Part shown: positions 1-64,000 of the stretch, one piece after another
Layout: each line of letters starts with the position of its first letter
Position numbering within the stretch: position 1 is the stretch's first letter
Assembly: GCA_900466605.1 (NCBI GenBank)
Contig: UBMU01000003.1
Location: 62,001 to 126,000, forward strand
Length of the DNA stretch: 64,000 nt
Direction: 5' to 3'
From: Hyphomicrobiales bacterium
GTDB lineage: Bacteria > Pseudomonadota > Alphaproteobacteria > Rhizobiales > Rhizobiaceae
Notes under the pieces: generated by a model
Database searches by the model: none
Told to the model about the DNA's origin: nothing
The model's input: the letters and a program-made list of their open reading frames with translations, nothing else
Translations under genes and position numbers: made by a program

Positions 1-637
1 GCTGATGAAGAACAGATCGCTCCGGCTCCACGACGATCTTGCGAGACATCGATGGATCGACGATCACAGGGCCCGTCTGCGCCTGGAAAGCGGCGATCGA
101 TCGGCCCGTTGCCTGTAGAACCTCCAATGCTCTTACGATCCGCTGCCCGTCTTGTGGCCGCAGACTGGCTGCTACCGCGGGATCGCGCTCTTGTAGCTGT
201 CGATAGAGTTCCTCGGGGCCTTCTTCTTGTAGTCGTGCGCGGAGGCTGTCGCGCACGTCGTCCGGTATAACAGGCATATTTGACAGCCCGCCGGTCAACG
301 CCTTGAAATAGAGGCCCGTTCCTCCAACGAAAATTGGTTTGCGCCGGTCTGCCACGATGCTCGGTAGGAGATTGGTGACATCCCGCAGCCATGCGCCAGT
401 CGAATAGGCCCTGCTCGCCGGCACATGACCGTAGAGGTGGTGCGGCACACCTCGCATATCCTCCTGCGAGGGGCGCGCCGTCAACACACGAAGCGTGTCG
501 TAAACCTGCATGCTGTCGGCATTGATGACGACGCCGTTGTGCTCTTTCGCCAACTCCACAGCCAAGGCGGACTTGCCGCTGGCGGTCGGCCCGGTTATCA
601 GGATCGCGTTCACTGCGCTCAGAAGGTTTTCCATCAT
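1..637 (-). CDS. miaA: tRNA dimethylallyltransferase MiaA, 5' part (runs off the window)
   Basis: MiaA transfers a dimethylallyl group to N6 of A37 in tRNAs that read UNN codons. The reverse strand is open from 637 to the window edge, giving about 212 N-terminal residues that begin MMENLLSAVNAILITGPTAS. The P-loop GPTASGKS lies at residues 16-23, followed by a conserved NADSMQVY segment and the LVGGTG-like stretch VGGTGLYFKAL. The C-terminal third lies outside the window. Two start codons are adjacent (637 and 634). The first overlaps the serB start codon on the other strand, so the two genes are head to head with no spacer and each promoter must lie inside the other gene. Recognition is by the motifs and order; confidence is high. 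Confidence 0.93.
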   Translation of the reverse strand, partial: MMENLLSAVNAILITGPTASGKSALAVELAKEHNGVVINADSMQVYDTLRVLTARPSQEDMRGVPHHLYGHVPASRAYSTGAWLRDVTNLLPSIVADRRKPIFVGGTGLYFKALTGGLSNMPVIPDDVRDSLRARLQEEGPEELYRQLQERDPAVAASLRPQDGQRIVRALEVLQATGRSIAAFQAQTGPVIVDPSMSRKIVVEPERSVLHQ

Positions 638-1526
638 GGCCCTCGTTGCCACGCTTGTTGCCAATCCGTCAAATCCTGTTCTCACGCCTTTGGTTGCCGA
701 GCAGGCAGCGGACGCAATCAATGCTTCCGGCCTCTACTGGCTTGCCGACGGAATCGCCTGCGATATTGCGCTGAGAGACGGGACTGATCCACAAGCCGCT
801 CGAGCCGGCATCCTTGCGGTCATCGGTAGCACAGCCATCGACCTCGTCATCCAGAATGTCGAGACACGCCGCAAGCGCATTCTTATCGCCGACATGGACT
901 CCACCATGATCGGCCAGGAATGCATCGATGAACTCGCGGCCGAAGTCGGGTTGAAGGAGAAGGTCGCCGCGATCACGGCGCGCGCGATGAATGGCGAGAT
1001 CGCCTTCGAGCCAGCCCTTCGCGAGCGCGTCGCACTCTTGAAAGGACTGCCGATTTCCGTCGTGGATGACGTTATTGCAAAACGTATCACGCTGACACCA
1101 GGCGGCCCGGAACTGATCGCCACCATGAAATCCAAGGGGCACTATACGGCGCTTGTCTCTGGCGGCTTTACCGTCTTCACAAGCCGCATCGCTGCGACAC
1201 TAGGCTTCGATGAAAACCGTGCGAACCTTCTGCTGGAAGAGAACGGTGTCCTTACCGGTTTCGTCGCAGAACCTATCCTCGGCAAGCAAGCCAAGGTCGA
1301 CGCACTGAACGACATTGCAGAAAAGCTCGGCATTTCGCCTGAAGACGCCCTCGCCGTCGGCGACGGTGCCAACGACCTCGGCATGCTGCATCTGGCAGGG
1401 TCGGGCGTAGCGCTGCACGCCAAGCCGAGTGTTGCCGCGGAAGCGAAGATGCAGATCAACCACGGCGATCTCAGCGCCCTCCTCTATATACAGGGCTACC
1501 GCAAGACTGATTTCGTATCACCATGA
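636..1526 (+). CDS. serB: phosphoserine phosphatase SerB
   Basis: Catalyses the last step of serine synthesis, phosphoserine to serine plus phosphate. The ATG at 636 gives 296 residues starting MALVATLVANPSNPVL; the frame is open further upstream but that part overlaps miaA and has no family resemblance. The HAD catalytic motif DMDST is at residues 86-90 (nucleophile D86, acid D88), followed by the SGGF motif and the late GDGANDLGML metal-binding motif. The N-terminal 75 residues form the regulatory domain usual in long rhizobial SerB proteins. The stop overlaps the next gene by four bases, suggesting translational coupling with the acetyltransferase. Start codon overlaps that of divergent miaA. 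Confidence 0.95.
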   Translation: MALVATLVANPSNPVLTPLVAEQAADAINASGLYWLADGIACDIALRDGTDPQAARAGILAVIGSTAIDLVIQNVETRRKRILIADMDSTMIGQECIDELAAEVGLKEKVAAITARAMNGEIAFEPALRERVALLKGLPISVVDDVIAKRITLTPGGPELIATMKSKGHYTALVSGGFTVFTSRIAATLGFDENRANLLLEENGVLTGFVAEPILGKQAKVDALNDIAEKLGISPEDALAVGDGANDLGMLHLAGSGVALHAKPSVAAEAKMQINHGDLSALLYIQGYRKTDFVSP

Positions 1527-2089
1527 CTGTGATCGCGACGACGGATCGCCTGCTTCTGCGAAATTGGGCCGAAGAGGATCGGGGGCTTTTCCACGAGATC
1601 AATTCCGATCCTGAAGTGATGGAATTCTTCGCCTTTCGTCGCGACCGCGCAGAAGCAGATTTGATGCTGGATGGTATTCGTGATGCCATTGCTACGACGG
1701 GGCTTGGCCTCTACGCCGCCGCCCTCAAGGAAACCGGCGAGCCGATCGGCTTTTGCGGCCTGTGGCACCCCGAACTCGAACCATTCCTTACTGCGGGCAC
1801 CATCGAGATCGGCTGGCGTCTAGCAAAGCGCCACTGGGGTAAAGGGTACGTGACAGAAGCGGGTGCGGCAGCACTTCGCCACGGCTTCACGCAGTTCGAT
1901 CCTCCCGAAATCGTCTCTTTCGCGGTGACCGATAATCATCGCTCCACCGCCGTCATGCGCCGACTTGGCCTGCGCCACGAACCGGAGCGCGATTTCGACC
2001 ATCCCCGCGTTCCGGACACGCATCCGCACCTGAAACGCCACGTTCTCTACGCGATTAGTCGCGAGCAGTGGAAGCAAGCCGTCAGCTGA
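1523..2089 (+). CDS. GNAT-family N-acetyltransferase (RimJ/RimL-like)
   Basis: A 188-residue acetyltransferase of the Acetyltransf_3 (RimJ/RimL) type, which use acetyl-CoA to acetylate a protein N-terminus or a small amine. Visible features are the N-terminal TDRLLLRNWAEED strand, a WRLAKRHWGKGYVTEA stretch matching the acetyl-CoA pyrophosphate-binding loop (pattern Q/RxxGxG/A, here HWGKGYV), and a late TDNHRSTAVMRRLGL segment typical of the family, where neighbouring side chains contact CoA. The start overlaps the serB stop as ATGA, so the two genes probably form one operon. The substrate cannot be told from sequence. It ends about 50 bases before the convergent degP stop. Confidence 0.85.
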   Translation: MTVIATTDRLLLRNWAEEDRGLFHEINSDPEVMEFFAFRRDRAEADLMLDGIRDAIATTGLGLYAAALKETGEPIGFCGLWHPELEPFLTAGTIEIGWRLAKRHWGKGYVTEAGAAALRHGFTQFDPPEIVSFAVTDNHRSTAVMRRLGLRHEPERDFDHPRVPDTHPHLKRHVLYAISREQWKQAVS

Positions 2090-2141
2090 CGCCGATTGCC
2101 ATGCGGAACAAACGATCAGAACCGCCCGTCTGCCGCCATCG

Positions 2142-3731
2142 TTACTCCATCGGCACTGCAACGAAACGCAGGTCGCCATTCGCCGAGGCGATCATCATCT
2201 GCGCATTGCGCCGACCTTCCTGCTTCAGCGACTGTACCTTCGCAGCGACCGCATCCGGCGAGCGCATGAATTCCTGCGCGACCTCGACGATGACATCGCC
2301 GGGCTTCAGGCCCTTCTCCGCCGCCAGCGAACCAGGTGCGACTTCCGCAACGAGCACGCCGTCGACGCTTTCTGCGATGCCGAAGGTCTTGCGCGTCTCT
2401 GCGCTGAGTTCGGAGAGGGAAAGGCCGAGCACATTCTTGGGATCCGTAGCACCAGGTGTCACCTGCTCAGACTTGCCCTTGCCATCCGGCATTGGCTGGC
2501 TCTGCTGGTCATCGGGCTCGTCCATATCCTGATTTTCGTCAGGATCCGGATTGATCACGCCCTTGTTTGAATCGGCATCGTTCGAGGCCGCCTGATCGCT
2601 GTCCTCAAGGCGGCCGAGTTTCACCTTCACGGTCTGCTCCTTACCGTCGCGAAGAACGACAACATCAACTTCCTTGCCCACAGGGCTTTCCGCCACGACG
2701 CGCGGCAGGTCGCGCATCTCGTTGACCGGCTTCCCGTCGAATTTCAGGATGACATCGCCCGCCTTGATAGAGCCATCATCGACCGGGCCACCCTTGATGA
2801 CACCAGCCACCAGAGCACCTTTGGCGCTGGAAAGGCCGAGGCTGTCGGCGACATCGTCAGTAACAGGCTGGATGCGCACGCCGAGCCAGCCGCGGCGCGT
2901 CTCGCCAAACTCACGCAACTGTTCGACGACCCCGGCGGCCAACTCGGACGGCACCGAGAAGCCGATACCGATCGACCCACCGCTCGGGGAAATGATCGCC
3001 GTGTTGATGCCGATGACTTCGCCCTTCATGTTGAAGAGCGGGCCGCCGGAATTGCCCTTGTTGATGGCCGCATCCGTCTGGATGAAATTGTCGTAGGGGC
3101 CTGCGTTGATGTTACGGCCACGCCCCGAAATGATCCCGACCGTCACCGATCCGCCGAAGCCGAACGGATTGCCGATCGCCATGACCCAGTCGCCGATGCG
3201 CATCACGCTGGAATCGCCGAACTTGACGGACGTCAGCGGAGCCTTCGGCTCGACCTTGAGCACAGAAAGATCGGTCTTCGTATCGGTGCCGATCAGCTTG
3301 GCCTTCAGTTTGCTACCGTCGGCGAAATTGACCTCGATATCGTCGGCACCTTCAATCACGTGGTTGTTCGTGACGATGTAGCCCTGCGGATCGATGACGA
3401 AGCCGGATCCCAGCGAGTTGACGTTATGGTTGCCGCCCTTGTTGCCCTTCTGCTTGTTGAAGAAGTCGTTGAAGAACTCTTGAAACGGCGAACCGTCGGG
3501 CGCGCGCGGCGCCGGGCCGACGCCCTCGTCATCCTTTACATTCTGCGATGTCGAAATGTTCACGACTGCGTTGAGAAGCCCCTCGGCAAGATCGGCAACG
3601 GATGCCGGACCGTTCATCGGTGGCGTGCCTTGTGCATGGGCGGCTGCCGTGAAACCAATGTTAGCCAGAAGTGCGGCGCCGGCCAGGAGAGCGAGCGATC
3701 GTCTGAAGGTCGGGCGGGTCGTCGGGGCCAT
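2142..3731 (-). CDS. degP: periplasmic serine endoprotease of the DegP/HtrA family
   Basis: A 529-residue secreted Do-type protease that degrades or refolds damaged envelope proteins. The N-terminus is a signal peptide (Arg-rich start, hydrophobic core, AHA cleavage site near residue 33). The catalytic triad is intact: His124 in TNNHVI, Asp154 in TKTDLSVL, Ser228 in GNSGGP. Two PDZ domains follow; between them lies an acidic Asp/Gln/Pro-rich spacer of about 55 residues (coded near 2420-2600) that is longer than in the E. coli protein. I place the start at the ATG preceded by GAGGATGC rather than the TTG one codon upstream. It lies downstream of hflK-hflC on the same strand, but a hairpin in the 190-base gap suggests its own promoter. 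Confidence 0.93.
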   Translation of the reverse strand: MAPTTRPTFRRSLALLAGAALLANIGFTAAAHAQGTPPMNGPASVADLAEGLLNAVVNISTSQNVKDDEGVGPAPRAPDGSPFQEFFNDFFNKQKGNKGGNHNVNSLGSGFVIDPQGYIVTNNHVIEGADDIEVNFADGSKLKAKLIGTDTKTDLSVLKVEPKAPLTSVKFGDSSVMRIGDWVMAIGNPFGFGGSVTVGIISGRGRNINAGPYDNFIQTDAAINKGNSGGPLFNMKGEVIGINTAIISPSGGSIGIGFSVPSELAAGVVEQLREFGETRRGWLGVRIQPVTDDVADSLGLSSAKGALVAGVIKGGPVDDGSIKAGDVILKFDGKPVNEMRDLPRVVAESPVGKEVDVVVLRDGKEQTVKVKLGRLEDSDQAASNDADSNKGVINPDPDENQDMDEPDDQQSQPMPDGKGKSEQVTPGATDPKNVLGLSLSELSAETRKTFGIAESVDGVLVAEVAPGSLAAEKGLKPGDVIVEVAQEFMRSPDAVAAKVQSLKQEGRRNAQMMIASANGDLRFVAVPME

Positions 3732-3866
3732 CAAGCATCCTCATTTCAAGTAAAACGCACTCTGAGCACCAGCATAAGGCGGAATGATGGAGGGTGAAAT
3801 CACCTTTTCGCGAAATCCCGTGCAATCTATCCCGCCGCGCTTGCCGCCATCATGTCGCAACGAAGA

Positions 3867-3892
3867 AAGGGCCGGCAAAGCTGCCGGCCCTT
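3867..3892 (-). terminator. terminator hairpin after hflC
   Basis: A perfect 11-bp stem (AAGGGCCGGCA / TGCCGGCCCTT) with an AAGC loop lies between hflC and degP. Reading in the direction of hflC it is followed by a weak TTCTT run; in the other direction by TTTTT. It probably ends or attenuates the hflKC transcript before degP. Confidence 0.7.
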
Positions 3893-3920
3893 CGTTTTTC
3901 TACAGATCCAGATGGTGAGA

Positions 3921-4850
3921 TCAATTCGCCGGTGTGGTCGGCGTTGCCTGCGGCGACGGGTTTCTTGGCGCTCCGCTTGCGTCGTTGAAGAAACGGAAGA
4001 ACTGCGAGTTTGGTGAGATCACCAGCGTCGTGTCCTGCGATGTGAGAGCCGTGGAATAGGCTGCCATCGAGCGATAAAACTCGAAGAAAGCGGGATCCTT
4101 GTTGAAGGCATCCGCGAACAACCGGTTCCGCTCGGCATCGCCTTGGCCGCGCAGGATTTCGGAATCACGCTGCGCATCGGCGGTGATCTCGACGACCTGC
4201 CTGTCTGCAATAGCCCTGCGGCGCTGGCCCTCTTCCGTACCCTGCGCGCGCAGGAGTTCGGCTTCGGCAAGACGCTCCGCGCGCATGCGGTCATAGGTCT
4301 TCGGCGCAACTTCGCGCGTCAGATCGGTACGGCGGATGCGAACGTCCTGAATGTTGAGGCCGAGGTCTTCGGCATCGCGATGCAGATCGTCGCGAACTTC
4401 TAGCATCATTGCCACCCGTTCTTCAGACAGTGCGGCATCGAAGTCGCGCAGACCGTAGACGCGACGCAGCGATGAATCGAGCTGCGTGCGAAGGCGTGCT
4501 TCCGCGGCCTCGCGGTCGCCCGAGACAGTCTCGCGGAACTTGCGCACATCCCTGATGTCGTAGATCACGAAAGCGTCGACGTCGAAGGTCGCGCCGCCGC
4601 GAACCTGGACGCGAATGTTGTCGAGATCGAAGCGAAGTGCCTGCCTTTCGACGATCTGCACGCGATCGGCATCCATGAAGGCGAATGGCAGTTTGAAATA
4701 GATCCCAGGCTCAGTCTTTACAGACTGGATCTGGCCGAAGCGGACAACGATTGCCTGCTCACGCGCGTTCACGACGAAGACCGAAGAGTAAACCGCAACC
4801 AGAATGACGGCGAGGATGATCAGGATGACGGGAAGCCTGTTCGATATCAT
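3921..4850 (-). CDS. hflC: HflC, membrane regulator of FtsH protease
   Basis: With HflK it forms a large SPFH/prohibitin-like complex on the periplasmic face of the inner membrane that surrounds and modulates the FtsH protease. The 309-residue protein has one N-terminal membrane segment (about residues 8-26), then the band-7/SPFH domain beginning VVNAREQAIVVRFGQI, a long helical region rich in Ala/Glu/Arg (about 165-245), and a Pro/Thr-rich end. It starts 3 bases after the hflK stop, and its ribosome-binding site GGGAGG lies inside the end of hflK, so expression is coupled. Second in the hflK-hflC pair; the pairing makes the call firm. Confidence 0.95.
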   Translation of the reverse strand: MISNRLPVILIILAVILVAVYSSVFVVNAREQAIVVRFGQIQSVKTEPGIYFKLPFAFMDADRVQIVERQALRFDLDNIRVQVRGGATFDVDAFVIYDIRDVRKFRETVSGDREAAEARLRTQLDSSLRRVYGLRDFDAALSEERVAMMLEVRDDLHRDAEDLGLNIQDVRIRRTDLTREVAPKTYDRMRAERLAEAELLRAQGTEEGQRRRAIADRQVVEITADAQRDSEILRGQGDAERNRLFADAFNKDPAFFEFYRSMAAYSTALTSQDTTLVISPNSQFFRFFNDASGAPRNPSPQATPTTPAN

Positions 4851-4853
4851 GGC

Positions 4854-5945
4854 TCAACCTCCCTGCTGCGCCGGTTTGCCGATCTCGTTGAGCGGCAGGT
4901 AAGGCACAACCCCCTGCTTCTCGTCGATCACGACCTTCTTGGAATTCTTCAGGACTTGCTCCATCGTTTCGAGGAATAGGCGCGTCCGAGTTACATCAGG
5001 CGCCTTCGCGTACTGTTCGTTGATCGACGCGAAGCGCTGCGCCTCACCTTCCGCTTCCTTGACGACGCGGTTCTTGTAGGCGGCGGCCGCTTCGCGAATC
5101 TGAGCAGCGTCACCGCGCGCCTGACCGAGCTTCTGGTTGGCGTATTGATTGGCCTCTTCGACCAATCGCTGCTTGTCCTGGTCGGCGCGCTGCACTTCTT
5201 CGAATGCATCAGCGACTTCACGCGGCGGCGCCACGTCCTGGATCGTCACACCACCGATTGAGATGCCAGCTCGATACCGATCCATGGTTCCTTGGACGAT
5301 ATTGGCAACCTCTGTTTCGATCGGCTGACGATTGTCACGGAACGCGTCCTGGGCCGGACGTCGGCCGACCACTTCGCGCATCGCACTTTCGGCGACCTGC
5401 TGGAGCGTTTCCGCCGGATTTTCGACGTTGAAGAGATAAGCCTTCGGATCGCTGACCGTGAAGAAGACAGAGAACTGCACGTTCAGGATATTCTGGTCAC
5501 CGGAAAGCATCAGCCCACTTGAAGAGGAGCTAGATGTCGAGGCTGCACCAATATTCTGCTGCTGCATCGTCACCTTGACGATTTCGACGGTTTCCATCGG
5601 CCATAGGTGGAAATGCAGGCCAGGAGTGGAAATATCTTCCTTCGGATTACCGAAACGCAATTCCACGCCACGCTCGTCCGGCTGGACGATGTAGATGCAC
5701 TGAAAGAGCCAGAACGCCACCAGTACCAACGCGGCAATGACCAGAACGCCACCGTTGAACCCGCCTGGCACTATGTTGCGAAGCTGATCCTGGCCACGCC
5801 GGATGATGTCTTCCAGATCGGGAGGTCCGCCCTTGCCACCACCGCCACCGCGTGGGCGGTTGGGCCCTTGCCCCCATGGTCCCTGATTGTTACCGCCGCC
5901 GCCGCCCCAAGGGCCGCCGCCGCCATTCTGATTGCTCCAGGGCAT
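4854..5945 (-). CDS. hflK: HflK, membrane regulator of FtsH protease
   Basis: Partner of HflC in the FtsH-associated SPFH complex. The 363-residue protein opens with a 40-residue cytoplasmic tail extremely rich in Gly, Asn, Pro and Trp, then a basic amphipathic stretch, one membrane segment (about 63-86), and an SPFH domain starting YIVQPDERGVELRFGN. A serine run (SSSSSS) occurs near residue 140. The start is the ATG preceded by CGAGG; a TTG lies one codon upstream. It lies 150 bases downstream of folA, far enough for a separate promoter, so membership of a thyA-folA-hflKC operon is uncertain. Confidence 0.95.
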   Translation of the reverse strand: MPWSNQNGGGGPWGGGGGNNQGPWGQGPNRPRGGGGGKGGPPDLEDIIRRGQDQLRNIVPGGFNGGVLVIAALVLVAFWLFQCIYIVQPDERGVELRFGNPKEDISTPGLHFHLWPMETVEIVKVTMQQQNIGAASTSSSSSSGLMLSGDQNILNVQFSVFFTVSDPKAYLFNVENPAETLQQVAESAMREVVGRRPAQDAFRDNRQPIETEVANIVQGTMDRYRAGISIGGVTIQDVAPPREVADAFEEVQRADQDKQRLVEEANQYANQKLGQARGDAAQIREAAAAYKNRVVKEAEGEAQRFASINEQYAKAPDVTRTRLFLETMEQVLKNSKKVVIDEKQGVVPYLPLNEIGKPAQQGG

Positions 5946-6098
5946 CAAAACCTCGTTGTTCGTTAAACTCCCGATCGCCTAACCCACGGGGGCGGCGGAT
6001 ATCTGCGATCGTGACCGTTATAGGTATCGCCGCATCTGCTTTCAACGCAGCATGAGGAACTTGGCGATATTTATTGGAAAATAGTTGCTTTTCCGCGG

Positions 6099-6614
6099 TC
6101 AGCGCCGCTCATAGACGACGAACTTGGTGGGATGATTATCCTTATCGCCTGCCGGCACGTCGATCGTCTCCGTTGCTTTCCACCGCATCCCGTCGATCGC
6201 TGGAAATGAAGTGTCGCCTTCAACGGAAGTTTCGACATGCGTCACACAGAGTCGATCGGCGAGATCGACGGCCTGCGCATAGATCGTCCCGCCACCAATG
6301 ATACAGATCTCGCTCAGGCCACTCAACTTGGCAACTTCCTCTGCAATATCAATTGCTTCGCTCAACGATCTGGCCATGCGCACGTCTGGATGGCCTATCG
6401 CCGCTGCCTGCCGTGAAATCACGATATTTGCTCGTCCCGGCAGAGGCTTCCCAATCGAATCGTAGGTCTTCCGACCCATGATGACAGGTTTGCCAAGCGT
6501 CAACGCCTTGAACCGCTTGAGATCAGTGGACAGGCGCCAGGGCATGTCACCATCTCGCCCGATGATACCGTTCTTAGAAACGGCGACCACAATGGTCTTG
6601 CGAATTTCGGACAT
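6099..6614 (-). CDS. folA: dihydrofolate reductase
   Basis: Reduces dihydrofolate to tetrahydrofolate with NADPH, restoring the cofactor that thymidylate synthase oxidises. The 171-residue protein shows the family landmarks: AVSKNGIIGRDGDMPW with the active-site Trp26 and catalytic Asp31 (STDLKRFK), the NADPH-binding VIMGRKTYDSIG and ANIVISR strands, and a late IIGGGTIYAQA motif. A GGAGAGG ribosome-binding site precedes the ATG. It follows thyA by only 12 bases, so the two functionally linked enzymes are almost surely cotranscribed. Confidence 0.97.
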   Translation of the reverse strand: MSEIRKTIVVAVSKNGIIGRDGDMPWRLSTDLKRFKALTLGKPVIMGRKTYDSIGKPLPGRANIVISRQAAAIGHPDVRMARSLSEAIDIAEEVAKLSGLSEICIIGGGTIYAQAVDLADRLCVTHVETSVEGDTSFPAIDGMRWKATETIDVPAGDKDNHPTKFVVYERR

Positions 6615-6626
6615 AGGCCTCTCCGA

Positions 6627-7421
6627 TCAGACCGCGATCGGCGCCTTGATGCTGGCATCGGCCTCGTAGCCGATCAGCTCGAAATCATCGAACTTGAAGC
6701 CAAAGATGTCCTTCACCTCGGGATTGATCCGCATGAAAGGCAACGGCTTCGGCGTACGAGTCAGCTGCAGCTTCGCCTGTTCAAAGTGATTGTGATAAAG
6801 ATGAGCATCGCCGAGCGTATGCACGAAATCGCCAAGCTTTAGGCCTGCTACCTGCGCCACCATCATGGTCAGCAGCGCGTAGGAAGCAATATTGAAGGGC
6901 ACGCCAAGGAAGATATCGGCCGAGCGCTGATAGAGCTGGCACGACAGTTTGCCGTCAGCAACATAAAACTGGAACAGGCAATGACACGGCGGCAGCGCCA
7001 TGTCATCCACCTCGGCCGGGTTCCACGCGGAAACGATATGGCGACGTGAATTGGGGTTCTTGACGATGCTGGCAACCAAGTTGGCAATCTGGTCGATATG
7101 GCCGCCATCCGGCGCAGGCCAAGAGCGCCATTGAGCGCCGTAGACAGGCCCGAGGTCGCCGTTTTCATCGGCCCATTCGTCCCAGATCGAGACGCCATTG
7201 TCCTTGAGATAGGCGATGTTGGTGTCACCGCGCAAAAACCACAGAAGCTCGTGAATGATGGAACGCAGATGCAGCTTCTTGGTCGTGAGAACCGGAAAGC
7301 CTTCCTGTAGGTCGAACCTCATCTGATAGCCGAATACGGACCGCGTACCCGTCCCCGTGCGATCGCCACGATCGGTTCCGTGTTCCATCACATGCTTCAA
7401 GAGATCGAGATACTGTTTCAT
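6627..7421 (-). CDS. thyA: thymidylate synthase ThyA
   Basis: Methylates dUMP to dTMP using methylenetetrahydrofolate, giving dihydrofolate for FolA to recycle. At 264 residues it has the exact length of the short bacterial ThyA. The nucleophile Cys146 sits in [13 protein letters not shown], with the [10 protein letters not shown] phosphate-binding segment before it, and the [20 protein letters not shown] segment after it. It is the first gene of the reverse-strand series and lies back to back with the ssrA promoter region, leaving about 225 bases between them without another recognisable gene. Confidence 0.97.
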
Positions 7422-7612
7422 GGTCCGCCGCCGATTCCGTTCTCCCCTATTTAAGCCCTTTGTCGGCCGAAACCAATCAACTACCAGCCCTTATCCCTGC
7501 AAATCTCCGCTGCGACGCCGATCGCCACGTGGGGCAGAACACAGGTGCAGCGGCATATGTAGGCCCTTTCCGCCTCCCTGTGCTGCGACGACACGGTTTT
7601 GTGACAACACCT

Positions 7613-7641
7613 CTTCCCATCCATCGCGGAAAACACTATAT
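7613..7641 (+). promoter_or_regulatory. candidate promoter of ssrA
   Basis: CTTCCC (7613-7618), a 17-base spacer and CTATAT (7636-7641) match the rhizobial housekeeping pattern CTTGAC-N17-CTATAT at ten of twelve box positions. Transcription would begin near 7648, just before the first bases of the tmRNA acceptor piece. This placement supports the call. Confidence 0.65.
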
Positions 7642-7649
7642 CACCCATG

Positions 7650-7980
7650 CCGGTCCTCGGGCCGGCTATGGCGATAAATGAGCGGTGTAATAAACCTATT
7701 GGACCCGGGGGCGGTACCCGGCGCCTCCACCAAAAACCGGCGGCCTCGCAATGAGATGGCCGGCTTTTGATGGGGGCGAAACAGGATCGACAAGGGTGTA
7801 AAGATCGTCTTTTTGCTCGGCATTGTACCGCCGTTATCGGGCTAAAATTGTAGTTGCAAACGACAACTATGCGGAAGCTCGTCTCGCTGCTTAATCGCGG
7901 TGTGACACTTCAAATAAAGCCCTAGTGGTTCGCACCTCTAGGCGGGGTCCGAAGGCACCTGGCAACAGAAGCCTTCACCT
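7650..7980 (+). ncRNA. ssrA: tmRNA, circularly permuted two-piece form
   Basis: Rescues stalled ribosomes and adds a degradation tag. The gene is permuted as known for alphaproteobacteria: the acceptor piece comes first, with a T-arm (CCGGG / CCCGG, 7705-7721), acceptor strand CGCCTCC (7722-7728) and encoded CCA (7730-7732). A spacer containing a CCGGC/GCCGG hairpin follows and is presumably cut out. The coding piece begins GGGGGCG (7772-7778), which pairs over seven positions with the acceptor strand. The tag reading frame (7856-7894) reads ANDNYAEARLAA and a TAA stop. A CCTAG/CTAGG hairpin with pseudoknot potential (7922-7942) follows. Outer ends are estimates; the 3' end may be near 7950-7980. 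Confidence 0.93.
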
Positions 7981-8105
7981 TCTCCCTTGCGCGCAAATCA
8001 TGTATGGTTTGGTCAAGCATGACTCGGCTCAGGCCTTTTCCAGGCCGTCTTGGCATGCCATACAGCCTTGGGAAACGAGTCCGAACCAAAGAAAGACAGG
8101 AAAGC

Positions 8106-8615
8106 ATGGGGCAGGATCACATCCGTTACGACATTCTGGCACAAGACGCATTGCGAGGCGTCATCCGCAAGGTTTTGTCTGAAGTTGCCGCGACGGGCCG
8201 CCTGCCGGGCGAGCATCACTTCTTCATCACCTTCCTCACTGGCGCGCCAGGTGTTCGCATCTCGCAACACCTGAAGTCGAAGTATCCGGAACAAATGACA
8301 ATCGTCATTCAACACCAGTTCTGGGAACTCAAGATCACCGAGACCACATTCGAGATCGGCCTTTCCTTCTCGGATGTTCCGGAGAAACTGTTCATTCCGT
8401 TCAACGCCATTCGCGGCTTCTACGATCCCTCCGTAAACTTCGAGCTGGAATTCGACGTGCCTCTGGCTGACAGCGAGGAGCTTCCTGCGGCCGAAATCAC
8501 CGCTTACCCTGTGTCGCCCGAGAAGTCCGAGGAGACGCCTGCCGCCAAGACGGACGGCGAGGAAAAGAAGCCGGGGTCGGTTGTCTCGCTCGACGCCTTC
8601 CGAAAGAAGCAGTAA
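8106..8615 (+). CDS. sspB: SspB, adaptor that delivers ssrA-tagged proteins to ClpXP
   Basis: Alpha-type SspB (stringent starvation protein B family), 169 residues. It binds part of the ssrA tag and tethers the substrate to the ClpX unfoldase. The fold domain (about residues 1-130) is followed by an acidic, Pro/Ala/Lys-rich linker and a short C-terminal VSLDAFRKKQ tail, in the position of the ClpX-binding peptide of other SspB proteins. The ATG at 8106 has an AGGAAAGC ribosome-binding site; the frame is open upstream but lacks family resemblance. It lies directly downstream of the tmRNA gene whose product it recognises, and ends in a clear terminator. Confidence 0.93.
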   Translation: MGQDHIRYDILAQDALRGVIRKVLSEVAATGRLPGEHHFFITFLTGAPGVRISQHLKSKYPEQMTIVIQHQFWELKITETTFEIGLSFSDVPEKLFIPFNAIRGFYDPSVNFELEFDVPLADSEELPAAEITAYPVSPEKSEETPAAKTDGEEKKPGSVVSLDAFRKKQ

Positions 8616-8621
8616 GAAACC

Positions 8622-8646
8622 AAGGGAAGCGGATGCTTCCCTTTTT
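8622..8646 (+). terminator. Rho-independent terminator of sspB
   Basis: Perfect 9-bp stem AAGGGAAGC / GCTTCCCTT with a GGAT loop and a five-T run, starting seven bases after the sspB stop. Confidence 0.88.
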
Positions 8647-8667
8647 AAATTCCGATCGAGGCCAGCC

Positions 8668-8862
8668 GTGACCGCCGAAGTCGTCAATCTCCGTCAGTTC
8701 AAGAAGAAACAAGCTCGCGCCGACAAAGAAAAGCAGGCAGAGCAAAACCGCATCTCTTTCGGTCGCACCAAGACCGAGAAGCAGCTCACGAACGCGCTCA
8801 ACGAGAAAGCCGAACGCTCTCATCAGCAGGGCCGAATCGAAAAACCCAAAGACGAAAAATGA
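8668..8862 (+). CDS. small DUF4169-family protein
   Basis: A 64-residue, very basic and charged protein beginning (GTG start) VTAEVVNLRQFKKKQARADK. The whole length fits the DUF4169 family of small alphaproteobacterial proteins of unknown function: a VVNLRQFKKKQAR start, an AEQNRISFGRTKTEK centre and a lysine-rich end, predicted largely helical. GAGG lies eight bases before the GTG. It starts 22 bases after the sspB terminator, so it may have its own promoter or depend on read-through. No function is known; a nucleic-acid or ribosome contact would fit the charge but is only a guess. Confidence 0.8.
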   Translation: MTAEVVNLRQFKKKQARADKEKQAEQNRISFGRTKTEKQLTNALNEKAERSHQQGRIEKPKDEK

Positions 8863-8959
8863 GTATCCCGCGAACCGAAAGAGATTCCGGGATCAACCGG
8901 TTGGCCTGCTTTCCGGAATCGTCTTGTCAATCACCTGAATCGAACGACGAAGCCTTGCG

Positions 8960-9178
8960 ATGATCCGCAAGCATTCCGCGACCTTGCACGGACACCGCAC
9001 CAGCTTCTCTCTCGAAGACGAATTCTGGACGGAGCTGAACGTGATCGCCAAGCAGCGCGCCATCCCGCTGGCAGCCCTGATCTCGGACATAGACGATCAG
9101 CGCCAACCCGAGAGCAACCTCTCCTCAGCGCTGCGTGTTCATGTCCTTCAGTGGCTGAAATCCAACAATATCGGCTAG
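8960..9178 (+). CDS. ribbon-helix-helix domain protein
   Basis: A 72-residue protein of the RHH_4 type: a short basic beta strand (HGHRTSFSLEDEFW), then two helices (ELNVIAKQRAIPLAALISDID and LSSALRVHVLQWLKSNN). Proteins of this type are conserved in alphaproteobacteria and resemble Arc/MetJ DNA-binding dimers, but target genes are unknown. The ribosome-binding site is weak. It follows DUF4169 by about 100 bases; the series sspB-DUF4169-RHH looks like a conserved neighbourhood. Convergent with the AsmA-like gene. Confidence 0.8.
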   Translation: MIRKHSATLHGHRTSFSLEDEFWTELNVIAKQRAIPLAALISDIDDQRQPESNLSSALRVHVLQWLKSNNIG

Positions 9179-9221
9179 CTCAGTTCGAAAGCTGGGGAAA
9201 TAGCGCGCCCGGAAGGCGCCC

Positions 9222-12200
9222 CTACTGCGGCATCTGCACGCCGGGCAGCCCCGGTACAGTTCCAAAATTCAGCGAGTTTTCCGGAGGCACCGCAAGCTGC
9301 TCTTGCGCCCGCCGCGCAGCATCCGCGGCAGCCTTCTCTTGCGCCGCCCTGGCGCGTTCCTCGGCATCCGCTTTCGCCTTGGCTTCTGCCTCAGCCTTTG
9401 CCTTCGCTTCGGCGGCCTGCCTGTCGCGCTCGGCCTTAGCAGCCAGATCTCTCAGACGTTGTTCCTCTGCCTGCCGCTCGGCCTCGAAGGCCGCAGCCTT
9501 CTGACGCTCCATATCATTGAACTTGTAGAGAGCCACTTCGCGGCGCAATCGCTGCTTTTCCAACACGTTCGACTGTAGGCGCTCGACGCGACGGCGCTCC
9601 CGCTCGAAGGCGCGTAGCGACAGGTAACCGGTGATATCGGTGACGTCCATGGTTCGCCCGGGCGAAGCAAGCAGCCCTGAAAAATCGAGGCGTACGGCTG
9701 GCTCGGCACCCGGAAGTACCTCACCGGCCGGATTCAGCGCGATGTTGAGCGACGCATTGATACGTTCCTGCGGCAGATCGATCTGGCCGTTGCCGACGAG
9801 TTTCGCCTGATCGGTGACCACGCTAACGTTCTGAAAGCGCAGCACGCCGTCCGTCACGTTAAACGGTATCGCCGTCGGAGGCAGCTTTGCCTCACCGTTG
9901 TTCAGCAAAGTCTCAACGATTGGATGAACCTTGCCGGCATTCAACTGGTCCTGCATCGGATCAGTCGCGGCCAGCAATGGCGCCAACATACCGAGATTGA
10001 GACCGCGAACGCTTGTATCACCCAGCCGAATCTCACCGGAGCCGTTAAGCGAACCGACGATGTCCTTCATCGACTTGCCAGACGCCTCCGCAGAGAGTGC
10101 CAGGCCAAACTTGCCGTTGGCGACGGGCGCTCCATCGCGCGACCATACGACGCCCGCCAGATCAGCATCCCCAACCGCCAGCTTGGTCTGGAGGAAACCG
10201 GTCCCGTCGGCGTTGGTAAGAAGCAAGCTACCGCTGAGGCTGCCGCCATCCCAGCCACCCTTGATATCGTTCAGCTGCAGTTCGTCGCCCTTGTAAGCCA
10301 CGTTGGAGGTGAAATCCGAAATCGCACTCGACCAGCCTGGCCAGAACTGTTTGGCGGACAGCTTGAGATTGACGTTCATGTCCTTGAAGACGGGAAGGCC
10401 AAGTGCCGCACTGGACAGATCCCCGGTCGCAGCATCCGTCATCGGTCCGTAGACCGCCTCGCCAAGCCACACCGCATCGACCTTGGCGAGAGCCAGCTCA
10501 CCCGAGGCCGTCGTCGTTTCCGCCTTGCGCTCGACCGTCAGCGCGCCACCGAACTCATTGTCGGCGGCATGCCCTGCAATATTCGCGAACGCGATCTTGT
10601 CGCTGTCGATCGTCGCATTCGTCGTCAGCTTGAACGGCAAGCCTGTTCCCATCTGGGGCACGGCAATGCCATTCATGACAAGATACGGATCGAGGTCCGC
10701 GCTCTCCAGCGACACCGCAAGCTGTCCGTTCATAAAGGCCTGCGGGCGAACATCGACCTTCCCGCCCGCCGTAAACGAAGTGCGGTCGGTGGCAAATGTC
10801 AGTTGAGCATCGGCAGGGTCGGTGCCCTCAGCCTGCACCTTGAGCGTCAAACGTCCATTTGCATCCGCATCCACCGGCAGAGGATCGAGACCTGCCTGTC
10901 CAAACAGGATGGACGTGACGCTGTTCTCCAGCGTTGCCTCGAGGCTCGTCGTCCCCTTACCCGTCAGCGCCAGAAGATCCGACATGCGGTAATCGAGGTT
11001 GACGCGGCTGCCGTTGCTCACCCCCGCCAGCGTCAGGGTCAGGCCGTCGCCCTCATCGCCTCCGAGCGTCAACGCTCCGCGCAGCGCTGTGTTGGTGTAC
11101 CACGCGGCATTGCGCACGAGCCGGTCCATGACCGGATGCTGCGGCAGATGCTGCTTGAGCATCGCGAAGAATGAGCCGGGATCGGCCGATTTGAATGTGA
11201 TTTCCCCTGAGCCCTTGTAATCCACTAGCGATCCCTCGGCGCGACCGGTTGCGGTCACTTCGGCACCCGCCAGGTTCTTGACGGAGAGCTTCTGGACCGC
11301 GAGCGCCCCATCGGCAATTGCAAAGCTGGTCTCGACCTCCGCCGCCTCAACACCAAAGGCTGTAAACTTGTCGGCTCTGAGCTGGGCGTTGATTTTGTGA
11401 TCGAGCACGTTGTCGCCGGCATCCTGCCCCGTAAACAGCCCTGTCAGCGCACGTAGCGCATCCAGATCAAGTGTGTCGCCGGCGAGCGCGACATCCAGCG
11501 TCGGCGCCTGATTTGCGACCACCTGGCGATCCAGCTTGCCCTTGAGCGTCGCTTGTCCGATCGCAATTTCCAGGTTTTCGAATGTCTGGCGATCATGCGT
11601 AAGATTGACATCAGCGGAAAAGCCCGCGCGCCGCAACTGTCGGATCGCCGGATCGACAGAGCCTGCAAGCCAAGCCGCCAGCCCTGTCGGCTGGTTGGAT
11701 GCCACCGTAATCTGGCCCACGAAGGATGGCTGCCCCTGCAGATTGAGCTTGCCTTGGCCTTCCACCTGCGTACGCCCCGGAAGCGTCCCGACAACATTGT
11801 CGATGGTCCAGCCCTTTCCAGCCGGTTCTACATCGAGCTGGATGTCGCGGATCGTCGTGTCGCCTGCAACGATCGCGGGCAACCGGACGCTTGCCTTCCC
11901 CGGCACCTGAGGCACGGGCACTTGCGAAACGATCTGAATCAGCGCGTTCAAGCGCTGCCGGGCAGAAAGGCCGGGATCACGCGTCGTCTTGCCATTCGCG
12001 CCCTGATTGCCGATGCGATTGACGTCGATCTGCTGACCATTCGCAATCAGCAGGAACTGCGGCTTGTTTCCGGTGTCCAGCGTCGCCTCGCCCGTGACCA
12101 CATATGGATCATCGACGGCTCCGACTTCCAGGCGATATTCTGGTATCCGAACGCTCTCATTCGTAAGTTCGAACTTCCCCTTCAGTCGCGGAGGCACGTC

Positions 12201-12965
12201 TGCCTTGTCGGTCTTCCTGCCATTCCGGTTCTCGATCGATGCCGAAACCGTTCCCTGATAATTCGGCTTGCTATCGACCAGCTTCAACTCACCGTCGAGA
12301 TCGACTGTCACCGGTTGCCTATCGGGCTGCAGTCGCGTGCGCATCCGCAGGACTCCATTCTCGTCCGGCTGATTGCTGGCGATCATGAAGTTACCATGGG
12401 CGCCGTCCAGCGCCGCATCGCCTTCGATCCTCCACGGCCCGGCAAGCGATTTCGCCGACATTTCGGCGTTCAGACCCGTAATGTGCCGCGACCGCCCCGA
12501 CTGATCATCGATGAACTGAATATCACCGCCGCTGACATGGACGTTCTCGAGAACAACTGTCCTGGCTGGAATCTCGGGCTGGCTGCCGCGGGTCCAGTCG
12601 AGCGTGCCGTCCTTCAGCAGTCTCAACTTCACCTTCGGATTGACCACACGCATGTCGAAGATCAACGCTTCGCCCGATAGGAAAGGTGCAAGTTCCGCAT
12701 CCATGGAGAACTGCTCGACCTGCACGATCGGCGATCCGTCAAGCTCCTGCCCGACGCGCACGTCATGCAGCGTCACCGAGGGAAACGGCAGAAGACGCGC
12801 ATCCACCGCACCGTGCACAACGACCTTCTTGCCGATAATCCGGCTCGCCTGATCCTCGAAGTTCTTTCGGAAGTCGGTCCAGTCGATAAAAAGTGGCGCC
12901 AGCAGCGCCACGAACAGCGCCACGACAATCACTCCGCCCAAAAAGACGAGAAACCGGCCTACCAA
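9222..12965 (-). CDS. giant AsmA-like envelope protein with a charged C-terminal helix
   Basis: A 1247-residue AsmA-family protein. The family is anchored in the inner membrane with a long periplasmic beta structure, and is implicated in outer-membrane lipid homeostasis. One membrane segment lies at residues 5-27, followed by the typical FIDWTDFRKNFEDQASRIIGKKV start. The conserved AsmA C-terminal domain ends near 1115 (LPQERINASLNIALNP). After it comes an unusual 107-residue Ala/Glu/Lys/Arg-rich segment (about 1118-1224) predicted as one continuous helix, then a Pro/Gly end. Translation seems to begin at TTG 12965, with GGAG about ten bases upstream and the membrane segment starting at once. 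Exact role and lipid substrate are unknown. Confidence 0.85.
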   Translation of the reverse strand: MVGRFLVFLGGVIVVALFVALLAPLFIDWTDFRKNFEDQASRIIGKKVVVHGAVDARLLPFPSVTLHDVRVGQELDGSPIVQVEQFSMDAELAPFLSGEALIFDMRVVNPKVKLRLLKDGTLDWTRGSQPEIPARTVVLENVHVSGGDIQFIDDQSGRSRHITGLNAEMSAKSLAGPWRIEGDAALDGAHGNFMIASNQPDENGVLRMRTRLQPDRQPVTVDLDGELKLVDSKPNYQGTVSASIENRNGRKTDKADVPPRLKGKFELTNESVRIPEYRLEVGAVDDPYVVTGEATLDTGNKPQFLLIANGQQIDVNRIGNQGANGKTTRDPGLSARQRLNALIQIVSQVPVPQVPGKASVRLPAIVAGDTTIRDIQLDVEPAGKGWTIDNVVGTLPGRTQVEGQGKLNLQGQPSFVGQITVASNQPTGLAAWLAGSVDPAIRQLRRAGFSADVNLTHDRQTFENLEIAIGQATLKGKLDRQVVANQAPTLDVALAGDTLDLDALRALTGLFTGQDAGDNVLDHKINAQLRADKFTAFGVEAAEVETSFAIADGALAVQKLSVKNLAGAEVTATGRAEGSLVDYKGSGEITFKSADPGSFFAMLKQHLPQHPVMDRLVRNAAWYTNTALRGALTLGGDEGDGLTLTLAGVSNGSRVNLDYRMSDLLALTGKGTTSLEATLENSVTSILFGQAGLDPLPVDADANGRLTLKVQAEGTDPADAQLTFATDRTSFTAGGKVDVRPQAFMNGQLAVSLESADLDPYLVMNGIAVPQMGTGLPFKLTTNATIDSDKIAFANIAGHAADNEFGGALTVERKAETTTASGELALAKVDAVWLGEAVYGPMTDAATGDLSSAALGLPVFKDMNVNLKLSAKQFWPGWSSAISDFTSNVAYKGDELQLNDIKGGWDGGSLSGSLLLTNADGTGFLQTKLAVGDADLAGVVWSRDGAPVANGKFGLALSAEASGKSMKDIVGSLNGSGEIRLGDTSVRGLNLGMLAPLLAATDPMQDQLNAGKVHPIVETLLNNGEAKLPPTAIPFNVTDGVLRFQNVSVVTDQAKLVGNGQIDLPQERINASLNIALNPAGEVLPGAEPAVRLDFSGLLASPGRTMDVTDITGYLSLRAFERERRRVERLQSNVLEKQRLRREVALYKFNDMERQKAAAFEAERQAEEQRLRDLAAKAERDRQAAEAKAKAEAEAKAKADAEERARAAQEKAAADAARRAQEQLAVPPENSLNFGTVPGLPGVQMPQ

Positions 12966-13014
12966 CTCAACAATTCTCCATTCGGGAATCCAACGCGGAC
13001 ACTAGAGTACTATA

Positions 13015-13039
13015 CTGAAAGCTGTGAAGCAGCTTTCAG
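13015..13039. repeat. perfect inverted repeat between two reverse-strand genes
   Basis: CTGAAAGCTG / CAGCTTTCAG, 10 bp with a 5-base loop, in the 184-base gap between the FAD oxidase and the AsmA-like gene. No T-run follows on either strand. It could end the upstream transcript or bind a regulator of asmA. Confidence 0.5.
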
Positions 13040-13149
13040 GCAACATCATGCTCTATTTGCTTGATTTGGAGATGAATTCGCCTCGCACCCCAATCATTCC
13101 CCGTAGCTTGAATCCCGGCTGTTATGCAAGAGAAACAGAATGTTCGTTT

Positions 13150-14562
13150 TCAGGCACGCCGGAATATCTTACCCGGATTGAAGATATTGTCGGGATCGAG
13201 CGATTTCTTGACCTGTCGCATCAATTCGACCGTGCCGCCGAGCTCCTCTTCGAGGAATGCCATCTTGCCTTGACCTATGCCGTGCTCACCGGTGCACGTG
13301 CCGTCCATGGCCAAAGCGCGGGCGTTGAGGCGGCCGACAAAAGCTTCGGCCACACCGATGCCCTCCTCCGTTTTGTCGTCGAACAACAGTAGCACATGGA
13401 AGTTGCCGTCGCCGGCATGCCCGACGATCATCGCCAGCAGACCATGTTCCTCGATGTCGGCCTGCGTTTCGCCGATACAGTCGGCAAGGCGGGAAATCGG
13501 CACACAGACATCGGTCGAAAGCGCTGCCATCTCAGGCGCCAGCGCCCGCGATGCCCAATAGGCATCATGCCGCGCCTTCCAGAGCTTGCTGCGTTCCTCG
13601 GCGTTCACGGTCCACGAAAACGCACCGCCTCCACATTCAGAAGCGATCTCGGCGAATTGCTCCGATTGCAGCGCAACGGTTTCATCGGTGCCGTGAAACT
13701 CAAGGAATAGCGTCGGCTTTTCCTCATAGCTAAGCTTTGAGTAGGCATTGCAGGCACGGATCTGCAGTGCATCAAGAAGTTCGATGCGCGCCACCGGAAT
13801 GCCCATCTGAATGGTCATGATCACCGCATCGCAGGCAGCTCGAACTGTCGGAAACGCGCAGACGCCACCGCCGATCTTTTGCGGAATACCCTGCAGCCGC
13901 AGCGTCACGGAGGTCAGGATGCCAAGCGTACCCTCTGCGCCAACGAAGAGTCGGGTCATGTCGTAGCCGGCGGAGGACTTGCGTGCACGTCGCGCCGTGC
14001 GGATTTCTTCACCGTTCGCTGTGACCGCCGTTACGGCGAGCACATTGTCCTTCATTGTACCGTAGCGAACGGCATTCGTTCCGGACGCTCGCGTCGAGGT
14101 CATGCCGCCGATCGAGGCATTTGCCCCCGGATCGATCGGGAAGAACAGACCGGTATCGCGGAGATATATGTTGAGTTCCTCGCGCGTCACACCTGGCTCG
14201 ACGGTGCAATCCAGATCTTCAGCGTTGACTTCAAGAACTCGGTTCATGCGGCTGAAATCGATCGATATGCCGCCATTGGGCGCATTGACCTGCCCTTCCA
14301 GCGACGAGCCCGTCCCGAAGCCGATCACAGGCACCTTGTGTTCAGCGCAAATCTTCACCGCAACCTTCACGTCGTCGGCGCTTTCGGCAAAGAGCACGCC
14401 GTCGGGCAGCTGCGCCGGAATGTAGGTAGTGGTGTGCGCGTGCTGTGCCCGAAAGGCTTCGCCGGTCTGGAATCGCTCGCCGAAGCTCTGCTTCAGGACG
14501 CCGAGAGCAGCCGCAATGCCTGCCTCGTTCCGTGCCCCGGTCTTTGCATCTTTGAGCGCCAT
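13150..14562 (-). CDS. FAD-linked oxidase, D-lactate / glycolate dehydrogenase type (GlcD-like)
   Basis: A 470-residue flavoprotein with an N-terminal FAD_binding_4 domain and C-terminal FAD-oxidase_C domain, the pair found in D-lactate and D-2-hydroxyacid dehydrogenases and GlcD. Landmarks are VIGFGTGSSLEGQV, the long FAD loop FFPIDPGANASIGGMTSTRA, EGTLGILTSVTLRL, and the late GEHGIGQGKM motif. The start is the ATG at 14562 with AAGGAG upstream, not the open frame further out. It oxidises a 2-hydroxy acid and passes electrons to the respiratory chain, but the substrate cannot be fixed. Downstream of the aldo/keto reductase by 110 bases on the same strand, so possibly cotranscribed. Confidence 0.87.
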   Translation of the reverse strand: MALKDAKTGARNEAGIAAALGVLKQSFGERFQTGEAFRAQHAHTTTYIPAQLPDGVLFAESADDVKVAVKICAEHKVPVIGFGTGSSLEGQVNAPNGGISIDFSRMNRVLEVNAEDLDCTVEPGVTREELNIYLRDTGLFFPIDPGANASIGGMTSTRASGTNAVRYGTMKDNVLAVTAVTANGEEIRTARRARKSSAGYDMTRLFVGAEGTLGILTSVTLRLQGIPQKIGGGVCAFPTVRAACDAVIMTIQMGIPVARIELLDALQIRACNAYSKLSYEEKPTLFLEFHGTDETVALQSEQFAEIASECGGGAFSWTVNAEERSKLWKARHDAYWASRALAPEMAALSTDVCVPISRLADCIGETQADIEEHGLLAMIVGHAGDGNFHVLLLFDDKTEEGIGVAEAFVGRLNARALAMDGTCTGEHGIGQGKMAFLEEELGGTVELMRQVKKSLDPDNIFNPGKIFRRA

Positions 14563-14671
14563 CTCTTTGATCTCCTTAACCTTCGCCGCCCGGAGGCCGT
14601 TTTGGTATGAGACATGAGACAGCGCCTGTCTAGTGCAAGATTGGCGGCAACAGTCCTCTGTCGAAGGCCTT

Positions 14672-15706
14672 TCAGACCAACGGCGGATTGAGCCGCGCAA
14701 AAGCCTCCTGCCTACGGTAGGGGAAGTATGGATAAGGCGCCGTCACTGCACTCGCTTTATCGAGTTTCAGCACGTGCTCCTTCGACAACGACCAACCTAC
14801 GGCACCGAGATTTTGCCGCAACTGCTCTTCGTTGCGCGCACCGATGATAACGCTGGCGACCGTCGGACGGCCGATCAGCCAATTGAGCGCGATCTGGGGA
14901 ACGGTCTTGCCCGTCTCTTCTGAAATGTCGAAAAGCGCATCAACGATATCGTACAGCTTCTCATCATCCACCGGCGGCCCGTAATCGGCCGTCTGGTGCA
15001 GCCGGCTGCCTTCCGGTAGAGGTTGACCACGACGAATCTTGCCGGTCAGACGACCCCAGGCAAGCGGACTCCACACCAATGCGCCGACGCCCTGATCTGC
15101 GGCGAGCGGCATCAATTCCCATTCGTAGTCCCTACCCGCAAGCGAATAGTAAACCTGATGCGCAACATAACGGGGATAGCCTTGACGCTCCGCAATGCCG
15201 AGCGACTTCATCAGCTGCCATCCCGAGAAATTCGAGACGCCCGCATAGCGGATTTTCCCCGCCACAATCAGACCGTCCAACGTTGCAAGCACCTCTTCCA
15301 CTGGTGTGGAGGCGTCGAAAGCATGAAGCTGAAGCAGGTCGATATAGTCCGTTCCGAGGCGCTTCAACGCCTCGTCCGTCGAGCGGATGAGGCGTGAGCG
15401 AGATGTTCCCCAATCAGCTGGACCATCGCCCATCGGTAGTGCGATCTTGGTTGAGAGCAGCACAGCATCACGCCGGCCGGTGATCGCCTGGCCAAGAACT
15501 TCCTCGGAGGCCCCGGCCGAATAGACATCTGCGGTGTCGAAGAGATTGACGCCCGCCTCCATCGAGATATCGATCAGACGTCGGGCTTCCGCGGCATCCG
15601 TATTGCCCCATGCGCCGAAGAGTGGACCCATGCCCCCGAACGCTCCCGCGCCGAAGCTCAATACCGGCACCCTTAGGCCGGATGCGCCGAGATTTCTATA
15701 TTCCAT
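14672..15706 (-). CDS. aldo/keto reductase
   Basis: A 344-residue NADPH-dependent TIM-barrel oxidoreductase of the AKR superfamily. The catalytic tetrad is present: Asp57, Tyr62 (FDTADVYSAG), Lys87 (LSTKIAL) and His128 (LLQLHAFD). The start EYRNLGASGLRVPVLSFG is typical of the YghZ/voltage-channel-beta-like branch. GGAG eight bases before the ATG supports the start. It is divergent from a LysR regulator with a 94-base shared control region, the usual sign that the regulator controls it. Substrate is probably an aldehyde or ketone of unknown identity. Confidence 0.88.
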   Translation of the reverse strand: MEYRNLGASGLRVPVLSFGAGAFGGMGPLFGAWGNTDAAEARRLIDISMEAGVNLFDTADVYSAGASEEVLGQAITGRRDAVLLSTKIALPMGDGPADWGTSRSRLIRSTDEALKRLGTDYIDLLQLHAFDASTPVEEVLATLDGLIVAGKIRYAGVSNFSGWQLMKSLGIAERQGYPRYVAHQVYYSLAGRDYEWELMPLAADQGVGALVWSPLAWGRLTGKIRRGQPLPEGSRLHQTADYGPPVDDEKLYDIVDALFDISEETGKTVPQIALNWLIGRPTVASVIIGARNEEQLRQNLGAVGWSLSKEHVLKLDKASAVTAPYPYFPYRRQEAFARLNPPLV

Positions 15707-15784
15707 AGCCGGTCTCCTGTTGCTGTGCTGAGAAGATAGACATTGAACTAGCGGTGATATAGATTGCCGAACGGAAAGCTATTT

Positions 15785-15799
15785 ATGAATTGAATTCAT
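15785..15799. promoter_or_regulatory. 15-bp perfect palindrome, candidate operator of the AKR/LysR pair
   Basis: ATGAATTGAATTCAT is a perfect 7+1+7 inverted repeat in the divergent control region, ending one base before the lysR ATG. The position fits an autoregulatory site. It also means the region where a ribosome-binding site would be expected is occupied by the palindrome. Confidence 0.6.
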
Positions 15800-15800
15800 C

Positions 15801-16703
15801 ATGAGCCGTCAGGACGTCAATCGCTCGGGCGAGATGGAAGTCTTTGTGCGTGCCGTCGAGCTCGGCGGCTTCACCGCAGCTGCCCGTGCGTTTCGCATGA
15901 CGCCCTCCGCCGTCAGCAAACTCGTGGCGCGGCTTGAGTCACGCCTAGGTGCGCGCCTTGTCAACCGTTCCACCCGAAAATTGCACCTGACTCCGGAAGG
16001 CGCTGCCTTCTACGAGCGCAGCGTTTCAATCCTTGCAGATATAGCGGAGGCTGAGCGCTACGCGTCCGCCGGCGAACGGGCCACCGGTCCTATCCGCATC
16101 AATACCAGCGCATCCTTCGGCCATCACATTCTTGCGCCGCTGGTCTCCGATTTTCTGGCGCTCCATCCAGCAGTGACACTCGACATCTCTCACACCGACA
16201 CCATCGTCGACCTCGTGGAGGATCGAGCCGATGTAGCAATCCGCGCCGGGCCACTGAAGAGCTCGAGCCTGATCGCCCGCAAACTCGGCATCACTGGAAA
16301 TCTGATCGTGGCGTCACCGGCGTACCTGAAGCGCGAGGGCGAACCGAAAACGATCGCTGACCTGAAGCATCACCGACGTATCGGCTTTTCCTATGCTCGA
16401 AGCGTTCAGGGCTGGCCTCTGCGCCACGATAGTGAAACCGTTACCCTGCCAATCACACCAGGCATACAGGTGGGCGACGGCGAAGCGATGCGATACATGG
16501 CATTGTCAGGAGCGGGCCTTGTCCGCCTGGCTGCCTTTACCGTGCGTTCGGATATAGAGGCGGGGCGGCTGGTTCCTGTTCTTGAGGATAACAACCCCGG
16601 CGATATCGAAGAATTCTACGCCGTCTACATCGGCCAGGGCGGTCCTTTGCCGGCCCGTGTGCGGGCACTGCTCGACTTCTTGGCGGACCGCGTCACTCTC
16701 TGA
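15801..16703 (+). CDS. LysR-family transcriptional regulator
   Basis: A 300-residue LTTR. Residues about 12-70 form the winged helix-turn-helix (MEVFVRAVELGGFTAAARAF ... SAVSKLVARLESRLGARLVNRSTRKLHLTPEG), and the rest is the periplasmic-binding-protein-like effector domain (ATGPIRINTSASFGHHILAPL). Such regulators usually repress themselves and activate the divergent gene when an inducer binds, here the aldo/keto reductase. The ATG at 15801 lacks a good ribosome-binding site; the Met at codon 12 is an alternative. Inducer unknown. Confidence 0.88.
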   Translation: MSRQDVNRSGEMEVFVRAVELGGFTAAARAFRMTPSAVSKLVARLESRLGARLVNRSTRKLHLTPEGAAFYERSVSILADIAEAERYASAGERATGPIRINTSASFGHHILAPLVSDFLALHPAVTLDISHTDTIVDLVEDRADVAIRAGPLKSSSLIARKLGITGNLIVASPAYLKREGEPKTIADLKHHRRIGFSYARSVQGWPLRHDSETVTLPITPGIQVGDGEAMRYMALSGAGLVRLAAFTVRSDIEAGRLVPVLEDNNPGDIEEFYAVYIGQGGPLPARVRALLDFLADRVTL

Positions 16704-16854
16704 CGTTACGAGACCCGTAGCATTTCGCAATTGACCCCTTCCATGGCTGGCGCCTATATCGGCTCATTGTCGTCCGGCTTCTCCAGCCGGCCTTTTTGCC
16801 AGCCACTGCTGCTCTCCTCTTTCGCCTCGGTCGCGGTTTCAGCATTGGCAAGAC

Positions 16855-17961
16855 ATGCACGGGACCATGCCGTTGTACGATGCAAGCCGCTTCCTTCGAT
16901 ACGCCAGCCTACCGCGGTGGGTACTCTTGTTCAGCATCTCGACCCTGCTTGTCGTCGGGCTTGAAATGCTGGGTCTGCCGGCTTCACTCCTGATCGGTCC
17001 GATGGTCGCAGCGATCATTCTTGCCTTATCCATCGGCCAGGGATCGCTCCGCGTACCGCGCTGGCCGCTGCTCCTTGGACAAGCGCTCGTGGGCTTCCTG
17101 ATGGCGCGGGCCATAACGGTCGATATCCTGCAAACGATGGCGACCGACGCCCCGCTCTTTCTAGCGATGATCTTCTCCGTCATCGTCGCAGCCGCCGGAC
17201 TTGGCTGGCTGCTGACGCGCTGGCAGGTCTTACCCGGCACAACAGCCGTCTGGGGCTCTTCGCCCGGCGCAGCATCCGCAATGGTAATCATGTCAGAGGC
17301 ATACGGCGCCGACGCGCGCCTGGTCGCTTTCATGCAGTATCTCCGCGTGGTCTTCGTCGCGGTGGCCGCCTCGGTCGTTTCCCGTCTCTGGGTTGCCGCC
17401 GATGGTGGCGAGCCGCCGGCGGTCATCCTCTTCCCGCCAGTCGACTGGCAGGCCCTGGCCGCCACTATCGCCCTCACATGCCTGTCAGCCTATGTTGCTG
17501 TCCGCTGTCGCATACAGGGCGGAACGATCATCGTGCCGCTCTTGCTTGGTTCACTTCTCCAGGGCTTCGGCCTGCTCAAGATCGAACTTCCGCTATGGCT
17601 GTTAGCGATCAGCTATGCTCTGATCGGCTGGAGTATTGGCCTGCGCTTCACCCGCAGCATTGTCATGCATGCCGCCCGTGCCCTGCCCCGGGTTGCCGCC
17701 TCCATCCTGCTGCTGATGTCGATATGCGGCTGCATGGCCTTTGCGCTGCACAAATTCGCCGGCATCGATCCACTTACGGCTTACCTCGCGACCAGCCCCG
17801 GCGGTGCCGATTCCGTCGCCATCATCGCTGCGTCGAGCGACGTTGACATGCCTTTCGTGATGGCAATGCAAACCGGCCGCTTCCTGTTAATTCTGTTTAC
17901 CGGTCCAATGTTGGCACGCTTTATCGCCCGACGTTCCGGCCTGGCGGAGAAACCCTTCTGA
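16855..17961 (+). CDS. AbrB-family multi-spanning membrane protein
   Basis: A 368-residue protein of the AbrB membrane family (Pfam AbrB, unrelated to the Bacillus regulator), once described as an ammonia monooxygenase regulator. I see about ten hydrophobic segments arranged as two related halves, each with the LGxxLVGxxMAR-type segment and a SPGGADSVAIIAA or SPGAASAMVIMSE motif. The repeated SPGxA motif suggests an internal duplication and a transporter fold. Function is unproven. The start is uncertain between 16855 and the Met at 16867. Its last 41 bases overlap the end of the convergent AraC gene. Confidence 0.8.
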   Translation: MHGTMPLYDASRFLRYASLPRWVLLFSISTLLVVGLEMLGLPASLLIGPMVAAIILALSIGQGSLRVPRWPLLLGQALVGFLMARAITVDILQTMATDAPLFLAMIFSVIVAAAGLGWLLTRWQVLPGTTAVWGSSPGAASAMVIMSEAYGADARLVAFMQYLRVVFVAVAASVVSRLWVAADGGEPPAVILFPPVDWQALAATIALTCLSAYVAVRCRIQGGTIIVPLLLGSLLQGFGLLKIELPLWLLAISYALIGWSIGLRFTRSIVMHAARALPRVAASILLLMSICGCMAFALHKFAGIDPLTAYLATSPGGADSVAIIAASSDVDMPFVMAMQTGRFLLILFTGPMLARFIARRSGLAEKPF

Positions 17962-18895
17962 GGTCCGCCCATTGGCCGGGCGTCACGCCGTAGGCTTTCT
18001 TGAAGTGGCGGGTCAAATGGCTCTGGTCGGCAAAGCCGGTTGCCGCTGCAACATCCGAAAGTCCTCCACCCTCGCCGATCATGGCTCGCGCTTGCTGCAG
18101 GCGCCGCATGAGGAGATAGCGATGCGGACTGGCTGCAAAGGCGGCCTTGAAGTGACGAGCTAGAGAAAAACGGTCGAGACCGGTTATCGCCTCGAGTTCG
18201 CCGGAGCGAACAGCTTGTGTTGCATGCGCTTCGAGATAGTCCCGCGCCAATCTTGCGCGCTGCCACGCCACATTGCCGAGCGGGCGCTGCGGTGTCCTCG
18301 CGTGCTTCGCAAGCCCGCCCGCCACGCGCGACACAAAGTCATCGACGAAGAGATCGTCGAGTTCACGGTCCAGTTCGCCAAGCGCTGCAAGCAACGTTGC
18401 GGCTAGAATAGGATCCCCGATCACCGGTTCATCGACGAACGGCAACCCGATCTTCTCCGCCGCCAGGCAATCGAGCAACAACGCCGGCTCCAGATAGAGC
18501 ATGCGATATTGCAGCCCGTCATCGGTGCCGGCCCCACCATCGTGCTCTTCGTCGGGGTGGAGCACGATCACCTGCCCCGGCATGCTGAAGCGTCGCTCTC
18601 CGCGATAGGAAAAAGTCTGCACACCCTTGATCGTGACACCAAGCGCATAGGTATCGTGGCGATGGGGCTCGAACGCGTTGCCTGAAAATTGCGCCTCGAT
18701 CCGCTCGATGCCGGGAAAGGCAGGCGCCGTCACGATCCCGTCTGCGCCGGGCTCCGTGCACAAACGTTCAAGACCCTCGAAGGCATGGCTGTTTACATTC
18801 TGGTCCAACGCGACTTTCGAACCCGCATGAAAGAGACTGGCATGTTTGATACCAAAATTGCGATCGTCCTGCGAAACAATCTTGCATCCTGGCAA
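17921..18895 (-). CDS. AraC-family transcriptional regulator (start uncertain)
   Basis: The C-terminal 100 residues carry the two AraC helix-turn-helix units (LEAITGLDRFSLARHFKAAF and LSDVAAATGFADQSHLTRHFKKAYGVTPGQW). Upstream is a cupin-like AraC-binding domain with GNAFEPHRHDTYALGVT and QTFSYRGERR. The open frame allows 324 residues, but the first 25-40 overlap the start of the divergent DUF2000 gene and look non-conserved; a TTG near 18808 or slightly downstream is more plausible. The divergent pairing with DUF2000 suggests that this is its regulator. Its 3' end overlaps abrB convergently. Confidence 0.83.
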   Translation of the reverse strand: MPGCKIVSQDDRNFGIKHASLFHAGSKVALDQNVNSHAFEGLERLCTEPGADGIVTAPAFPGIERIEAQFSGNAFEPHRHDTYALGVTIKGVQTFSYRGERRFSMPGQVIVLHPDEEHDGGAGTDDGLQYRMLYLEPALLLDCLAAEKIGLPFVDEPVIGDPILAATLLAALGELDRELDDLFVDDFVSRVAGGLAKHARTPQRPLGNVAWQRARLARDYLEAHATQAVRSGELEAITGLDRFSLARHFKAAFAASPHRYLLMRRLQQARAMIGEGGGLSDVAAATGFADQSHLTRHFKKAYGVTPGQWADLRRVSPPGRNVGR

Positions 18896-19249
18896 AAGCT
18901 GAACGTCACAGCTTTCCTGATGAGTGGCATTGCCGGCCAGAATCCCGAGATAATTGGCGAGTCCTACAAGGATCGCGCTGGCAATCTCTATAATCCACTT
19001 TCGATCCAGCCGATCATCGTCTTGTCGGCGGAGGGCGAGACGCTGTCCGCGATTCTCCAGCGCTCCCTGGAACGAGGCGTCATCTCATCCCTGTTCATCG
19101 AAGAGATGTTCGCAACCGGCCACGACACCGCCAACCGGGCGGTCTTTGCAGAGTATGCTCCTGACGATGCCAAAGTCGTCGGCATTGCCATCAGGGCAGA
19201 GAAGAAGATTGTCGACAAGATCACCAAGGGCGCAACGATGCACCAATAA
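18842..19249 (+). CDS. DUF2000-family protein
   Basis: A 135-residue protein of the DUF2000 family, whose fold is related to peptidyl-tRNA hydrolase 2, but with no assigned activity. Landmarks are MFDTKIAIVLRNNLASWQKL at the start, the DRAGNLYNPLSIQPIIVL segment and a late GIAIRAEKKIVDKITKG. I place the start at 18842 because family similarity begins there, although the frame is open further upstream. It is divergent from and partly overlaps the AraC gene, so the shared start region likely contains the control site. Confidence 0.8.
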   Translation: MFDTKIAIVLRNNLASWQKLNVTAFLMSGIAGQNPEIIGESYKDRAGNLYNPLSIQPIIVLSAEGETLSAILQRSLERGVISSLFIEEMFATGHDTANRAVFAEYAPDDAKVVGIAIRAEKKIVDKITKGATMHQ

Positions 19250-19255
19250 CGAAAA

Positions 19256-19278
19256 CGGCCGGGCTTTGGGCCCGGCCG
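19256..19278. terminator. bidirectional terminator between DUF2000 and the OmpA-like gene
   Basis: A perfect 9-bp stem CGGCCGGGC / GCCCGGCCG with a TTTGG loop. On the reverse strand it is followed by TTTTCGTTATT, a good Rho-independent terminator for the OmpA-like gene; on the forward strand the T-run is weak (CTTCTC). Confidence 0.82.
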
Positions 19279-19300
19279 CTTCTCATGATTGCAGTGCGGA

Positions 19301-19966
19301 TCAGCTCTGTGTGACGGGCGCAATCTGGATTTCGACGCGGCGATTCTGGGCGCGGCCGGCTTCCGTGACGTTGGAGGCGACCGGCTGCGACGGGCCGAAG
19401 CCGACGGCCGAAACACGACGCGGATCGATGCCCTGGGTGCCGAGGTAATCGGCCACCGACATCGCGCGGCGCTGCGACAGATCCTGATTGTGCTGCAGGC
19501 TGCCGGTGGAGTCAGTATGACCATTCACGTCGATCAGCGTGCGGTTGAACTTGCGCAGGACGATCGCGACAGAGTTCAGAGTCGGGTAGAAGCCGGCCTT
19601 CACGGCATCCTGGTCCACGTCGAATGTAATGTTCGACGGCATGTTGAGGATGATGTTGTCGCCGCGACGGGTGACCGAGATGCCGGTTCCCTGGAGTTGG
19701 GCGCGCAGTTCGGATTCCTGCTGGTCCATGTAGTTGCCGATCGCACCGCCCGCGAGGGCGCCGACACCCGCGCCGATCAGCGCGGCGTTGCGACGTCCAA
19801 CCGGCGAACCGCCGACAGCCAGGCCAGCAAGCGCACCAACGCCGGCGCCCAACAGCGCACCGCCTGAGGTGTTCGACATCTTCTGCTCGCCCGTATAAGG
19901 ATCGGTCGTGGTGCAGGCACTAAGGTAAGTTGCAGCAACAGCCAAAAGTATGAATTTCTTGATCAT
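19301..19966 (-). CDS. OmpA-like lipoprotein (YiaD type)
   Basis: A 221-residue outer-membrane lipoprotein. It starts MIKKFILLAVAATYLSAC, a lipoprotein signal with Cys18 as the lipid-carrying residue. Two glycine-zipper stretches follow (GALLGAGVGALAGLAVGG and ALIGAGVGALAGGAIGNYMD, about residues 35-80), then the OmpA peptidoglycan-binding domain with NGHTDSTGSLQHNQDLSQRRA. It should tie the outer membrane to the cell wall. The start is chosen by the signal peptide; the frame is open 23 codons upstream. A terminator lies just downstream. Confidence 0.9.
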   Translation of the reverse strand: MIKKFILLAVAATYLSACTTTDPYTGEQKMSNTSGGALLGAGVGALAGLAVGGSPVGRRNAALIGAGVGALAGGAIGNYMDQQESELRAQLQGTGISVTRRGDNIILNMPSNITFDVDQDAVKAGFYPTLNSVAIVLRKFNRTLIDVNGHTDSTGSLQHNQDLSQRRAMSVADYLGTQGIDPRRVSAVGFGPSQPVASNVTEAGRAQNRRVEIQIAPVTQS

Positions 19967-20142
19967 GGACAGGCGGATCTCCAGTTCGGTGTTGATGCGA
20001 CCAGTATTAACGAATGCGGCAACAAGATGAAGCAACTGCCGCAGATACCGTAAATTTGGCAGATTGCACAGTTACTGCGGAACGGAGGCCACAGTATCGG
20101 GCGCGCCGGGTTGGCGACACCCGACTATTCCAGCGATAGTGC

Positions 20143-21138
20143 TCAGAAATTCTGGAAGAGCTGCCTTACCGTGTCATAGCTCGCGTTCGCTATGTTCAGG
20201 GACTGCAGGCCGAGCTGCTCCTGTGTCTGCAACGCTCGCAGACGACTCGACTGCTCTTCCATGTCGGCATCAATCAGGCGGCCGATACCGCGCGAGTAGG
20301 AATCGTCCAGCGACTGAGCAAAATCGCTCTGGATACTGATCCGTTTTTCAAGTGCGCCGAAAGCTGAGCCAACCGTGGTCATCTGATTCAGCATCATATC
20401 GACGACGCTGATCATTTCCTTCACCTGCGCCTGTGTCGTAGCGCTTGATACGCCAATCTCCACCTGTCCTGCCGTGTTGCCTGCCCCCTTCAGCATCACA
20501 TAGTTTTGCGAAGCTCCGGATTCGGTCGCGAAATACTGTGAGGTGAGAACGCCGTATTCGCCGGAACCGGTCGTGCGATCGTCGATCAGGTAACGCGCGT
20601 CCTTCGACGTCGTCGCTCCCACCGGCGCCAGATCGACCTCATAGCTCAGCGTGTCAATTTTGACGCTTCCATCGGAATATCGGATGAACGACGACGGTAT
20701 CTGCCTGGGTTTTGACGGGTCCGTGGAATCGTCGATCGCCACCCAGTTGTCCCCATTGAAAGTTGCCGCTTGGGTAACCGAGCGCAGTTGATTCTTGAGG
20801 TGGGCGATATCGGTGTTGATCTTGTCCTTATCGACACCCGACTCCGTCGCGGCAACAAGCTTAGCCTTGATCTGGCTTACGATTTCGACCGCGTTGTCGA
20901 CCGCCTCGTAGGCGGTGCCCATCGTCGCTGCGGCAAGGCCAAGGGCGTCACGAATGGCCGACTGTGCTTTCTGATCGGTTTTCAACGTTGAACTTATCGC
21001 CCAATAGGCGCCATTGTCCGACGATCGTTCCACTCGGAGGCCGGTGGAAACCTGCCTCTGGGTTTTGGTCATATCGCGACCGATGTCACGCAAAACATAA
21101 AGCGCGGCATCCACCGAAGTGCGCCGATAAATGCTCAA
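20143..21138 (-). CDS. flagellin-like protein, isolated from flagellar genes
   Basis: A 331-residue flagellin with the conserved helical ends: TKTQRQVSTGLRVERSSDN near the N-terminus and GRLIDADMEEQSSRLRALQ ... LGLQSLNIANASYDTVRQLF at the C-terminus. The first 20 residues (SIYRRTSVDAALYVLRDIG) are further from the usual flagellin start than the rest. The best start is TTG 21138, nine bases after GGAG; no ATG is available nearby. No other flagellar gene lies in the window, so this is an orphan copy, possibly a minor filament protein. A 248-base upstream gap has a GCGCCT/AGGCGC hairpin near 21210. Confidence 0.83.
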   Translation of the reverse strand: MSIYRRTSVDAALYVLRDIGRDMTKTQRQVSTGLRVERSSDNGAYWAISSTLKTDQKAQSAIRDALGLAAATMGTAYEAVDNAVEIVSQIKAKLVAATESGVDKDKINTDIAHLKNQLRSVTQAATFNGDNWVAIDDSTDPSKPRQIPSSFIRYSDGSVKIDTLSYEVDLAPVGATTSKDARYLIDDRTTGSGEYGVLTSQYFATESGASQNYVMLKGAGNTAGQVEIGVSSATTQAQVKEMISVVDMMLNQMTTVGSAFGALEKRISIQSDFAQSLDDSYSRGIGRLIDADMEEQSSRLRALQTQEQLGLQSLNIANASYDTVRQLFQNF

Positions 21139-21386
21139 GGTACTGTACTCCGAACACAACAATACACTGATACAAATGAACCGTACCGCGAACGATCATG
21201 TCCGGGAGCGCCTCACTCAGGCGCCGAAGCGATCCCCCAAAAACGCTGGAGCATCTATCGGTCTCAAGCCAAATGATTACCGCTCATGCTTAAAAAACAT
21301 CTAAGGTTTGGAGAGAATTCACCCAATCCCACAACTTTTCATAAACTATAAGCCGGCGATTTTACCCGCCAAGGCAGCGAACGTTG

Positions 21387-24300
21387 TTACTCCGCTGCCT
21401 GCAGCCGTCCGGCTTTTTCTGTCGCGGGCCGCGATGCGCGCGCCATCTCTTCATGAAGGCGTTCTTCCTCGTGGGCATGCGGCTTGGCAAAGCGCGCGAT
21501 GAGAAGGTAGGCGACTGGCGTGATATAGAGCGTCACCAGCGTCGCAAAGCCGAGCCCACCGACGATCACCCAGCCGAGAGCAATGCGCGCTTCCGCGCCG
21601 GCTCCGTGCGCAAAGACCAGTGGAACGCCGCCGAGGATCGTCGCGATCATCGTCATCATCACAGGGCGCAAGCGCAGTGCGCATGCCTTCTCGATCGCCG
21701 TGCGTACATCCTCACCACGATCTCGCAACTGATTGGCGAATTCGACGATCAGAATACCGTTCTTCGCCATCACGCCCACAAGCAGCACAAGGCCGATCTG
21801 GCTGTAGATGTTGAGGCTTGACCCGGTGATGATCAGCGCGAAGACGGCACATGCGAGCCCAAGCGGCACTGTCGACATGATGATGACCGACGACAGCACG
21901 CTTTCAAACTGCGCAGCCAGAACCAGAAAGATGATGACGATGGCAAACCCGAAGGTCAGCGCCATGCCGCTGGAATTCTCCTCCAGCGTCGCCGCCTCGG
22001 CAAGCGGTGCCAGACGCGCTCCCGGAGGCAGGATCGACTTGGAGATTTCGGTTGCTTCCTTGACCGCGTCTCCAAGCGACAGGCCGTTTTTCAGGCCGGC
22101 GGTGATCGCCACTGACGCAAGCTGCTGTTCGCGGTTCAGCTGCGGCGCGACCGAGCCTTCCGTCAGCGACGCAATCACCGACATCGGCACAATCTTGCCG
22201 TCGCCCGTCTTCAGGAAGACGTTCTCGAGATCCGTCGGGTCGTCGAGCGGGCGGGTGTTGGAGGTGAGCAGCACCGGATAGGCTTCACCCTTGACGAAAA
22301 CATCGACAACCGAGCGCCCCTCGAGCAGCGACTGCATCGCCGTTGATAGGCCGGTGATATCGATCCCAAGATCGGATGCCCGCTCGCGGTCGATCGTGAC
22401 CGACACCTGAGCCTGCGTCGGTTCGTTGGTGAGCCGCGGCGTATCATAGTGCCCCGTCGCATCAAGCGCCTGAACCAATTGCGTGGCAGCAGCCGTCAGC
22501 GCCTCGTGATCGTTGCCGACCAACGCCATCTGCAATCCGTTGCCGGCTCCGCGAATGCGCAGGCTGTTCGACTGGATCGCATTGCCGCGCAGTGCTGGGA
22601 CCCTTGCTGCCGCCTGATTGATATCGGCGACAATCTCCGTTTGCGTACGGTGGCGCTCACCCCATGGCGCCAGCGTCAGCACCATAAAGCCGCTGTTGAC
22701 CTGTCCGCCTTGTCCTGAGATGGAAAAGACGTTGCTGATATCGCCGCTGTCAACGAGCGGCTGAAGATACTCTTCGACCCGTTGCATCTTGTCGCGAGTA
22801 TATTCCAGGCTGGAACCCTGTGGCGTAGTCAGGCGCATCATCACCAGGGCCCGATCTTCGTTCGGCGTCAGCTCGCTCCGAACCGTCTGAAAGGCGAGGA
22901 CAGCCGCACCGGCAAAAAGCACGGATGCAACGATGACCACAAGCGGCGCATTCAGGCAGGCATGCAGCGACCACCGGTAGGTATTCGCAAACCAGGTGCC
23001 GAAACGGCCGAGCAGTCCGTGATCCTCCAGCATCTCCTTGGTCAATATCCGCGAGGCGAGCATCGGACATAACGTCAAGGCGACGATGGATGAGAGGCCA
23101 ACCGAGAATGCCAGCACAAAGCCAAACTCGCGGAACAGCCCACCCACCTGCCCTGGCAAGAAGGACAACGGAATGAAGACTGCGGCAAGCGTCGCGGTTG
23201 TCGCAATGACCGCAAAGAACACTTCGCGCGTGCCGAGCACCGCAGCCGCCCGCGGGCCCATGCCTTCCGAGCGGCGACGCACGATGTTTTCGAGAACGAC
23301 GATCGCGTCGTCGACGACAAGGCCAGTTGCCAGCACGATCGCAAGAAGTGTCAGGATATTGATCGAGAACCCGACGAGATAGACCGCCGCCAGTGTACCG
23401 ATCAGCGCCACCGGCATGCTGACAGCGGGAATGATCGTGGCGCGCCAGTCGCGCAGGAAGAGATAGATCACCCCGGTAACGATAACTGCGGCCAGGATCA
23501 GCGCCAGTACGACCTCATGGATCGCGCCCTGGATGAAGACCGCATCATCGCTGGTGATAGCGATCCTCGTACCCTCAGGAAGGGTCTTCGAAAGCTCGGC
23601 AACGGCGTCCTTGATGCCGTTCGAGATATTGAGCGTGTTCGACTGTGCCTGGCGAATGATACCAAGGCCGATGCCAGGAACACCATTGGACCGCAGCGCC
23701 GTCTGCCCGTCGCGCGGCCCGAGCGTGACATTCGCCACATCACCGAGGCGCACGTGGTTCTGCAAGATGACGTTCGAAAAATCTTCGGGCGTCTGCAGGC
23801 TTGCCATCGCACGCACAACGATGGTCTGCGTCGGGCTCTTCAGCGATCCGGCCGGCACATCAAGAGCGGCGCTGGAAAGCGACTTTGTCAGGTCGCCAAC
23901 GGTCAGACCGCGACTGGCGAGTTCGCTCTGATTGACGTCAACGCGAAACACCTTCTCCTGATCACCATACGTCTCGACATCGGCAACGCCGTCGACCGAC
24001 GCTAGGCGGTCGATGACCCGGTTCTCCACGAGGAGCGTCAGGTCATCCATGTTGAGTTTCGACGAGGTGACGGCAAGACGCATGATCGGCTGCGAATCAG
24101 AATCCGCCTTGACGATCTGCGGTGCATCCGCCTCCTCAGGCAGACGGTCGGCGATACGGCCGATCGCATCGCGCACATCGTTTGCCGCAACGGCGAGATC
24201 CACCGCGTCCGAGAACTCAAGCGTCACCCGGCTCTGGCCGAACTGCGAGCTGGAAGAAATCGACTTGAGGCCGCTGACGCGGGCAGCCGCTCCCTCGATT

Positions 24301-24539
24301 ACCTTCGTCAGTTCCTGGTCGATCGTTTGTGGCGAGGCTCCATCGAAAGTCGTTCGCACCGTCACGACGGGCCGGTCGACATCGGGCAGTTCGCGCACTT
24401 CGATGCCGGCATAGGCAGCAAGGCCGGCAACGATCATCAGGGTATTGAAAACCAGCGCCAGGATGGGACGCCGGACGAAGAGCGCGGTAAAGGTCTGTTT
24501 GCCGGAAGCCGGCTTGTCCTGCATCTCAATCACGTTCAT
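21387..24539 (-). CDS. RND efflux transporter, inner-membrane pump subunit
   Basis: A 1050-residue HAE1-type RND permease, the proton-driven pump of a tripartite efflux system. It has the duplicated layout of one membrane helix, a large periplasmic domain and six helices. Landmarks are FVRRPILALVFNTLMIVAGL at the start, the essential charged helix VLATGLVVDDAIVVLENIVRR, and the second-half VGVMAKNGILIVEFANQLRD. It overlaps the upstream adaptor gene by four bases (ATGA), so the two are translationally coupled. No outer-membrane channel gene is nearby, so it must borrow one. Substrates could be drugs, detergents or plant compounds; sequence alone does not tell. Confidence 0.94.
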   Translation of the reverse strand: MNVIEMQDKPASGKQTFTALFVRRPILALVFNTLMIVAGLAAYAGIEVRELPDVDRPVVTVRTTFDGASPQTIDQELTKVIEGAAARVSGLKSISSSSQFGQSRVTLEFSDAVDLAVAANDVRDAIGRIADRLPEEADAPQIVKADSDSQPIMRLAVTSSKLNMDDLTLLVENRVIDRLASVDGVADVETYGDQEKVFRVDVNQSELASRGLTVGDLTKSLSSAALDVPAGSLKSPTQTIVVRAMASLQTPEDFSNVILQNHVRLGDVANVTLGPRDGQTALRSNGVPGIGLGIIRQAQSNTLNISNGIKDAVAELSKTLPEGTRIAITSDDAVFIQGAIHEVVLALILAAVIVTGVIYLFLRDWRATIIPAVSMPVALIGTLAAVYLVGFSINILTLLAIVLATGLVVDDAIVVLENIVRRRSEGMGPRAAAVLGTREVFFAVIATTATLAAVFIPLSFLPGQVGGLFREFGFVLAFSVGLSSIVALTLCPMLASRILTKEMLEDHGLLGRFGTWFANTYRWSLHACLNAPLVVIVASVLFAGAAVLAFQTVRSELTPNEDRALVMMRLTTPQGSSLEYTRDKMQRVEEYLQPLVDSGDISNVFSISGQGGQVNSGFMVLTLAPWGERHRTQTEIVADINQAAARVPALRGNAIQSNSLRIRGAGNGLQMALVGNDHEALTAAATQLVQALDATGHYDTPRLTNEPTQAQVSVTIDRERASDLGIDITGLSTAMQSLLEGRSVVDVFVKGEAYPVLLTSNTRPLDDPTDLENVFLKTGDGKIVPMSVIASLTEGSVAPQLNREQQLASVAITAGLKNGLSLGDAVKEATEISKSILPPGARLAPLAEAATLEENSSGMALTFGFAIVIIFLVLAAQFESVLSSVIIMSTVPLGLACAVFALIITGSSLNIYSQIGLVLLVGVMAKNGILIVEFANQLRDRGEDVRTAIEKACALRLRPVMMTMIATILGGVPLVFAHGAGAEARIALGWVIVGGLGFATLVTLYITPVAYLLIARFAKPHAHEEERLHEEMARASRPATEKAGRLQAAE

Positions 24540-25702
24540 TGCGTTGCAGGCTCCGAATTCGACGCGACTTCGCTGGCAACCCGCACGGCGCCGCCTTCAC
24601 GGACGCGCTGCAAACCCTCGGTGACGATAGCGTCGCCGTCCTTCAGATCGGCCTTGACAAGAATAAAGTCCGGATTGCGCTGCACGATGCTGACCCGCAC
24701 CTTGCCAGACTTGCCGTCAACAACCTGCCAGACAAAGGCTCCTTGCGAATCCCACTGGACTGAAAGCGGATCAACTGCGGGATACTGGTCGCCCCCAAAC
24801 TTCATCCCGACATTGAACGACATGCCTGCGCGCAGCTCGTCGGATGCGTTGTCGATGCGAGCCCGCACGCGCATCGTCCGGCTGGCCGCGTCGATGCGGT
24901 TATCGATTGCTTCGACCGCGCCGGAAAAGACCCGGCCGGGCCGAGCTACCGAAGTGGCCTCGACCGGTTGACCGACCGTGATCGTGTTGGCAAAGCGCTC
25001 GGGCACCCAGTAGTCGACAAGAATTTCAGTCCGGTCGTCGAGCGTTGCGACTGGTGTGGTTGACGAGACATTGTCGCCGATGTTGACCGGGATGATGCCG
25101 ACAATGCCATCGATCGGCGCAACGATGCTGCGGCGCTCAAGATTGAGTTCGGCCGCCTGCAGCTGCAGGCGCGCGCCCTGCTCCGCGATTTCGGCATCGA
25201 AGACGTCCATGCGCGATACGCTGGATTTGATGTTGTGGTAGAGGCTGGATTTCTCGATGGCGCTCTTCAGCGCGACATCGGCCTGGCCGCGAGCGATGAT
25301 CTGCTCTTCGCTGTCGAGCCTTGCCAGAACTTGGCCCTTCGTGATCCTGTCGCCCGACTTGATCAGTATCTCGCGGATCGTACCGCTGGCCTGCGGCATG
25401 ACGACGACGGAGCGAATGGCGTCGCCCGTGCCGATTGCGCTCAACCGATCGTTGACGACGCCACGGGCAACCGCTTGCGTGGCAACCAGAACAGCCGCAT
25501 TGGCTCCGCCGCCGCGGCGTCTTGATTGTCCCTCTCCGCTGGCCACAGCCTGCGGTGCAGCGCCGCCGGGCGCCAATTTGGAAACTTCAGAAAAACCGGC
25601 CTTGCGCAGCGTCTCGCCAGCGCCCGGCACAAAGTAAACCCATCCGGCAAAGCCGGCAGCAATCACGACCAGGCAAACTAAAAACTGCTTCCAAAATGGC
25701 AT
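24536..25702 (-). CDS. RND efflux periplasmic adaptor (membrane fusion protein)
   Basis: A 388-residue HlyD/AcrA-like adaptor linking the pump to the outer-membrane channel. It has an N-terminal membrane anchor (about residues 5-25), a Gly/Arg-rich spacer, and then the lipoyl domain split by a short helical hairpin (ASGTIREILIKSGDRITKGQ ... APIDGIVGIIPVNIGDNVSS), followed by beta-barrel and membrane-proximal domains. GGAG precedes the ATG. It is first in the two-gene efflux operon, with a candidate operator about 80 bases upstream. Confidence 0.93.
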   Translation of the reverse strand: MPFWKQFLVCLVVIAAGFAGWVYFVPGAGETLRKAGFSEVSKLAPGGAAPQAVASGEGQSRRRGGGANAAVLVATQAVARGVVNDRLSAIGTGDAIRSVVVMPQASGTIREILIKSGDRITKGQVLARLDSEEQIIARGQADVALKSAIEKSSLYHNIKSSVSRMDVFDAEIAEQGARLQLQAAELNLERRSIVAPIDGIVGIIPVNIGDNVSSTTPVATLDDRTEILVDYWVPERFANTITVGQPVEATSVARPGRVFSGAVEAIDNRIDAASRTMRVRARIDNASDELRAGMSFNVGMKFGGDQYPAVDPLSVQWDSQGAFVWQVVDGKSGKVRVSIVQRNPDFILVKADLKDGDAIVTEGLQRVREGGAVRVASEVASNSEPATQ

Positions 25703-26110
25703 TCACGTCTCCAGAGGGACTCGAGGCTAGTCCAGGGTCTATCGAAAGAGGCGTTCGCAGGACAAATTGCCGCGCGTCTGCGACAATATTGTCTCTTTGC
25801 TGATCACCGGCAAGCGAATAGGCCCCGCATTACTGAATTGTAATATCAAGACTGAGTTACCGACACAGCGTCCGCCGATCACTTGCCGGACGTGTCGCAG
25901 AGTCTCTTCGACGAGGTCAAATAACGGTTTTGTTTTCCGAAGTTTATGTGAGATGCCGTATCGCTGCGGTTCGTCTTGTCGCACATCCGGCAACTCGCTG
26001 CCTTTGCTGCCCTCCTAGGCCGGATAGAAGCTGAGGACTGTCGGCGACAAGGGAATGAAAGCAGAACATCTTTTCTGGTCTTTCCATCCCGAATCACTAC
26101 ATTACGCGCC
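25703..26110. other. 408-base control region without a supported gene
   Basis: This gap separates the divergent efflux operon and the PcrA/UvrD helicase gene. Short open frames on both strands (for example reverse 25739-25993) have no recognisable family or good ribosome-binding site. The only clear structure is the palindrome described separately; promoters for both sides must lie here. Confidence 0.7.
25782..25793. promoter_or_regulatory. 12-bp palindrome, candidate operator of the efflux operon
   Basis: GACAATATTGTC is a perfect palindrome 80 bases upstream of the adaptor ATG, where TetR-type repressors of RND pumps often bind. No repressor gene lies beside it. Confidence 0.5.
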
Positions 26111-28594
26111 ATGAGCAATAGTTTCGACGATATCCCCTTCTTCGATGAAGAGCCGGGCGAGCCGCCGCGCAAGCAGCCGGCCCCCACCGCTCCCGTCGGT
26201 GGAGGACTCGCTGCCCGTGCCATGGCCGCGCGCGACGGCGGCAAGCGCCCTGATTACCTTTCCGGCCTGAACCCTGAGCAGACGGAAGCCGTCGAAACTC
26301 TCGAAGGTCCCGTTCTCGTGCTCGCTGGGGCGGGCACCGGCAAGACGCGCGTCCTGACGACCCGCATCGCCCATCTCCTAAACACCGGCCGTGCTTTCCC
26401 CTCGCAGATTCTGGCAGTAACTTTCACCAACAAGGCTGCCCGTGAGATGAAGGAGCGTATTGCCGTGCTCGTCGGCGGTGCCGTCGAGGGTATGCCGTGG
26501 CTCGGTACCTTTCACTCGATTGGCGTAAAGCTGCTGCGCCGCCATGCCGAACTCGTAGGTCTGCGTTCCGATTTTACGATTCTCGACACCGACGATGTCG
26601 TCCGTCTAATCAAGCAGCTCATCCAGGCGGAAGGCCTCGACGACAAGCGCTGGCCAGCCAAGCAGTTCGCCGGGATGATCGACACGTGGAAAAACAAGGG
26701 CCTCGGCCCCGGCGACATCCCCGAGGGCGATGCCCGCGCCTTCGCCAACGGCAAAGGCCGTGAGCTCTACTTCGCCTATCAGCAACGGCTGTCGACGCTG
26801 AACGCCTGCGATTTCGGCGATCTCTTGATGCATCCGATCGCGATCTTCCGGAAGAACCCGGATCTTCTCAAGGAGTATCACGGCCGCTTCCGCTACATCC
26901 TCGTCGACGAGTACCAAGATACCAACACCGCCCAGTACATGTGGCTGCGGCTGCTGGCGCAGCGCCCGAGGGGCGAGCCACAGAACGTCTGCTGCGTCGG
27001 CGATGACGACCAATCGATCTATGGCTGGCGCGGCGCCGAGGTAGACAACATCCTGCGCTTCGAGAAGGATTTCCCTGGCGCCAAGGTCATCAAGCTGGAG
27101 CGCAACTATCGCTCGACGGCCCATATCTTGGGTGCCGCCGGCCATCTGATCGCTCACAACGAAGGCCGCCTGGGCAAGACGCTCTTTACCGACCGGAGCG
27201 ATCCCGAAGACATCAAAGTGCAGGTGCACGCCTCCTGGGATTCCGAAGTGGAAGCGCGGGAAATCGGCGAGGAGATCGAGCAACTTCAGCGCGGCGACGC
27301 AAGCGGCAAGCGGCATCTGCTGAACGACATGGCAATCCTGGTTCGTGCCTCGTTCCAGATGCGCGAGTTTGAAGACCGGTTCGTGACGTTGGGTTTGAAC
27401 TACCGCGTCATCGGCGGCCCACGCTTCTACGAGCGCCTCGAGATTCGCGATGCCATGGCCTATTTCCGCCTCGTCGCACAATCTGCCGACGATCTTGCCT
27501 TCGAGCGCATCATCAACACTCCGAAGCGTGGCCTCGGTGATACGACGGTGCGCGCCCTGCACGACTACGCCCGTGCCCGCGACATTCCGATGCTGGCGGC
27601 AGCCGCAGACATCATCGAGACCGACGAGCTGAAGCCGAAGGCCCGCAAGGCCCTTTTCGATGTCGTCCAGTCATTCCGCCGCTGGCAGGAGATGCTGGAA
27701 AACACGCCGCATACCGAGCTTGCGGAACAGATCCTCGAAGAGTCGGGCTACACCGACATGTGGAAGAACGACAAGTCGGCAGACGCGCCGACCCGTCTGG
27801 AAAACCTGAAGGAACTCATCCGCTCGATGGAGAGCTTCGAGTCGATGCGCGGTTTTCTCGAGCATGTCTCACTGGTCATGGACGCCGAGCAGAACGAAAA
27901 TCTCGATGCCGTCTCGATCATGACGTTGCACTCTGCCAAGGGCCTGGAGTTCGACACTGTCTTCCTGCCGGGATGGGAGGAAGGCCTGTTTCCGCATCAG
28001 CGTTCGCTTGACGAAAGCGGTCGCGCCGGTCTCGAAGAAGAACGCCGACTGGCCTATGTCGGCATCACCCGCGCCAAACGGCGTTGCCACATCTGGTTCG
28101 TCTCCAATCGACGCATCCACGGTCTCTGGCAGTCGACGATCCCGTCGCGTTTTCTCGATGAACTGCCGGAAACGCATGTCGAAGTGGCGGAAGCCGAGCA
28201 GAGCTACGGCGGCTATGGTCGCGGCGGCTACGGCCAGTCCCGCTTCGACAAGGGCGATCCCTTTGCCACCCACTCTTATTCGACGCCCGGCTGGAAGCGT
28301 GCCCAGCAGAACAAGACGGACGCGACCCGCGACAACTGGGGCACCCGCTCCGGGCACGCGGTCGAACGTATCGGCTATGGCGAAAGCGGCCCGCGCGGCC
28401 GCACCATCGACGGCGAACTGGTGGCGAAATCAACCGCGACCGAACCCTCGAAATTCAAGACCGGCGACCGCGTCTTCCACCTGAAATTCGGCAACGGCAA
28501 CATCGTCGAGATCGAGGGCAACAAGCTGACGATCGAGTTCGACCGGGCCGGGCAGAAGCGTGTTCTCGACGGTTTTGTGGAGCGCGTTTCGTAA
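26111..28594 (+). CDS. UvrD/PcrA-family DNA helicase
   Basis: An 827-residue superfamily 1A 3'-5' helicase used in repair and replication restart. Walker A AGAGTGKTR is at residues 72-80, Walker B is ILVDEYQDTN, and the helicase motifs GDDDQSIYGWRGA (III), ERNYRSTAHIL (IV), TLHSAKGLEFDTVFLPGWEEGLFPH (V) and EERRLAYVGITRAK (VI) are all intact. A Gly/Tyr-rich linker leads to a C-terminal Tudor-like domain (FKTGDRVFHLKFGNGNIVEI) that binds RNA polymerase in PcrA. The start is the ATG at 26111, where family-like sequence begins; it lacks a clear ribosome-binding site. Whether to call it UvrD or PcrA cannot be settled. Confidence 0.93.
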   Translation: MSNSFDDIPFFDEEPGEPPRKQPAPTAPVGGGLAARAMAARDGGKRPDYLSGLNPEQTEAVETLEGPVLVLAGAGTGKTRVLTTRIAHLLNTGRAFPSQILAVTFTNKAAREMKERIAVLVGGAVEGMPWLGTFHSIGVKLLRRHAELVGLRSDFTILDTDDVVRLIKQLIQAEGLDDKRWPAKQFAGMIDTWKNKGLGPGDIPEGDARAFANGKGRELYFAYQQRLSTLNACDFGDLLMHPIAIFRKNPDLLKEYHGRFRYILVDEYQDTNTAQYMWLRLLAQRPRGEPQNVCCVGDDDQSIYGWRGAEVDNILRFEKDFPGAKVIKLERNYRSTAHILGAAGHLIAHNEGRLGKTLFTDRSDPEDIKVQVHASWDSEVEAREIGEEIEQLQRGDASGKRHLLNDMAILVRASFQMREFEDRFVTLGLNYRVIGGPRFYERLEIRDAMAYFRLVAQSADDLAFERIINTPKRGLGDTTVRALHDYARARDIPMLAAAADIIETDELKPKARKALFDVVQSFRRWQEMLENTPHTELAEQILEESGYTDMWKNDKSADAPTRLENLKELIRSMESFESMRGFLEHVSLVMDAEQNENLDAVSIMTLHSAKGLEFDTVFLPGWEEGLFPHQRSLDESGRAGLEEERRLAYVGITRAKRRCHIWFVSNRRIHGLWQSTIPSRFLDELPETHVEVAEAEQSYGGYGRGGYGQSRFDKGDPFATHSYSTPGWKRAQQNKTDATRDNWGTRSGHAVERIGYGESGPRGRTIDGELVAKSTATEPSKFKTGDRVFHLKFGNGNIVEIEGNKLTIEFDRAGQKRVLDGFVERVS

Positions 28595-28684
28595 GCAGAA
28601 ACCCGGCTTTCGCTACGAGCCGCCGCGGATACAGCACTGTCACCCATTCGTGACTTCGTTTGCCGCGACGTTTTCTGCATATTA

Positions 28685-28719
28685 CCTCCCGCGCGCACTG
28701 ATCGCGGGAGAGAAGGAGG
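28685..28719 (+). promoter_or_regulatory. leader hairpin with a competing anti-Shine-Dalgarno pairing
   Basis: Directly before the small secreted ORF an 8-bp perfect stem CTCCCGCG / CGCGGGAG (28686-28710) abuts the very strong site AAGGAGG. The first five bases of the hairpin region, CCTCC (28685-28689), are also fully complementary to GGAGG (28715-28719), so two exclusive folds are possible: one frees the ribosome-binding site and one hides it. Confidence 0.5.
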
Positions 28720-28725
28720 ACGCAG

Positions 28726-28830
28726 ATGAAACGTTATTCGCTATCTCTGATCGCAGCCTCGCTCATGGTTGCCGTCTTGAGCAGTCCGTCCATCGCCTTT
28801 GCTTGTAACAAGATTATTCTTGGGACCTGA
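28726..28830 (+). CDS. small secreted peptide of unknown function
   Basis: A 34-residue ORF: MKRYSLSLIAASLMVAVLSS followed by PSIAFACNKIILGT. The first 26 residues are a textbook signal peptide (two basic residues, hydrophobic core, AFA cleavage site), leaving a mature peptide of only eight residues beginning with Cys or Ala-Cys. The ribosome-binding site AAGGAGG seven bases before ATG is about as strong as they come, which argues for real translation. I recognise no family. It could also be the remnant of a longer exported protein cut by a stop codon, since nothing homologous continues downstream. It follows the helicase gene by 131 bases. Confidence 0.6.
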   Translation: MKRYSLSLIAASLMVAVLSSPSIAFACNKIILGT

Positions 28831-28907
28831 AACTGAGGTACGCGGACGAACGCGCTTGTCGCGGCAATGGAGCAAATCAGAATTCATGGAGCGGGCGTGA
28901 CGCCCGC

Positions 28908-29255
28908 TCACCCCAGGATCGGCATCGACCCTAGCCCCAATATATCGTTGAGCAATGCCAGCCCGATCCCAGCGGCGACGACCGCGATCCCGATCAGAAA
29001 CAGCCGCCGCGAGCGATCGTATTTGGCCGCAATCAGCGAGTCCCGCGCCAGGAGGTCGGCGAAGACCTTAACCTGAAAGGCAATCCCCACCGTCAGCAAC
29101 AGCATCGGCAGGATGTCGATCCGGCTCCAGTCATTGGGATTGGAGACCCAACGGCTAATGAAGCTTAGGGAAAAACCGAGAATGATGCCGGCTGCCGTCA
29201 GCGAGCCGTTGCGGAATGTCGCATCGATCTTTTCCTCTGGACCGGGCTCGGTCAT
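28908..29255 (-). CDS. small membrane protein of unknown function
   Basis: A 115-residue protein with three predicted membrane segments: GSLTAAGIILGFSLSFIS, IDILPMLLLTVGIAFQVKVF and LFLIGIAVVAAGIGLALLND. A charged loop (LLARDSLIAAKYDRSRR) separates the second and third. I do not recognise a named family. It lies between the secreted peptide and a DUF488 gene, with 87 bases to the latter, on the same strand as it. No function can be given. Confidence 0.65.
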   Translation of the reverse strand: MTEPGPEEKIDATFRNGSLTAAGIILGFSLSFISRWVSNPNDWSRIDILPMLLLTVGIAFQVKVFADLLARDSLIAAKYDRSRRLFLIGIAVVAAGIGLALLNDILGLGSMPILG

Positions 29256-29342
29256 GGCTCTGGCTCCGCGTCATCCTTCGCAAAGAAAGGCAGAAAATCC
29301 CCGAATCGGCAAGGCTAAGGGTTGCGGCAGGTCTTGACGCGG

Positions 29343-29744
29343 CTAGGCGCAGGCTTCCGCCGCAAACGCTGCACCCCGTTCTTCAAGCAAGCGCCGCAAC
29401 ACGCTTCGGTGGCAGCGGCTCTCGTTCTCGCAGTAGCAGCCGATCGAAAAATGGCTGGCATGCGAAAGAGTGGCAAGCAGATCGAGCACGTGGCTCGCTT
29501 CCGGCTCTTTCATTTCCTTCGTGAAGCCGCGCACGAACGCGGTCCACTCGGCGTCCGTGGTCGCGGCCCTCGCTGCGGTGACAAGGGCCTGGCTCGGCGA
29601 AAGAACCGGCAGCCAGACGTCATAATAGTTACGGCTGGAAAACGCCTCCTTCGGCACGCCCCTGGGCGGCCGCCGGACCGTGCCGATCCGAACGCCCTCG
29701 CCCTCTGCTCTGGGCGAACCCAACTGAACAACGCTAATACCCAC
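29343..29744 (-). CDS. DUF488-family protein
   Basis: About 133 residues of the DUF488 family, small proteins of unknown biochemistry that often carry a conserved Cys pair. The C-terminal family signature is present as FSIGCYCENESRCHRSVLRRLLEERG; the centre has YYDVWLPVLSPS and EWTAFVRGFTKEMKEPEASHVLDLLA. I prefer the GTG at 29744, which has GGAGGGG directly upstream, over the ATG at 29756 or the longer open frame. The next reverse-strand gene, a small membrane protein, starts 87 bases downstream. Confidence 0.8.
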   Translation of the reverse strand: MGISVVQLGSPRAEGEGVRIGTVRRPPRGVPKEAFSSRNYYDVWLPVLSPSQALVTAARAATTDAEWTAFVRGFTKEMKEPEASHVLDLLATLSHASHFSIGCYCENESRCHRSVLRRLLEERGAAFAAEACA

Positions 29745-29961
29745 GCCCCCCTCCATCAACCTGCTGCAATCTCTATCGCAATAGCCGCCGCCTGACCAAC
29801 CCGGGCAGGAAGGCATCCCTGGATTGGCGCACGCACATCCGCCTGCATCGGAATAGGAAACCCGATCAGCGCCTCGTCAAGTGAAGGTTTACGAATCAGG
29901 CTTAAAGCTCCCCGTGATAATGCGGTGCGCATCCAAGCATTCGATAACCGAAAGTCCCGTC

Positions 29962-31437
29962 ATGAGCGATTCCGATATCTTCGATCTTTCCCCAATCGCA
30001 ATGTGGATCGAGGATTTCAGCGGGGTCAAAGCGCAATTTGATCGCTGGCGGGCCGAGGGTGTCGTAGATATCCGCGCCTACTTGAGAGAGGACGCAACAC
30101 GTGTCTCGTCCTGCTCGCAGCTTATCCGCGTGCTGCGTGTCAACCGGAAGACACTGGAGCTGTTCGAAGCCAACGACTTCAGCCATCTGGTCGCAAATCT
30201 CGGCTCGGTGTTTCGCGATGAGATGCTTGAAAGCCACGTCAACGAACTGGCCGAACTCTGGGAAGGCAACACCGAATTCACCAGCAGTGCAGTCAACTAC
30301 ACGCTGTCCGGACGCCGCCTCGACATCCAGCTGCGCGGTTCGGTCCTGCCCGGCCACGAGCAGTCGCTGGCGCAGGTTATGCTGACGACGGAGGATGTCA
30401 CCGCCCGAGAGGAAGCACGTCGCAGGGAGCGCGAAAACCGCCAATACGCCGAAGGAATCTTCGAGCATTCGCCGGTCTCGCTCTGGGTCGAGGATTTCAG
30501 CCAGATCAAGCTACTGCTCGAGAACGTACGCGATCGCGGTATCGATGATTTTCGCGTGTTCACCGATGTCCACCCCGAGTTTGTGCGCCAGTGCATGAGC
30601 GAAATCCGAGTGATCGACGTCAACCAGGCGACCCTCGATCTGTTCTGCTCACCCGACCGTCACACGCTTCTGCAACGCATCGGCGATGTGTTCCGCGACG
30701 ACATGGAAAAGCACTTCCGCGAACAGCTGATTGAGCTATGGAACGGTCGGCTCTTCCATCAGCGCGAGGTCATCAACTATGCGCTCGATGGCTCGGAGCG
30801 CTACGTCCTCCTGCAATTCTCTGTCCTTCCTGGCCACGAATCCGACTGGGCGCTGGTGCAGGTGGCACTCACCGACATCACCGCACGCAAGAAAGCGGAA
30901 GCTTACCTCGAATATCTCGGCAAGCACGATGTGCTGACCAAACTCCACAATCGCGCTTTCTACGTCGACGAGTTGAACAGGCTCGAGCGCAAATCACTGC
31001 GGCCCGTCTCTGCGGTTATCATCGACCTCAACGGATTGAAGGAGGCAAATGATCAGCTCGGACACGATGCCGGCGACGCGCTGCTGCGCCGCCTCGGCGA
31101 AGTCCTCAATGGCGCAGCCGCACAGCCCAATCATGCAGCCCGCATCGGCGGCGACGAGTTCGCAGTGCTGATGCCCGGCGCCGATAAGCAGGCGGTCGCG
31201 ACCATGGTCGAGACCATCGTCGAGCTGCTCAAGATCAACAACCAGTTCTACTCCAATGCTCCGCTGAGCGTTTCTCTCGGCGTCGCAACGAGCGAGCCTG
31301 GAGAAACGATGGAATCGACAGTGCGCCGTGCAGATATTGCCATGTACACGCAGAAGCGGGCCTATCACGCCACCCGTGCCGCAGTGGAGCACAGCAGCTC
31401 CGCCATCACCGGAAAGCCCATCTCGGCGGTCCGATGA
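29962..31437 (+). CDS. diguanylate cyclase with duplicated PAS-like sensor domain
   Basis: A 491-residue soluble protein expected to make cyclic di-GMP. Two copies of the same ~150-residue sensor unit occur in tandem, starting SPIAMWIEDFSGVK (residue 10) and SPVSLWVEDFSQIK (residue 170), each ending in a VLPGHE ... DVTAREE or DITARKK linker. The GGDEF domain follows, with HDVLTKLHNRAFY at its start and an intact active site RIGGDEF at 394-400. The RxxD inhibitory site expected five residues before GGDEF is absent, so product feedback is unlikely. No membrane segment is seen, so the signal is intracellular. Start chosen at the ATG where the first repeat begins. Confidence 0.88.
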   Translation: MSDSDIFDLSPIAMWIEDFSGVKAQFDRWRAEGVVDIRAYLREDATRVSSCSQLIRVLRVNRKTLELFEANDFSHLVANLGSVFRDEMLESHVNELAELWEGNTEFTSSAVNYTLSGRRLDIQLRGSVLPGHEQSLAQVMLTTEDVTAREEARRRERENRQYAEGIFEHSPVSLWVEDFSQIKLLLENVRDRGIDDFRVFTDVHPEFVRQCMSEIRVIDVNQATLDLFCSPDRHTLLQRIGDVFRDDMEKHFREQLIELWNGRLFHQREVINYALDGSERYVLLQFSVLPGHESDWALVQVALTDITARKKAEAYLEYLGKHDVLTKLHNRAFYVDELNRLERKSLRPVSAVIIDLNGLKEANDQLGHDAGDALLRRLGEVLNGAAAQPNHAARIGGDEFAVLMPGADKQAVATMVETIVELLKINNQFYSNAPLSVSLGVATSEPGETMESTVRRADIAMYTQKRAYHATRAAVEHSSSAITGKPISAVR

Positions 31438-31522
31438 CCCCGCCCCGCACGTCCTGCCGCGGGCTTGACGTCACCGGCCACGCCTTCGCAATCGCGAACA
31501 GTCGATCGCAACGCACAATAAA

Positions 31523-31558
31523 AATCGTTTGAATGCTACCAATTCCATTTCAAATGGA
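31523..31558. promoter_or_regulatory. two candidate operator elements before the sugar transporter
   Basis: AATCGTTT (31523-31530) fits the LacI-family core AANCGNTT. A perfect 7+1+7 palindrome TCCATTTCAAATGGA (31544-31558) lies 14 bases further. Both are about 125-160 bases upstream of the transporter start. Confidence 0.5.
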
Positions 31559-31681
31559 TATATGAAGCCTCGTGGCTTGCTGCACGCTTCCTCCCAAAGC
31601 ACCGCCGAGCCTCCGCCGGCCCATCGTTTCGACGGCTTCACGGGAAATTTCCGGCGCAACAAGAACAAGAGGTACAAGACA

Positions 31682-32962
31682 GTGGCTGGTATCATCACCA
31701 ACAATGCCGCGACGACACGCCCGGCACCGACTTCCCCAGCAGCGAACTATCAATTTGCCCTCGTGGCCCTGACGTCGCTGTTCTTCATGTGGGGTTTCAT
31801 AACCTGCCTGAACGACATTCTCATTCCGCACCTGAAGAACGTTTTTCAGCTGAACTACACCCAATCGATGCTGATCCAGCTCTGCTTCTTCGGTGCTTAC
31901 TTTATCGTCTCCCTGCCCGCCGGCGCGCTCGTCAAGCGCATCAGCTACAAGTGGGGGATCGTGACAGGTCTCGTCATTTCGGCGATCGGTTGCGCGCTCT
32001 TCATTCCGGCGGCAGGCTACCGCGTCTACGCGCTCTTTCTCGGCGCCCTCTTCGTGCTGGCAACCGGGATCACCGTGCTTCAGGTGGCCGCCAACCCGTA
32101 TGTCACCGTGCTCGGTCCGCCGGACACAGCCGCAAGTCGCCTGACGCTGACGCAGGCATTCAACTCGCTCGGCACCACGCTCGCACCGATCTTCGGCGCG
32201 TTCCTCATCCTCTCCGCCACGACGGCGGCCGTTGCAGGCGCGACGCCCGAGCAACTGGACGCCATCAAACTTGCCGAGGCAGGCGCCGTAAAATTCCCCT
32301 ACATGCTGCTGGCTGTCGCCTTCCTGTTGCTCGCAGCGCTCTTTGCTGCGCTCAGGCTGCCGCATGTAGAAGGCTCCGAAGACATCGAGCCGATCACCGG
32401 CGGCGGCTCAGCCTGGCAGTATCACCATCTGGTGCTCGGCGCAGTCGGCATCTTCCTCTATGTCGGCGCAGAAGTCAGCATCGGCAGCTTCCTCGTCAAC
32501 TTCATGAGCCAGCCCGATATTGCCGGCTTTTCGGAAGCGGAGGCCGCGCACCACGTATCATACTTCTGGGGTGGCGCAATGATCGGCCGCTTCGTCGGCG
32601 CTGTGGTGATGCGCTACGTCAACGACGGCAAGGCACTAGCCTTCAATGCCGTTGCGGTGATCCTGCTGCTGTTGCTCACCGTGTTTTCGGGCGGTCACGT
32701 CGCCATGTGGTCCGTGCTTTCAATCGGCCTCTTCAACTCGATCATGTTCCCGACGATCTTCAGCCTCGCGCTCTATGGTCTCGGAAAATACACGAGCCAG
32801 GGCTCCGGAATCCTTTGCCTTGCCATCGTCGGCGGCGCCCTGCTGCCGCTCGTTCAGGGCGCACTTGCCGACAGCATCGGCATACATCTGGCCTTCCTCA
32901 TGCCGGTTCTGTGCTATGCTTATATCGCCTTTTACGGGCTGAAGGGCCACCGGCCGGCCTAA
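31682..32962 (+). CDS. MFS sugar permease of the FucP/GluP family
   Basis: A 426-residue proton-coupled transporter with twelve predicted helices, closest in pattern to the FucP/GluP (fucose, glucose/galactose) group. Signature segments are [24 protein letters not shown] in helix 1, [16 protein letters not shown] after helix 4, and [23 protein letters not shown] in helix 5. The start is the GTG at 31682 with AAGAGG nine bases upstream; sequence further up does not resemble the family. Candidate operators precede it. It stands alone, 100 bases before pncA, so which sugar it carries is not indicated by context. Confidence 0.88.
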
Positions 32963-33063
32963 GCTTTCAAGGCTCGCTTCGCCGCCCCTGCGGCGAAGCG
33001 TCTCGGCGCTTGCGCCATTCCTCGGCCCTTGGCATGGTGCAGTGCAAAATCGAGGGAGTCGTG

Positions 33064-33690
33064 ATGAAAGCCTTGCTTCTAGTCGATATTCAAAATGGCT
33101 TCTGCCCGGGCGGCAATCTTCCCGTGCCGGATGGCGACGACGTCGTTCCCATCGCAAACCGGCTGATCGAAAGCGGGAAGTACGACCTGATCGTCGCCTC
33201 CCAGGACTGGCACCCGCCTGGCCACGGTAGTTTCGCCTCCTCTCATCCCGGCAAAAACCCCTTCGAACTCGGTACACTCTCCGGTAAGCCGCAGATGATG
33301 TGGCCAGACCATTGCGTCCAGGGGACGGCGGACGCCGAACTGCATCCGGACCTCAGGATGGGCAAGATCGACCTCATCCTGCAGAAGGGTGAGAATCGCA
33401 ACGTCGACAGTTATTCGGCTTTCCGTGACAACGATCAGGACGCGCTCACCGGGCTCGCCGACTTTCTCGAGGGGCAGGACGTTACCCAACTCGACATATG
33501 CGGCTTAGCAACCGACTATTGCGTGAAGTTTTCGGCGCTGGATGCTACCGAAATGATGCCCGGTGTGCGGGTTCGCCTGATCGAAGATGCCAGCCGCGGC
33601 ATTACATCAGAAGGCGTTTCAGCCGCGATCGAAGAAATGCGCGAGCGCGGCATCGACATCGTTACGAGCCGGCAAGTTCTGGAAGGCTGA
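33064..33690 (+). CDS. pncA: nicotinamidase PncA
   Basis: Hydrolyses nicotinamide to nicotinate for NAD salvage. The 208-residue isochorismatase-fold protein has the catalytic triad Asp8 (LLVDIQNGF), Lys108 (LILQKGENR) and Cys153 (GLATDYCVKF), and the metal ligands Asp48, His50 and His54 (SQDWHPPGH). GAGGGAG lies upstream of the ATG. Its TGA stop abuts the stop of the convergent DUF2164 gene within the hexamer TGATCA, so the two genes end back to back with no spacer. Confidence 0.95.
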   Translation: MKALLLVDIQNGFCPGGNLPVPDGDDVVPIANRLIESGKYDLIVASQDWHPPGHGSFASSHPGKNPFELGTLSGKPQMMWPDHCVQGTADAELHPDLRMGKIDLILQKGENRNVDSYSAFRDNDQDALTGLADFLEGQDVTQLDICGLATDYCVKFSALDATEMMPGVRVRLIEDASRGITSEGVSAAIEEMRERGIDIVTSRQVLEG

Positions 33691-33939
33691 TCACTCCGTC
33701 GCATTCCGCTGTAGCTGATAGACGTCCTCGGAAAAGTCGTCCACGCGTCTGGCAAGCGCGGTTTGCGCGTCTTCGAGCCCCTTCTTGTAATAGGCGGCCC
33801 CAACTTCCTTCGCAAAGAACTCAAGAACGAACTCGGCTTTCAAAAGGCCTATCGGCTGGTCCAGTTCGCTGCCGAAATAATGCTGGATCCGCGCGATGAG
33901 CTCGGCCTTCTCCTCTTTCGAAAATTCAATCCGGTTCAT
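33691..33939 (-). CDS. DUF2164-family protein
   Basis: An 82-residue acidic protein of the DUF2164 family, unknown function, predicted all-helical. It begins MNRIEFSKEEKAELIARIQH and has the family features YFGSELDQPIGLLKAEFVLEFF and GAAYYKKGLEDA. GAGGAG precedes the ATG. It ends directly against pncA and is divergent from azlC with a 133-base gap. Confidence 0.85.
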   Translation of the reverse strand: MNRIEFSKEEKAELIARIQHYFGSELDQPIGLLKAEFVLEFFAKEVGAAYYKKGLEDAQTALARRVDDFSEDVYQLQRNATE

Positions 33940-34072
33940 GCTTACTCCTCGAACGGCAATCAGCTGCGGGCGCATCGTTCAGCGAAATCGATCGGTCAAT
34001 CAAGGAAATTTGCTTGCGGCAGATACGGCCCATCCTTAGACGGGTGACAAAATTCCAGAAGGATTGTCGCCG

Positions 34073-34789
34073 ATGAGTCGCGCTGATTTTTTCGACGGTT
34101 TGCGCGGTGGCTCTGCCGTTGCGCTGGCCTCGGCCCCGTTCGGGGCATTGTTCGGAGCGCTCGCGGTCGAGAAAGGCATGTCGCTTGCAGAAGTGGCCTT
34201 CATGAGCGCCACGGTCTATGCCGGCGCGAGCCAACTGGTCGGCCTCGAACTCTTCGGCCACAACGTCCAGGCTTGGCTGATCGTCGCCTCCATTCTGGCC
34301 GTCAACTTTCGCCATGTCCTCTATTCCGCGGCAATCGCACCCTACATCAAGCACTTCTCTCCACTCCAGAAGTTCTTCACCTTCTTCCTGCTGGTCGATC
34401 CGCAGTTCGCGGAGACGGTCAAGCGGGGCGAGGCAGGCAAGCCGGTCACGTTTGTCTGGTATCTCGGCTTCGGCATCATCATCTACATTCCCTGGGTCTT
34501 GGTCAGCTTGCTCGGCGGGCTGCTTGGCAGCTTCATCGGCGACCCGAAGTCGATCGGTCTTGACATCCTGCTTCCCGCCTATTTCCTCGGCATCGTCCTC
34601 GATTTCCGTCATCGCGACAATTTCCTGCCGGTCGCCGCCGTCAGCGCTGTCGCTTCCGTTATCGCCTACCACTATGTCGGCTCGCCCTGGCACGTAAGCC
34701 TGGGCGCCGCGGCAGGTATCGTACTTGCCGCCCTGTTCCCGCCCCCGCCACGGGAGCAGGAACTTGAGTCCGATCTGCACGAGGTATGA
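34073..34789 (+). CDS. azlC: AzlC-family amino-acid exporter, large subunit
   Basis: A 238-residue membrane protein of the AzlC (LIV-E) family, which with AzlD exports branched-chain amino acids or related compounds. The start FFDGLRGGSAVALASAPFGALFGALA and the SATVYAGASQLVGLELFG segment are typical; about seven membrane segments are visible. The ATG at 34073 has AAGGA upstream; a TTG three codons earlier is less likely. It overlaps azlD by four bases, so the pair is coupled. The real substrate is not determined. Confidence 0.88.
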   Translation: MSRADFFDGLRGGSAVALASAPFGALFGALAVEKGMSLAEVAFMSATVYAGASQLVGLELFGHNVQAWLIVASILAVNFRHVLYSAAIAPYIKHFSPLQKFFTFFLLVDPQFAETVKRGEAGKPVTFVWYLGFGIIIYIPWVLVSLLGGLLGSFIGDPKSIGLDILLPAYFLGIVLDFRHRDNFLPVAAVSAVASVIAYHYVGSPWHVSLGAAAGIVLAALFPPPPREQELESDLHEV

Positions 34790-35100
34790 TGATGACCTTC
34801 GATCTTCACATGGCGCTCGTGATCCTTGCGGCAGCCGTTGCGACCTACGCGACGCGCATCGGCGGCTACATCCTCATCACGACGATGAAACGCATTCCTC
34901 CGCGTATGGAGGCCGCGCTTGCCGCGGTACCCGCCGCTGTCTTGACGACGCTTGTCGCGCCCGCCTTCTTCAATGGTGGCTGGGACTCGAAACTGGCCTT
35001 GCTGGTAGCGCTGCTGGTCGGCCTGCGCGTTTCACACACCTGGATGCTGATTGCCGCCTGGCTCGTCGTCATGGGCTGGCGTCACACGATCGGCATGTGA
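34786..35100 (+). CDS. azlD: AzlD-family small membrane partner
   Basis: A 104-residue protein with four predicted membrane segments, ATYATRIGGYILITTMKRIP and AALAAVPAAVLTTLVAPAFF being the family signature. It completes the AzlCD exporter. Three ATG codons in a row (34786, 34789, 34792) follow GAGG; the exact one used is unclear and the first overlaps the azlC stop. Confidence 0.87.
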   Translation: MMMTFDLHMALVILAAAVATYATRIGGYILITTMKRIPPRMEAALAAVPAAVLTTLVAPAFFNGGWDSKLALLVALLVGLRVSHTWMLIAAWLVVMGWRHTIGM

Positions 35101-35127
35101 CGCCATCGGCGGCGAGAAAAACCCCGC

Positions 35128-36963
35128 CTAGTATTCCAGAGGCAGTGTGGCGTTTTCCAGCCATGCCTTGACGTCGCGGTCATGAATCAGCGGCATCAGC
35201 GCTTCGCGGGTGCGCTCATGGTAGCTGTTGAACCAGTGCAGTTCGTCGTGGCTCAGAAGTTCGGGAATGACGATGCTGCGATCGATCGGGCAGAAGGTCA
35301 GTGTCTCGAAGCCCAGCATTGGCATGTCGCCGCCGTCGATTGCCTCCGCCTCGCGGACATAAATCAAGTTCTCGATACGGATCCCGAAGGCGCCAGGGCG
35401 GTAGTAGCCGGGCTCGTTCGAGAGGATCATCCCCGGCAGCAATTCCTGCGTTGAAAGCCTGGCGATGCGCTGCGGACCCTCGTGTACCGAAAGGTAGGAT
35501 CCGACGCCGTGACCGGTGCCATGGGCGAAATCGACCCCTGCCCGCCAGAGCGCAATGCGGGCCAGCGGATCGAGGTCGCAGCCGCGCGTGCCTTTCGGAA
35601 AGCGGGCGGTGCTGATCTGGATCATCCCCTTCAGCACCAGCGTGAAGAAGCGCTTATGCTCCTCGGTGACCGAACCAATGCCCACGGTGCGCGTAATGTC
35701 GGTCGTGCCGTTGATGTATTGCGCACCGGAATCGATCAGGAAAAGCTCTCCGGCTTCCAGCTTGCGGTTCGTTTCTGTCGTAACACGATAATGCATGATC
35801 GCCGCGTGCTCGCCGGCACCGGAGATCGAGTCGAAGGAAATATCCTTCAGCGGGTTCTGCATGCTTTGGCCGACGCGGGCGCGTGCCGCTTCCAGCTTCT
35901 CCGCCACCTCGATTTCAGTCACGGTCCCGGGTTTCGTCTGCGACAGCCAATAGAGAAATTCGACCATTGCCGCACCGTCCTGCAGATGCGCAGCCGCAGA
36001 ACCATTGATCTCGACGCCGTTCTTGACGGCCCGAGGCAGCTTTGCGGGATCATTCCCTTCCACAACCTCGCCGCCCGCCTTGCGAATGATCTCCGCCAAG
36101 GCATACGAGGTCAGGTCCGGATCCACCAGGACTCGACCTCCATCCTTTGCAACAGCCGACAGTTTTTTCTCGAGTTCCGACGGCGGAAGCTGCATGCACA
36201 TCTGCGCAAGATAGGCTTCAGCCTCGATCCCGGTCTTGCGTTTGTCGAGGAAGAGATCCGCCTGGCCGTCGGCATAGACAACCGCGCGTGCCAGCGGGTG
36301 AGGCGTATGCGGCACGTCGGCACCGCGGATATTGAATATCCAGGCTACCGAAGACGGATCTGCGATAAGCCCCGCCCTCAGGTTCTTCTTTGCAAGATCG
36401 GCCGCGATCGTTGCGATCTTGTCGGTCGCGAGCACGCCCGCCTGCACAATGTTCTGGATTGCCACCTGGCCCAGCGGTTCCTGCGGTCGGTCGCTCCAGA
36501 GCTTGTCGAGCGGATTGTGGGGCAGGACAACGAGCGAACCACCGATCTCGGCAAGCGCCTTCTCCAGTCGCCGCACCTCTACGCCGGAATGCAGCCAGGG
36601 ATCGATGCCGAGGCGCAGGCCCTTCGAGCCGTTCTTCGCAAGCCAGGCGTGAGGCGGTTCGTTCACAAGGTCTCCGCCGGTAAAGACGGTGTTGTCCACC
36701 TGCTCCGCAAGTTGCGTCACGTAGCGCCCGTCCACGAAGACGATCGCCGCCGAGCGCGTCACCAGCGCGACCCCCGCCGACCCTGTGAAGCCCGTCAGCC
36801 AGGACAAGCGCTCCGAACATGCCGGGACATATTCGCCGTTAAACTCGTCGGCGCGAGGCACAAGAAAGGCGTCAATGCCAAGCGCATCGAAACTTGCCCG
36901 CAAGGCCGATACGCGATCACGGCCGAATTGTGGCGTCGAAGTGACTTCGAAAGACTGGAACAT
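35128..36963 (-). CDS. M24-family Xaa-Pro aminopeptidase
   Basis: A 611-residue metallopeptidase that removes an N-terminal residue preceding proline. It has the long three-domain layout of eukaryote-like aminopeptidase P: two creatinase-like N-terminal domains and a C-terminal pita-bread domain with dinuclear metal site, seen in FLIDSGAQYINGTTDITRTVG (metal Asp residues), GTGHGVGSYLSVHEGP (His), and EPGYYRPGAFGIRIENL (Glu). I prefer the ATG at 36963 to the TTG two codons upstream. It stands alone, with azlD convergent on one side and the small-RNA locus divergent on the other. Confidence 0.92.
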   Translation of the reverse strand: MFQSFEVTSTPQFGRDRVSALRASFDALGIDAFLVPRADEFNGEYVPACSERLSWLTGFTGSAGVALVTRSAAIVFVDGRYVTQLAEQVDNTVFTGGDLVNEPPHAWLAKNGSKGLRLGIDPWLHSGVEVRRLEKALAEIGGSLVVLPHNPLDKLWSDRPQEPLGQVAIQNIVQAGVLATDKIATIAADLAKKNLRAGLIADPSSVAWIFNIRGADVPHTPHPLARAVVYADGQADLFLDKRKTGIEAEAYLAQMCMQLPPSELEKKLSAVAKDGGRVLVDPDLTSYALAEIIRKAGGEVVEGNDPAKLPRAVKNGVEINGSAAAHLQDGAAMVEFLYWLSQTKPGTVTEIEVAEKLEAARARVGQSMQNPLKDISFDSISGAGEHAAIMHYRVTTETNRKLEAGELFLIDSGAQYINGTTDITRTVGIGSVTEEHKRFFTLVLKGMIQISTARFPKGTRGCDLDPLARIALWRAGVDFAHGTGHGVGSYLSVHEGPQRIARLSTQELLPGMILSNEPGYYRPGAFGIRIENLIYVREAEAIDGGDMPMLGFETLTFCPIDRSIVIPELLSHDELHWFNSYHERTREALMPLIHDRDVKAWLENATLPLEY

Positions 36964-37113
36964 GCTCAATAACCCGGTTTCTTGTACGAATCCCCTGCGG
37001 AGGGATTCGGCTATGTTATCGGAATTTCAGGCGAATACGAGAAATTCGCGGAGTGGTGCGTGAGGCCAAAGCCGCCCAATAATTCGGCGGAAATGAGGCG
37101 TACATTTACAAAC

Positions 37114-37128
37114 TGGCACGCTTTATGC
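37114..37128 (+). promoter_or_regulatory. near-consensus sigma-54 (RpoN) promoter
   Basis: TGGCACGCTTTATGC matches TGGCACG-N4-TTGC at every fixed position except one (A for T). The GG and GC doublets have the correct spacing. Transcription would begin near 37140, about 105 bases before the 57-residue ORF. No activator gene or obvious enhancer site was found nearby. Confidence 0.6.
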
Positions 37129-37182
37129 ATTCCGCGCATAGCTCCCATGAATGAAACCCTCTCCCTCATCTTTTCTAAATCG

Positions 37183-37188
37183 CTATAT
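37183..37188 (+). promoter_or_regulatory. candidate CTATAT -10 box
   Basis: CTATAT, the preferred rhizobial -10 sequence, lies 57 bases before the small ORF. The -35 region at the right distance (TCTCCC) is poor. It may give a second, housekeeping start. Confidence 0.45.
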
Positions 37189-37244
37189 AGGCGCCATCAG
37201 ACGGGTTCGAGACGAACCTGAAACGAAAGAAAAGGAATTCAGAT

Positions 37245-37418
37245 ATGACTGCCCCTCTGTCGCGCTTCGCTTACAGCAGCCCGGTACAGGCTGGCGAGCG
37301 CCAGACTGTGCGTCACGTCATCGGCTCGCGCCGCCCGCTGCATGAGGACACCCTCAAGCTGCTCGGCGCCGGCCAAAAGGTTACGCGCCACCAGGGCGCA
37401 ACCAGCTACGCGTTCTGA
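37245..37418 (+). CDS. 57-residue basic protein of unknown function
   Basis: An ORF starting MTAPLSRFAYSSPVQAGERQ and ending HQGATSYAF, with AAGGAA nine bases before the ATG. It is rich in Arg, His, Gln and Ser, has no membrane segment or signal peptide, and I recognise no family; it does not look like DUF1127. It lies between a sigma-54-like promoter and an RNA-rich 3' region with a strong terminator, giving a predicted monocistronic transcript of about 430 bases. Small proteins encoded upstream of anti-Shine-Dalgarno RNAs are known in Rhodobacter (CcaF1 upstream of CcsR), so the pairing may be functional. Codon use resembles the neighbours. Confidence 0.7.
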   Translation: MTAPLSRFAYSSPVQAGERQTVRHVIGSRRPLHEDTLKLLGAGQKVTRHQGATSYAF

Positions 37419-37423
37419 GCAAC

Positions 37424-37567
37424 TCGCCGCTCCCTTCTCCTCCTCCCTCACGGGACCGGCGATCAGAACCAGTAGAAGCCCGCTCGAGCGCTCCTCCTCC
37501 TTCGAGCTCGCGGGCATGACCGGGAAACTGGTCTCAAGGCGGTGCCATCGGCACCGCCTTTTCTTTT
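37424..37567 (+). ncRNA. candidate small RNA with two anti-Shine-Dalgarno hairpins (alpha-r14 / CcsR-like)
   Basis: Three stem-loops follow the small ORF. Hairpin 1 pairs TCGCCG (37424-37429) with CGGCGA (37457-37462); its loop holds CTCCTCCTCCC (37437-37447). Hairpin 2 pairs GCCCGC and GAGC (37478-37489) with GCTC and GCGGGC (37506-37515); its loop holds CTCCTCCTCC (37491-37500). Hairpin 3 is the terminator. Known alpha-r14 RNAs such as S. meliloti NfeR1, and CcsR RNAs of Rhodobacter, have this arrangement and pair with ribosome-binding sites of target mRNAs. The 5' end is unknown: no good internal promoter is seen, so it may be cut from the 3' end of the small-ORF mRNA. Confidence 0.68.
37536..37567 (+). 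terminator. strong Rho-independent terminator of the small-RNA locus
   Basis: Perfect 11-bp stem AAGGCGGTGCC / GGCACCGCCTT with an ATC loop, then TTTTCTTTT. It is oriented forward only; the reverse side has no T-run, so it belongs to the small ORF / RNA and not to prmA, whose stop lies five bases away. Confidence 0.9.
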
Positions 37568-37571
37568 GCGC

Positions 37572-38450
37572 TCAGGGACGGTCGAGATGGATCGTCACCC
37601 AGCCATTGCGCCAGATCGTACGGACATGCCGCAGATGCGCACCATTGTAGGCTGCAAGCACCTTCCAGCGCTGCGCGGCGAGAATACCGGAAAGGATGAC
37701 GGAGCCCCCGGGCGCCAGATGGTTGACGAGCTGCGGCGCCATCTTGATCAATGGTCGCGCCAGGATGTTGGCGATGATGAGGTCGAATGGACCGTTGGCG
37801 GCAAAAGTGGTGGAGTGAAAACCCGGCGCCGTCGCTGTCGAAATGCCTGAAGCTATGCCATTGCTTCTGACGTTCTCGGCTGCGACCCGGGTTGCGATCG
37901 GGTCAATATCGGTCGCGAGAACAGGAATGTTACGCAGTTTCCTGACTGCGATTGCCAGAACGCCGCTACCGGTCCCGAGGTCGAGTGCATTCCGTACCCG
38001 ACGAGACCGCAGAACGCGGTCGATTGTCTCGAGGCACCCTGCTGTCGTCCCGTGGTGACCGGTACCAAATGCCTGGCCCGCATCGATCTCGATTCCAATA
38101 TCGCCGGGCCGCACCTTATCGCGGTCGTGCGAACCGTGAACAAGAAACCGCCCTGCCCGAACCGGCTTCAGCCCCTCGAGTGATTTCGCCACCCAATCGA
38201 CATCGGGTATCACCTCACGCTCGACCTTGGTGTCGGGAAAGCTCGTCTTCAGCGCTTCCTCGACGCGCGAGCGAACCTCTGCCTCGTCTTCACGCATCAT
38301 GTAGACCGAGGCTTCCCAAATGTCTTTCTTCTCATCGATCTCAGTGGTCGCGATTGCGATGTCTTCCTCGCCGAAGACATCGGACAGCAGGTCGAGAATC
38401 TCACCTGCCTGCACTTCGGTCGTTGTCACATAAAGGCGTATTTCACTCAC
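37572..38450 (-). CDS. prmA: ribosomal protein L11 methyltransferase
   Basis: Trimethylates lysine and N-terminal amino groups of ribosomal protein L11 with SAM. The 292-residue protein has the N-terminal substrate-recognition domain and a Rossmann-type domain with GQAFGTGHHGTTAGCLETID, the SAM motif ALDLGTGSGVLAIA, and NILARPLIKMAP. The start is the GTG at 38450 giving MSEIRLYVTTTEV, where family similarity begins. It is the last gene of a three-gene reverse-strand run (SCO1-like, flavin monooxygenase, prmA), 14 bases after the monooxygenase stop. Confidence 0.94.
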   Translation of the reverse strand: MSEIRLYVTTTEVQAGEILDLLSDVFGEEDIAIATTEIDEKKDIWEASVYMMREDEAEVRSRVEEALKTSFPDTKVEREVIPDVDWVAKSLEGLKPVRAGRFLVHGSHDRDKVRPGDIGIEIDAGQAFGTGHHGTTAGCLETIDRVLRSRRVRNALDLGTGSGVLAIAVRKLRNIPVLATDIDPIATRVAAENVRSNGIASGISTATAPGFHSTTFAANGPFDLIIANILARPLIKMAPQLVNHLAPGGSVILSGILAAQRWKVLAAYNGAHLRHVRTIWRNGWVTIHLDRP

Positions 38451-38464
38451 AATCACTCTTTCTT

Positions 38465-39592
38465 CTATAGGGCGCCATCGATCCAAGGCGGTGACTGGGT
38501 ATCATATCCCGACACGCTGCGAAGCAATTTTTGCGAGAACGCAGGTATCCGAAAAATCAACGGTGCTGCAAGGTTTCGGATCGCGATTGACGCCGGATTG
38601 GTCATGGTAATCAGTGATGTCAACCGATACGTCTGCTTCAGCACTGCCTTAACGGCAGGCATCCGGAGCTCGCTATACTCCTTCTCCCGCCCCTGCGAGA
38701 TGAGCCAAGCCAGCCAGCATGCGTCCTCAATACCAAGGTTCATCCCGCGCGCACCAGCCGGCGAATGAATGTGCGCAGCGTCGCCGGCAAGAAACACGTT
38801 GCCTTTTGTCATCGTCTCAACATGACGGAAGTGAATACGGAAGTCCGACGCCCATACCCGCTCGGCGATAGGCGCGGGATGTTCAATGCGGCTCTCGAAA
38901 TCAGAAAGCGTCGAGATGTAGCGCAGCACGTCGCGCGTAACGGGAAGGCGCCCGATGATGCCGGGATCGACCAGGTTGATCTCGGCAAAACCCGGATCAA
39001 TCGGCACAGCGTAGCGAAAGTCCGCCAGATAGAAGCTGCTCTCCAGCGCCTCCCCGGGAAAGCCGATGCCGACAGCCTTGCGCACCGCCGAATGCGAACC
39101 GTCGGCTCCGACCACGATATCGAAATCTACGATTTCAACCGAGCCGTCCGCCTTCCGTAGCGTCACGCTTGGCTTTAAAAGATCGCCAGAAACCGCCTCC
39201 ACGACGGTATTCCACTCAGGAACGATTTCGTAATCGGAGAGCTTACCGAGCAGCAAGCGCTCTGTATGGCCCTGTGCCAATGCATGGATCGCGCTGTAGG
39301 GGCCGGGAACCTTGGTCGTGTCGAGATCGACAAGCAGCCGGCCCCTGGAAGTAATCCGGAACCGTGCGAGCTGCTGTGCTTCCTGCAGTATTACATCGGT
39401 CACGCGCGAGGGTGAAAGCAGCGTCAGTGTTCTGGCATTGATGCCGAGCGCGCGGCTCTCCGTGAGCGGCACGGGGCCGGCGCCGCTTGCGACGATACGG
39501 GCAAGGAAACCCCGCCTTGCAAGCTCGAGGGCAGCAGTCAGACCCGTCGCACCGGCCCCGGCGATCAAGATGCTGCGATGCCCCGACGCCAT
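38465..39592 (-). CDS. FAD-dependent monooxygenase (UbiH/PHBH-like)
   Basis: A 375-residue flavoprotein of the FAD_binding_3 group, aromatic-ring hydroxylases and relatives. Landmarks are the dinucleotide-binding start ILIAGAGATGLTAALELARRG, the DG motif VVGADGSHSAVRKAVGIGFP, and the second FAD motif NVFLAGDAAHIHSPAGARGMN. It lies four bases after the SCO1-like gene and 14 before prmA, so it is cotranscribed with both, although no shared pathway is obvious. Substrate unknown. Confidence 0.88.
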   Translation of the reverse strand: MASGHRSILIAGAGATGLTAALELARRGFLARIVASGAGPVPLTESRALGINARTLTLLSPSRVTDVILQEAQQLARFRITSRGRLLVDLDTTKVPGPYSAIHALAQGHTERLLLGKLSDYEIVPEWNTVVEAVSGDLLKPSVTLRKADGSVEIVDFDIVVGADGSHSAVRKAVGIGFPGEALESSFYLADFRYAVPIDPGFAEINLVDPGIIGRLPVTRDVLRYISTLSDFESRIEHPAPIAERVWASDFRIHFRHVETMTKGNVFLAGDAAHIHSPAGARGMNLGIEDACWLAWLISQGREKEYSELRMPAVKAVLKQTYRLTSLITMTNPASIAIRNLAAPLIFRIPAFSQKLLRSVSGYDTQSPPWIDGAL

Positions 39593-39596
39593 GCCG

Positions 39597-40199
39597 TCAT
39601 CCCTTGCTGACGAGGTTCTCCAGTTTCTTTACAGCCGTATCGGGATTTTCGCCATAGGCGATAGTACCGGAGAACCGCCCTGCCGAATCGAGCAGGAAGA
39701 CGGAAGCCGTGTGGTCCATCGTGTAGTCGCCGTTTGGCTTGCTCTCGTCCAGCGGAACCTTCTTGGCGTAGACCCTGTAGCCCTTGATGACATCCGCAAC
39801 CTTGTCGGGAGCCCCAGATATGCCGACGATGCGCTTGGAGACGTTGGAGACGTACTGGTTCATCACCTCGGGCGTATCGCGCTCCGGATCGACGGTCACG
39901 AAATAGGCCTGAAGCTTCTTCCCCTCCGGATCGACCTTCTCCAGCCAGCCGTTCATCTCAAAGAGCGTTGTCGGGCAGACTTCCGGGCAATGGGTAAAAC
40001 CAAAGAACAGCGCCGTCGGCTTGCCGCGGAAGGCCTGCTCGGTGATCGGCTGGCCGTTTTGAGCGACAAGCGTGAAGGGCACACCGAACGGTCCGTCGGA
40101 CATGGCCTCCTTTGTCTTGGTGACGTTGAGCGTCAGCCAGCCGAGAATTCCCGCCATCAGCAGCACTGCAACCCAAACCGCAATGCGGACAGTCTTCAT
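39597..40199 (-). CDS. SCO1/SenC-family copper protein
   Basis: A 200-residue membrane-anchored thioredoxin-fold protein that helps load copper into the CuA site of cytochrome oxidase. One N-terminal membrane segment (about residues 5-25) is followed by the copper motif CPEVCP (Cys71, Cys75) and the third ligand His163 (MDHTASVFLL). The start is the ATG giving MKTVRIAVWV; upstream codons in frame do not belong. First in the run with the monooxygenase and prmA. No oxidase genes are in the window. Confidence 0.92.
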   Translation of the reverse strand: MKTVRIAVWVAVLLMAGILGWLTLNVTKTKEAMSDGPFGVPFTLVAQNGQPITEQAFRGKPTALFFGFTHCPEVCPTTLFEMNGWLEKVDPEGKKLQAYFVTVDPERDTPEVMNQYVSNVSKRIVGISGAPDKVADVIKGYRVYAKKVPLDESKPNGDYTMDHTASVFLLDSAGRFSGTIAYGENPDTAVKKLENLVSKG

Positions 40200-40551
40200 C
40201 AATCGAACCTCTGAGATCGGAACCATTCCCGTTGTGGGGTGATATCGCCTCGTTCTCCAAGGCGCAATTCAACAAGACGTTTTCCCATCGGCGACCGATT
40301 GCCCCAACAGCAACGGAAAGAGCGCAGCACGGGTAGAGAAGACCTCATTTACAACTGCATAGGCATGAAAACAAAGGGAACCTGCAATCTTTGAGGGTTA
40401 GCGAATACTTAAAAAAGCAGGTCTATATTTAGCACTGGATAGAGCGCTTGGTCGCTCTCGTGACATGACGTCCGCCTGGAAGCTCGACTCCGGCCATCCG
40501 CGTGAGCGCAAGATACATACCGCGTCTCACGCGGAGGGGGATGATCGTCAA
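40200..40551. other. 352-base divergent control region without a supported gene
   Basis: The gap separates the SCO1-like gene and the chemoreceptor gene. It has a CTATAT box (40423-40428, no good -35 partner) and a 6-bp hairpin AGAGCG / CGCTCT (40441-40458) upstream of the chemoreceptor. Its AT-rich part is 40385-40440. I see no gene. Confidence 0.6.
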
Positions 40552-42516
40552 ATGACTGATATGAAAGTGCGTAGGAGCCTCTCCGTTGGGCAGCGGCTGG
40601 GAACCCTTGCAGGCGCCGCGTTTATCGGCTTCGGTTCAATGCTTGGAGTCGGCTGGTACCAGAATTCGAGCGCCGACGCCGCGCTAAGGCACGCCAACGA
40701 GATCCAGGCCAGCGTCGATCACATCAACGAGATGCGCGCCGCCAACCTCACCCTCATTCTCGCTGCCATGGATACCATCGTCGACCGTGGCGATCGCGTC
40801 GTGATGCCGGAACGCCTGAAACTGATGAACGAAGCAATCGGCGAGCTACAAAGCAGCTCCAAGGAAATGCACAGCCTCGGAGAGGAACTGAACGCAGGAA
40901 GCTTGCTGTCGACTTACGACGCCGACGTCGCGGCTCTGGGAAAGAATATCGTCGGCGATTTGAAGGCCGCCGTCGAATCTGGCGCGCCCGACAATGAGTT
41001 CGACAGGCTGGACGACGCGATCGACGGTGGCGGCGACAAGGTGGGTGCGACACTGGACAAGCTCGCGCGCGAGGGCGGCGAGCTGGCCAAGGCGCGAATA
41101 GACGAGGCAAACGTGATCTCGCAGCGGGCGATTCAGATCCAGCTCGCACTTGGCATCGTTGCCATACTGACAATGGCTACCCTGCAATCCATCCATGGCG
41201 GGTCTATCCGCCGCGGCATAGAGGGCGTTCGCAAGAGCATGCAGGGCATCATGCGTGGCGATCTCGACAGCCACGTCCCCGCCACCGACCGTGGTGATGA
41301 GATCGGCGACATGGCACGTGCGGCAGAGAGTTTCCGGCTAGCTGCAATCGAGAAGCGGGAGCTCCAGGCGCGCAGCGAAAGCGAACGTCAGCAGAGCGAT
41401 ACCGAACGCCGCGGCCGCGAGGCAGCAAAGCTTGCCGATGCCGAAGCGCTCAACAACGCGGTGCATGCATTGGGCGACAGCCTCACACGCCTGGCTGGTG
41501 GCGACGTGACAGTCACTATCGATCAGCCGTTCAAGCCGGAACTGGAGCGCCTGCGCACAGACTTCAATCGCACCACTGCAACGCTCCGCCAGACGATGGC
41601 CGGGATCTCCCAGAACGGAGCCTCCATTCAGGCAAACAGCCAGCAGATGCGCTCGGCCGCCGACGACCTGGCAAAGCGCACGGAACAGCAAGCGGCCTCG
41701 CTCGAGCAAACCTCTGCGGCCCTCGACCAGATCACGGCAACGGTTCGCAACGCCACCAGTCGCGCCGAGGAGGTCGGCCACATGGTCGCCCACACCCGAC
41801 AGAACACGGCGAGATCAGATGTGGTCGTTACCGACGCCATGGCCGCCATGGAACGAATCGCCACGGCCTCGCGCGAGATCGGAATGATCATCAACGTCAT
41901 CGACGAGATCGCCTTCCAGACCAACCTCCTTGCGCTCAACGCCGGCGTCGAGGCTGCCCGCGCGGGCGAAGCCGGCAAAGGTTTTGCCGTCGTCGCGCAG
42001 GAAGTTCGCGAACTCGCCGGTCGCGCGGCGGGAGCCGCCAAGGATATCAAGGCCCTGATCGGAAAATCCGGGGTCGAAGTAAAGGCGGGCGGCGAATTGG
42101 TGACGGCAGCCGGCGAGGCGCTCCGCCAGATCGGCGAAGATGTTTTACGCATCGACGAGCATGTTAAATCAATCGTAACCTCTGCACGCGAACAATCGAC
42201 CGGACTGAACGAAATCAATACGGCCATCAGCCAGATGGACCAGGTCACGCAGAAGAACGCGGCCATGGTGGAAGAGACGAACGCAGCGAGCCATGCGCTC
42301 GCCACCGACGCCGACAACCTGATCCATCTGATCCAGACGTTCAAGATCGGCGAGGGCATGAATGCCCGTTCAACGCCGCGGGAAGCCACCGCTGTCTCGC
42401 ATCCGAAACCATCTCCCGCACGAAGCCTCATCGGCAAGGTCGCGGGCGCATTCAGCGGCGGCGCAACCGCCAGAGCCATGGCCGCACCGGCCGGAGACAA
42501 CTGGGAAGAATTCTGA
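40552..42516 (+). CDS. methyl-accepting chemotaxis protein
   Basis: A 654-residue transmembrane chemoreceptor. Two membrane segments (about 16-36 and 194-216) frame a helical periplasmic domain of some 155 residues that resembles a four-helix bundle, then come a HAMP domain, a second HAMP-like stretch ([25 protein letters not shown]), and the signalling domain with the conserved tip [21 protein letters not shown]. The last residues DNWEEF form the CheR/CheB tether like NWETF in E. coli, so it can anchor the adaptation enzymes. I chose ATG 40552; upstream codons are unlikely to be used. cheW follows after two bases. Ligand unknown. Confidence 0.93.
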
Positions 42517-42518
42517 TC

Positions 42519-42986
42519 ATGAACAACACCGTCATCAACCAGACCGGCTCGCATCTCGAGATCGTTTCCTTCCATCTCGGCGAGCAGGAATTCTGCATCG
42601 ACATCATGGCGATCCGCGAAATCCGCGGCTGGGCGCCTGTGACGCCAATGCCGCACACGCCGCCTTACGTCCTCGGCCTCATCAACCTGCGCGGCGCGGT
42701 GATCCCTGTTATCGACATGGCCTGCCGCCTCGGCATGAAGATGACCGAGCCGTCCGAGCGTTCGGCCATCATCGTCACCGACATCGCCGGCAAGCTGGTC
42801 GGCCTGCTGGTCGAGCAGGTCTCCGACATGATGACCATCAAGAGCGAAGACCTGCAGCCGGCCCCGGAGATCATCCCGGAAACGCAGCGCGCCTTCTGCC
42901 GCGGCATCGTGGCGCTCGAGAAGACGATGGTCTGCTTCCTGAACCTCGACACGGTCATCGCCGACGAGCTGGCGCAGGCGGCCTAA
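42519..42986 (+). CDS. cheW: chemotaxis coupling protein CheW
   Basis: Links chemoreceptors to the CheA kinase. The 155-residue SH3-like protein has EIVSFHLGEQEFCIDIMAIR, the conserved VLGLINLRGAVIPVIDMACRLG, and a late FCRGIVALEKTMVCFLNLD. It begins two bases after the receptor stop, so the two are cotranscribed. A second cheW is presumably present in a main chemotaxis operon elsewhere. A strong terminator follows. Confidence 0.95.
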   Translation: MNNTVINQTGSHLEIVSFHLGEQEFCIDIMAIREIRGWAPVTPMPHTPPYVLGLINLRGAVIPVIDMACRLGMKMTEPSERSAIIVTDIAGKLVGLLVEQVSDMMTIKSEDLQPAPEIIPETQRAFCRGIVALEKTMVCFLNLDTVIADELAQAA

Positions 42987-43030
42987 CGGGACAAGCTAGG
43001 TCCACCAAAACTCGCACCCAGCGAGATCTC

Positions 43031-43068
43031 AAAACCGCTCGCAGCAGATCGTTGCGAGCGGTTTTCTT
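43031..43068 (+). terminator. Rho-independent terminator of the receptor-cheW operon
   Basis: A perfect 13-bp stem AAAACCGCTCGCA / TGCGAGCGGTTTT with a 9-base loop, the last T-run inside the stem, then CTT. Confidence 0.88.
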
Positions 43069-43166
43069 ATGCCGGCATTCCCCTCGCCGCATTTGCAGGC
43101 CCGCTGTGAACAAAAAGGCGAAGGCAAGCGTTTGACCGGTCGTTGGAGATGGAATGGGGTAGCACG

Positions 43167-43577
43167 ATGAATGAGACGAAGACACGCTACACCGGAGGAT
43201 GCATCTGCGGGGCGATACGTTACAGGATTGACGAGGCGCCGTTGGCGAGCGGCATCTGCCACTGCCAGACGTGCCGAAGGGTTGCTTCGGCGCCCACACT
43301 GCCATTCGTCACCTTTCCGGTACGAACGCTGATTTACGAACAAGGGGCTCCGCGAGCCTTCGCCTCCTCCAAAGGCGTCGTACGGACGTTTTGCGGCTCA
43401 TGCGGTTCCCCACTCGGCTACCACAACGAGGCGGATCCGGATTTGATCGACGTCATGACGGTCAGCCTTGACGATCCGAATGCGTATCACCCGACCTTTC
43501 ACGTCTGGACATCGGAGAAGTTATCCTGGGATGTCATCTGCGACGACCTGCCGGCCCATCACAAAAGCCGTCCCTAG
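43167..43577 (+). CDS. GFA-family (glutathione-dependent formaldehyde-activating-like) zinc protein
   Basis: A 136-residue protein of the GFA/CENP-V fold. All seven cysteines of the family's zinc sites are present: Cys12 and Cys14 (GGCICG), Cys31, Cys33 and Cys36 (CHCQTC), Cys76 and Cys79 (FCGSCG). Most such proteins have no tested activity, and the name refers to one member said to aid the formaldehyde-glutathione adduct. The ATG at 43167 is chosen; other Met or TTG codons lie 6-8 codons upstream. It is a single gene convergent with the epimerase. Confidence 0.88.
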   Translation: MNETKTRYTGGCICGAIRYRIDEAPLASGICHCQTCRRVASAPTLPFVTFPVRTLIYEQGAPRAFASSKGVVRTFCGSCGSPLGYHNEADPDLIDVMTVSLDDPNAYHPTFHVWTSEKLSWDVICDDLPAHHKSRP

Positions 43578-43610
43578 CTGTGGCTCGTACGGCTATCCTG
43601 CAGAGCCCAA

Positions 43611-44480
43611 CTACTCGACGATCTCGACCGTGAACGCGAAACGGCTGATCTCCCCGGGAGGCAATGTCAGGCTGTACGGGCGCTCTGCAAGCTCCTTTGA
43701 ACCGTCCTTTTCAGCAGCCATCCCATGCCATGGTTCGACGCAGATGAACGGCGCACCAGGCTTCTGCCAGAGCGCCAGATTGGGCAGATTCTCAAAGCTG
43801 AAATGCATCGTCGGCCCGCCCTCGACGCCGTAGCGCAGCCCCTTCCCCGCGCCTTCGGGAAAGATCATGGCATCCTGCTCGAACATGCCGTGGTCGAGAA
43901 CAAGCCGTCCCGCCTTGAATGGGGACGCCAGCCTTGAAGCCGAAATCAGGCCCCCGTCCAATCGCACCAAACCGGGTTCGCCGTGGTTGTCGAGCGTTAT
44001 GACATGGTCCTGCCCGACCGCACCCGGCAGCGGCCAGACGAAGGCGGGATGAAAGCCGAACCCAAACGGCATCGGCCGCTGGTCGCGATTGGTGACTTCG
44101 GCGGCGACGGTCAGTGCCCGCCGATCAAGCGTGTGCTCCACTGCCAACAGGAAGTCGAAAGGAAAGACGGCCTTTGTCGCAGGCGACGATGCAAGCTCGT
44201 ACCGGCACGTCGTCGCGCTGGCGGATGCAAGGGCAAACTCCGTCCGGCGTGCAAAGCCGTGCTGCCCAATAGAATAGGTCTGGCCGCCAATTGCCAACAA
44301 GTCATCCGGCGCTTTGCCTACGATTGGAAAGAGCACGGGCGAACGCCCGCTCCAGAAAGCCGCATCGCCGTTCCACAGCCAAGACCTACCATCGCTGGTC
44401 GCAAGCGTCTGCATCTCTGACCCGAGAGAGGAAACATCTACCGTCAGATATTGGTTGGCGATCCGCGTCAGGCTTGGCAT
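43611..44480 (-). CDS. aldose 1-epimerase family protein (LacX-like)
   Basis: A 289-residue beta-sandwich protein of the galactose mutarotase fold, in the shorter LacX-like branch. Landmarks are YLTVDVSSLGSEMQTL, SPVLFPIVGKAPDD, the His motif GQHGFARRTEF, FGFGFHPAFVWPL and FICVEPWHGMA. These enzymes interconvert anomers of sugars or sugar phosphates. No sugar-pathway partner lies beside it. Confidence 0.88.
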   Translation of the reverse strand: MPSLTRIANQYLTVDVSSLGSEMQTLATSDGRSWLWNGDAAFWSGRSPVLFPIVGKAPDDLLAIGGQTYSIGQHGFARRTEFALASASATTCRYELASSPATKAVFPFDFLLAVEHTLDRRALTVAAEVTNRDQRPMPFGFGFHPAFVWPLPGAVGQDHVITLDNHGEPGLVRLDGGLISASRLASPFKAGRLVLDHGMFEQDAMIFPEGAGKGLRYGVEGGPTMHFSFENLPNLALWQKPGAPFICVEPWHGMAAEKDGSKELAERPYSLTLPPGEISRFAFTVEIVE

Positions 44481-44559
44481 CGAGCGTCCTCTTCAATTTA
44501 CCTCCCGCGTCGGACCATACCTGCGCCTGCCGCCGAATTCCATCCGAAAGGCCGAGGAC

Positions 44560-45054
44560 CTATTGCGGCTTACCGTTCTTCCAGGTGACGTTCTGGCCAT
44601 AGAGCGGGATCGTCGAGATTGCCATCTTGGCTGATCCATCGGTCAATTCGCGAGAATGCGCGAGATAGATCAGCGTATCATTCTCCTTGTCGTAGATCCG
44701 GTTTACGACCAGTTTCTTCCAGATCAACGACATGCCTGTCTTGAACACCTCGTCGCCACCCTTCGAAAGGTCGATGTCGCCAATCTCGATCTGCCCCGTC
44801 TGACGGCAGGAAATAGAGTTGTTGGAGGGATCCTCGAACCAGTTGCCGTTCTTCACGCGGTCGATGACGCTTCGGTCGAAATAGGTGACGTGGCAGGTGA
44901 CACCCTTCACTTGCGGGTCGGCCACCGCGTCGATGATAATGTCGTTGCCGGTCCAGTCGACCCCGACCTTGCCGACCTGGTCAGCGGATGCCGTGCCGGC
45001 GCAAAGCCCGATGAGCGAGGCGGTGGCGAGCGCAATGCAGCTTCTTCTGGACAT
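44560..45054 (-). CDS. creA: CreA-family secreted protein
   Basis: A 164-residue exported protein of the CreA family, widespread in proteobacteria with no known activity. It has a signal peptide ending near TASA (residue 25) and the family core DQVGKVGVDWTGNDIIIDAVADPQVKGVTCHVTYFDR ... VFKTGMSLIWKKLVVNRIYD. AGGGA precedes the ATG at 45054; codons upstream are not part of it. Two Cys residues could form a disulfide in the periplasm. Confidence 0.9.
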   Translation of the reverse strand: MSRRSCIALATASLIGLCAGTASADQVGKVGVDWTGNDIIIDAVADPQVKGVTCHVTYFDRSVIDRVKNGNWFEDPSNNSISCRQTGQIEIGDIDLSKGGDEVFKTGMSLIWKKLVVNRIYDKENDTLIYLAHSRELTDGSAKMAISTIPLYGQNVTWKNGKPQ

Positions 45055-45118
45055 GACGATTCCCTGATTTACATCCACGTCTAAGGTAAGTGTGGCGGAT
45101 GCCTTTACAAGGAAGCCA

Positions 45119-45745
45119 CTACGCCTTCCGACAGGTGCAGGCCTCGTAGCCCTCCGGCATCAGCTTTCCCGGCTTCATGCCGATCAGAGCCGGAATGGCG
45201 TTTACCGCTGTGGCCCCAACCGCCTTTGCCATCGCAATCGCGGCATGTGCGCAGACGGCAGCGTCTTCAGCAGCATTGTGATGAGCAAAGCGCAGACCAA
45301 GATGATCCGCGATCATGTTCAGCCGATGCGACAGAAAATGCGGCCAGATTCGCTGTGCCATCTTCAGGCTGCAGAGATAGGTGAGTTCGGGATAGGATTG
45401 GCGATAGAGATCGAGGCTCGAGCGCCAAACGCTGAAATCGAAAGCCGCATTGTGGGCGATCATGGTTGCGCCGCGAAAATCGTCATGGAATTCGTCCATC
45501 ACCTCGGGAAACTCCGGCGCATCCTCCACATGTTCCGGCCGAATGCCGTGCACAGCAATGTTCATGCGGGAAAACCGCATGTCCTTCGGGCGGATCAGCC
45601 GCTCCTCGACACGCGTGACCTTGCCGTCCTCGATCCATGCCAGCCCGACCGAACAGGCGCTGGCGCGTTGTTCGTTGGCCGTTTCGAAATCGATTGCGAT
45701 GGTCTTCAAGCTGGAGAACTCCGATTCGTCTTCTGCTCCAGCCAT
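45119..45745 (-). CDS. 3'-5' exonuclease, DnaQ-like
   Basis: A 208-residue DEDDh exonuclease. The metal-binding residues are all present: Asp19 and Glu21 (AIDFET), Asp103 (AHNAAFDF), His156 and Asp161 (HHNAAED). It resembles stand-alone proofreading-type domains related to DNA polymerase III epsilon; the true dnaQ is expected elsewhere. The C-terminal 35 residues, ending CTCRKA, lie outside the domain. It follows the creA gene on the same strand with 64 bases between them, upstream in transcription order. Confidence 0.88.
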   Translation of the reverse strand: MAGAEDESEFSSLKTIAIDFETANEQRASACSVGLAWIEDGKVTRVEERLIRPKDMRFSRMNIAVHGIRPEHVEDAPEFPEVMDEFHDDFRGATMIAHNAAFDFSVWRSSLDLYRQSYPELTYLCSLKMAQRIWPHFLSHRLNMIADHLGLRFAHHNAAEDAAVCAHAAIAMAKAVGATAVNAIPALIGMKPGKLMPEGYEACTCRKA

Positions 45746-45917
45746 AGCCGCGTGTCATCGCCAAGGCAAATTGCACGGAACGGTTGACGGAATTAGCGAC
45801 ATGCAGCAACCTGATCCGATGATCGCTGGCGCAACCATGATGACGCTTCATATCACGACACCCCTTCAAGGGTGCGCGGGCGCGATGCTGCGTTGACAGC
45901 ATAGCGATCATCCCGAG

Positions 45918-45943
45918 AACCCTGCCGAGGCGAGCAGGGTTTT
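45918..45943 (+). terminator. orphan terminator-like hairpin, possible small-RNA end
   Basis: Stem AACCCTGC / GCAGGGTT with an 8-base loop and TTTT, in the 237-base gap upstream of an acetyltransferase gene. No forward-strand ORF ends before it; the exonuclease points the other way. Either a small RNA or leader attenuation would explain it. Confidence 0.5.
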
Positions 45944-45982
45944 AGGTCCGGCTCTCCTCCTTCATTGAATGGAGAACCTGAC

Positions 45983-46519
45983 ATGACCGGAAACCTCGAA
46001 AAACCACCGAACGAACGAGCGTCACCAGCCGGAGACATCCTCGTACGCGCTGTGCTCCCATCCGACGCCGAGGAAGTGACGGCGTTGCTCAACCTGCCGG
46101 GCTACCGCGCCGGCACGTTGCGCCCGCCCTATCAGTCCGTGGCAGAGGTGCGTAGACGCATGGAAGCCCCCTCACCCGACGCGCTCAACCTCGTCGTGAC
46201 GCTGGACGGCAAGATCGTTGCCAATGGCGGTCTTAACCGCTTCACCGGCCGCCGCCAGCACGCTGCCAGCATCGGCATGGGCGTACACGACGACTTCGTC
46301 GGCCGCGGCTTCGGAACCAGGCTGCTTGCCGCCATGATCGAGGCCGCCGATGACTGGCTCGACATCAGGCGACTGGAACTGACCGTCTACACGGACAACA
46401 GGGTCGCCATCGGCCTCTACCGCAGGTTCGGCTTCGAAGAAGAAGGGCTGCTCAGATCTTTTGGCTTCCGGGCGGGGGAATACGTCGACGCCTATGCGAT
46501 GGGCCGGCTGAGAGTGTGA
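45983..46519 (+). CDS. GNAT-family N-acetyltransferase
   Basis: A 178-residue acetyltransferase like YhhY and the RimI-type group. Landmarks are the start ILVRAVLPSDAEEVTALLN, the acetyl-CoA loop VHDDFVGRGFGTRLLAAM and the end TVYTDNRVAIGLYRRFGFEEEGLL. GGAG nine bases before ATG 45983 decides the start. Substrate unknown; it stands alone and converges on ligA across a shared hairpin. Confidence 0.87.
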   Translation: MTGNLEKPPNERASPAGDILVRAVLPSDAEEVTALLNLPGYRAGTLRPPYQSVAEVRRRMEAPSPDALNLVVTLDGKIVANGGLNRFTGRRQHAASIGMGVHDDFVGRGFGTRLLAAMIEAADDWLDIRRLELTVYTDNRVAIGLYRRFGFEEEGLLRSFGFRAGEYVDAYAMGRLRV

Positions 46520-46523
46520 AGCG

Positions 46524-46557
46524 AAGAGGTGATCGGCACGAACGCCGATCACCTCTT
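46524..46557. terminator. shared hairpin terminator between the acetyltransferase and ligA
   Basis: A perfect 14-bp stem AAGAGGTGATCGGC / GCCGATCACCTCTT with a 6-base loop, four bases after the acetyltransferase stop and 17 bases past the ligA stop. T-runs are short on both sides. Confidence 0.78.
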
Positions 46558-46574
46558 ATTCGCGCGAAAACAAC

Positions 46575-48809
<2,235 letters not shown>

Positions 48810-48848
48810 TCATCTCCGACGCCTCTCCCCAATTCGGCGATTTCTAGA

Positions 48849-50522
48849 TCAGCCGTTCCCGGCCAGTAGCCGAGCAGCAGCCGCCCTCGCCTCTTCCGTC
48901 ACCGAGGCCCCCGCCAGCATACGCGCGATTTCTTCCGTTCGATCGCCAGGCGCCATCGTCGCGACGCGGGTCGCAATCTTCTCGGAACCTTCGGCGGCCG
49001 GTCCCTTGGAGATCAGCAGATGCGTTGCCGCTCGAGCTGCCACCTGCGGCGCGTGCGTGACCGAAAGGACCTGCACACGATCGGAAAGCCGCTTCAGCCG
49101 CTGCCCTATCGCATCAGCCACCGCCCCACCGACGCCTGTGTCGATTTCGTCGAAGACGAGCGTCGGCGCCGAACCGCGGTCGGCAAGTGCCACCTTCAGA
49201 GCCAGCAGGAACCGCGAAAGCTCGCCGCCGGATGCCACCTTCATGATCGAGCCCGGCCGCGTTCCTGGGTTGGTCTGGACATGAAATTCCACGACATCGA
49301 TGCCTTCTGAGGTCGCATCTTCGGGATTGGTGGTGATTTCCACCATAAACCGTGCCCGCTCAAGCTTCAGTGCCGGCAATTCTGCCATGACGGCCGCAGC
49401 CAACGCGTCCCCAGCATGATGACGTTTGTCGGAAAGCGTGCGTGCTGCCGCGTCGTAGCTGGCCTTGGCAACAGCGACCTCGGCTTCGAGCTTGGCAAGG
49501 TTTTCCTCGCCAGCGTCGACGTCGGCAAGATCGCTGATCATGCGGACCGCCAGGGCCGGCAATTCTGTCACCGGAACAGCGTATTTGCGGGAGGCAGCGC
49601 GCAAGGCAAACAGACGTTCCTCAACACGCTCCAGCTCCTTCGGGTCGTATTCCGTTTTCCTGAGCGCGGTCTCGACCTCCATCTGGGCGTTGGAAAGCTG
49701 GTCCAGCGCAGCATCCAGAAGCGCCACCGTGTCTTCAAGCAGTCCCGGCGCCTCGTGGCTCTTTCGCTCCAGGCGGCGCACGAGCGAGGCGATATGCGGC
49801 ACGGGCGAAGCATTGCCGTTGAGGAACTCCGAAGCCTCGGCAATATCGCCCGCGATTCGCTCGGCCTTCATCATCACCTGGCGGCGGTCGGCTAGTTCGT
49901 CCTCCTCGCCGTCCATAGGCGAAAGCTTTTCCAGTTCCTCGACGGAAGCGCGCAGATAGTCTGCCTCGCGGGCAGCACTCTCCACCTTCTCGCGCTGCTT
50001 TTTCAGCGTCCGCTCGGTATCGCGCCAGATGCGGTATAGGTTGGAAACGGCCGCAGCGTCTTCGTTTGCGCCCGCGAAGGCGTCGAGAAGGATGCGATGG
50101 GCATGCGTATCCACGAGTGCGCGGTCATCGTGCTGGCCGTGAATCTCGACGAGCATCTGTCCTGCCTGGCGCATCAATTGAACGCTGAGAGGTTGGTCAT
50201 TGACATAGGCTTTGGTACGGCCATCCGCGTTTTGGACACGGCGGAAGATCAAATCACCATCATCATCGATACCATTTTCGCGCAGCAGTCTGCGGGCACC
50301 ATGATCCAGCCCGATATCGAAGACAGCAGTCACTTGCCCCTTGTCTTCGCCATGGCGAACGAGACCGCCATCGCCACGCCCTCCAAGGGCGAGCGACAGG
50401 CTATCGAGCAGGATGGATTTGCCAGCACCCGTCTCACCGGTCAGCACGGATAGGCCGGTCTCGAAGGCAAGATCCAGCCGCTCGATCAGAACGATATCGC
50501 GGATCGAAAGCTGGATCAGCAT
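48849..50522 (-). CDS. recN: DNA repair protein RecN
   Basis: An SMC-like ATPase of double-strand break repair. The 557-residue protein has the Walker A motif GETGAGKSI near residues 29-37 of the N-terminal half, a long coiled coil in the middle (about 150-340) and the ABC signature SGGELSRFLLALK followed by Walker B TLVFDEIDTGVGG. GAGG precedes the ATG. It begins six bases after bamD ends, so the two are cotranscribed. Confidence 0.96.
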   Translation of the reverse strand: MLIQLSIRDIVLIERLDLAFETGLSVLTGETGAGKSILLDSLSLALGGRGDGGLVRHGEDKGQVTAVFDIGLDHGARRLLRENGIDDDGDLIFRRVQNADGRTKAYVNDQPLSVQLMRQAGQMLVEIHGQHDDRALVDTHAHRILLDAFAGANEDAAAVSNLYRIWRDTERTLKKQREKVESAAREADYLRASVEELEKLSPMDGEEDELADRRQVMMKAERIAGDIAEASEFLNGNASPVPHIASLVRRLERKSHEAPGLLEDTVALLDAALDQLSNAQMEVETALRKTEYDPKELERVEERLFALRAASRKYAVPVTELPALAVRMISDLADVDAGEENLAKLEAEVAVAKASYDAAARTLSDKRHHAGDALAAAVMAELPALKLERARFMVEITTNPEDATSEGIDVVEFHVQTNPGTRPGSIMKVASGGELSRFLLALKVALADRGSAPTLVFDEIDTGVGGAVADAIGQRLKRLSDRVQVLSVTHAPQVAARAATHLLISKGPAAEGSEKIATRVATMAPGDRTEEIARMLAGASVTEEARAAAARLLAGNG

Positions 50523-50528
50523 TGGGCC

Positions 50529-51374
50529 TCAGGAACCGAGCAGAAGTTTCTTGCCTGCAGCAGCAATCCACGAGCCGGGATTTTCACGCGGCTCGGTGCC
50601 ACCACTCTTCAGGAGCTTGTAGGAGTCCGCATACCACTGGCTGTCCGGATAGTTGTGGCCGAGAACAGCGGCGGCAGTCTGCGCCTCTTCGACGATACCC
50701 ATTGCGTAGTAGGCTTCGACAAGCCGGGCGAGCGCTTCTTCGATCTGGTTGGTATTCGGATACTTCTCGACGACCGTGCGGAAACGCGAGATCGCGGCGA
50801 GATATTCCTTCCGCTCCATATAGTAGCGGCCGACCTGCATTTCCTTGCCGGCGATCTGGTCGCGTGCGAAGCGGATTTTCGCCTGCGCGTCGTCGACGTA
50901 TTCGGAGTCCGGATAGTTGTCGATTACTGCCTGCATTGCTTCGACGGTCTTTGCCGCCGCTCGCTGATCCTGCGTGACGTCGACGATCTGCTTCGAATAG
51001 GTCAGGCCGATCAGGTACTGGACGTATGGCGCATCCTTGGACTTCGGATACTGCGCCATGTAGCGGTTGCCGGAGGCAAGGGCATCGTCGAGTCGGCCCT
51101 GGCGATACTTGACGAAAGTGCTCATCACGAGAGCCTTGCGCGCCCATTCCGAGAACGGATTCTCACGGTCGATTGCGTCGAACTTGCGCGACGCTTCGGC
51201 CATGTTGCCGGCCTTCATGTTGGCAAGGCCCTGGGTGTAGAGAACATCCGGCGGATCGCTCTCGACGCCGAGCTTGGTGATATCGATATCGGGGTCCGAC
51301 TGGCATCCGGAAACTAAGGCGCCTGCGCTCAGCACCAAGAGCGATGCGAACAAAGCGCGCGCTGTCTTCATCAT
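50529..51374 (-). CDS. bamD: BamD, lipoprotein of the outer-membrane assembly complex
   Basis: Essential subunit of the BAM machine that inserts beta-barrel proteins (formerly ComL). The 281-residue precursor has a lipoprotein signal with Cys24 (VSGC) and TPR-like helices ([23 protein letters not shown] ...). The two Met codons at 51374 and 51371 follow AGGG; the open frame upstream (to 51581) is not family-like. It is 297 bases downstream of lpxC, beyond a terminator, so it begins a new unit with recN. Confidence 0.93.
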
Positions 51375-51625
51375 ACTTTCAGACCCTGCATAACCCATCG
51401 GAACAATCCCAACGCCGCCATCCCTCAACGGCAGCCACGCCTTGCTGGCGTTTCTAGCCACAAATGTGGAGCCAGAGCAACGCAATGATGAAGCATTAAC
51501 GCATTTTTGTGGCGATGCAGTCGATAATCGCCTGTTTTGCACGATGAAAGCTGAACTATAGCCGCTAAACATCTGCGGCAAAACATCTATCGGGGAATCA
51601 CCGGAGACTCGCGTACATAAAGAAA

Positions 51626-51645
51626 CCGCCTCCCGAAGGAGGCGG
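51626..51645 (-). terminator. Rho-independent terminator of lpxC
   Basis: Stem CCGCCTCC / GGAGGCGG with a CGAA tetraloop, followed in the lpxC direction by TTTCTTT. It lies 26 bases past the lpxC stop. Confidence 0.83.
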
Positions 51646-51671
51646 CCCTGGCCTAAAAAATGCGATGGAGG

Positions 51672-52628
51672 TCATGCCGACCAGGGAGCAAATTCCGGCG
51701 CGTTGACCCGGATGAAATCCCGAGGAGCAACCCGCTGACGCGGAGCAGACGTCTCGACCACCTCGTAGGCGGTCGGATCGCTGAGCAGCGCCTTAAGAGC
51801 ATTGGCATTCATCTTGTGACCGCCGCGATAGGAACGGTAGCAGCCGATAAACGGAGCGCCAGCGAGCGCGAGATCGCCTACGGCATCGAGTGCCTTGTGG
51901 CGCACGAACTCATCCTTGGCGTATCGCAGACCCTCGACGTTGATAACAGTGTTGTCATCGGAGATGACGACCGAATTCTCGAGCGAGGAACCAAGCGCAT
52001 GGCCGGAGGCCCAAAGACGCTCGACATCCCGCATGAAGCCGAAGGTGCGCGCACGCGACAGCTCAGACTTGAACGTCGCAGCCGTCATATCGCCTTCCCA
52101 CTTCTGCCGGCCGATCAGCGGGCAATCGAAATCGATCTCGACCTCGAAGCGCGTGCCGTCATACGGACGGAACTCGCTCCACGAGCCGCCATGTTCGATT
52201 CGAACCGGCTTGGTGATACGGATGTACCGACGCTTGACACCGAGTGATACCAGGCCAACCTGCTCGATCGCTTCGATGAAAGGCATCGAGCTGCCATCCA
52301 TGATCGGCATTTCCGCGCCATGAACCTCGATCAAGACGTTGTCGAGACCAAGTGCATAGACAGCAGCCATGACATGCTCGATCGTCGCGACAGAGCGCGC
52401 CGCCGAGAACCCAAGAACCGTGCAGAGATCCGTATTGCCGACCTGCGAAGACACGGCACGATATTCGGAAACCTCGCCGTTCTCATGCATGCGATTGAAG
52501 ACGACGCCAGAGTCAGCTTCTGCCGGGTTGAAGGTAATCGAAACGTCAGCACCGGAATGAACGCCGATGCCCGAAAGCGTGATCGGACGTGATACCGTCG
52601 TTTGAAAACCCAACATGCCAATAACCAT
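51672..52628 (-). CDS. lpxC: UDP-3-O-acyl-N-acetylglucosamine deacetylase LpxC
   Basis: Catalyses the first committed step of lipid A synthesis. The 318-residue protein has the family start LGFQTTVSRPITLSGIGVHSG, the zinc-binding His in ATIEHVMAAVYALGLDN, HKALDAVGDLALAG, and the GGHKMN end motif with the catalytic His. The start at 52628 has AAGG in front; a Met four codons later is the alternative. Its 286-base upstream gap after ftsZ suggests an independent promoter. Confidence 0.96.
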   Translation of the reverse strand: MVIGMLGFQTTVSRPITLSGIGVHSGADVSITFNPAEADSGVVFNRMHENGEVSEYRAVSSQVGNTDLCTVLGFSAARSVATIEHVMAAVYALGLDNVLIEVHGAEMPIMDGSSMPFIEAIEQVGLVSLGVKRRYIRITKPVRIEHGGSWSEFRPYDGTRFEVEIDFDCPLIGRQKWEGDMTAATFKSELSRARTFGFMRDVERLWASGHALGSSLENSVVISDDNTVINVEGLRYAKDEFVRHKALDAVGDLALAGAPFIGCYRSYRGGHKMNANALKALLSDPTAYEVVETSAPRQRVAPRDFIRVNAPEFAPWSA

Positions 52629-52863
52629 AAATTTTGCCTTTATTATCCCTGGTGATCAGCCTCGGCTAACATACCGAACCATCTGCCAGGGTTCATTTCG
52701 CTCCGTCGAAGTCTCGCCATAAAGCGCGAGAACACGGTTTCTTGACCACATACATACGTGCGCCCGGGTTCCAATCCAAATCACTGTTTCTTTCGCATTG
52801 TTACGAAATCATGCCTTTGAAATAACAGGGCAATTGGCACCAGATTCCATGTCCTGAAATAGC

Positions 52864-52891
52864 GATGCCCGGGAGCGTACTCCCGGGCATC
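52864..52891 (-). terminator. hairpin terminator after ftsZ
   Basis: Stem GATGCCCGGGAG / CTCCCGGGCATC (12 bp) with a CGTA loop, 24 bases past the ftsZ stop, followed by GCTATTT on the ftsZ strand. It separates the division genes from lpxC. Confidence 0.78.
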
Positions 52892-52914
52892 ATTGTGGCG
52901 ATTCTGTCTGTAGC

Positions 52915-54639
52915 TCAGTTCGACTGGCGGCGAAGGAATGCCGGAATTTCGAGCTGATCGTCTTCCTGCATCATGCGAGCCTGCGGAACGCTGCGGCCCT
53001 GATCGTCGAGATTTCCGCGGCGCGGTGCGTAGAGGCTCGCCTCCGGAGAAAGCGGGCGACGCTGCTGCGATGCAGCGGCAGGAGCAGACGTCATTTCCGG
53101 AGCAACCTCCTCCTCGCGGCGACCAAGCGAGTTGGTGATCCGCTTCAGGAGACCCATCGGACCACGCTCTTCGTGGGCATGAGACGGGGCTGCCGGCTGC
53201 GAGCGATGATCGATCTCTGCCTGCACTACCGGTGGAAAGTCTTCCACCTTCGGCATGCGAACGGCCTGCTGAGCAGCCATTGGCTGCTGCATGACAGGAG
53301 CCGGCTGGCTCATAGCCGGCTGCGGAGCCGGCTGGCTGATGACCGGTGCATGAACCGGAGCCTGCTGTACCGGGGCTGGACGAATGATCGGAGCGGCCTC
53401 AGGAGCAGCAAAGATCTTGCTCTGCGGACGGAAGTTTTCCTGCATCGCCGGCTGTTGCACTGGTGCAGCTGCCCGCGGAGCGTGGATCTCGAGCTCACGC
53501 TCCATTTCGGCCTCTGCCGTGCGGATTGCCTGTGCGACCGAATCGACTGGCTTGGGGGCCTGCTGCATGACAGGTGCAGGCTGAACTGCGGCCGGCGCCT
53601 GAGCAACGGCCGCGGAAGGACGCACGATCGGCTTGGCCGCGGGCTGGAAGGTCTTGCCTGCCGCCGCGTTGATGGCGCGGTCGATACCGGTCGCAACAAC
53701 GGAAACGCGAATGATGCCTTCGAGCGATTCGTCGAACGTCGCGCCGAGAATGATGTTCGCGTCCGGATCGACTTCCTCACGGATGCGGGTAGCCGCTTCG
53801 TCGACTTCGAAGAGTGTCAGGTCACGACCACCGGTGATGGAGATCAGCAGGCCCTGTGCGCCCTTCATCGAGGTTTCATCAAGCAGCGGGTTGGCGATGG
53901 CAGCTTCAGCGGCCTGCATAGCGCGGCCCTGGCCGGATGCTTCGCCGGTACCCATCATCGCGCGGCCCATCTCGCGCATGACCGAGCGGACGTCGGCGAA
54001 GTCGAGGTTGATGAGACCTTCCTTCACCATCAGGTCGGTAATGCAGGCAACACCCGAATAGAGAACCTGGTCAGCCATCGCGAAAGCGTCGGCAAACGTC
54101 GTCTTGTCGTTGGCGATGCGGAAGAGGTTCTGGTTCGGGATGACGATCAGCGTGTCGACCGACTTCTGCAGCTCTTCGATGCCGGCTTCCGCCAGGCGCA
54201 TACGGCGACCGCCTTCGAAGTGGAAGGGCTTGGTAACAACACCGACGGTCAGGATACCCTTGTTCCGGGCTGCCTGAGCGACAACCGGAGCAGCGCCCGT
54301 CCCCGTGCCGCCGCCCATGCCGGCGGTAACGAAGCACATGTGCGTGCCGTTCAGGTGATCGATGATTTCATCGATGCACTCTTCAGCGGCCGCACGGCCG
54401 ACTTCCGGCTGCGAACCGGCACCAAGGCCCTCGGTGACGTTGGCGCCGAGCTGGATGATGCGCTCTGCCTTGGTCATCGTCAGAGCCTGGGCGTCCGTGT
54501 TGGCAACGACAAAGTCGACACCCTGGAGGCCCGCGGAGATCATGTTGTTGACAGCGTTGCCGCCGCCGCCGCCAACACCGAACACGGTGATACGCGGCTT
54601 AAGCTCAGTGATATCCGGCTTTTGCAGCTTGATAGTCAT
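52915..54639 (-). CDS. ftsZ: cell-division GTPase FtsZ, long-tailed alphaproteobacterial form
   Basis: The tubulin homologue that forms the division ring. The 574-residue protein has the GTP-binding loop GGGTGTG at 109-115, an intact T7 loop ([11 protein letters not shown]), and a globular part to about residue 320. A linker of about 230 residues then follows, rich in Pro, Gln and Ala with repeated QPAP units, far longer than the E. coli linker. The tail ends with the conserved binding peptide [12 protein letters not shown]. Rhizobia commonly also have a short ftsZ2; none is in this window. AAGGAA precedes the ATG. It follows ftsA by 56 bases. Confidence 0.97.
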
Positions 54640-54695
54640 GTTACCGTTCCTTCTCTTTATGGCCGCATCGCCACGCCGGCCAATTCACTCAATTG

Positions 54696-56027
54696 TCAGA
54701 AGCTTTCTTTCAACCACTGCCCCATGCGGGCAAAGCGGCTGGTATTTCCCCCAAGCGACATGAGCAGACCGCTCTGTGACGCATGTGTTTCCTGGTCCGC
54801 GACCTGCGGATAGATCATCAGACCGACGGCGGTCGAAAAGGCTGGGCCCTTCGCTGCTGTCGGCAGGCCCGAGACGCCCATCGGACGACCGATTCTGACG
54901 TTGCGGGCAAGAATGCGACGCGCAACTTCGGCAAGGCCGGTCAGCTGGCTCGCACCACCCGTCAGCACGACGCGCTTGCCGACGATCGGGCTAAAGCCCG
55001 AGCGCTGGATGCGGTCGCGGATCAATTCCATCGTTTCCTCGATACGGGCGCTGACGATGCGCGATACCAGCGCACGCGGCACCTGCGTCGGCAGATCGCG
55101 TTCGTCTTCGCCAATCGGCGGGATCGAGATCAGTTCGCGTTCGTCCGATGAGTTCGGCATTGCGGAAGCGTGAACAACCTTGAGGCGTTCGGCATCCTCG
55201 ATCCGGGTCGAAAGACCGCGGGCCAGATCTGTCGTGACGTGATGGCCACCGAGGCTGACTGCATCCGTGTGCACCAGCTTCCCCTCTGCAAAGACCGAAA
55301 TCGTCGTCGTTCCGCCACCCATGTCGATCGCCGCGCAGCCAAGCTCGACCTCATCATCAACAAGAGCGGCCAGACCCGAAGCGTACGGTGTTGCAACGAT
55401 TCCCTCAACAGAGAGGTGCGCGCGATTAACGCTCAACTCGAGATTCTTCAGCGCCGTGCGCTCAGCGGTGACGACGTGCATATCGACGCCGAGAACGTCA
55501 CCATACATAGACAGCGGATCGCGAATGCCGCGTTCGCCATCCAACGAGAAGCCGGTCGCCAACGAATGCAGCACCGCTCGATCCTGGCGCAGCGACTGTT
55601 GGCAGGCTGCCGACAGAACCTTCTTGAGGTCGTTCAGCTCAACTTCCTGACCACCGAGATCGATGGTTGCAGTGTAGATATCGCTTGTCAGACGGCCTGC
55701 AGTGACATTGACGATCAGGCTCTCGACGGTCAGACCGGCCATGCGCTCCGCCGCATCGACGGCAAGGCGAATCACGCTTTCCAGCGCATCAAGGTCGGAA
55801 ATCGCACCCGTCTTGATACCACGCGAGCGCTGATGGCCGATCCCGATGATTTCAATGTTGTGCGTACGGCCGGGCAGTACCTGACTTTCTTCGCGAGGCG
55901 TCAAGCGGCCGATCATGCAGACGACCTTCGTCGATCCGATGTCTAGCACCGAAACGACATGAGACCGCTTAGACGAAAGCGGCTTCAGGCGCGGCAATCC
56001 GAAATGGGACGAACCGAACAAGCTCAT
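54696..56027 (-). CDS. ftsA: cell-division protein FtsA
   Basis: Actin-like ATPase that anchors FtsZ to the membrane. The 443-residue protein has the phosphate-1 motif VLDIGSTKVVCMIG, the FtsA-specific 1C insertion, the phosphate-2 motif AAIDMGGGTTTISVF and VVLTGGASQLTGLAEVAR. The C-terminal amphipathic helix FARMGQWLKESF is present for membrane attachment. Its ATG overlaps the ftsQ stop (ATGA). Confidence 0.96.
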   Translation of the reverse strand: MSLFGSSHFGLPRLKPLSSKRSHVVSVLDIGSTKVVCMIGRLTPREESQVLPGRTHNIEIIGIGHQRSRGIKTGAISDLDALESVIRLAVDAAERMAGLTVESLIVNVTAGRLTSDIYTATIDLGGQEVELNDLKKVLSAACQQSLRQDRAVLHSLATGFSLDGERGIRDPLSMYGDVLGVDMHVVTAERTALKNLELSVNRAHLSVEGIVATPYASGLAALVDDEVELGCAAIDMGGGTTTISVFAEGKLVHTDAVSLGGHHVTTDLARGLSTRIEDAERLKVVHASAMPNSSDERELISIPPIGEDERDLPTQVPRALVSRIVSARIEETMELIRDRIQRSGFSPIVGKRVVLTGGASQLTGLAEVARRILARNVRIGRPMGVSGLPTAAKGPAFSTAVGLMIYPQVADQETHASQSGLLMSLGGNTSRFARMGQWLKESF

Positions 56028-56956
56028 ATATTTTGCCCCGCCTTCTTCAATTCCTTGGTCCGCTGATCAAGTACGAGTTGCCGGCGCGCCATCGCTTCCG
56101 GCGTCAACTGAATTGCGGTCCGGTCCGTAAGCCTCAGATCGACGGCCGCGATATCGCGCTCCAGAAGATCCTGCTCCTTCATGAATTTCGACAGCCGCGC
56201 CAACGCCAGATCGACGTCGTCTTCCGGCAGCTTCACCGCAATGCCGTTGTCCATATGCAGATCCCAGCGACGGCCAGAAACCCAAACATAGGCTTTCACC
56301 CGCGCCTTGATCTCCGGCCACTTTGCAAACTCGGCCTCGAGCGAGGTTGCCGCAACCTCCGCACCGCGACCGACCACCAGCGGCAACTGCGAGAACTTGT
56401 TGTCGCGAAGCGGAGCGATCACGGAACCGCCCTTCTCCACCAGAGACAATTCCTGGCCATGTTGCCAGATGGCATAGGCCTGACGCTCCCTGAGCTTCAC
56501 CTCGATCGTCTTCGGATAGATTTTCCGAACCTCGACATTCTCGACCCAAGGAAGCTTGGCGATCTTCTGGCGCGCAGCATCAACATCCAGCGCCACGAGC
56601 GAGGTCGTACCATCCAGCCCCAGCAACTGCAGAATCTCGATTTCGGAGGTCTCGGAGTTACCGGACACCTTCACGTCATCGATCGCAAATCCGGCAGCCG
56701 TCGTCGTCGCCTGCGCGACCGCTTCGGTGTGGCCACCGAGCGACATGCCATAGAGACCCGTTGCCGCAAAGAAGGCCAAGGCGGAAACAGTCCCGACATG
56801 GGCAGGAATATGAATACGGCCACTTCCGAGACTAACGAGAAAGCGAACGACGCGGCGCAACGGCCGAGGCAGAATCAGCCGACCGTCACCCTCGGGATAC
56901 GAAGGCTCCACCTCATGCCGTGGGCGCCCAATTCTTTTGACCGTCACCGAGAACAA
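56024..56956 (-). CDS. ftsQ: cell-division protein FtsQ
   Basis: Single-pass division protein that scaffolds FtsB and FtsL. The 310-residue protein has a basic cytoplasmic tail, one membrane segment (about 50-72), the POTRA domain [20 protein letters not shown] and the FtsQ domain. I prefer the TTG at 56956, seven bases after GGAGG (a sequence inside the end of ddl), giving a start [17 protein letters not shown] at 56947 is an alternative and the open frame extends to 56977. The start overlaps ddl, and the stop overlaps ftsA, so ddl-ftsQ-ftsA are coupled. Confidence 0.93.
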
Positions 56957-57870
56957 GAAGCGTCCTCCACCATCCAACGGAGAAATTCACCAAACGAGTA
57001 ACCGGCATGGCCGGCCATTTCGGGCACCAGGGAGGTTGGCGTCATACCCGGCTGAGTATTGATTTCCAGCCAGATGATTTCGCCATCTTCGGAGAAGCGA
57101 TCGTCATAACGAAAGTCGGAACGACTGACGCCACGGCAACCAATTGCTTGATGCGCCCTTAACGCTAATGATTGTATTTTTTGGTAAATATTCGGTGAAA
57201 TTTCCGCCGGAATGACATGTTTCGATCCACCCGCAACATATTTGGCATCATAATCGTAGAAGCCGTGCCCGAGCGGCACCACTTCAGTCACGCCAAGCAC
57301 CTGCCCTCCCATGACGCCACAGGTCAGCTCTCGACCGTGGATATAACGCTCGACCAGAACCTGTTCACCGTAGCGCCACTCCGGAGAACTGATGATCTGC
57401 GGCGGATGGGATTGATCCTCCTGCACGATCACCACGCCGAAGCTGGAGCCTTCGCGCACAGGCTTCACGACGTAGGGTGGCTTCATCGGATGCTCGGCCG
57501 GAAAGGCGAATCGATTGATCACTTCAGACTGGGCAACAGGAATGCCGGCAGCGGCAGCAACGCCCTTGGCCTTTTCCTTGTCCATGGCCAGCGCCGAAGC
57601 CAGCACGCCGGAATGCGTGTAGGGAATCTCGAGGTACTCGAGGACACCCTGGATAGTGCCATCCTCGCCAAAGGGGCCATGCAGCGCATTGAACACGACA
57701 TCGGGCCGCAACGCAGCAAGCTTCGCAGACACGTCGCGATCGACGTCAATCCGCGTCACCTGAAAGCCCTCAGCCTCAAGAGCATCCGCGCACGCCGTCC
57801 CGGACGAAAGGCTAACCGGCCTCTCCGAGGAAAACCCGCCCATCAGGACAGCGACATGCTTGCGACTCAT
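56944..57870 (-). CDS. ddl: D-alanine--D-alanine ligase
   Basis: Joins two D-Ala residues with ATP for peptidoglycan precursors. The 308-residue ATP-grasp protein has the start [40 protein letters not shown], the ATP-binding [14 protein letters not shown], and the end [25 protein letters not shown] precedes ATG 57870. It is the first gene of the ddl-ftsQ-ftsA-ftsZ run; murB, its usual neighbour in proteobacterial clusters, is 3.6 kb away beyond three unrelated genes. Confidence 0.96.
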
Positions 57871-58100
57871 TAACACCCCCAAAAAATAACCTGCACATTG
57901 AGTTTCGACGCTTGCACCAAGCTTGTTTCTCTTCCGAATCTCGCTCGATGATGCAGGTGCATTAGAGCCCGATTATGGTTAATGAAGTGTTTACTTTCGT
58001 TAATTTTTGCCCCTGGCGACTGCCGGGGCAAGGCCGCGCAAGATGCAGAAAACCCCGAAACCACAGCGCATACCTTGTGGGTTTCTATAAGGAAATCGCA

Positions 58101-58778
58101 TCATTTCGGGGCTTCTTCATCCGTTAACGTCCAGACGGGACCGCCCACAACAGGCGCGACCCAGAACAGCCAAAGTTGCTGTAAAGCCCAGCCGCCGACG
58201 AACAGCGCCTGCCCTGTCGATCGTGCGGGATTGACCGACGTATTGGTGACCGGAATCGAAACCAGGTGAATCAACGTCAGCGCAAGACCGATAGCAATCG
58301 GCGCAAAGCCTGCCGGAACCCGGCTGCTCGTCGAGCCAAGAATGATAAAGACGAAGAACGACGTCAGGACGACTTCAATAACAAGCGCAGAAAGAAGCGA
58401 ATAGCCACCCGGCGAATGCTCGCCGTAGCCATTCGCTGCAAAGCCGCCGAGCTCGAAACCGGCTTTGCCGCTGGCAACGACGTAAAGCACGCCCGCAGCT
58501 ACAATCGCGCCAAGAACCTGCACGACAATATAGGGAATCACGAGGCCGACCGGAAACTTGCCCGCAACCGCGAGGCGACGGAAACGGCCGGGTTGAAATG
58601 CCCGCCGGAGATACCGCCCACAGCAAAGGCCATCGTTAGGACAGTGAGTCCAAATGCAAGTGCGACGCCAACAAAACCTATACCTAGCTCGGGAAATGCT
58701 GCGGCCAGCACGGCACTGCCACACCCGCCGAATACGAGCAAATGTTCCAAGAAACTCTGCAATAAGACCTTTCTGCAT
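58101..58778 (-). pseudogene. aqpZ: aquaporin Z gene with compensating frameshifts
   Basis: The beginning ([13 protein letters not shown]) and the last two-thirds ([19 protein letters not shown] ... [20 protein letters not shown]) read as AqpZ in one frame. The middle, including the first NPA pore motif ([10 protein letters not shown]), reads as AqpZ only in another frame (within 58538-58810). Comparison with the E. coli protein places the first change at TTTGCTC (~58740), where TTTTGGCTC is expected, and the second at GTCGCCTC (~58573), where GTCGGCCTC is expected. So three single-base losses in short homopolymers sum to three and restore the frame, garbling about 55 residues. The end also lacks about four residues of the last membrane segment. 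Either decay or sequencing error; a water channel if repaired. Confidence 0.85.
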
Positions 58779-58987
58779 ATTCCCCTCCCGCGCTCAACCT
58801 GAGCGTTCATGAGGATTCCGCTAGATATTGATTCTGGTCAAGAGATCCGCATCAAGCGTCAGGGCGGCGGAAAAATGCGAAGCCTGCTAATCTTTTTTTC
58901 GTTTGTTACGCGATGGCCATTTGCGCCGAATTAAAATTGCGTTAAGAGCCGCCTGCCTCCCGAGGCAAAGTCATAATCCCGATTGGA

Positions 58988-60298
58988 ATGAAAATGTCAG
59001 ACGCGATATCCAGAGTATCGCCGACTCCCGCTTCATCGAACAGTGCGCAAGTCAACTCGCCGGCGCGCGTTCTGATCGCGAGCCTCGTCGGCACCACGAT
59101 CGAATTCTTCGATTTCTACGTATATGCAACTGCAGCCGTGTTGGTCTTCCCGACGCTGTTTTTCCCGAACAGCGACCCGACGACCGCGTTGCTTGCGTCC
59201 TTTGCAACTTTCTCCATCGCCTTCTTCGCCCGCCCGCTTGGCGCCGTGGTCTTCGGCCATTTCGGCGACAGGATCGGCCGTAAGACGACACTCGTGGCCG
59301 CTCTGCTGACCATGGGCATTTCGACGGTTGTGATCGGCCTCCTGCCGTCCTACGAATCGATCGGCGTCCTCGCACCGCTGTTGCTCGCACTTTGCCGTTT
59401 CGGCCAGGGCTTCGGTCTCGGCGGCGAATGGGGCGGTGCCGTTCTGCTCGCAACGGAGAACGCGCCGGAAGGCAAGCGTAGCTGGTACGGTATGTTCCCG
59501 CAGCTTGGCGCACCGGTCGGTTTGTTCCTCTCCTCCGGCATTTTCTGGTTGCTGCTGCAGGTCATGTCTCAGGAAGCACTTCTGAGCTGGGGCTGGCGTG
59601 TGCCGTTCATCTCGTCCATCCTGCTCATCGTCATCGGCCTATGGGTCCGTCTTTCGATCACCGAGACGCCGGCCTTCCAGAAGGCGATCGACAAGCAGGA
59701 GCGCGTTGCAGTCCCGGTTGCCGAACTCTTCCGCAAGCACAAGCGCAGCCTTTTCCTCGGCACTTTCGTGGCGCTCGCGACCTTCGTGCTGTTCTACATC
59801 GGCTCGGCTTACCTGCTGTCCTACAACGTCAAGGTTCTGAAGATCCCGTTCCTCGACGCGCTCGAAATCCAGATCGTCGGTTCGGTCGCCTTCGGTATCT
59901 TCATACCGATCGTCGGCAAGCTCGCCGAACGGTTCGGACGTCGCGAAATGCTGATCCTCACCACGATACTGATCGGCATCTTCTCGTTCTTCCTCCCGGG
60001 CCTGATGACCGGCGGCGAAGGCAGCATCGTGGTCTTCGCAATCGTCGCCATGGCGTTGATGGGCATGACCTATGGTCTGATCGGCACGGCGCTTGCCGCT
60101 CCGTTCCCGACGGCCGTGCGCTACACCGGCTCGTCGATCACCTTCAACCTTGCCGGCATCTTCGGCGCTTCGCTCGCGCCCTACATCGCCACCTGGCTGC
60201 AGGCGAACCATGGTATGCAGTATGTCGGCTACTATCTCGGCCTTTCTGCCGTGATCACGTTGATCTGCATCCTGGCTTCCGGCCGCGACGAAGTCTGA
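58988..60298 (+). CDS. MFS transporter, metabolite:H+ symporter (MHS) family
   Basis: A 436-residue permease with twelve predicted membrane segments, in the group of KgtP, ShiA and ProP. Landmarks are LVGTTIEFFDFYVYATAAVLVF, the loop GHFGDRIGRKTTL, CRFGQGFGLGGEWGGAVLLATENAP, and a late RYTGSSITFNLAGIFGASLAP. The substrate is probably a carboxylate, amino acid or betaine, undetermined. The start is the Met at 58988 or 58994. A strong terminator follows. It is one of three genes that sit between ddl and murB. Confidence 0.9.
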   Translation: MKMSDAISRVSPTPASSNSAQVNSPARVLIASLVGTTIEFFDFYVYATAAVLVFPTLFFPNSDPTTALLASFATFSIAFFARPLGAVVFGHFGDRIGRKTTLVAALLTMGISTVVIGLLPSYESIGVLAPLLLALCRFGQGFGLGGEWGGAVLLATENAPEGKRSWYGMFPQLGAPVGLFLSSGIFWLLLQVMSQEALLSWGWRVPFISSILLIVIGLWVRLSITETPAFQKAIDKQERVAVPVAELFRKHKRSLFLGTFVALATFVLFYIGSAYLLSYNVKVLKIPFLDALEIQIVGSVAFGIFIPIVGKLAERFGRREMLILTTILIGIFSFFLPGLMTGGEGSIVVFAIVAMALMGMTYGLIGTALAAPFPTAVRYTGSSITFNLAGIFGASLAPYIATWLQANHGMQYVGYYLGLSAVITLICILASGRDEV

Positions 60299-60320
60299 TC
60301 ATCGAAATAGCGCAGTTCGA

Positions 60321-60354
60321 AGGGCCGCGACGGGCAACTGTCGCGGCCCTTTTT
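60321..60354 (+). terminator. Rho-independent terminator of the MHS transporter
   Basis: Perfect 11-bp stem AGGGCCGCGAC / GTCGCGGCCCT, 8-base loop and a five-T run, 22 bases after the stop. Confidence 0.9.
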
Positions 60355-60407
60355 GTTGTTGTCTGTTAACGCCTTGCTTCTAGATTTTCTAAAACAAGGA
60401 GAGCCGG

Positions 60408-61505
60408 ATGCTGACAAGACGAGTATTGCTCACACAGGGGCTCAGCGCCGGAATCTCGCTGACACTGCCGTCAATTGCACGTACAGCCGGTGTCCCGCCC
60501 ACTGATGTCACCTTCCTTGTCATCAACGACGTCCATGCATGCCGGTTCGGAGACGGGCTAAGCCCGAACTGCCAGGAAGAAGGCAAGACCGACGCGAACC
60601 TGCTCCGCCACATTCTTGCGCTTAACAGCATTCACCACCGAACGTGGCCGACGGAGATCGCCGGGAAACCGAGCGGCCTGTCGCTCGGCGGACAGCCAAT
60701 TTCAAGACCGCAAGGCATCATCGTCTGTGGCGATGTCACGGACGACGGTGGCGGTCAAACGGCAGAGTTTGCGGAAGGGTCGCAACTGCTGCAGTTTTCC
60801 CATCGCTACCAGCAGGGACGCGGTGCCGATCATGTGCACTTTCCCGTCTATGTCGGCCTCGGCAATCACGATCTCGATCAGGACGGGCGCCCGCCTCAGG
60901 TCGACTGGTATCGCGACGAACTGCGCGACTATGTGCAGATGAACCACAAGCCGAGCATCTTCTTCAAGCCAGTGGTGCCTGTCGACAATTACGACGAAGC
61001 CTCGGACAACTATTCCTGGAACTGGGGCGGTCTACACCTGATCCAGGCGCAGCGCTACGGTGGAGACAATACCAAAGGCGCCGCAAGCAGCCTTGATTGG
61101 ATGAAGCGTGATCTTAAGACCTACGCCTCCGATGGACGCCCGGTAGTCATCTTCCAGCACTACGGGTGGGATCCGTTCTCATTGGAGCGCTGGGATCCGG
61201 AGAAGACAACATTCAATGCCAACGGCAGCGGTGCACCCCATTGGTGGGGTGAATCAGAACGTCAGGAACTTCTGGCAACCCTCGAAGGCTACAACGTAAT
61301 CGGTATTTTCCATGGCCACGAGCACGACACGCCGATGGCCTATCAGGTCGGGAACCTGAACGTCTTCAAAGCGAAAGCCGCCTTCATGGGCGGCTTCTGC
61401 CTTGTCCGGGTGACAAGCAACATGATGGATGTAGCAATCGGCGAGGCCAGCGACGACAGGGGCGGCGTAACCTTCTCCAATGCCTTCAGCAAGCGCTTTG
61501 CCTGA
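60408..61505 (+). CDS. exported metallophosphoesterase (calcineurin-like), probable Tat substrate
   Basis: A 365-residue metal-dependent phosphatase. The calcineurin-type motifs are present in order: DVH (Asp41, His43), GDVTDDGG (108-), GNHD (152-155), FQHYG and the late GHEHD. The N-terminus TRRVLLTQGLSAGISLTLP has a twin-arginine pattern and hydrophobic core, so export in folded form is likely. AAGGAG precedes the ATG. It ends three bases before the convergent murB stop. Substrate unknown; periplasmic phosphodiester or phosphomonoester turnover is possible. Confidence 0.87.
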   Translation: MLTRRVLLTQGLSAGISLTLPSIARTAGVPPTDVTFLVINDVHACRFGDGLSPNCQEEGKTDANLLRHILALNSIHHRTWPTEIAGKPSGLSLGGQPISRPQGIIVCGDVTDDGGGQTAEFAEGSQLLQFSHRYQQGRGADHVHFPVYVGLGNHDLDQDGRPPQVDWYRDELRDYVQMNHKPSIFFKPVVPVDNYDEASDNYSWNWGGLHLIQAQRYGGDNTKGAASSLDWMKRDLKTYASDGRPVVIFQHYGWDPFSLERWDPEKTTFNANGSGAPHWWGESERQELLATLEGYNVIGIFHGHEHDTPMAYQVGNLNVFKAKAAFMGGFCLVRVTSNMMDVAIGEASDDRGGVTFSNAFSKRFA

Positions 61506-61508
61506 AGA

Positions 61509-62483
61509 CTACTCGCTGGTTACACCCTGGAAAGGCCGAACCTCGCGTCCGGGCATAAAGACGCCGAGACGCTTGATTTCCCACTCGAGCTTGATGCCGG
61601 AATTCTCGAAGACTTCGCGGCGAACCTGTTCGCCGAGATATTCCAGATCATATCCCGTCGCCTGCCCCATGTTGATCATGAAGTTGCAGTGAAGCGAGGA
61701 CATCTGCGCGCCGCCGATAACCAGCCCGCGGCACCCCGCTTCGTCGATGACCTTCCAGGCGGAATGTCCTTCCGGGTTCTTGAAGGTTGAACCGCCGGTC
61801 TTTTCGCGGATCGGCTGGACCGTCTCGCGGTGGCTGCGCACTGCGTCCATCTCGGCACGGATCTTGGCGCGATCCTCGCTGTATCCCTCGAAAAGCACAG
61901 ACGTAAAAATGAGATCGCTGGGCACCGACGAATGGCGATAGGAATAACCCATATCCGCGTTCGACAGAAGGTGCCTATTGCCGTTGCGGTCGATAGCGGT
62001 GACTTCGACGAGCCGTTCGCGCGTCTCCCCGCCGTTGGCGCCGGCGTTCATGCGCGCCGCACCGCCGATGCTGCCGGGAATGCCGTAATAGAAATGGAAG
62101 CCACCAATTCCATTGTCCATAGCCATGGCCGCGACATGCTTGTCCGGGCAGATCGCACCCGCACGGATGCGGTTCTCGCCTGCCAGCTCGACGGAGCCGA
62201 AGCCCTTGGCCGAAAGCCGCAGCACGACGCCAGGAATGCCGCCGTCACGCACGAGAATATTGGAGCCGACGCCCACAACCGTGATCGGCACCTCTTCCGG
62301 CAGAATCTTCAGGAAGGCGATCAGGTCGTCCTCGTCGTGCGGCTGGAACATCAGCTCGGCCAGACCGCCGGCATGGAACCACGTAACACGGTCCATCGGG
62401 GCATCCGGTGTGATCCTCCCACGGATGTCCTTTACACCGTCGCCAAGCGACGCAAGAAGCTTTTCCCCATTCACCTGTTTCAT
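61509..62483 (-). CDS. murB: UDP-N-acetylenolpyruvoylglucosamine reductase MurB
   Basis: FAD enzyme that makes UDP-MurNAc with NADPH. The 324-residue type-II (IIa-like) protein has the FAD segment [36 protein letters not shown], the catalytic Ser in [18 protein letters not shown], and a terminal Glu in VEWE-like [10 protein letters not shown]. Its ATG overlaps the murC stop, so the pair is coupled. The usual downstream ddl is displaced. Confidence 0.96.
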
Positions 62484-63895
62484 GCAGATATTCCCGAAAG
62501 GCTTTCCAATTGCTTGGGCAGCGCTGCCGCCCAGTACGTGATACTCCCAGCCCCCAACAGAACCACAAAATCGCCCGGCTTTGCAATCTCTGCGACCATT
62601 TCAGGCAAAAGCTCTGGGGACGAAAGGAAGCGGGCATCGCGGTGACCGCCTGATTTGATCCTCGATACAAGCGCCTCCGAGTTCATGCCCTCGATGGGAT
62701 CCTCACCCGCCGCATAGACAGGAGCAAGGAAAATGCTGTCCGCATCGTTGAAGCAGGACGCGAATTCCTCGAACAGACTGGATAGTCGCGAATAGCGATG
62801 CGGCTGATGGATCGCAATCACGCGACCCTTGCATGCCTCGCGCGCAGCCCGCAGCACCGCCTTGATCTCGACTGGATGGTGACCGTAGTCATCGAAAATC
62901 TGCACACCGTTCCATTCGCCTGTCAGCGTGAAGCGGCGCTTGACACCACCGAAGGACGCAAGCCCTTTGGCAATATCCTCACTCGACATGCCGAGACGGT
63001 TTGCAACAGCGATCGCCGCGGTGGCATTGGAGATATTGTGGCGCCCCGGCATCGGCATCACCAGGTTGTCAAGCTTGATAACCTGTCCGGTCCGCCGGCG
63101 ACGGATTTCAACGTCGAAGATCGAACGCGGACCATCGATACGGACATTCATGAAACGCACGTCGGCCTGCGGATTCTCGCCGTAGGTAACGATCTTGCGA
63201 TCCTCGATACGGCCAACAAGCGCCTGGACCTCCGGATGATCGAGGCACAACACGCCGAAACCGTAGAAAGGCACGTTCTCCACGAATTGCCGGAATGCAG
63301 CGCGCACAGCGTCGAAGTTGCCGTAGTGGTCGAGGTGTTCGGGATCGATGTTGGTGATAACAGCAACATCGGCAGGGAGTTTCAGGAAAGTGCCGTCTGA
63401 CTCGTCGGCTTCCACCACCATCCACTCACCCTCGCCCATGCGGGCATTGGTGCCATAAGCATTGATGATGCCGCCATTGATCACCGTCGGGTCGAGGCCG
63501 CCTGCCTCCAACAACGTTGCCACCAACGACGTGGTCGTGGTCTTGCCATGCGTACCGCCGATCGCGATCGCATTGCGGAACCGCATCAGTTCGGCAAGCA
63601 TCTCCGCGCGGCGTACGACTGGCAGCAGCTTTTCGCGCGCCGCGACGAGCTCCGGATTGTTCTTCTTGATCGCGGTCGAGACGACTACCACTTCGGCGTC
63701 ACCGAGGTTTTCTGCCTTGTGGCCGACGAAAACTTCGATGCCCTTGTCACGCAGACGTTGCACATTCGCACTGTCGGCCTGGTCCGATCCCTGCACCCGA
63801 TGGCCAAGATTGTGGAGTACCTCGGCAATACCGCTCATACCGATGCCGCCGATACCGATGAAATGAACGAGGCCGATGGCCTTCGGCATTTTCAT
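62480..63895 (-). CDS. murC: UDP-N-acetylmuramate--L-alanine ligase MurC
   Basis: Adds L-alanine to UDP-MurNAc. The 471-residue Mur ligase has [17 protein letters not shown] at the start, the ATP loop GTHGKTTT at 114-121, [14 protein letters not shown] in the centre, and [14 protein letters not shown] near the C-terminal domain. ATG at 63895 overlaps the murG stop by three bases, and its own stop overlaps murB. Confidence 0.97.
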
Positions 63896-64000
63896 GCGCG
63901 TTTCCCCTTGAACTCTGCAATTGTACGTCGTGCCGCAATAGCCTCTACCATGTCGGCAAGCAAGTTCGCAGCGTCGGGTTTGCCTGCCTGCTTCGCGGCA
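63892..64000 (-). CDS. murG: MurG, C-terminal end only (runs off the window)
   Basis: The last 36 residues of an ORF ending [20 protein letters not shown] and then [10 protein letters not shown]. The ANLLADxVEAIA pattern and its place directly before murC, with the stop overlapping the murC ATG, fit the undecaprenyl-PP-MurNAc-pentapeptide GlcNAc transferase MurG. Most of the gene lies beyond the window. Confidence 0.85.

Follow-up and report, generated by a model that had tools for sequence, protein, structure and literature searches.

The 64-kb window (the whole stretch of DNA analysed) carries, between the genes pepP and prmA, a forward-strand unit composed of an operator-like site, a -10 box, a leader hairpin, a 57-aa ORF and four hairpins, the last of which is an intrinsic terminator (Table 1). 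In a scan of the window at the Rfam gathering thresholds, tmRNA alone was found (two overlapping models). This alphaproteobacterial (permuted) tmRNA gene (7610-7979; 302 bits) is located ~30 kb from the candidate sRNA.

Table 1. Features of the pepP-prmA intergenic unit and its flanking genes in the 64-kb window.
Feature	Position	Strand	Basis or remarks
pepP (M24 aminopeptidase), syntenic flank	35128..36969	-	Pfam
Predicted LsrB/VtlR operator TGCATTCCGCGCAT (TGCA-N6-GCAT), followed by AGCTCCCATGA	37126..37139	+	Sequence match
-10 box CTATAT	37183..37188	+	Region conserved in the upstream alignment
Predicted transcription start	~37195	+	Estimated from spacing
Small 5' leader hairpin GGGTTCGAGACGAACCT	37203..37219	+	Fold of the predicted transcript; GGTTC..GAACC columns largely conserved
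57-aa ORF MTAPLSRFAYSS...TSYAF	37245..37418	+	Stop TGA 37416-37418; AGGA ribosome site upstream
Hairpin 1	37406..37475	+	End of the ORF (last codons and stop) forms the 5' arm
Anti-Shine-Dalgarno loop 1, CTCCTCCTCCC	37437..37447	+	Unpaired in the fold
Hairpin 2, GCCCGC-GAGC stem	37478..37515	+	Fold; two-sided changes in 6/10 pairs
Anti-Shine-Dalgarno loop 2, CTCCTCCTCC	37491..37500	+	Unpaired in the fold
Hairpin 3, without anti-Shine-Dalgarno motif	~37518..37533	+	Fold; two-sided changes in 4/6 pairs
Intrinsic terminator, 11 bp	Hairpin 37536-37560, with tail to 37567	+	11 pairs; tail TTCTTTTG / TTTTCTTTT; loop without anti-Shine-Dalgarno motif
prmA (ribosomal protein L11 methyltransferase), convergent syntenic flank	37572..38486	-	Pfam

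The region 37400-37580 folds at -78.8 kcal/mol (z = -4.69), a stability equalled in none of 200 shuffled sequences, and this fold and the positions of the loops confirmed the sequence-only reading in its central claim of two hairpins with CU-rich loops followed by an 11-bp terminator with a T tail. Its layout of three hairpins has to be amended to four, hairpin 3 having been overlooked, and the structure begins within the ORF, at ~37406, rather than at 37424. The RNA had also been placed directly after the short ORF; it does lie at the 3' end of the short-ORF transcript, but hairpin 1 overlaps the end of the ORF. CTCCTCCTCC(C) is displayed in the loops of hairpins 1 and 2, whereas those of hairpin 3 and the terminator are without it. 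Ten overlapping CTCCTCC matches occur on the forward strand of the window, four of them in these two loops, and none on the reverse strand. The spacing of two CTCCTCC runs alone is not rare, since a search of the same genome for two such runs 30-58 nt apart gave 17 matches as against nine for a reversed control pattern. These 17 matches fall at seven places, comprising five ar14 RNAs, the window RNA and one place on contig C40 that is neither (G000:C40:65470-65524; L092), where two spaced CTCCTCC runs occur that are not among the ar14 matches.

Seventy of the 72 loci found in Rhizobium were compared (G004 and G044 were left out). At least two CU runs are present in all 70 when TCCTCC is allowed and two strict CTCCTCC runs in 68, while the first two runs are at least 70% unpaired in the folds of 68/70 loci. 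Conservation of the loops, which had been named beforehand as the point on which the proposal of a small RNA could fall, was thus borne out within the genus (68/70, strict), and it extends beyond it. Two-sided changes were observed in 15 of the 32 consensus pairs, compared to a mean of 4.5 in shuffled controls, none of 500 reaching this number, and one to five in slid controls, with the reservation that the alignment used for the count had also yielded the structure, which biases the count in its favour. This alignment (A2) comprises 52 of the 64 distinct sequences extracted; L038, L041 and L042, which missed the extraction pattern, were excluded. These data support a conserved RNA structure that exposes two anti-Shine-Dalgarno loops and forms the 3' part of the transcript with the short ORF.

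Matches to the 57-aa ORF were found in 72 of 120 relatives searched, namely all 72 members of the genus (own genome included) and none of the 48 others. The median dN/dS in frame is 0.215 (42 loci; 836 of 861 pairs with enough synonymous change), whereas the shifted frames give 1.86 (539 pairs) and 2.33 (449 pairs). The ORF is a protein under selection in Rhizobium, suggesting that the protein is possibly the main product in this genus. No match to DUF1127 in Pfam, and none to any NCBIfam model, was obtained with the ORF and its relatives. When compared with five DUF1127 proteins of this genome using hhalign, the ORFs of seven relatives reached 78% and the Rhizobium ORFs directly 32%; as both databases were negative and the profile comparison was suggestive at most, assignment to DUF1127 was not accepted.

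The 5' arm of hairpin 1 contains the stop codon and the two codons preceding it, and the third base of the alanine (GCN) codon is paired in the folds of all 70 loci (GC in 31, GU in 23 and AU in 16). Changes at this third base are mostly synonymous and are tracked by the 3' arm of the hairpin. This arrangement, with synonymous changes that keep the pairing, would be in line with an attenuator-like gating of the RNA by translation, where a ribosome terminating at 37416-37418 would open hairpin 1 at its base and so couple synthesis of the protein to maturation of the sRNA. In all 17 of the loci L054-L070, however, the ORF ends 10-12 nt ahead of hairpin 1, and the stem nucleotides are nonetheless kept. 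The overlap of ORF and stem is therefore not required everywhere, and while a terminating ribosome could still reach the stem in these loci, we regard such gating as very improbable.

The predicted operator occupies positions -70 to -57 relative to the predicted transcription start, and TGCA-N6-GCAT occurs within 160 nt upstream in 64/70 Rhizobium loci. As this sequence is found three times in the 64-kb window, the operator-like site alone is weak evidence. The -35 region matches the consensus poorly, and a strict TTGACA/TATAAT scan of 37050-37650 gave no site, a negative that says little because the scan missed the proposed promoter too. On the window's own contig (L308; G000:C56, ~289 kb), tandem suhB/AbcR-type RNAs adjoin an LsrB-like LysR gene, which we take to be LsrB on account of its place beside these RNAs and its sequence features rather than any database match. 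The promoter of the first of these RNAs also contains TGCA-N6-GCAT. Among the five ar14 RNAs of this genome, this operator form is present only in the C70 copy, within the 140 nt examined. TGC-N7-GCAT, in turn, is present in the 420 nt upstream of 34/40 loci from other genera of the family (described below) and is absent from this interval in six; many of these loci read TGC-N7-GCATGGC(T/A)CCCATG.

In Sinorhizobium meliloti, the NfeR1 site bound by LsrB is TGCA-N6-GCAT within -72 to -57 and the -10 of the NfeR1 promoter is CTATAT (PMC10746234), and the same -10 has been described for AbcR1. The window promoter resembles that of NfeR1 in both elements, with TGCA-N6-GCAT upstream of CTATAT, as would be expected of an ar14-type promoter. 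Some of the family loci have TGCATGGCT in common with the Brucella VtlR box CAATGCAGCCATGCA when the latter is read as its reverse complement (PMC12595884). An exact match to GCAT-N3-TG-N3-T, the other consensus in print (PMC7486931), is not present in the window operator. From these sequence matches we infer that the window promoter would be controlled by LsrB/VtlR.

A covariance model of the RNA (R1) found one strong match in its own genome (165.6 bits, the window being in the training set), the next scoring 28.2 bits. Among 297 genomes drawn from the family, R1 matched in 80 at E<=0.001 and in 63 at E<1e-6, the latter number including five from the model's own genus and leaving out 17 genomes with only weak matches; at E<=9e-10 there were 62 genomes, spread over 22 of 109 genera in the draw. 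In the remaining 217 of the 297, no R1 match at E<=0.001 was obtained under the filters used. In an order-wide draw of 297 genomes under stricter filters, all strong matches fell within the same family; those outside it were weak (best 31.8 bits), some to the terminator only, and were not counted. No match was found in a viral collection. From the 58 matching genomes of other genera, 40 loci were taken, none of which was in the training set. Within ~1 kb of the RNA, pepP is present in 36/40 and prmA in 34/40, and 39/40 have at least one of the two, so that the family loci look orthologous. The single locus with neither neighbour, L184, is also the weakest match (37.0 bits) and was taken as a chance match rather than a family member. 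The window RNA matches the model and adjoins these neighbours, and so belongs to the pepP-prmA family as defined in the present work.

A pattern scan, which selects for hairpin 2, gave at least 117 matches, and 20 named loci among them were compared with R1. Seventeen scored 76-166 bits and are labelled Rhizobium, Sinorhizobium, Ensifer, Shinella, Neorhizobium, Pararhizobium, Gellertiella or Rhizobiales; two of these (R. cauense and BK399) are loci already in the genus set. The three remaining pattern matches, which are unrelated, gave no R1 score at E<=1e-4. The sequence lineage is single-copy, is located at a fixed pepP-prmA site and is kept beyond the genus.

The 40 family loci differ in what precedes the RNA. 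Promoter and RNA are separated by an ORF in 14, no comparable ORF is found in 25 and one is the chance match, where absence of an ORF means that there is no room for one or none resembling the others; short mechanical ORFs that extend into the RNA (for example in L151 and L155) were left uncounted. Among the 34 loci with a site, TGC-N7-GCAT stands 95-164 nt from the RNA where no ORF is present and 255-345 nt from it where there is one, and 22 of the 25 loci without an ORF have the operator-like site at the shorter distance. Seven of the 14 family ORFs, used as a profile that left out L149, L176 and L180, matched eight Rhizobium ORFs over the full length in hhalign (98.2%), and one pair gave a BLAST E of 5e-15. 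In L179 and L183, a different-looking small ORF precedes the RNA (MTSPIRTSAPTRA.. and MTSQIRTTEPTRA.., respectively), suggesting that the coding part may have been replaced there.

The hairpins could, alternatively, serve a protein that is the sole functional product, acting as a stabilising 3' UTR and terminator whose CU loops shield the message or adjust its own translation. The dN/dS of 0.215 and the presence of the ORF in every one of the 72 genus genomes searched would be expected if this were so. Such a role is, however, difficult to reconcile with an RNA that occurs without a comparable ORF in 25/40 family loci, 22 of them with the operator-like site nearby, or with the stem nucleotides kept in L054-L070 where the ORF ends short of hairpin 1, and we consider it unlikely.

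On a prmA tree with 48 rows, of which 34 are family loci and 14 Rhizobium, the ORF label needs seven changes, compared to a mean of 16.2 when labels are shuffled. Well-supported branches force at least two of these changes, in a quick tree where many branches are weak. Since homologous ORFs occur in separate lineages, repeated loss of the ORF would be likelier than repeated gain, and some related genera seem to retain the RNA alone, after loss of the protein. A fuller proposal, which we put forward tentatively and would at present sooner doubt than accept, is that a regulator-controlled mRNA combines a small-protein gene with an anti-Shine-Dalgarno sRNA, the last codons lying in the first stem, and that the coding part has been shed repeatedly to leave a stand-alone sRNA.

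It is probable, in our assessment, that the ~370-nt transcript from promoter to terminator is both the mRNA of the 57-aa protein and the source of an sRNA that base-pairs with the Shine-Dalgarno regions of its targets, and that the ORF is dispensable. Transcription would start at ~37195 from the promoter with the LsrB/VtlR-type operator, predicted to be bound by LsrB, and the transcript would be translated into the 57-aa protein. The same transcript may yield an sRNA of ~160 nt (hairpins 1-3 and terminator) through 5' processing at ~37404, the point within the ORF at which the structure starts. Production of the sRNA by cutting of the mRNA 3' end is plausible because the conserved promoter region precedes the ORF. 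The two CUCCUCC loops could then pair with the Shine-Dalgarno regions of target mRNAs and so block their translation and/or hasten their decay, while in many relatives transcription would start shortly before hairpin 1, dispensing with the ORF. CU-rich loops in a 3' UTR need not be trans-acting. In S. meliloti, the anti-Shine-Dalgarno motifs of AbcR1/2 and NfeR1 are reported to act on ribosome-binding regions, often of transporter mRNAs (PMC8844928, PMC10746234, PMC7143759), and by analogy the window RNA would be expected to act likewise and most likely to respond to stress or nutrients.

An sRNA of this kind would extend the anti-Shine-Dalgarno RNAs by a single-copy lineage that is widely kept and probably tied to LsrB, a regulator of root colonisation and stress. 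The passage from an mRNA with an embedded RNA to the RNA alone would form a natural series at one site, in which small-protein genes may turn into sRNA genes. Small genes activated by VtlR include atu1667, BAB1_0914 and BAB2_0512. Like these small ORFs, which are directly activated by LsrB/VtlR (PMC7486931), the window ORF is predicted to be under such control, a likeness to be taken as a lead only. Whether atu1667 acts as a protein or an RNA was left open in that report, and the present locus bears on this question; if the proposed reading is true, 3' RNAs could, in other Rhizobiales, partly underlie phenotypes that have been put down to 'small proteins' activated by LsrB/VtlR.

In S. meliloti 4H41, the ortholog (L238; 106.9 bits) is located between pepP and prmA with no room for such an ORF before the RNA, on the strand opposite to the tmRNA and ~26.5 kb from it. 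The distances from its predicted start to the chosen ends at two terminators are 193 and 241 nt. The published transcript Sm26 lies between SMc04453< and SMc01885>, on the '<' strand, and gave Northern bands of ~135 and ~200 nt (PMC2573895), and SmelC531 occupies 2321050-2321287 on the '-' strand (238 nt; PMC2873474). The gene order SMc04453< sm26< SMc01885> and the strand fit the 4H41 locus, as does the span of ~240 nt from the start to the second terminator compared to the 238 nt published for SmelC531. The published intergenic length (1270) and the position of the microarray probe fit poorly. The distance to the tmRNA differs by 3.4 kb between the strains, and the alternative place in 4H41 is taken up by coding genes. 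On the basis of coordinates, strand and gene order rather than sequence, the S. meliloti copy is likely to be Sm26/SmelC531. A small HNH-like ORF (named by inspection) is also present between prmA and the RNA in 4H41 (L238:3273-3599).

Sm26/SmelC531 was published as an intergenic or antisense transcript, and the available portions of the two reports (PMC2573895, PMC2873474) do not mention anti-Shine-Dalgarno loops, LsrB control or an ORF-bearing form. Neither prmA nor sm26 is mentioned in the corresponding text of an R. etli tiling-array paper (PMC2881028). In the open-licence literature, an LsrB-linked unit of small protein and anti-Shine-Dalgarno RNA was not found, only NfeR1 and AbcR; a 2015 paper on cuckoo RNAs may list the locus. 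Within the literature available, no description was thus found of the anti-Shine-Dalgarno loops of this locus, its promoter of the LsrB type, the form that bears an ORF or its conservation across the family.

The layout of the RNA had been equated with that of alpha-r14 and CcsR RNAs, a claim that does not hold for the window: the hairpins number four, the motif is missing from the terminator loop and both scores fall below the cut-offs. The covariance search that had been proposed for this comparison gave 24.5 bits with Rfam ar14 (RF02344), or 19.6 in the whole-genome search, against a cut-off of 58.8, and 12.6 bits with CcsR1 (RF02791), against 65.3, although one syntenic locus of the family does pass the ar14 cut-off. 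The RNA was therefore not filed as CcsR1, on score, or as ar14, on score and the number of hairpins with the motif (two of four). In an ar14 scan of 18 family loci, L172 scored 59.0, L177 58.6, L180 53.1, L176 49.9 and L161 39.3 bits; the other 13 had no ar14 match at E<=0.05, and the S. meliloti 4H41 locus had none at E<=1. In the syntenic loci L172 and L177 the motif is present in the terminator loop too, which, with their scores, makes shared descent with ar14 likely, although the 13 family loci and the S. meliloti locus that gave no ar14 match speak against it.

A true alpha-r14 (NfeR1) paralogue that is poorly scored by the Rfam model would share the loop motif and the kind of promoter, as the window RNA does, and the near-threshold scores of L172 and L177 are in keeping with one. 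It would, however, be expected to have three anti-Shine-Dalgarno loops rather than two, with the motif in the terminator loop, and to be matched in more than five of 18 family loci; moreover, five separate ar14 RNAs above the cut-off exist in the same genome alongside the one copy of the window RNA. Such a paralogue is therefore distinctly unlikely. The best reading is that of a divergent single-copy lineage of the alpha-r14/'cuckoo' anti-Shine-Dalgarno RNAs, which in Rhizobium is part of a small-ORF mRNA. Like alpha-r14/'cuckoo' RNAs, including NfeR1, it exposes the CCUCCUCCC anti-Shine-Dalgarno motif in hairpin loops. Alpha-r14 RNAs have three hairpins, each with unpaired CCUCCUCCC, whereas the window RNA has the motif in two of four and a plain terminator loop, is single-copy at pepP-prmA and is preceded by an ORF in Rhizobium.

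The RFMSmelA075/RFMSmelA099 RNAs of the Rhizobiales have the motif in every hairpin loop and several copies per genome (PMC3927594). They are so broadly defined, in the text available, that the window RNA could be counted in, yet it differs in having the motif in two of four hairpin loops and one copy. In the ccaF1-CcsR1-4 transcript of Rhodobacter sphaeroides, anti-Shine-Dalgarno RNAs are cut from the 3' UTR of a small ORF (PMC8625941). The window has the same order of a small ORF followed by an anti-Shine-Dalgarno RNA in the 3' part, with cutting known for ccaF1-CcsR; unlike ccaF1-CcsR1-4, its ORF has no Pfam DUF1127 match, and it contains one RNA unit as against four (going by the name CcsR1-4). 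Members of the CcsR group (RF02791) would be expected to follow a DUF1127 gene, in its 3' UTR, and to be freed from the mRNA by RNase E. PmaR of Agrobacterium, said to occur only in that genus and a single Rhizobium strain (PMC6234868), and RcsR1, transcribed from the trpL position (PMC7143759), were considered and rejected. Elsewhere in this genome (L084/L082; G000:C87:250991-252081), an ar14 RNA above the cut-off adjoins two DUF1127 genes, one of which is directly followed by a weak ar14 match that stays below the cut-off (29.7 bits).
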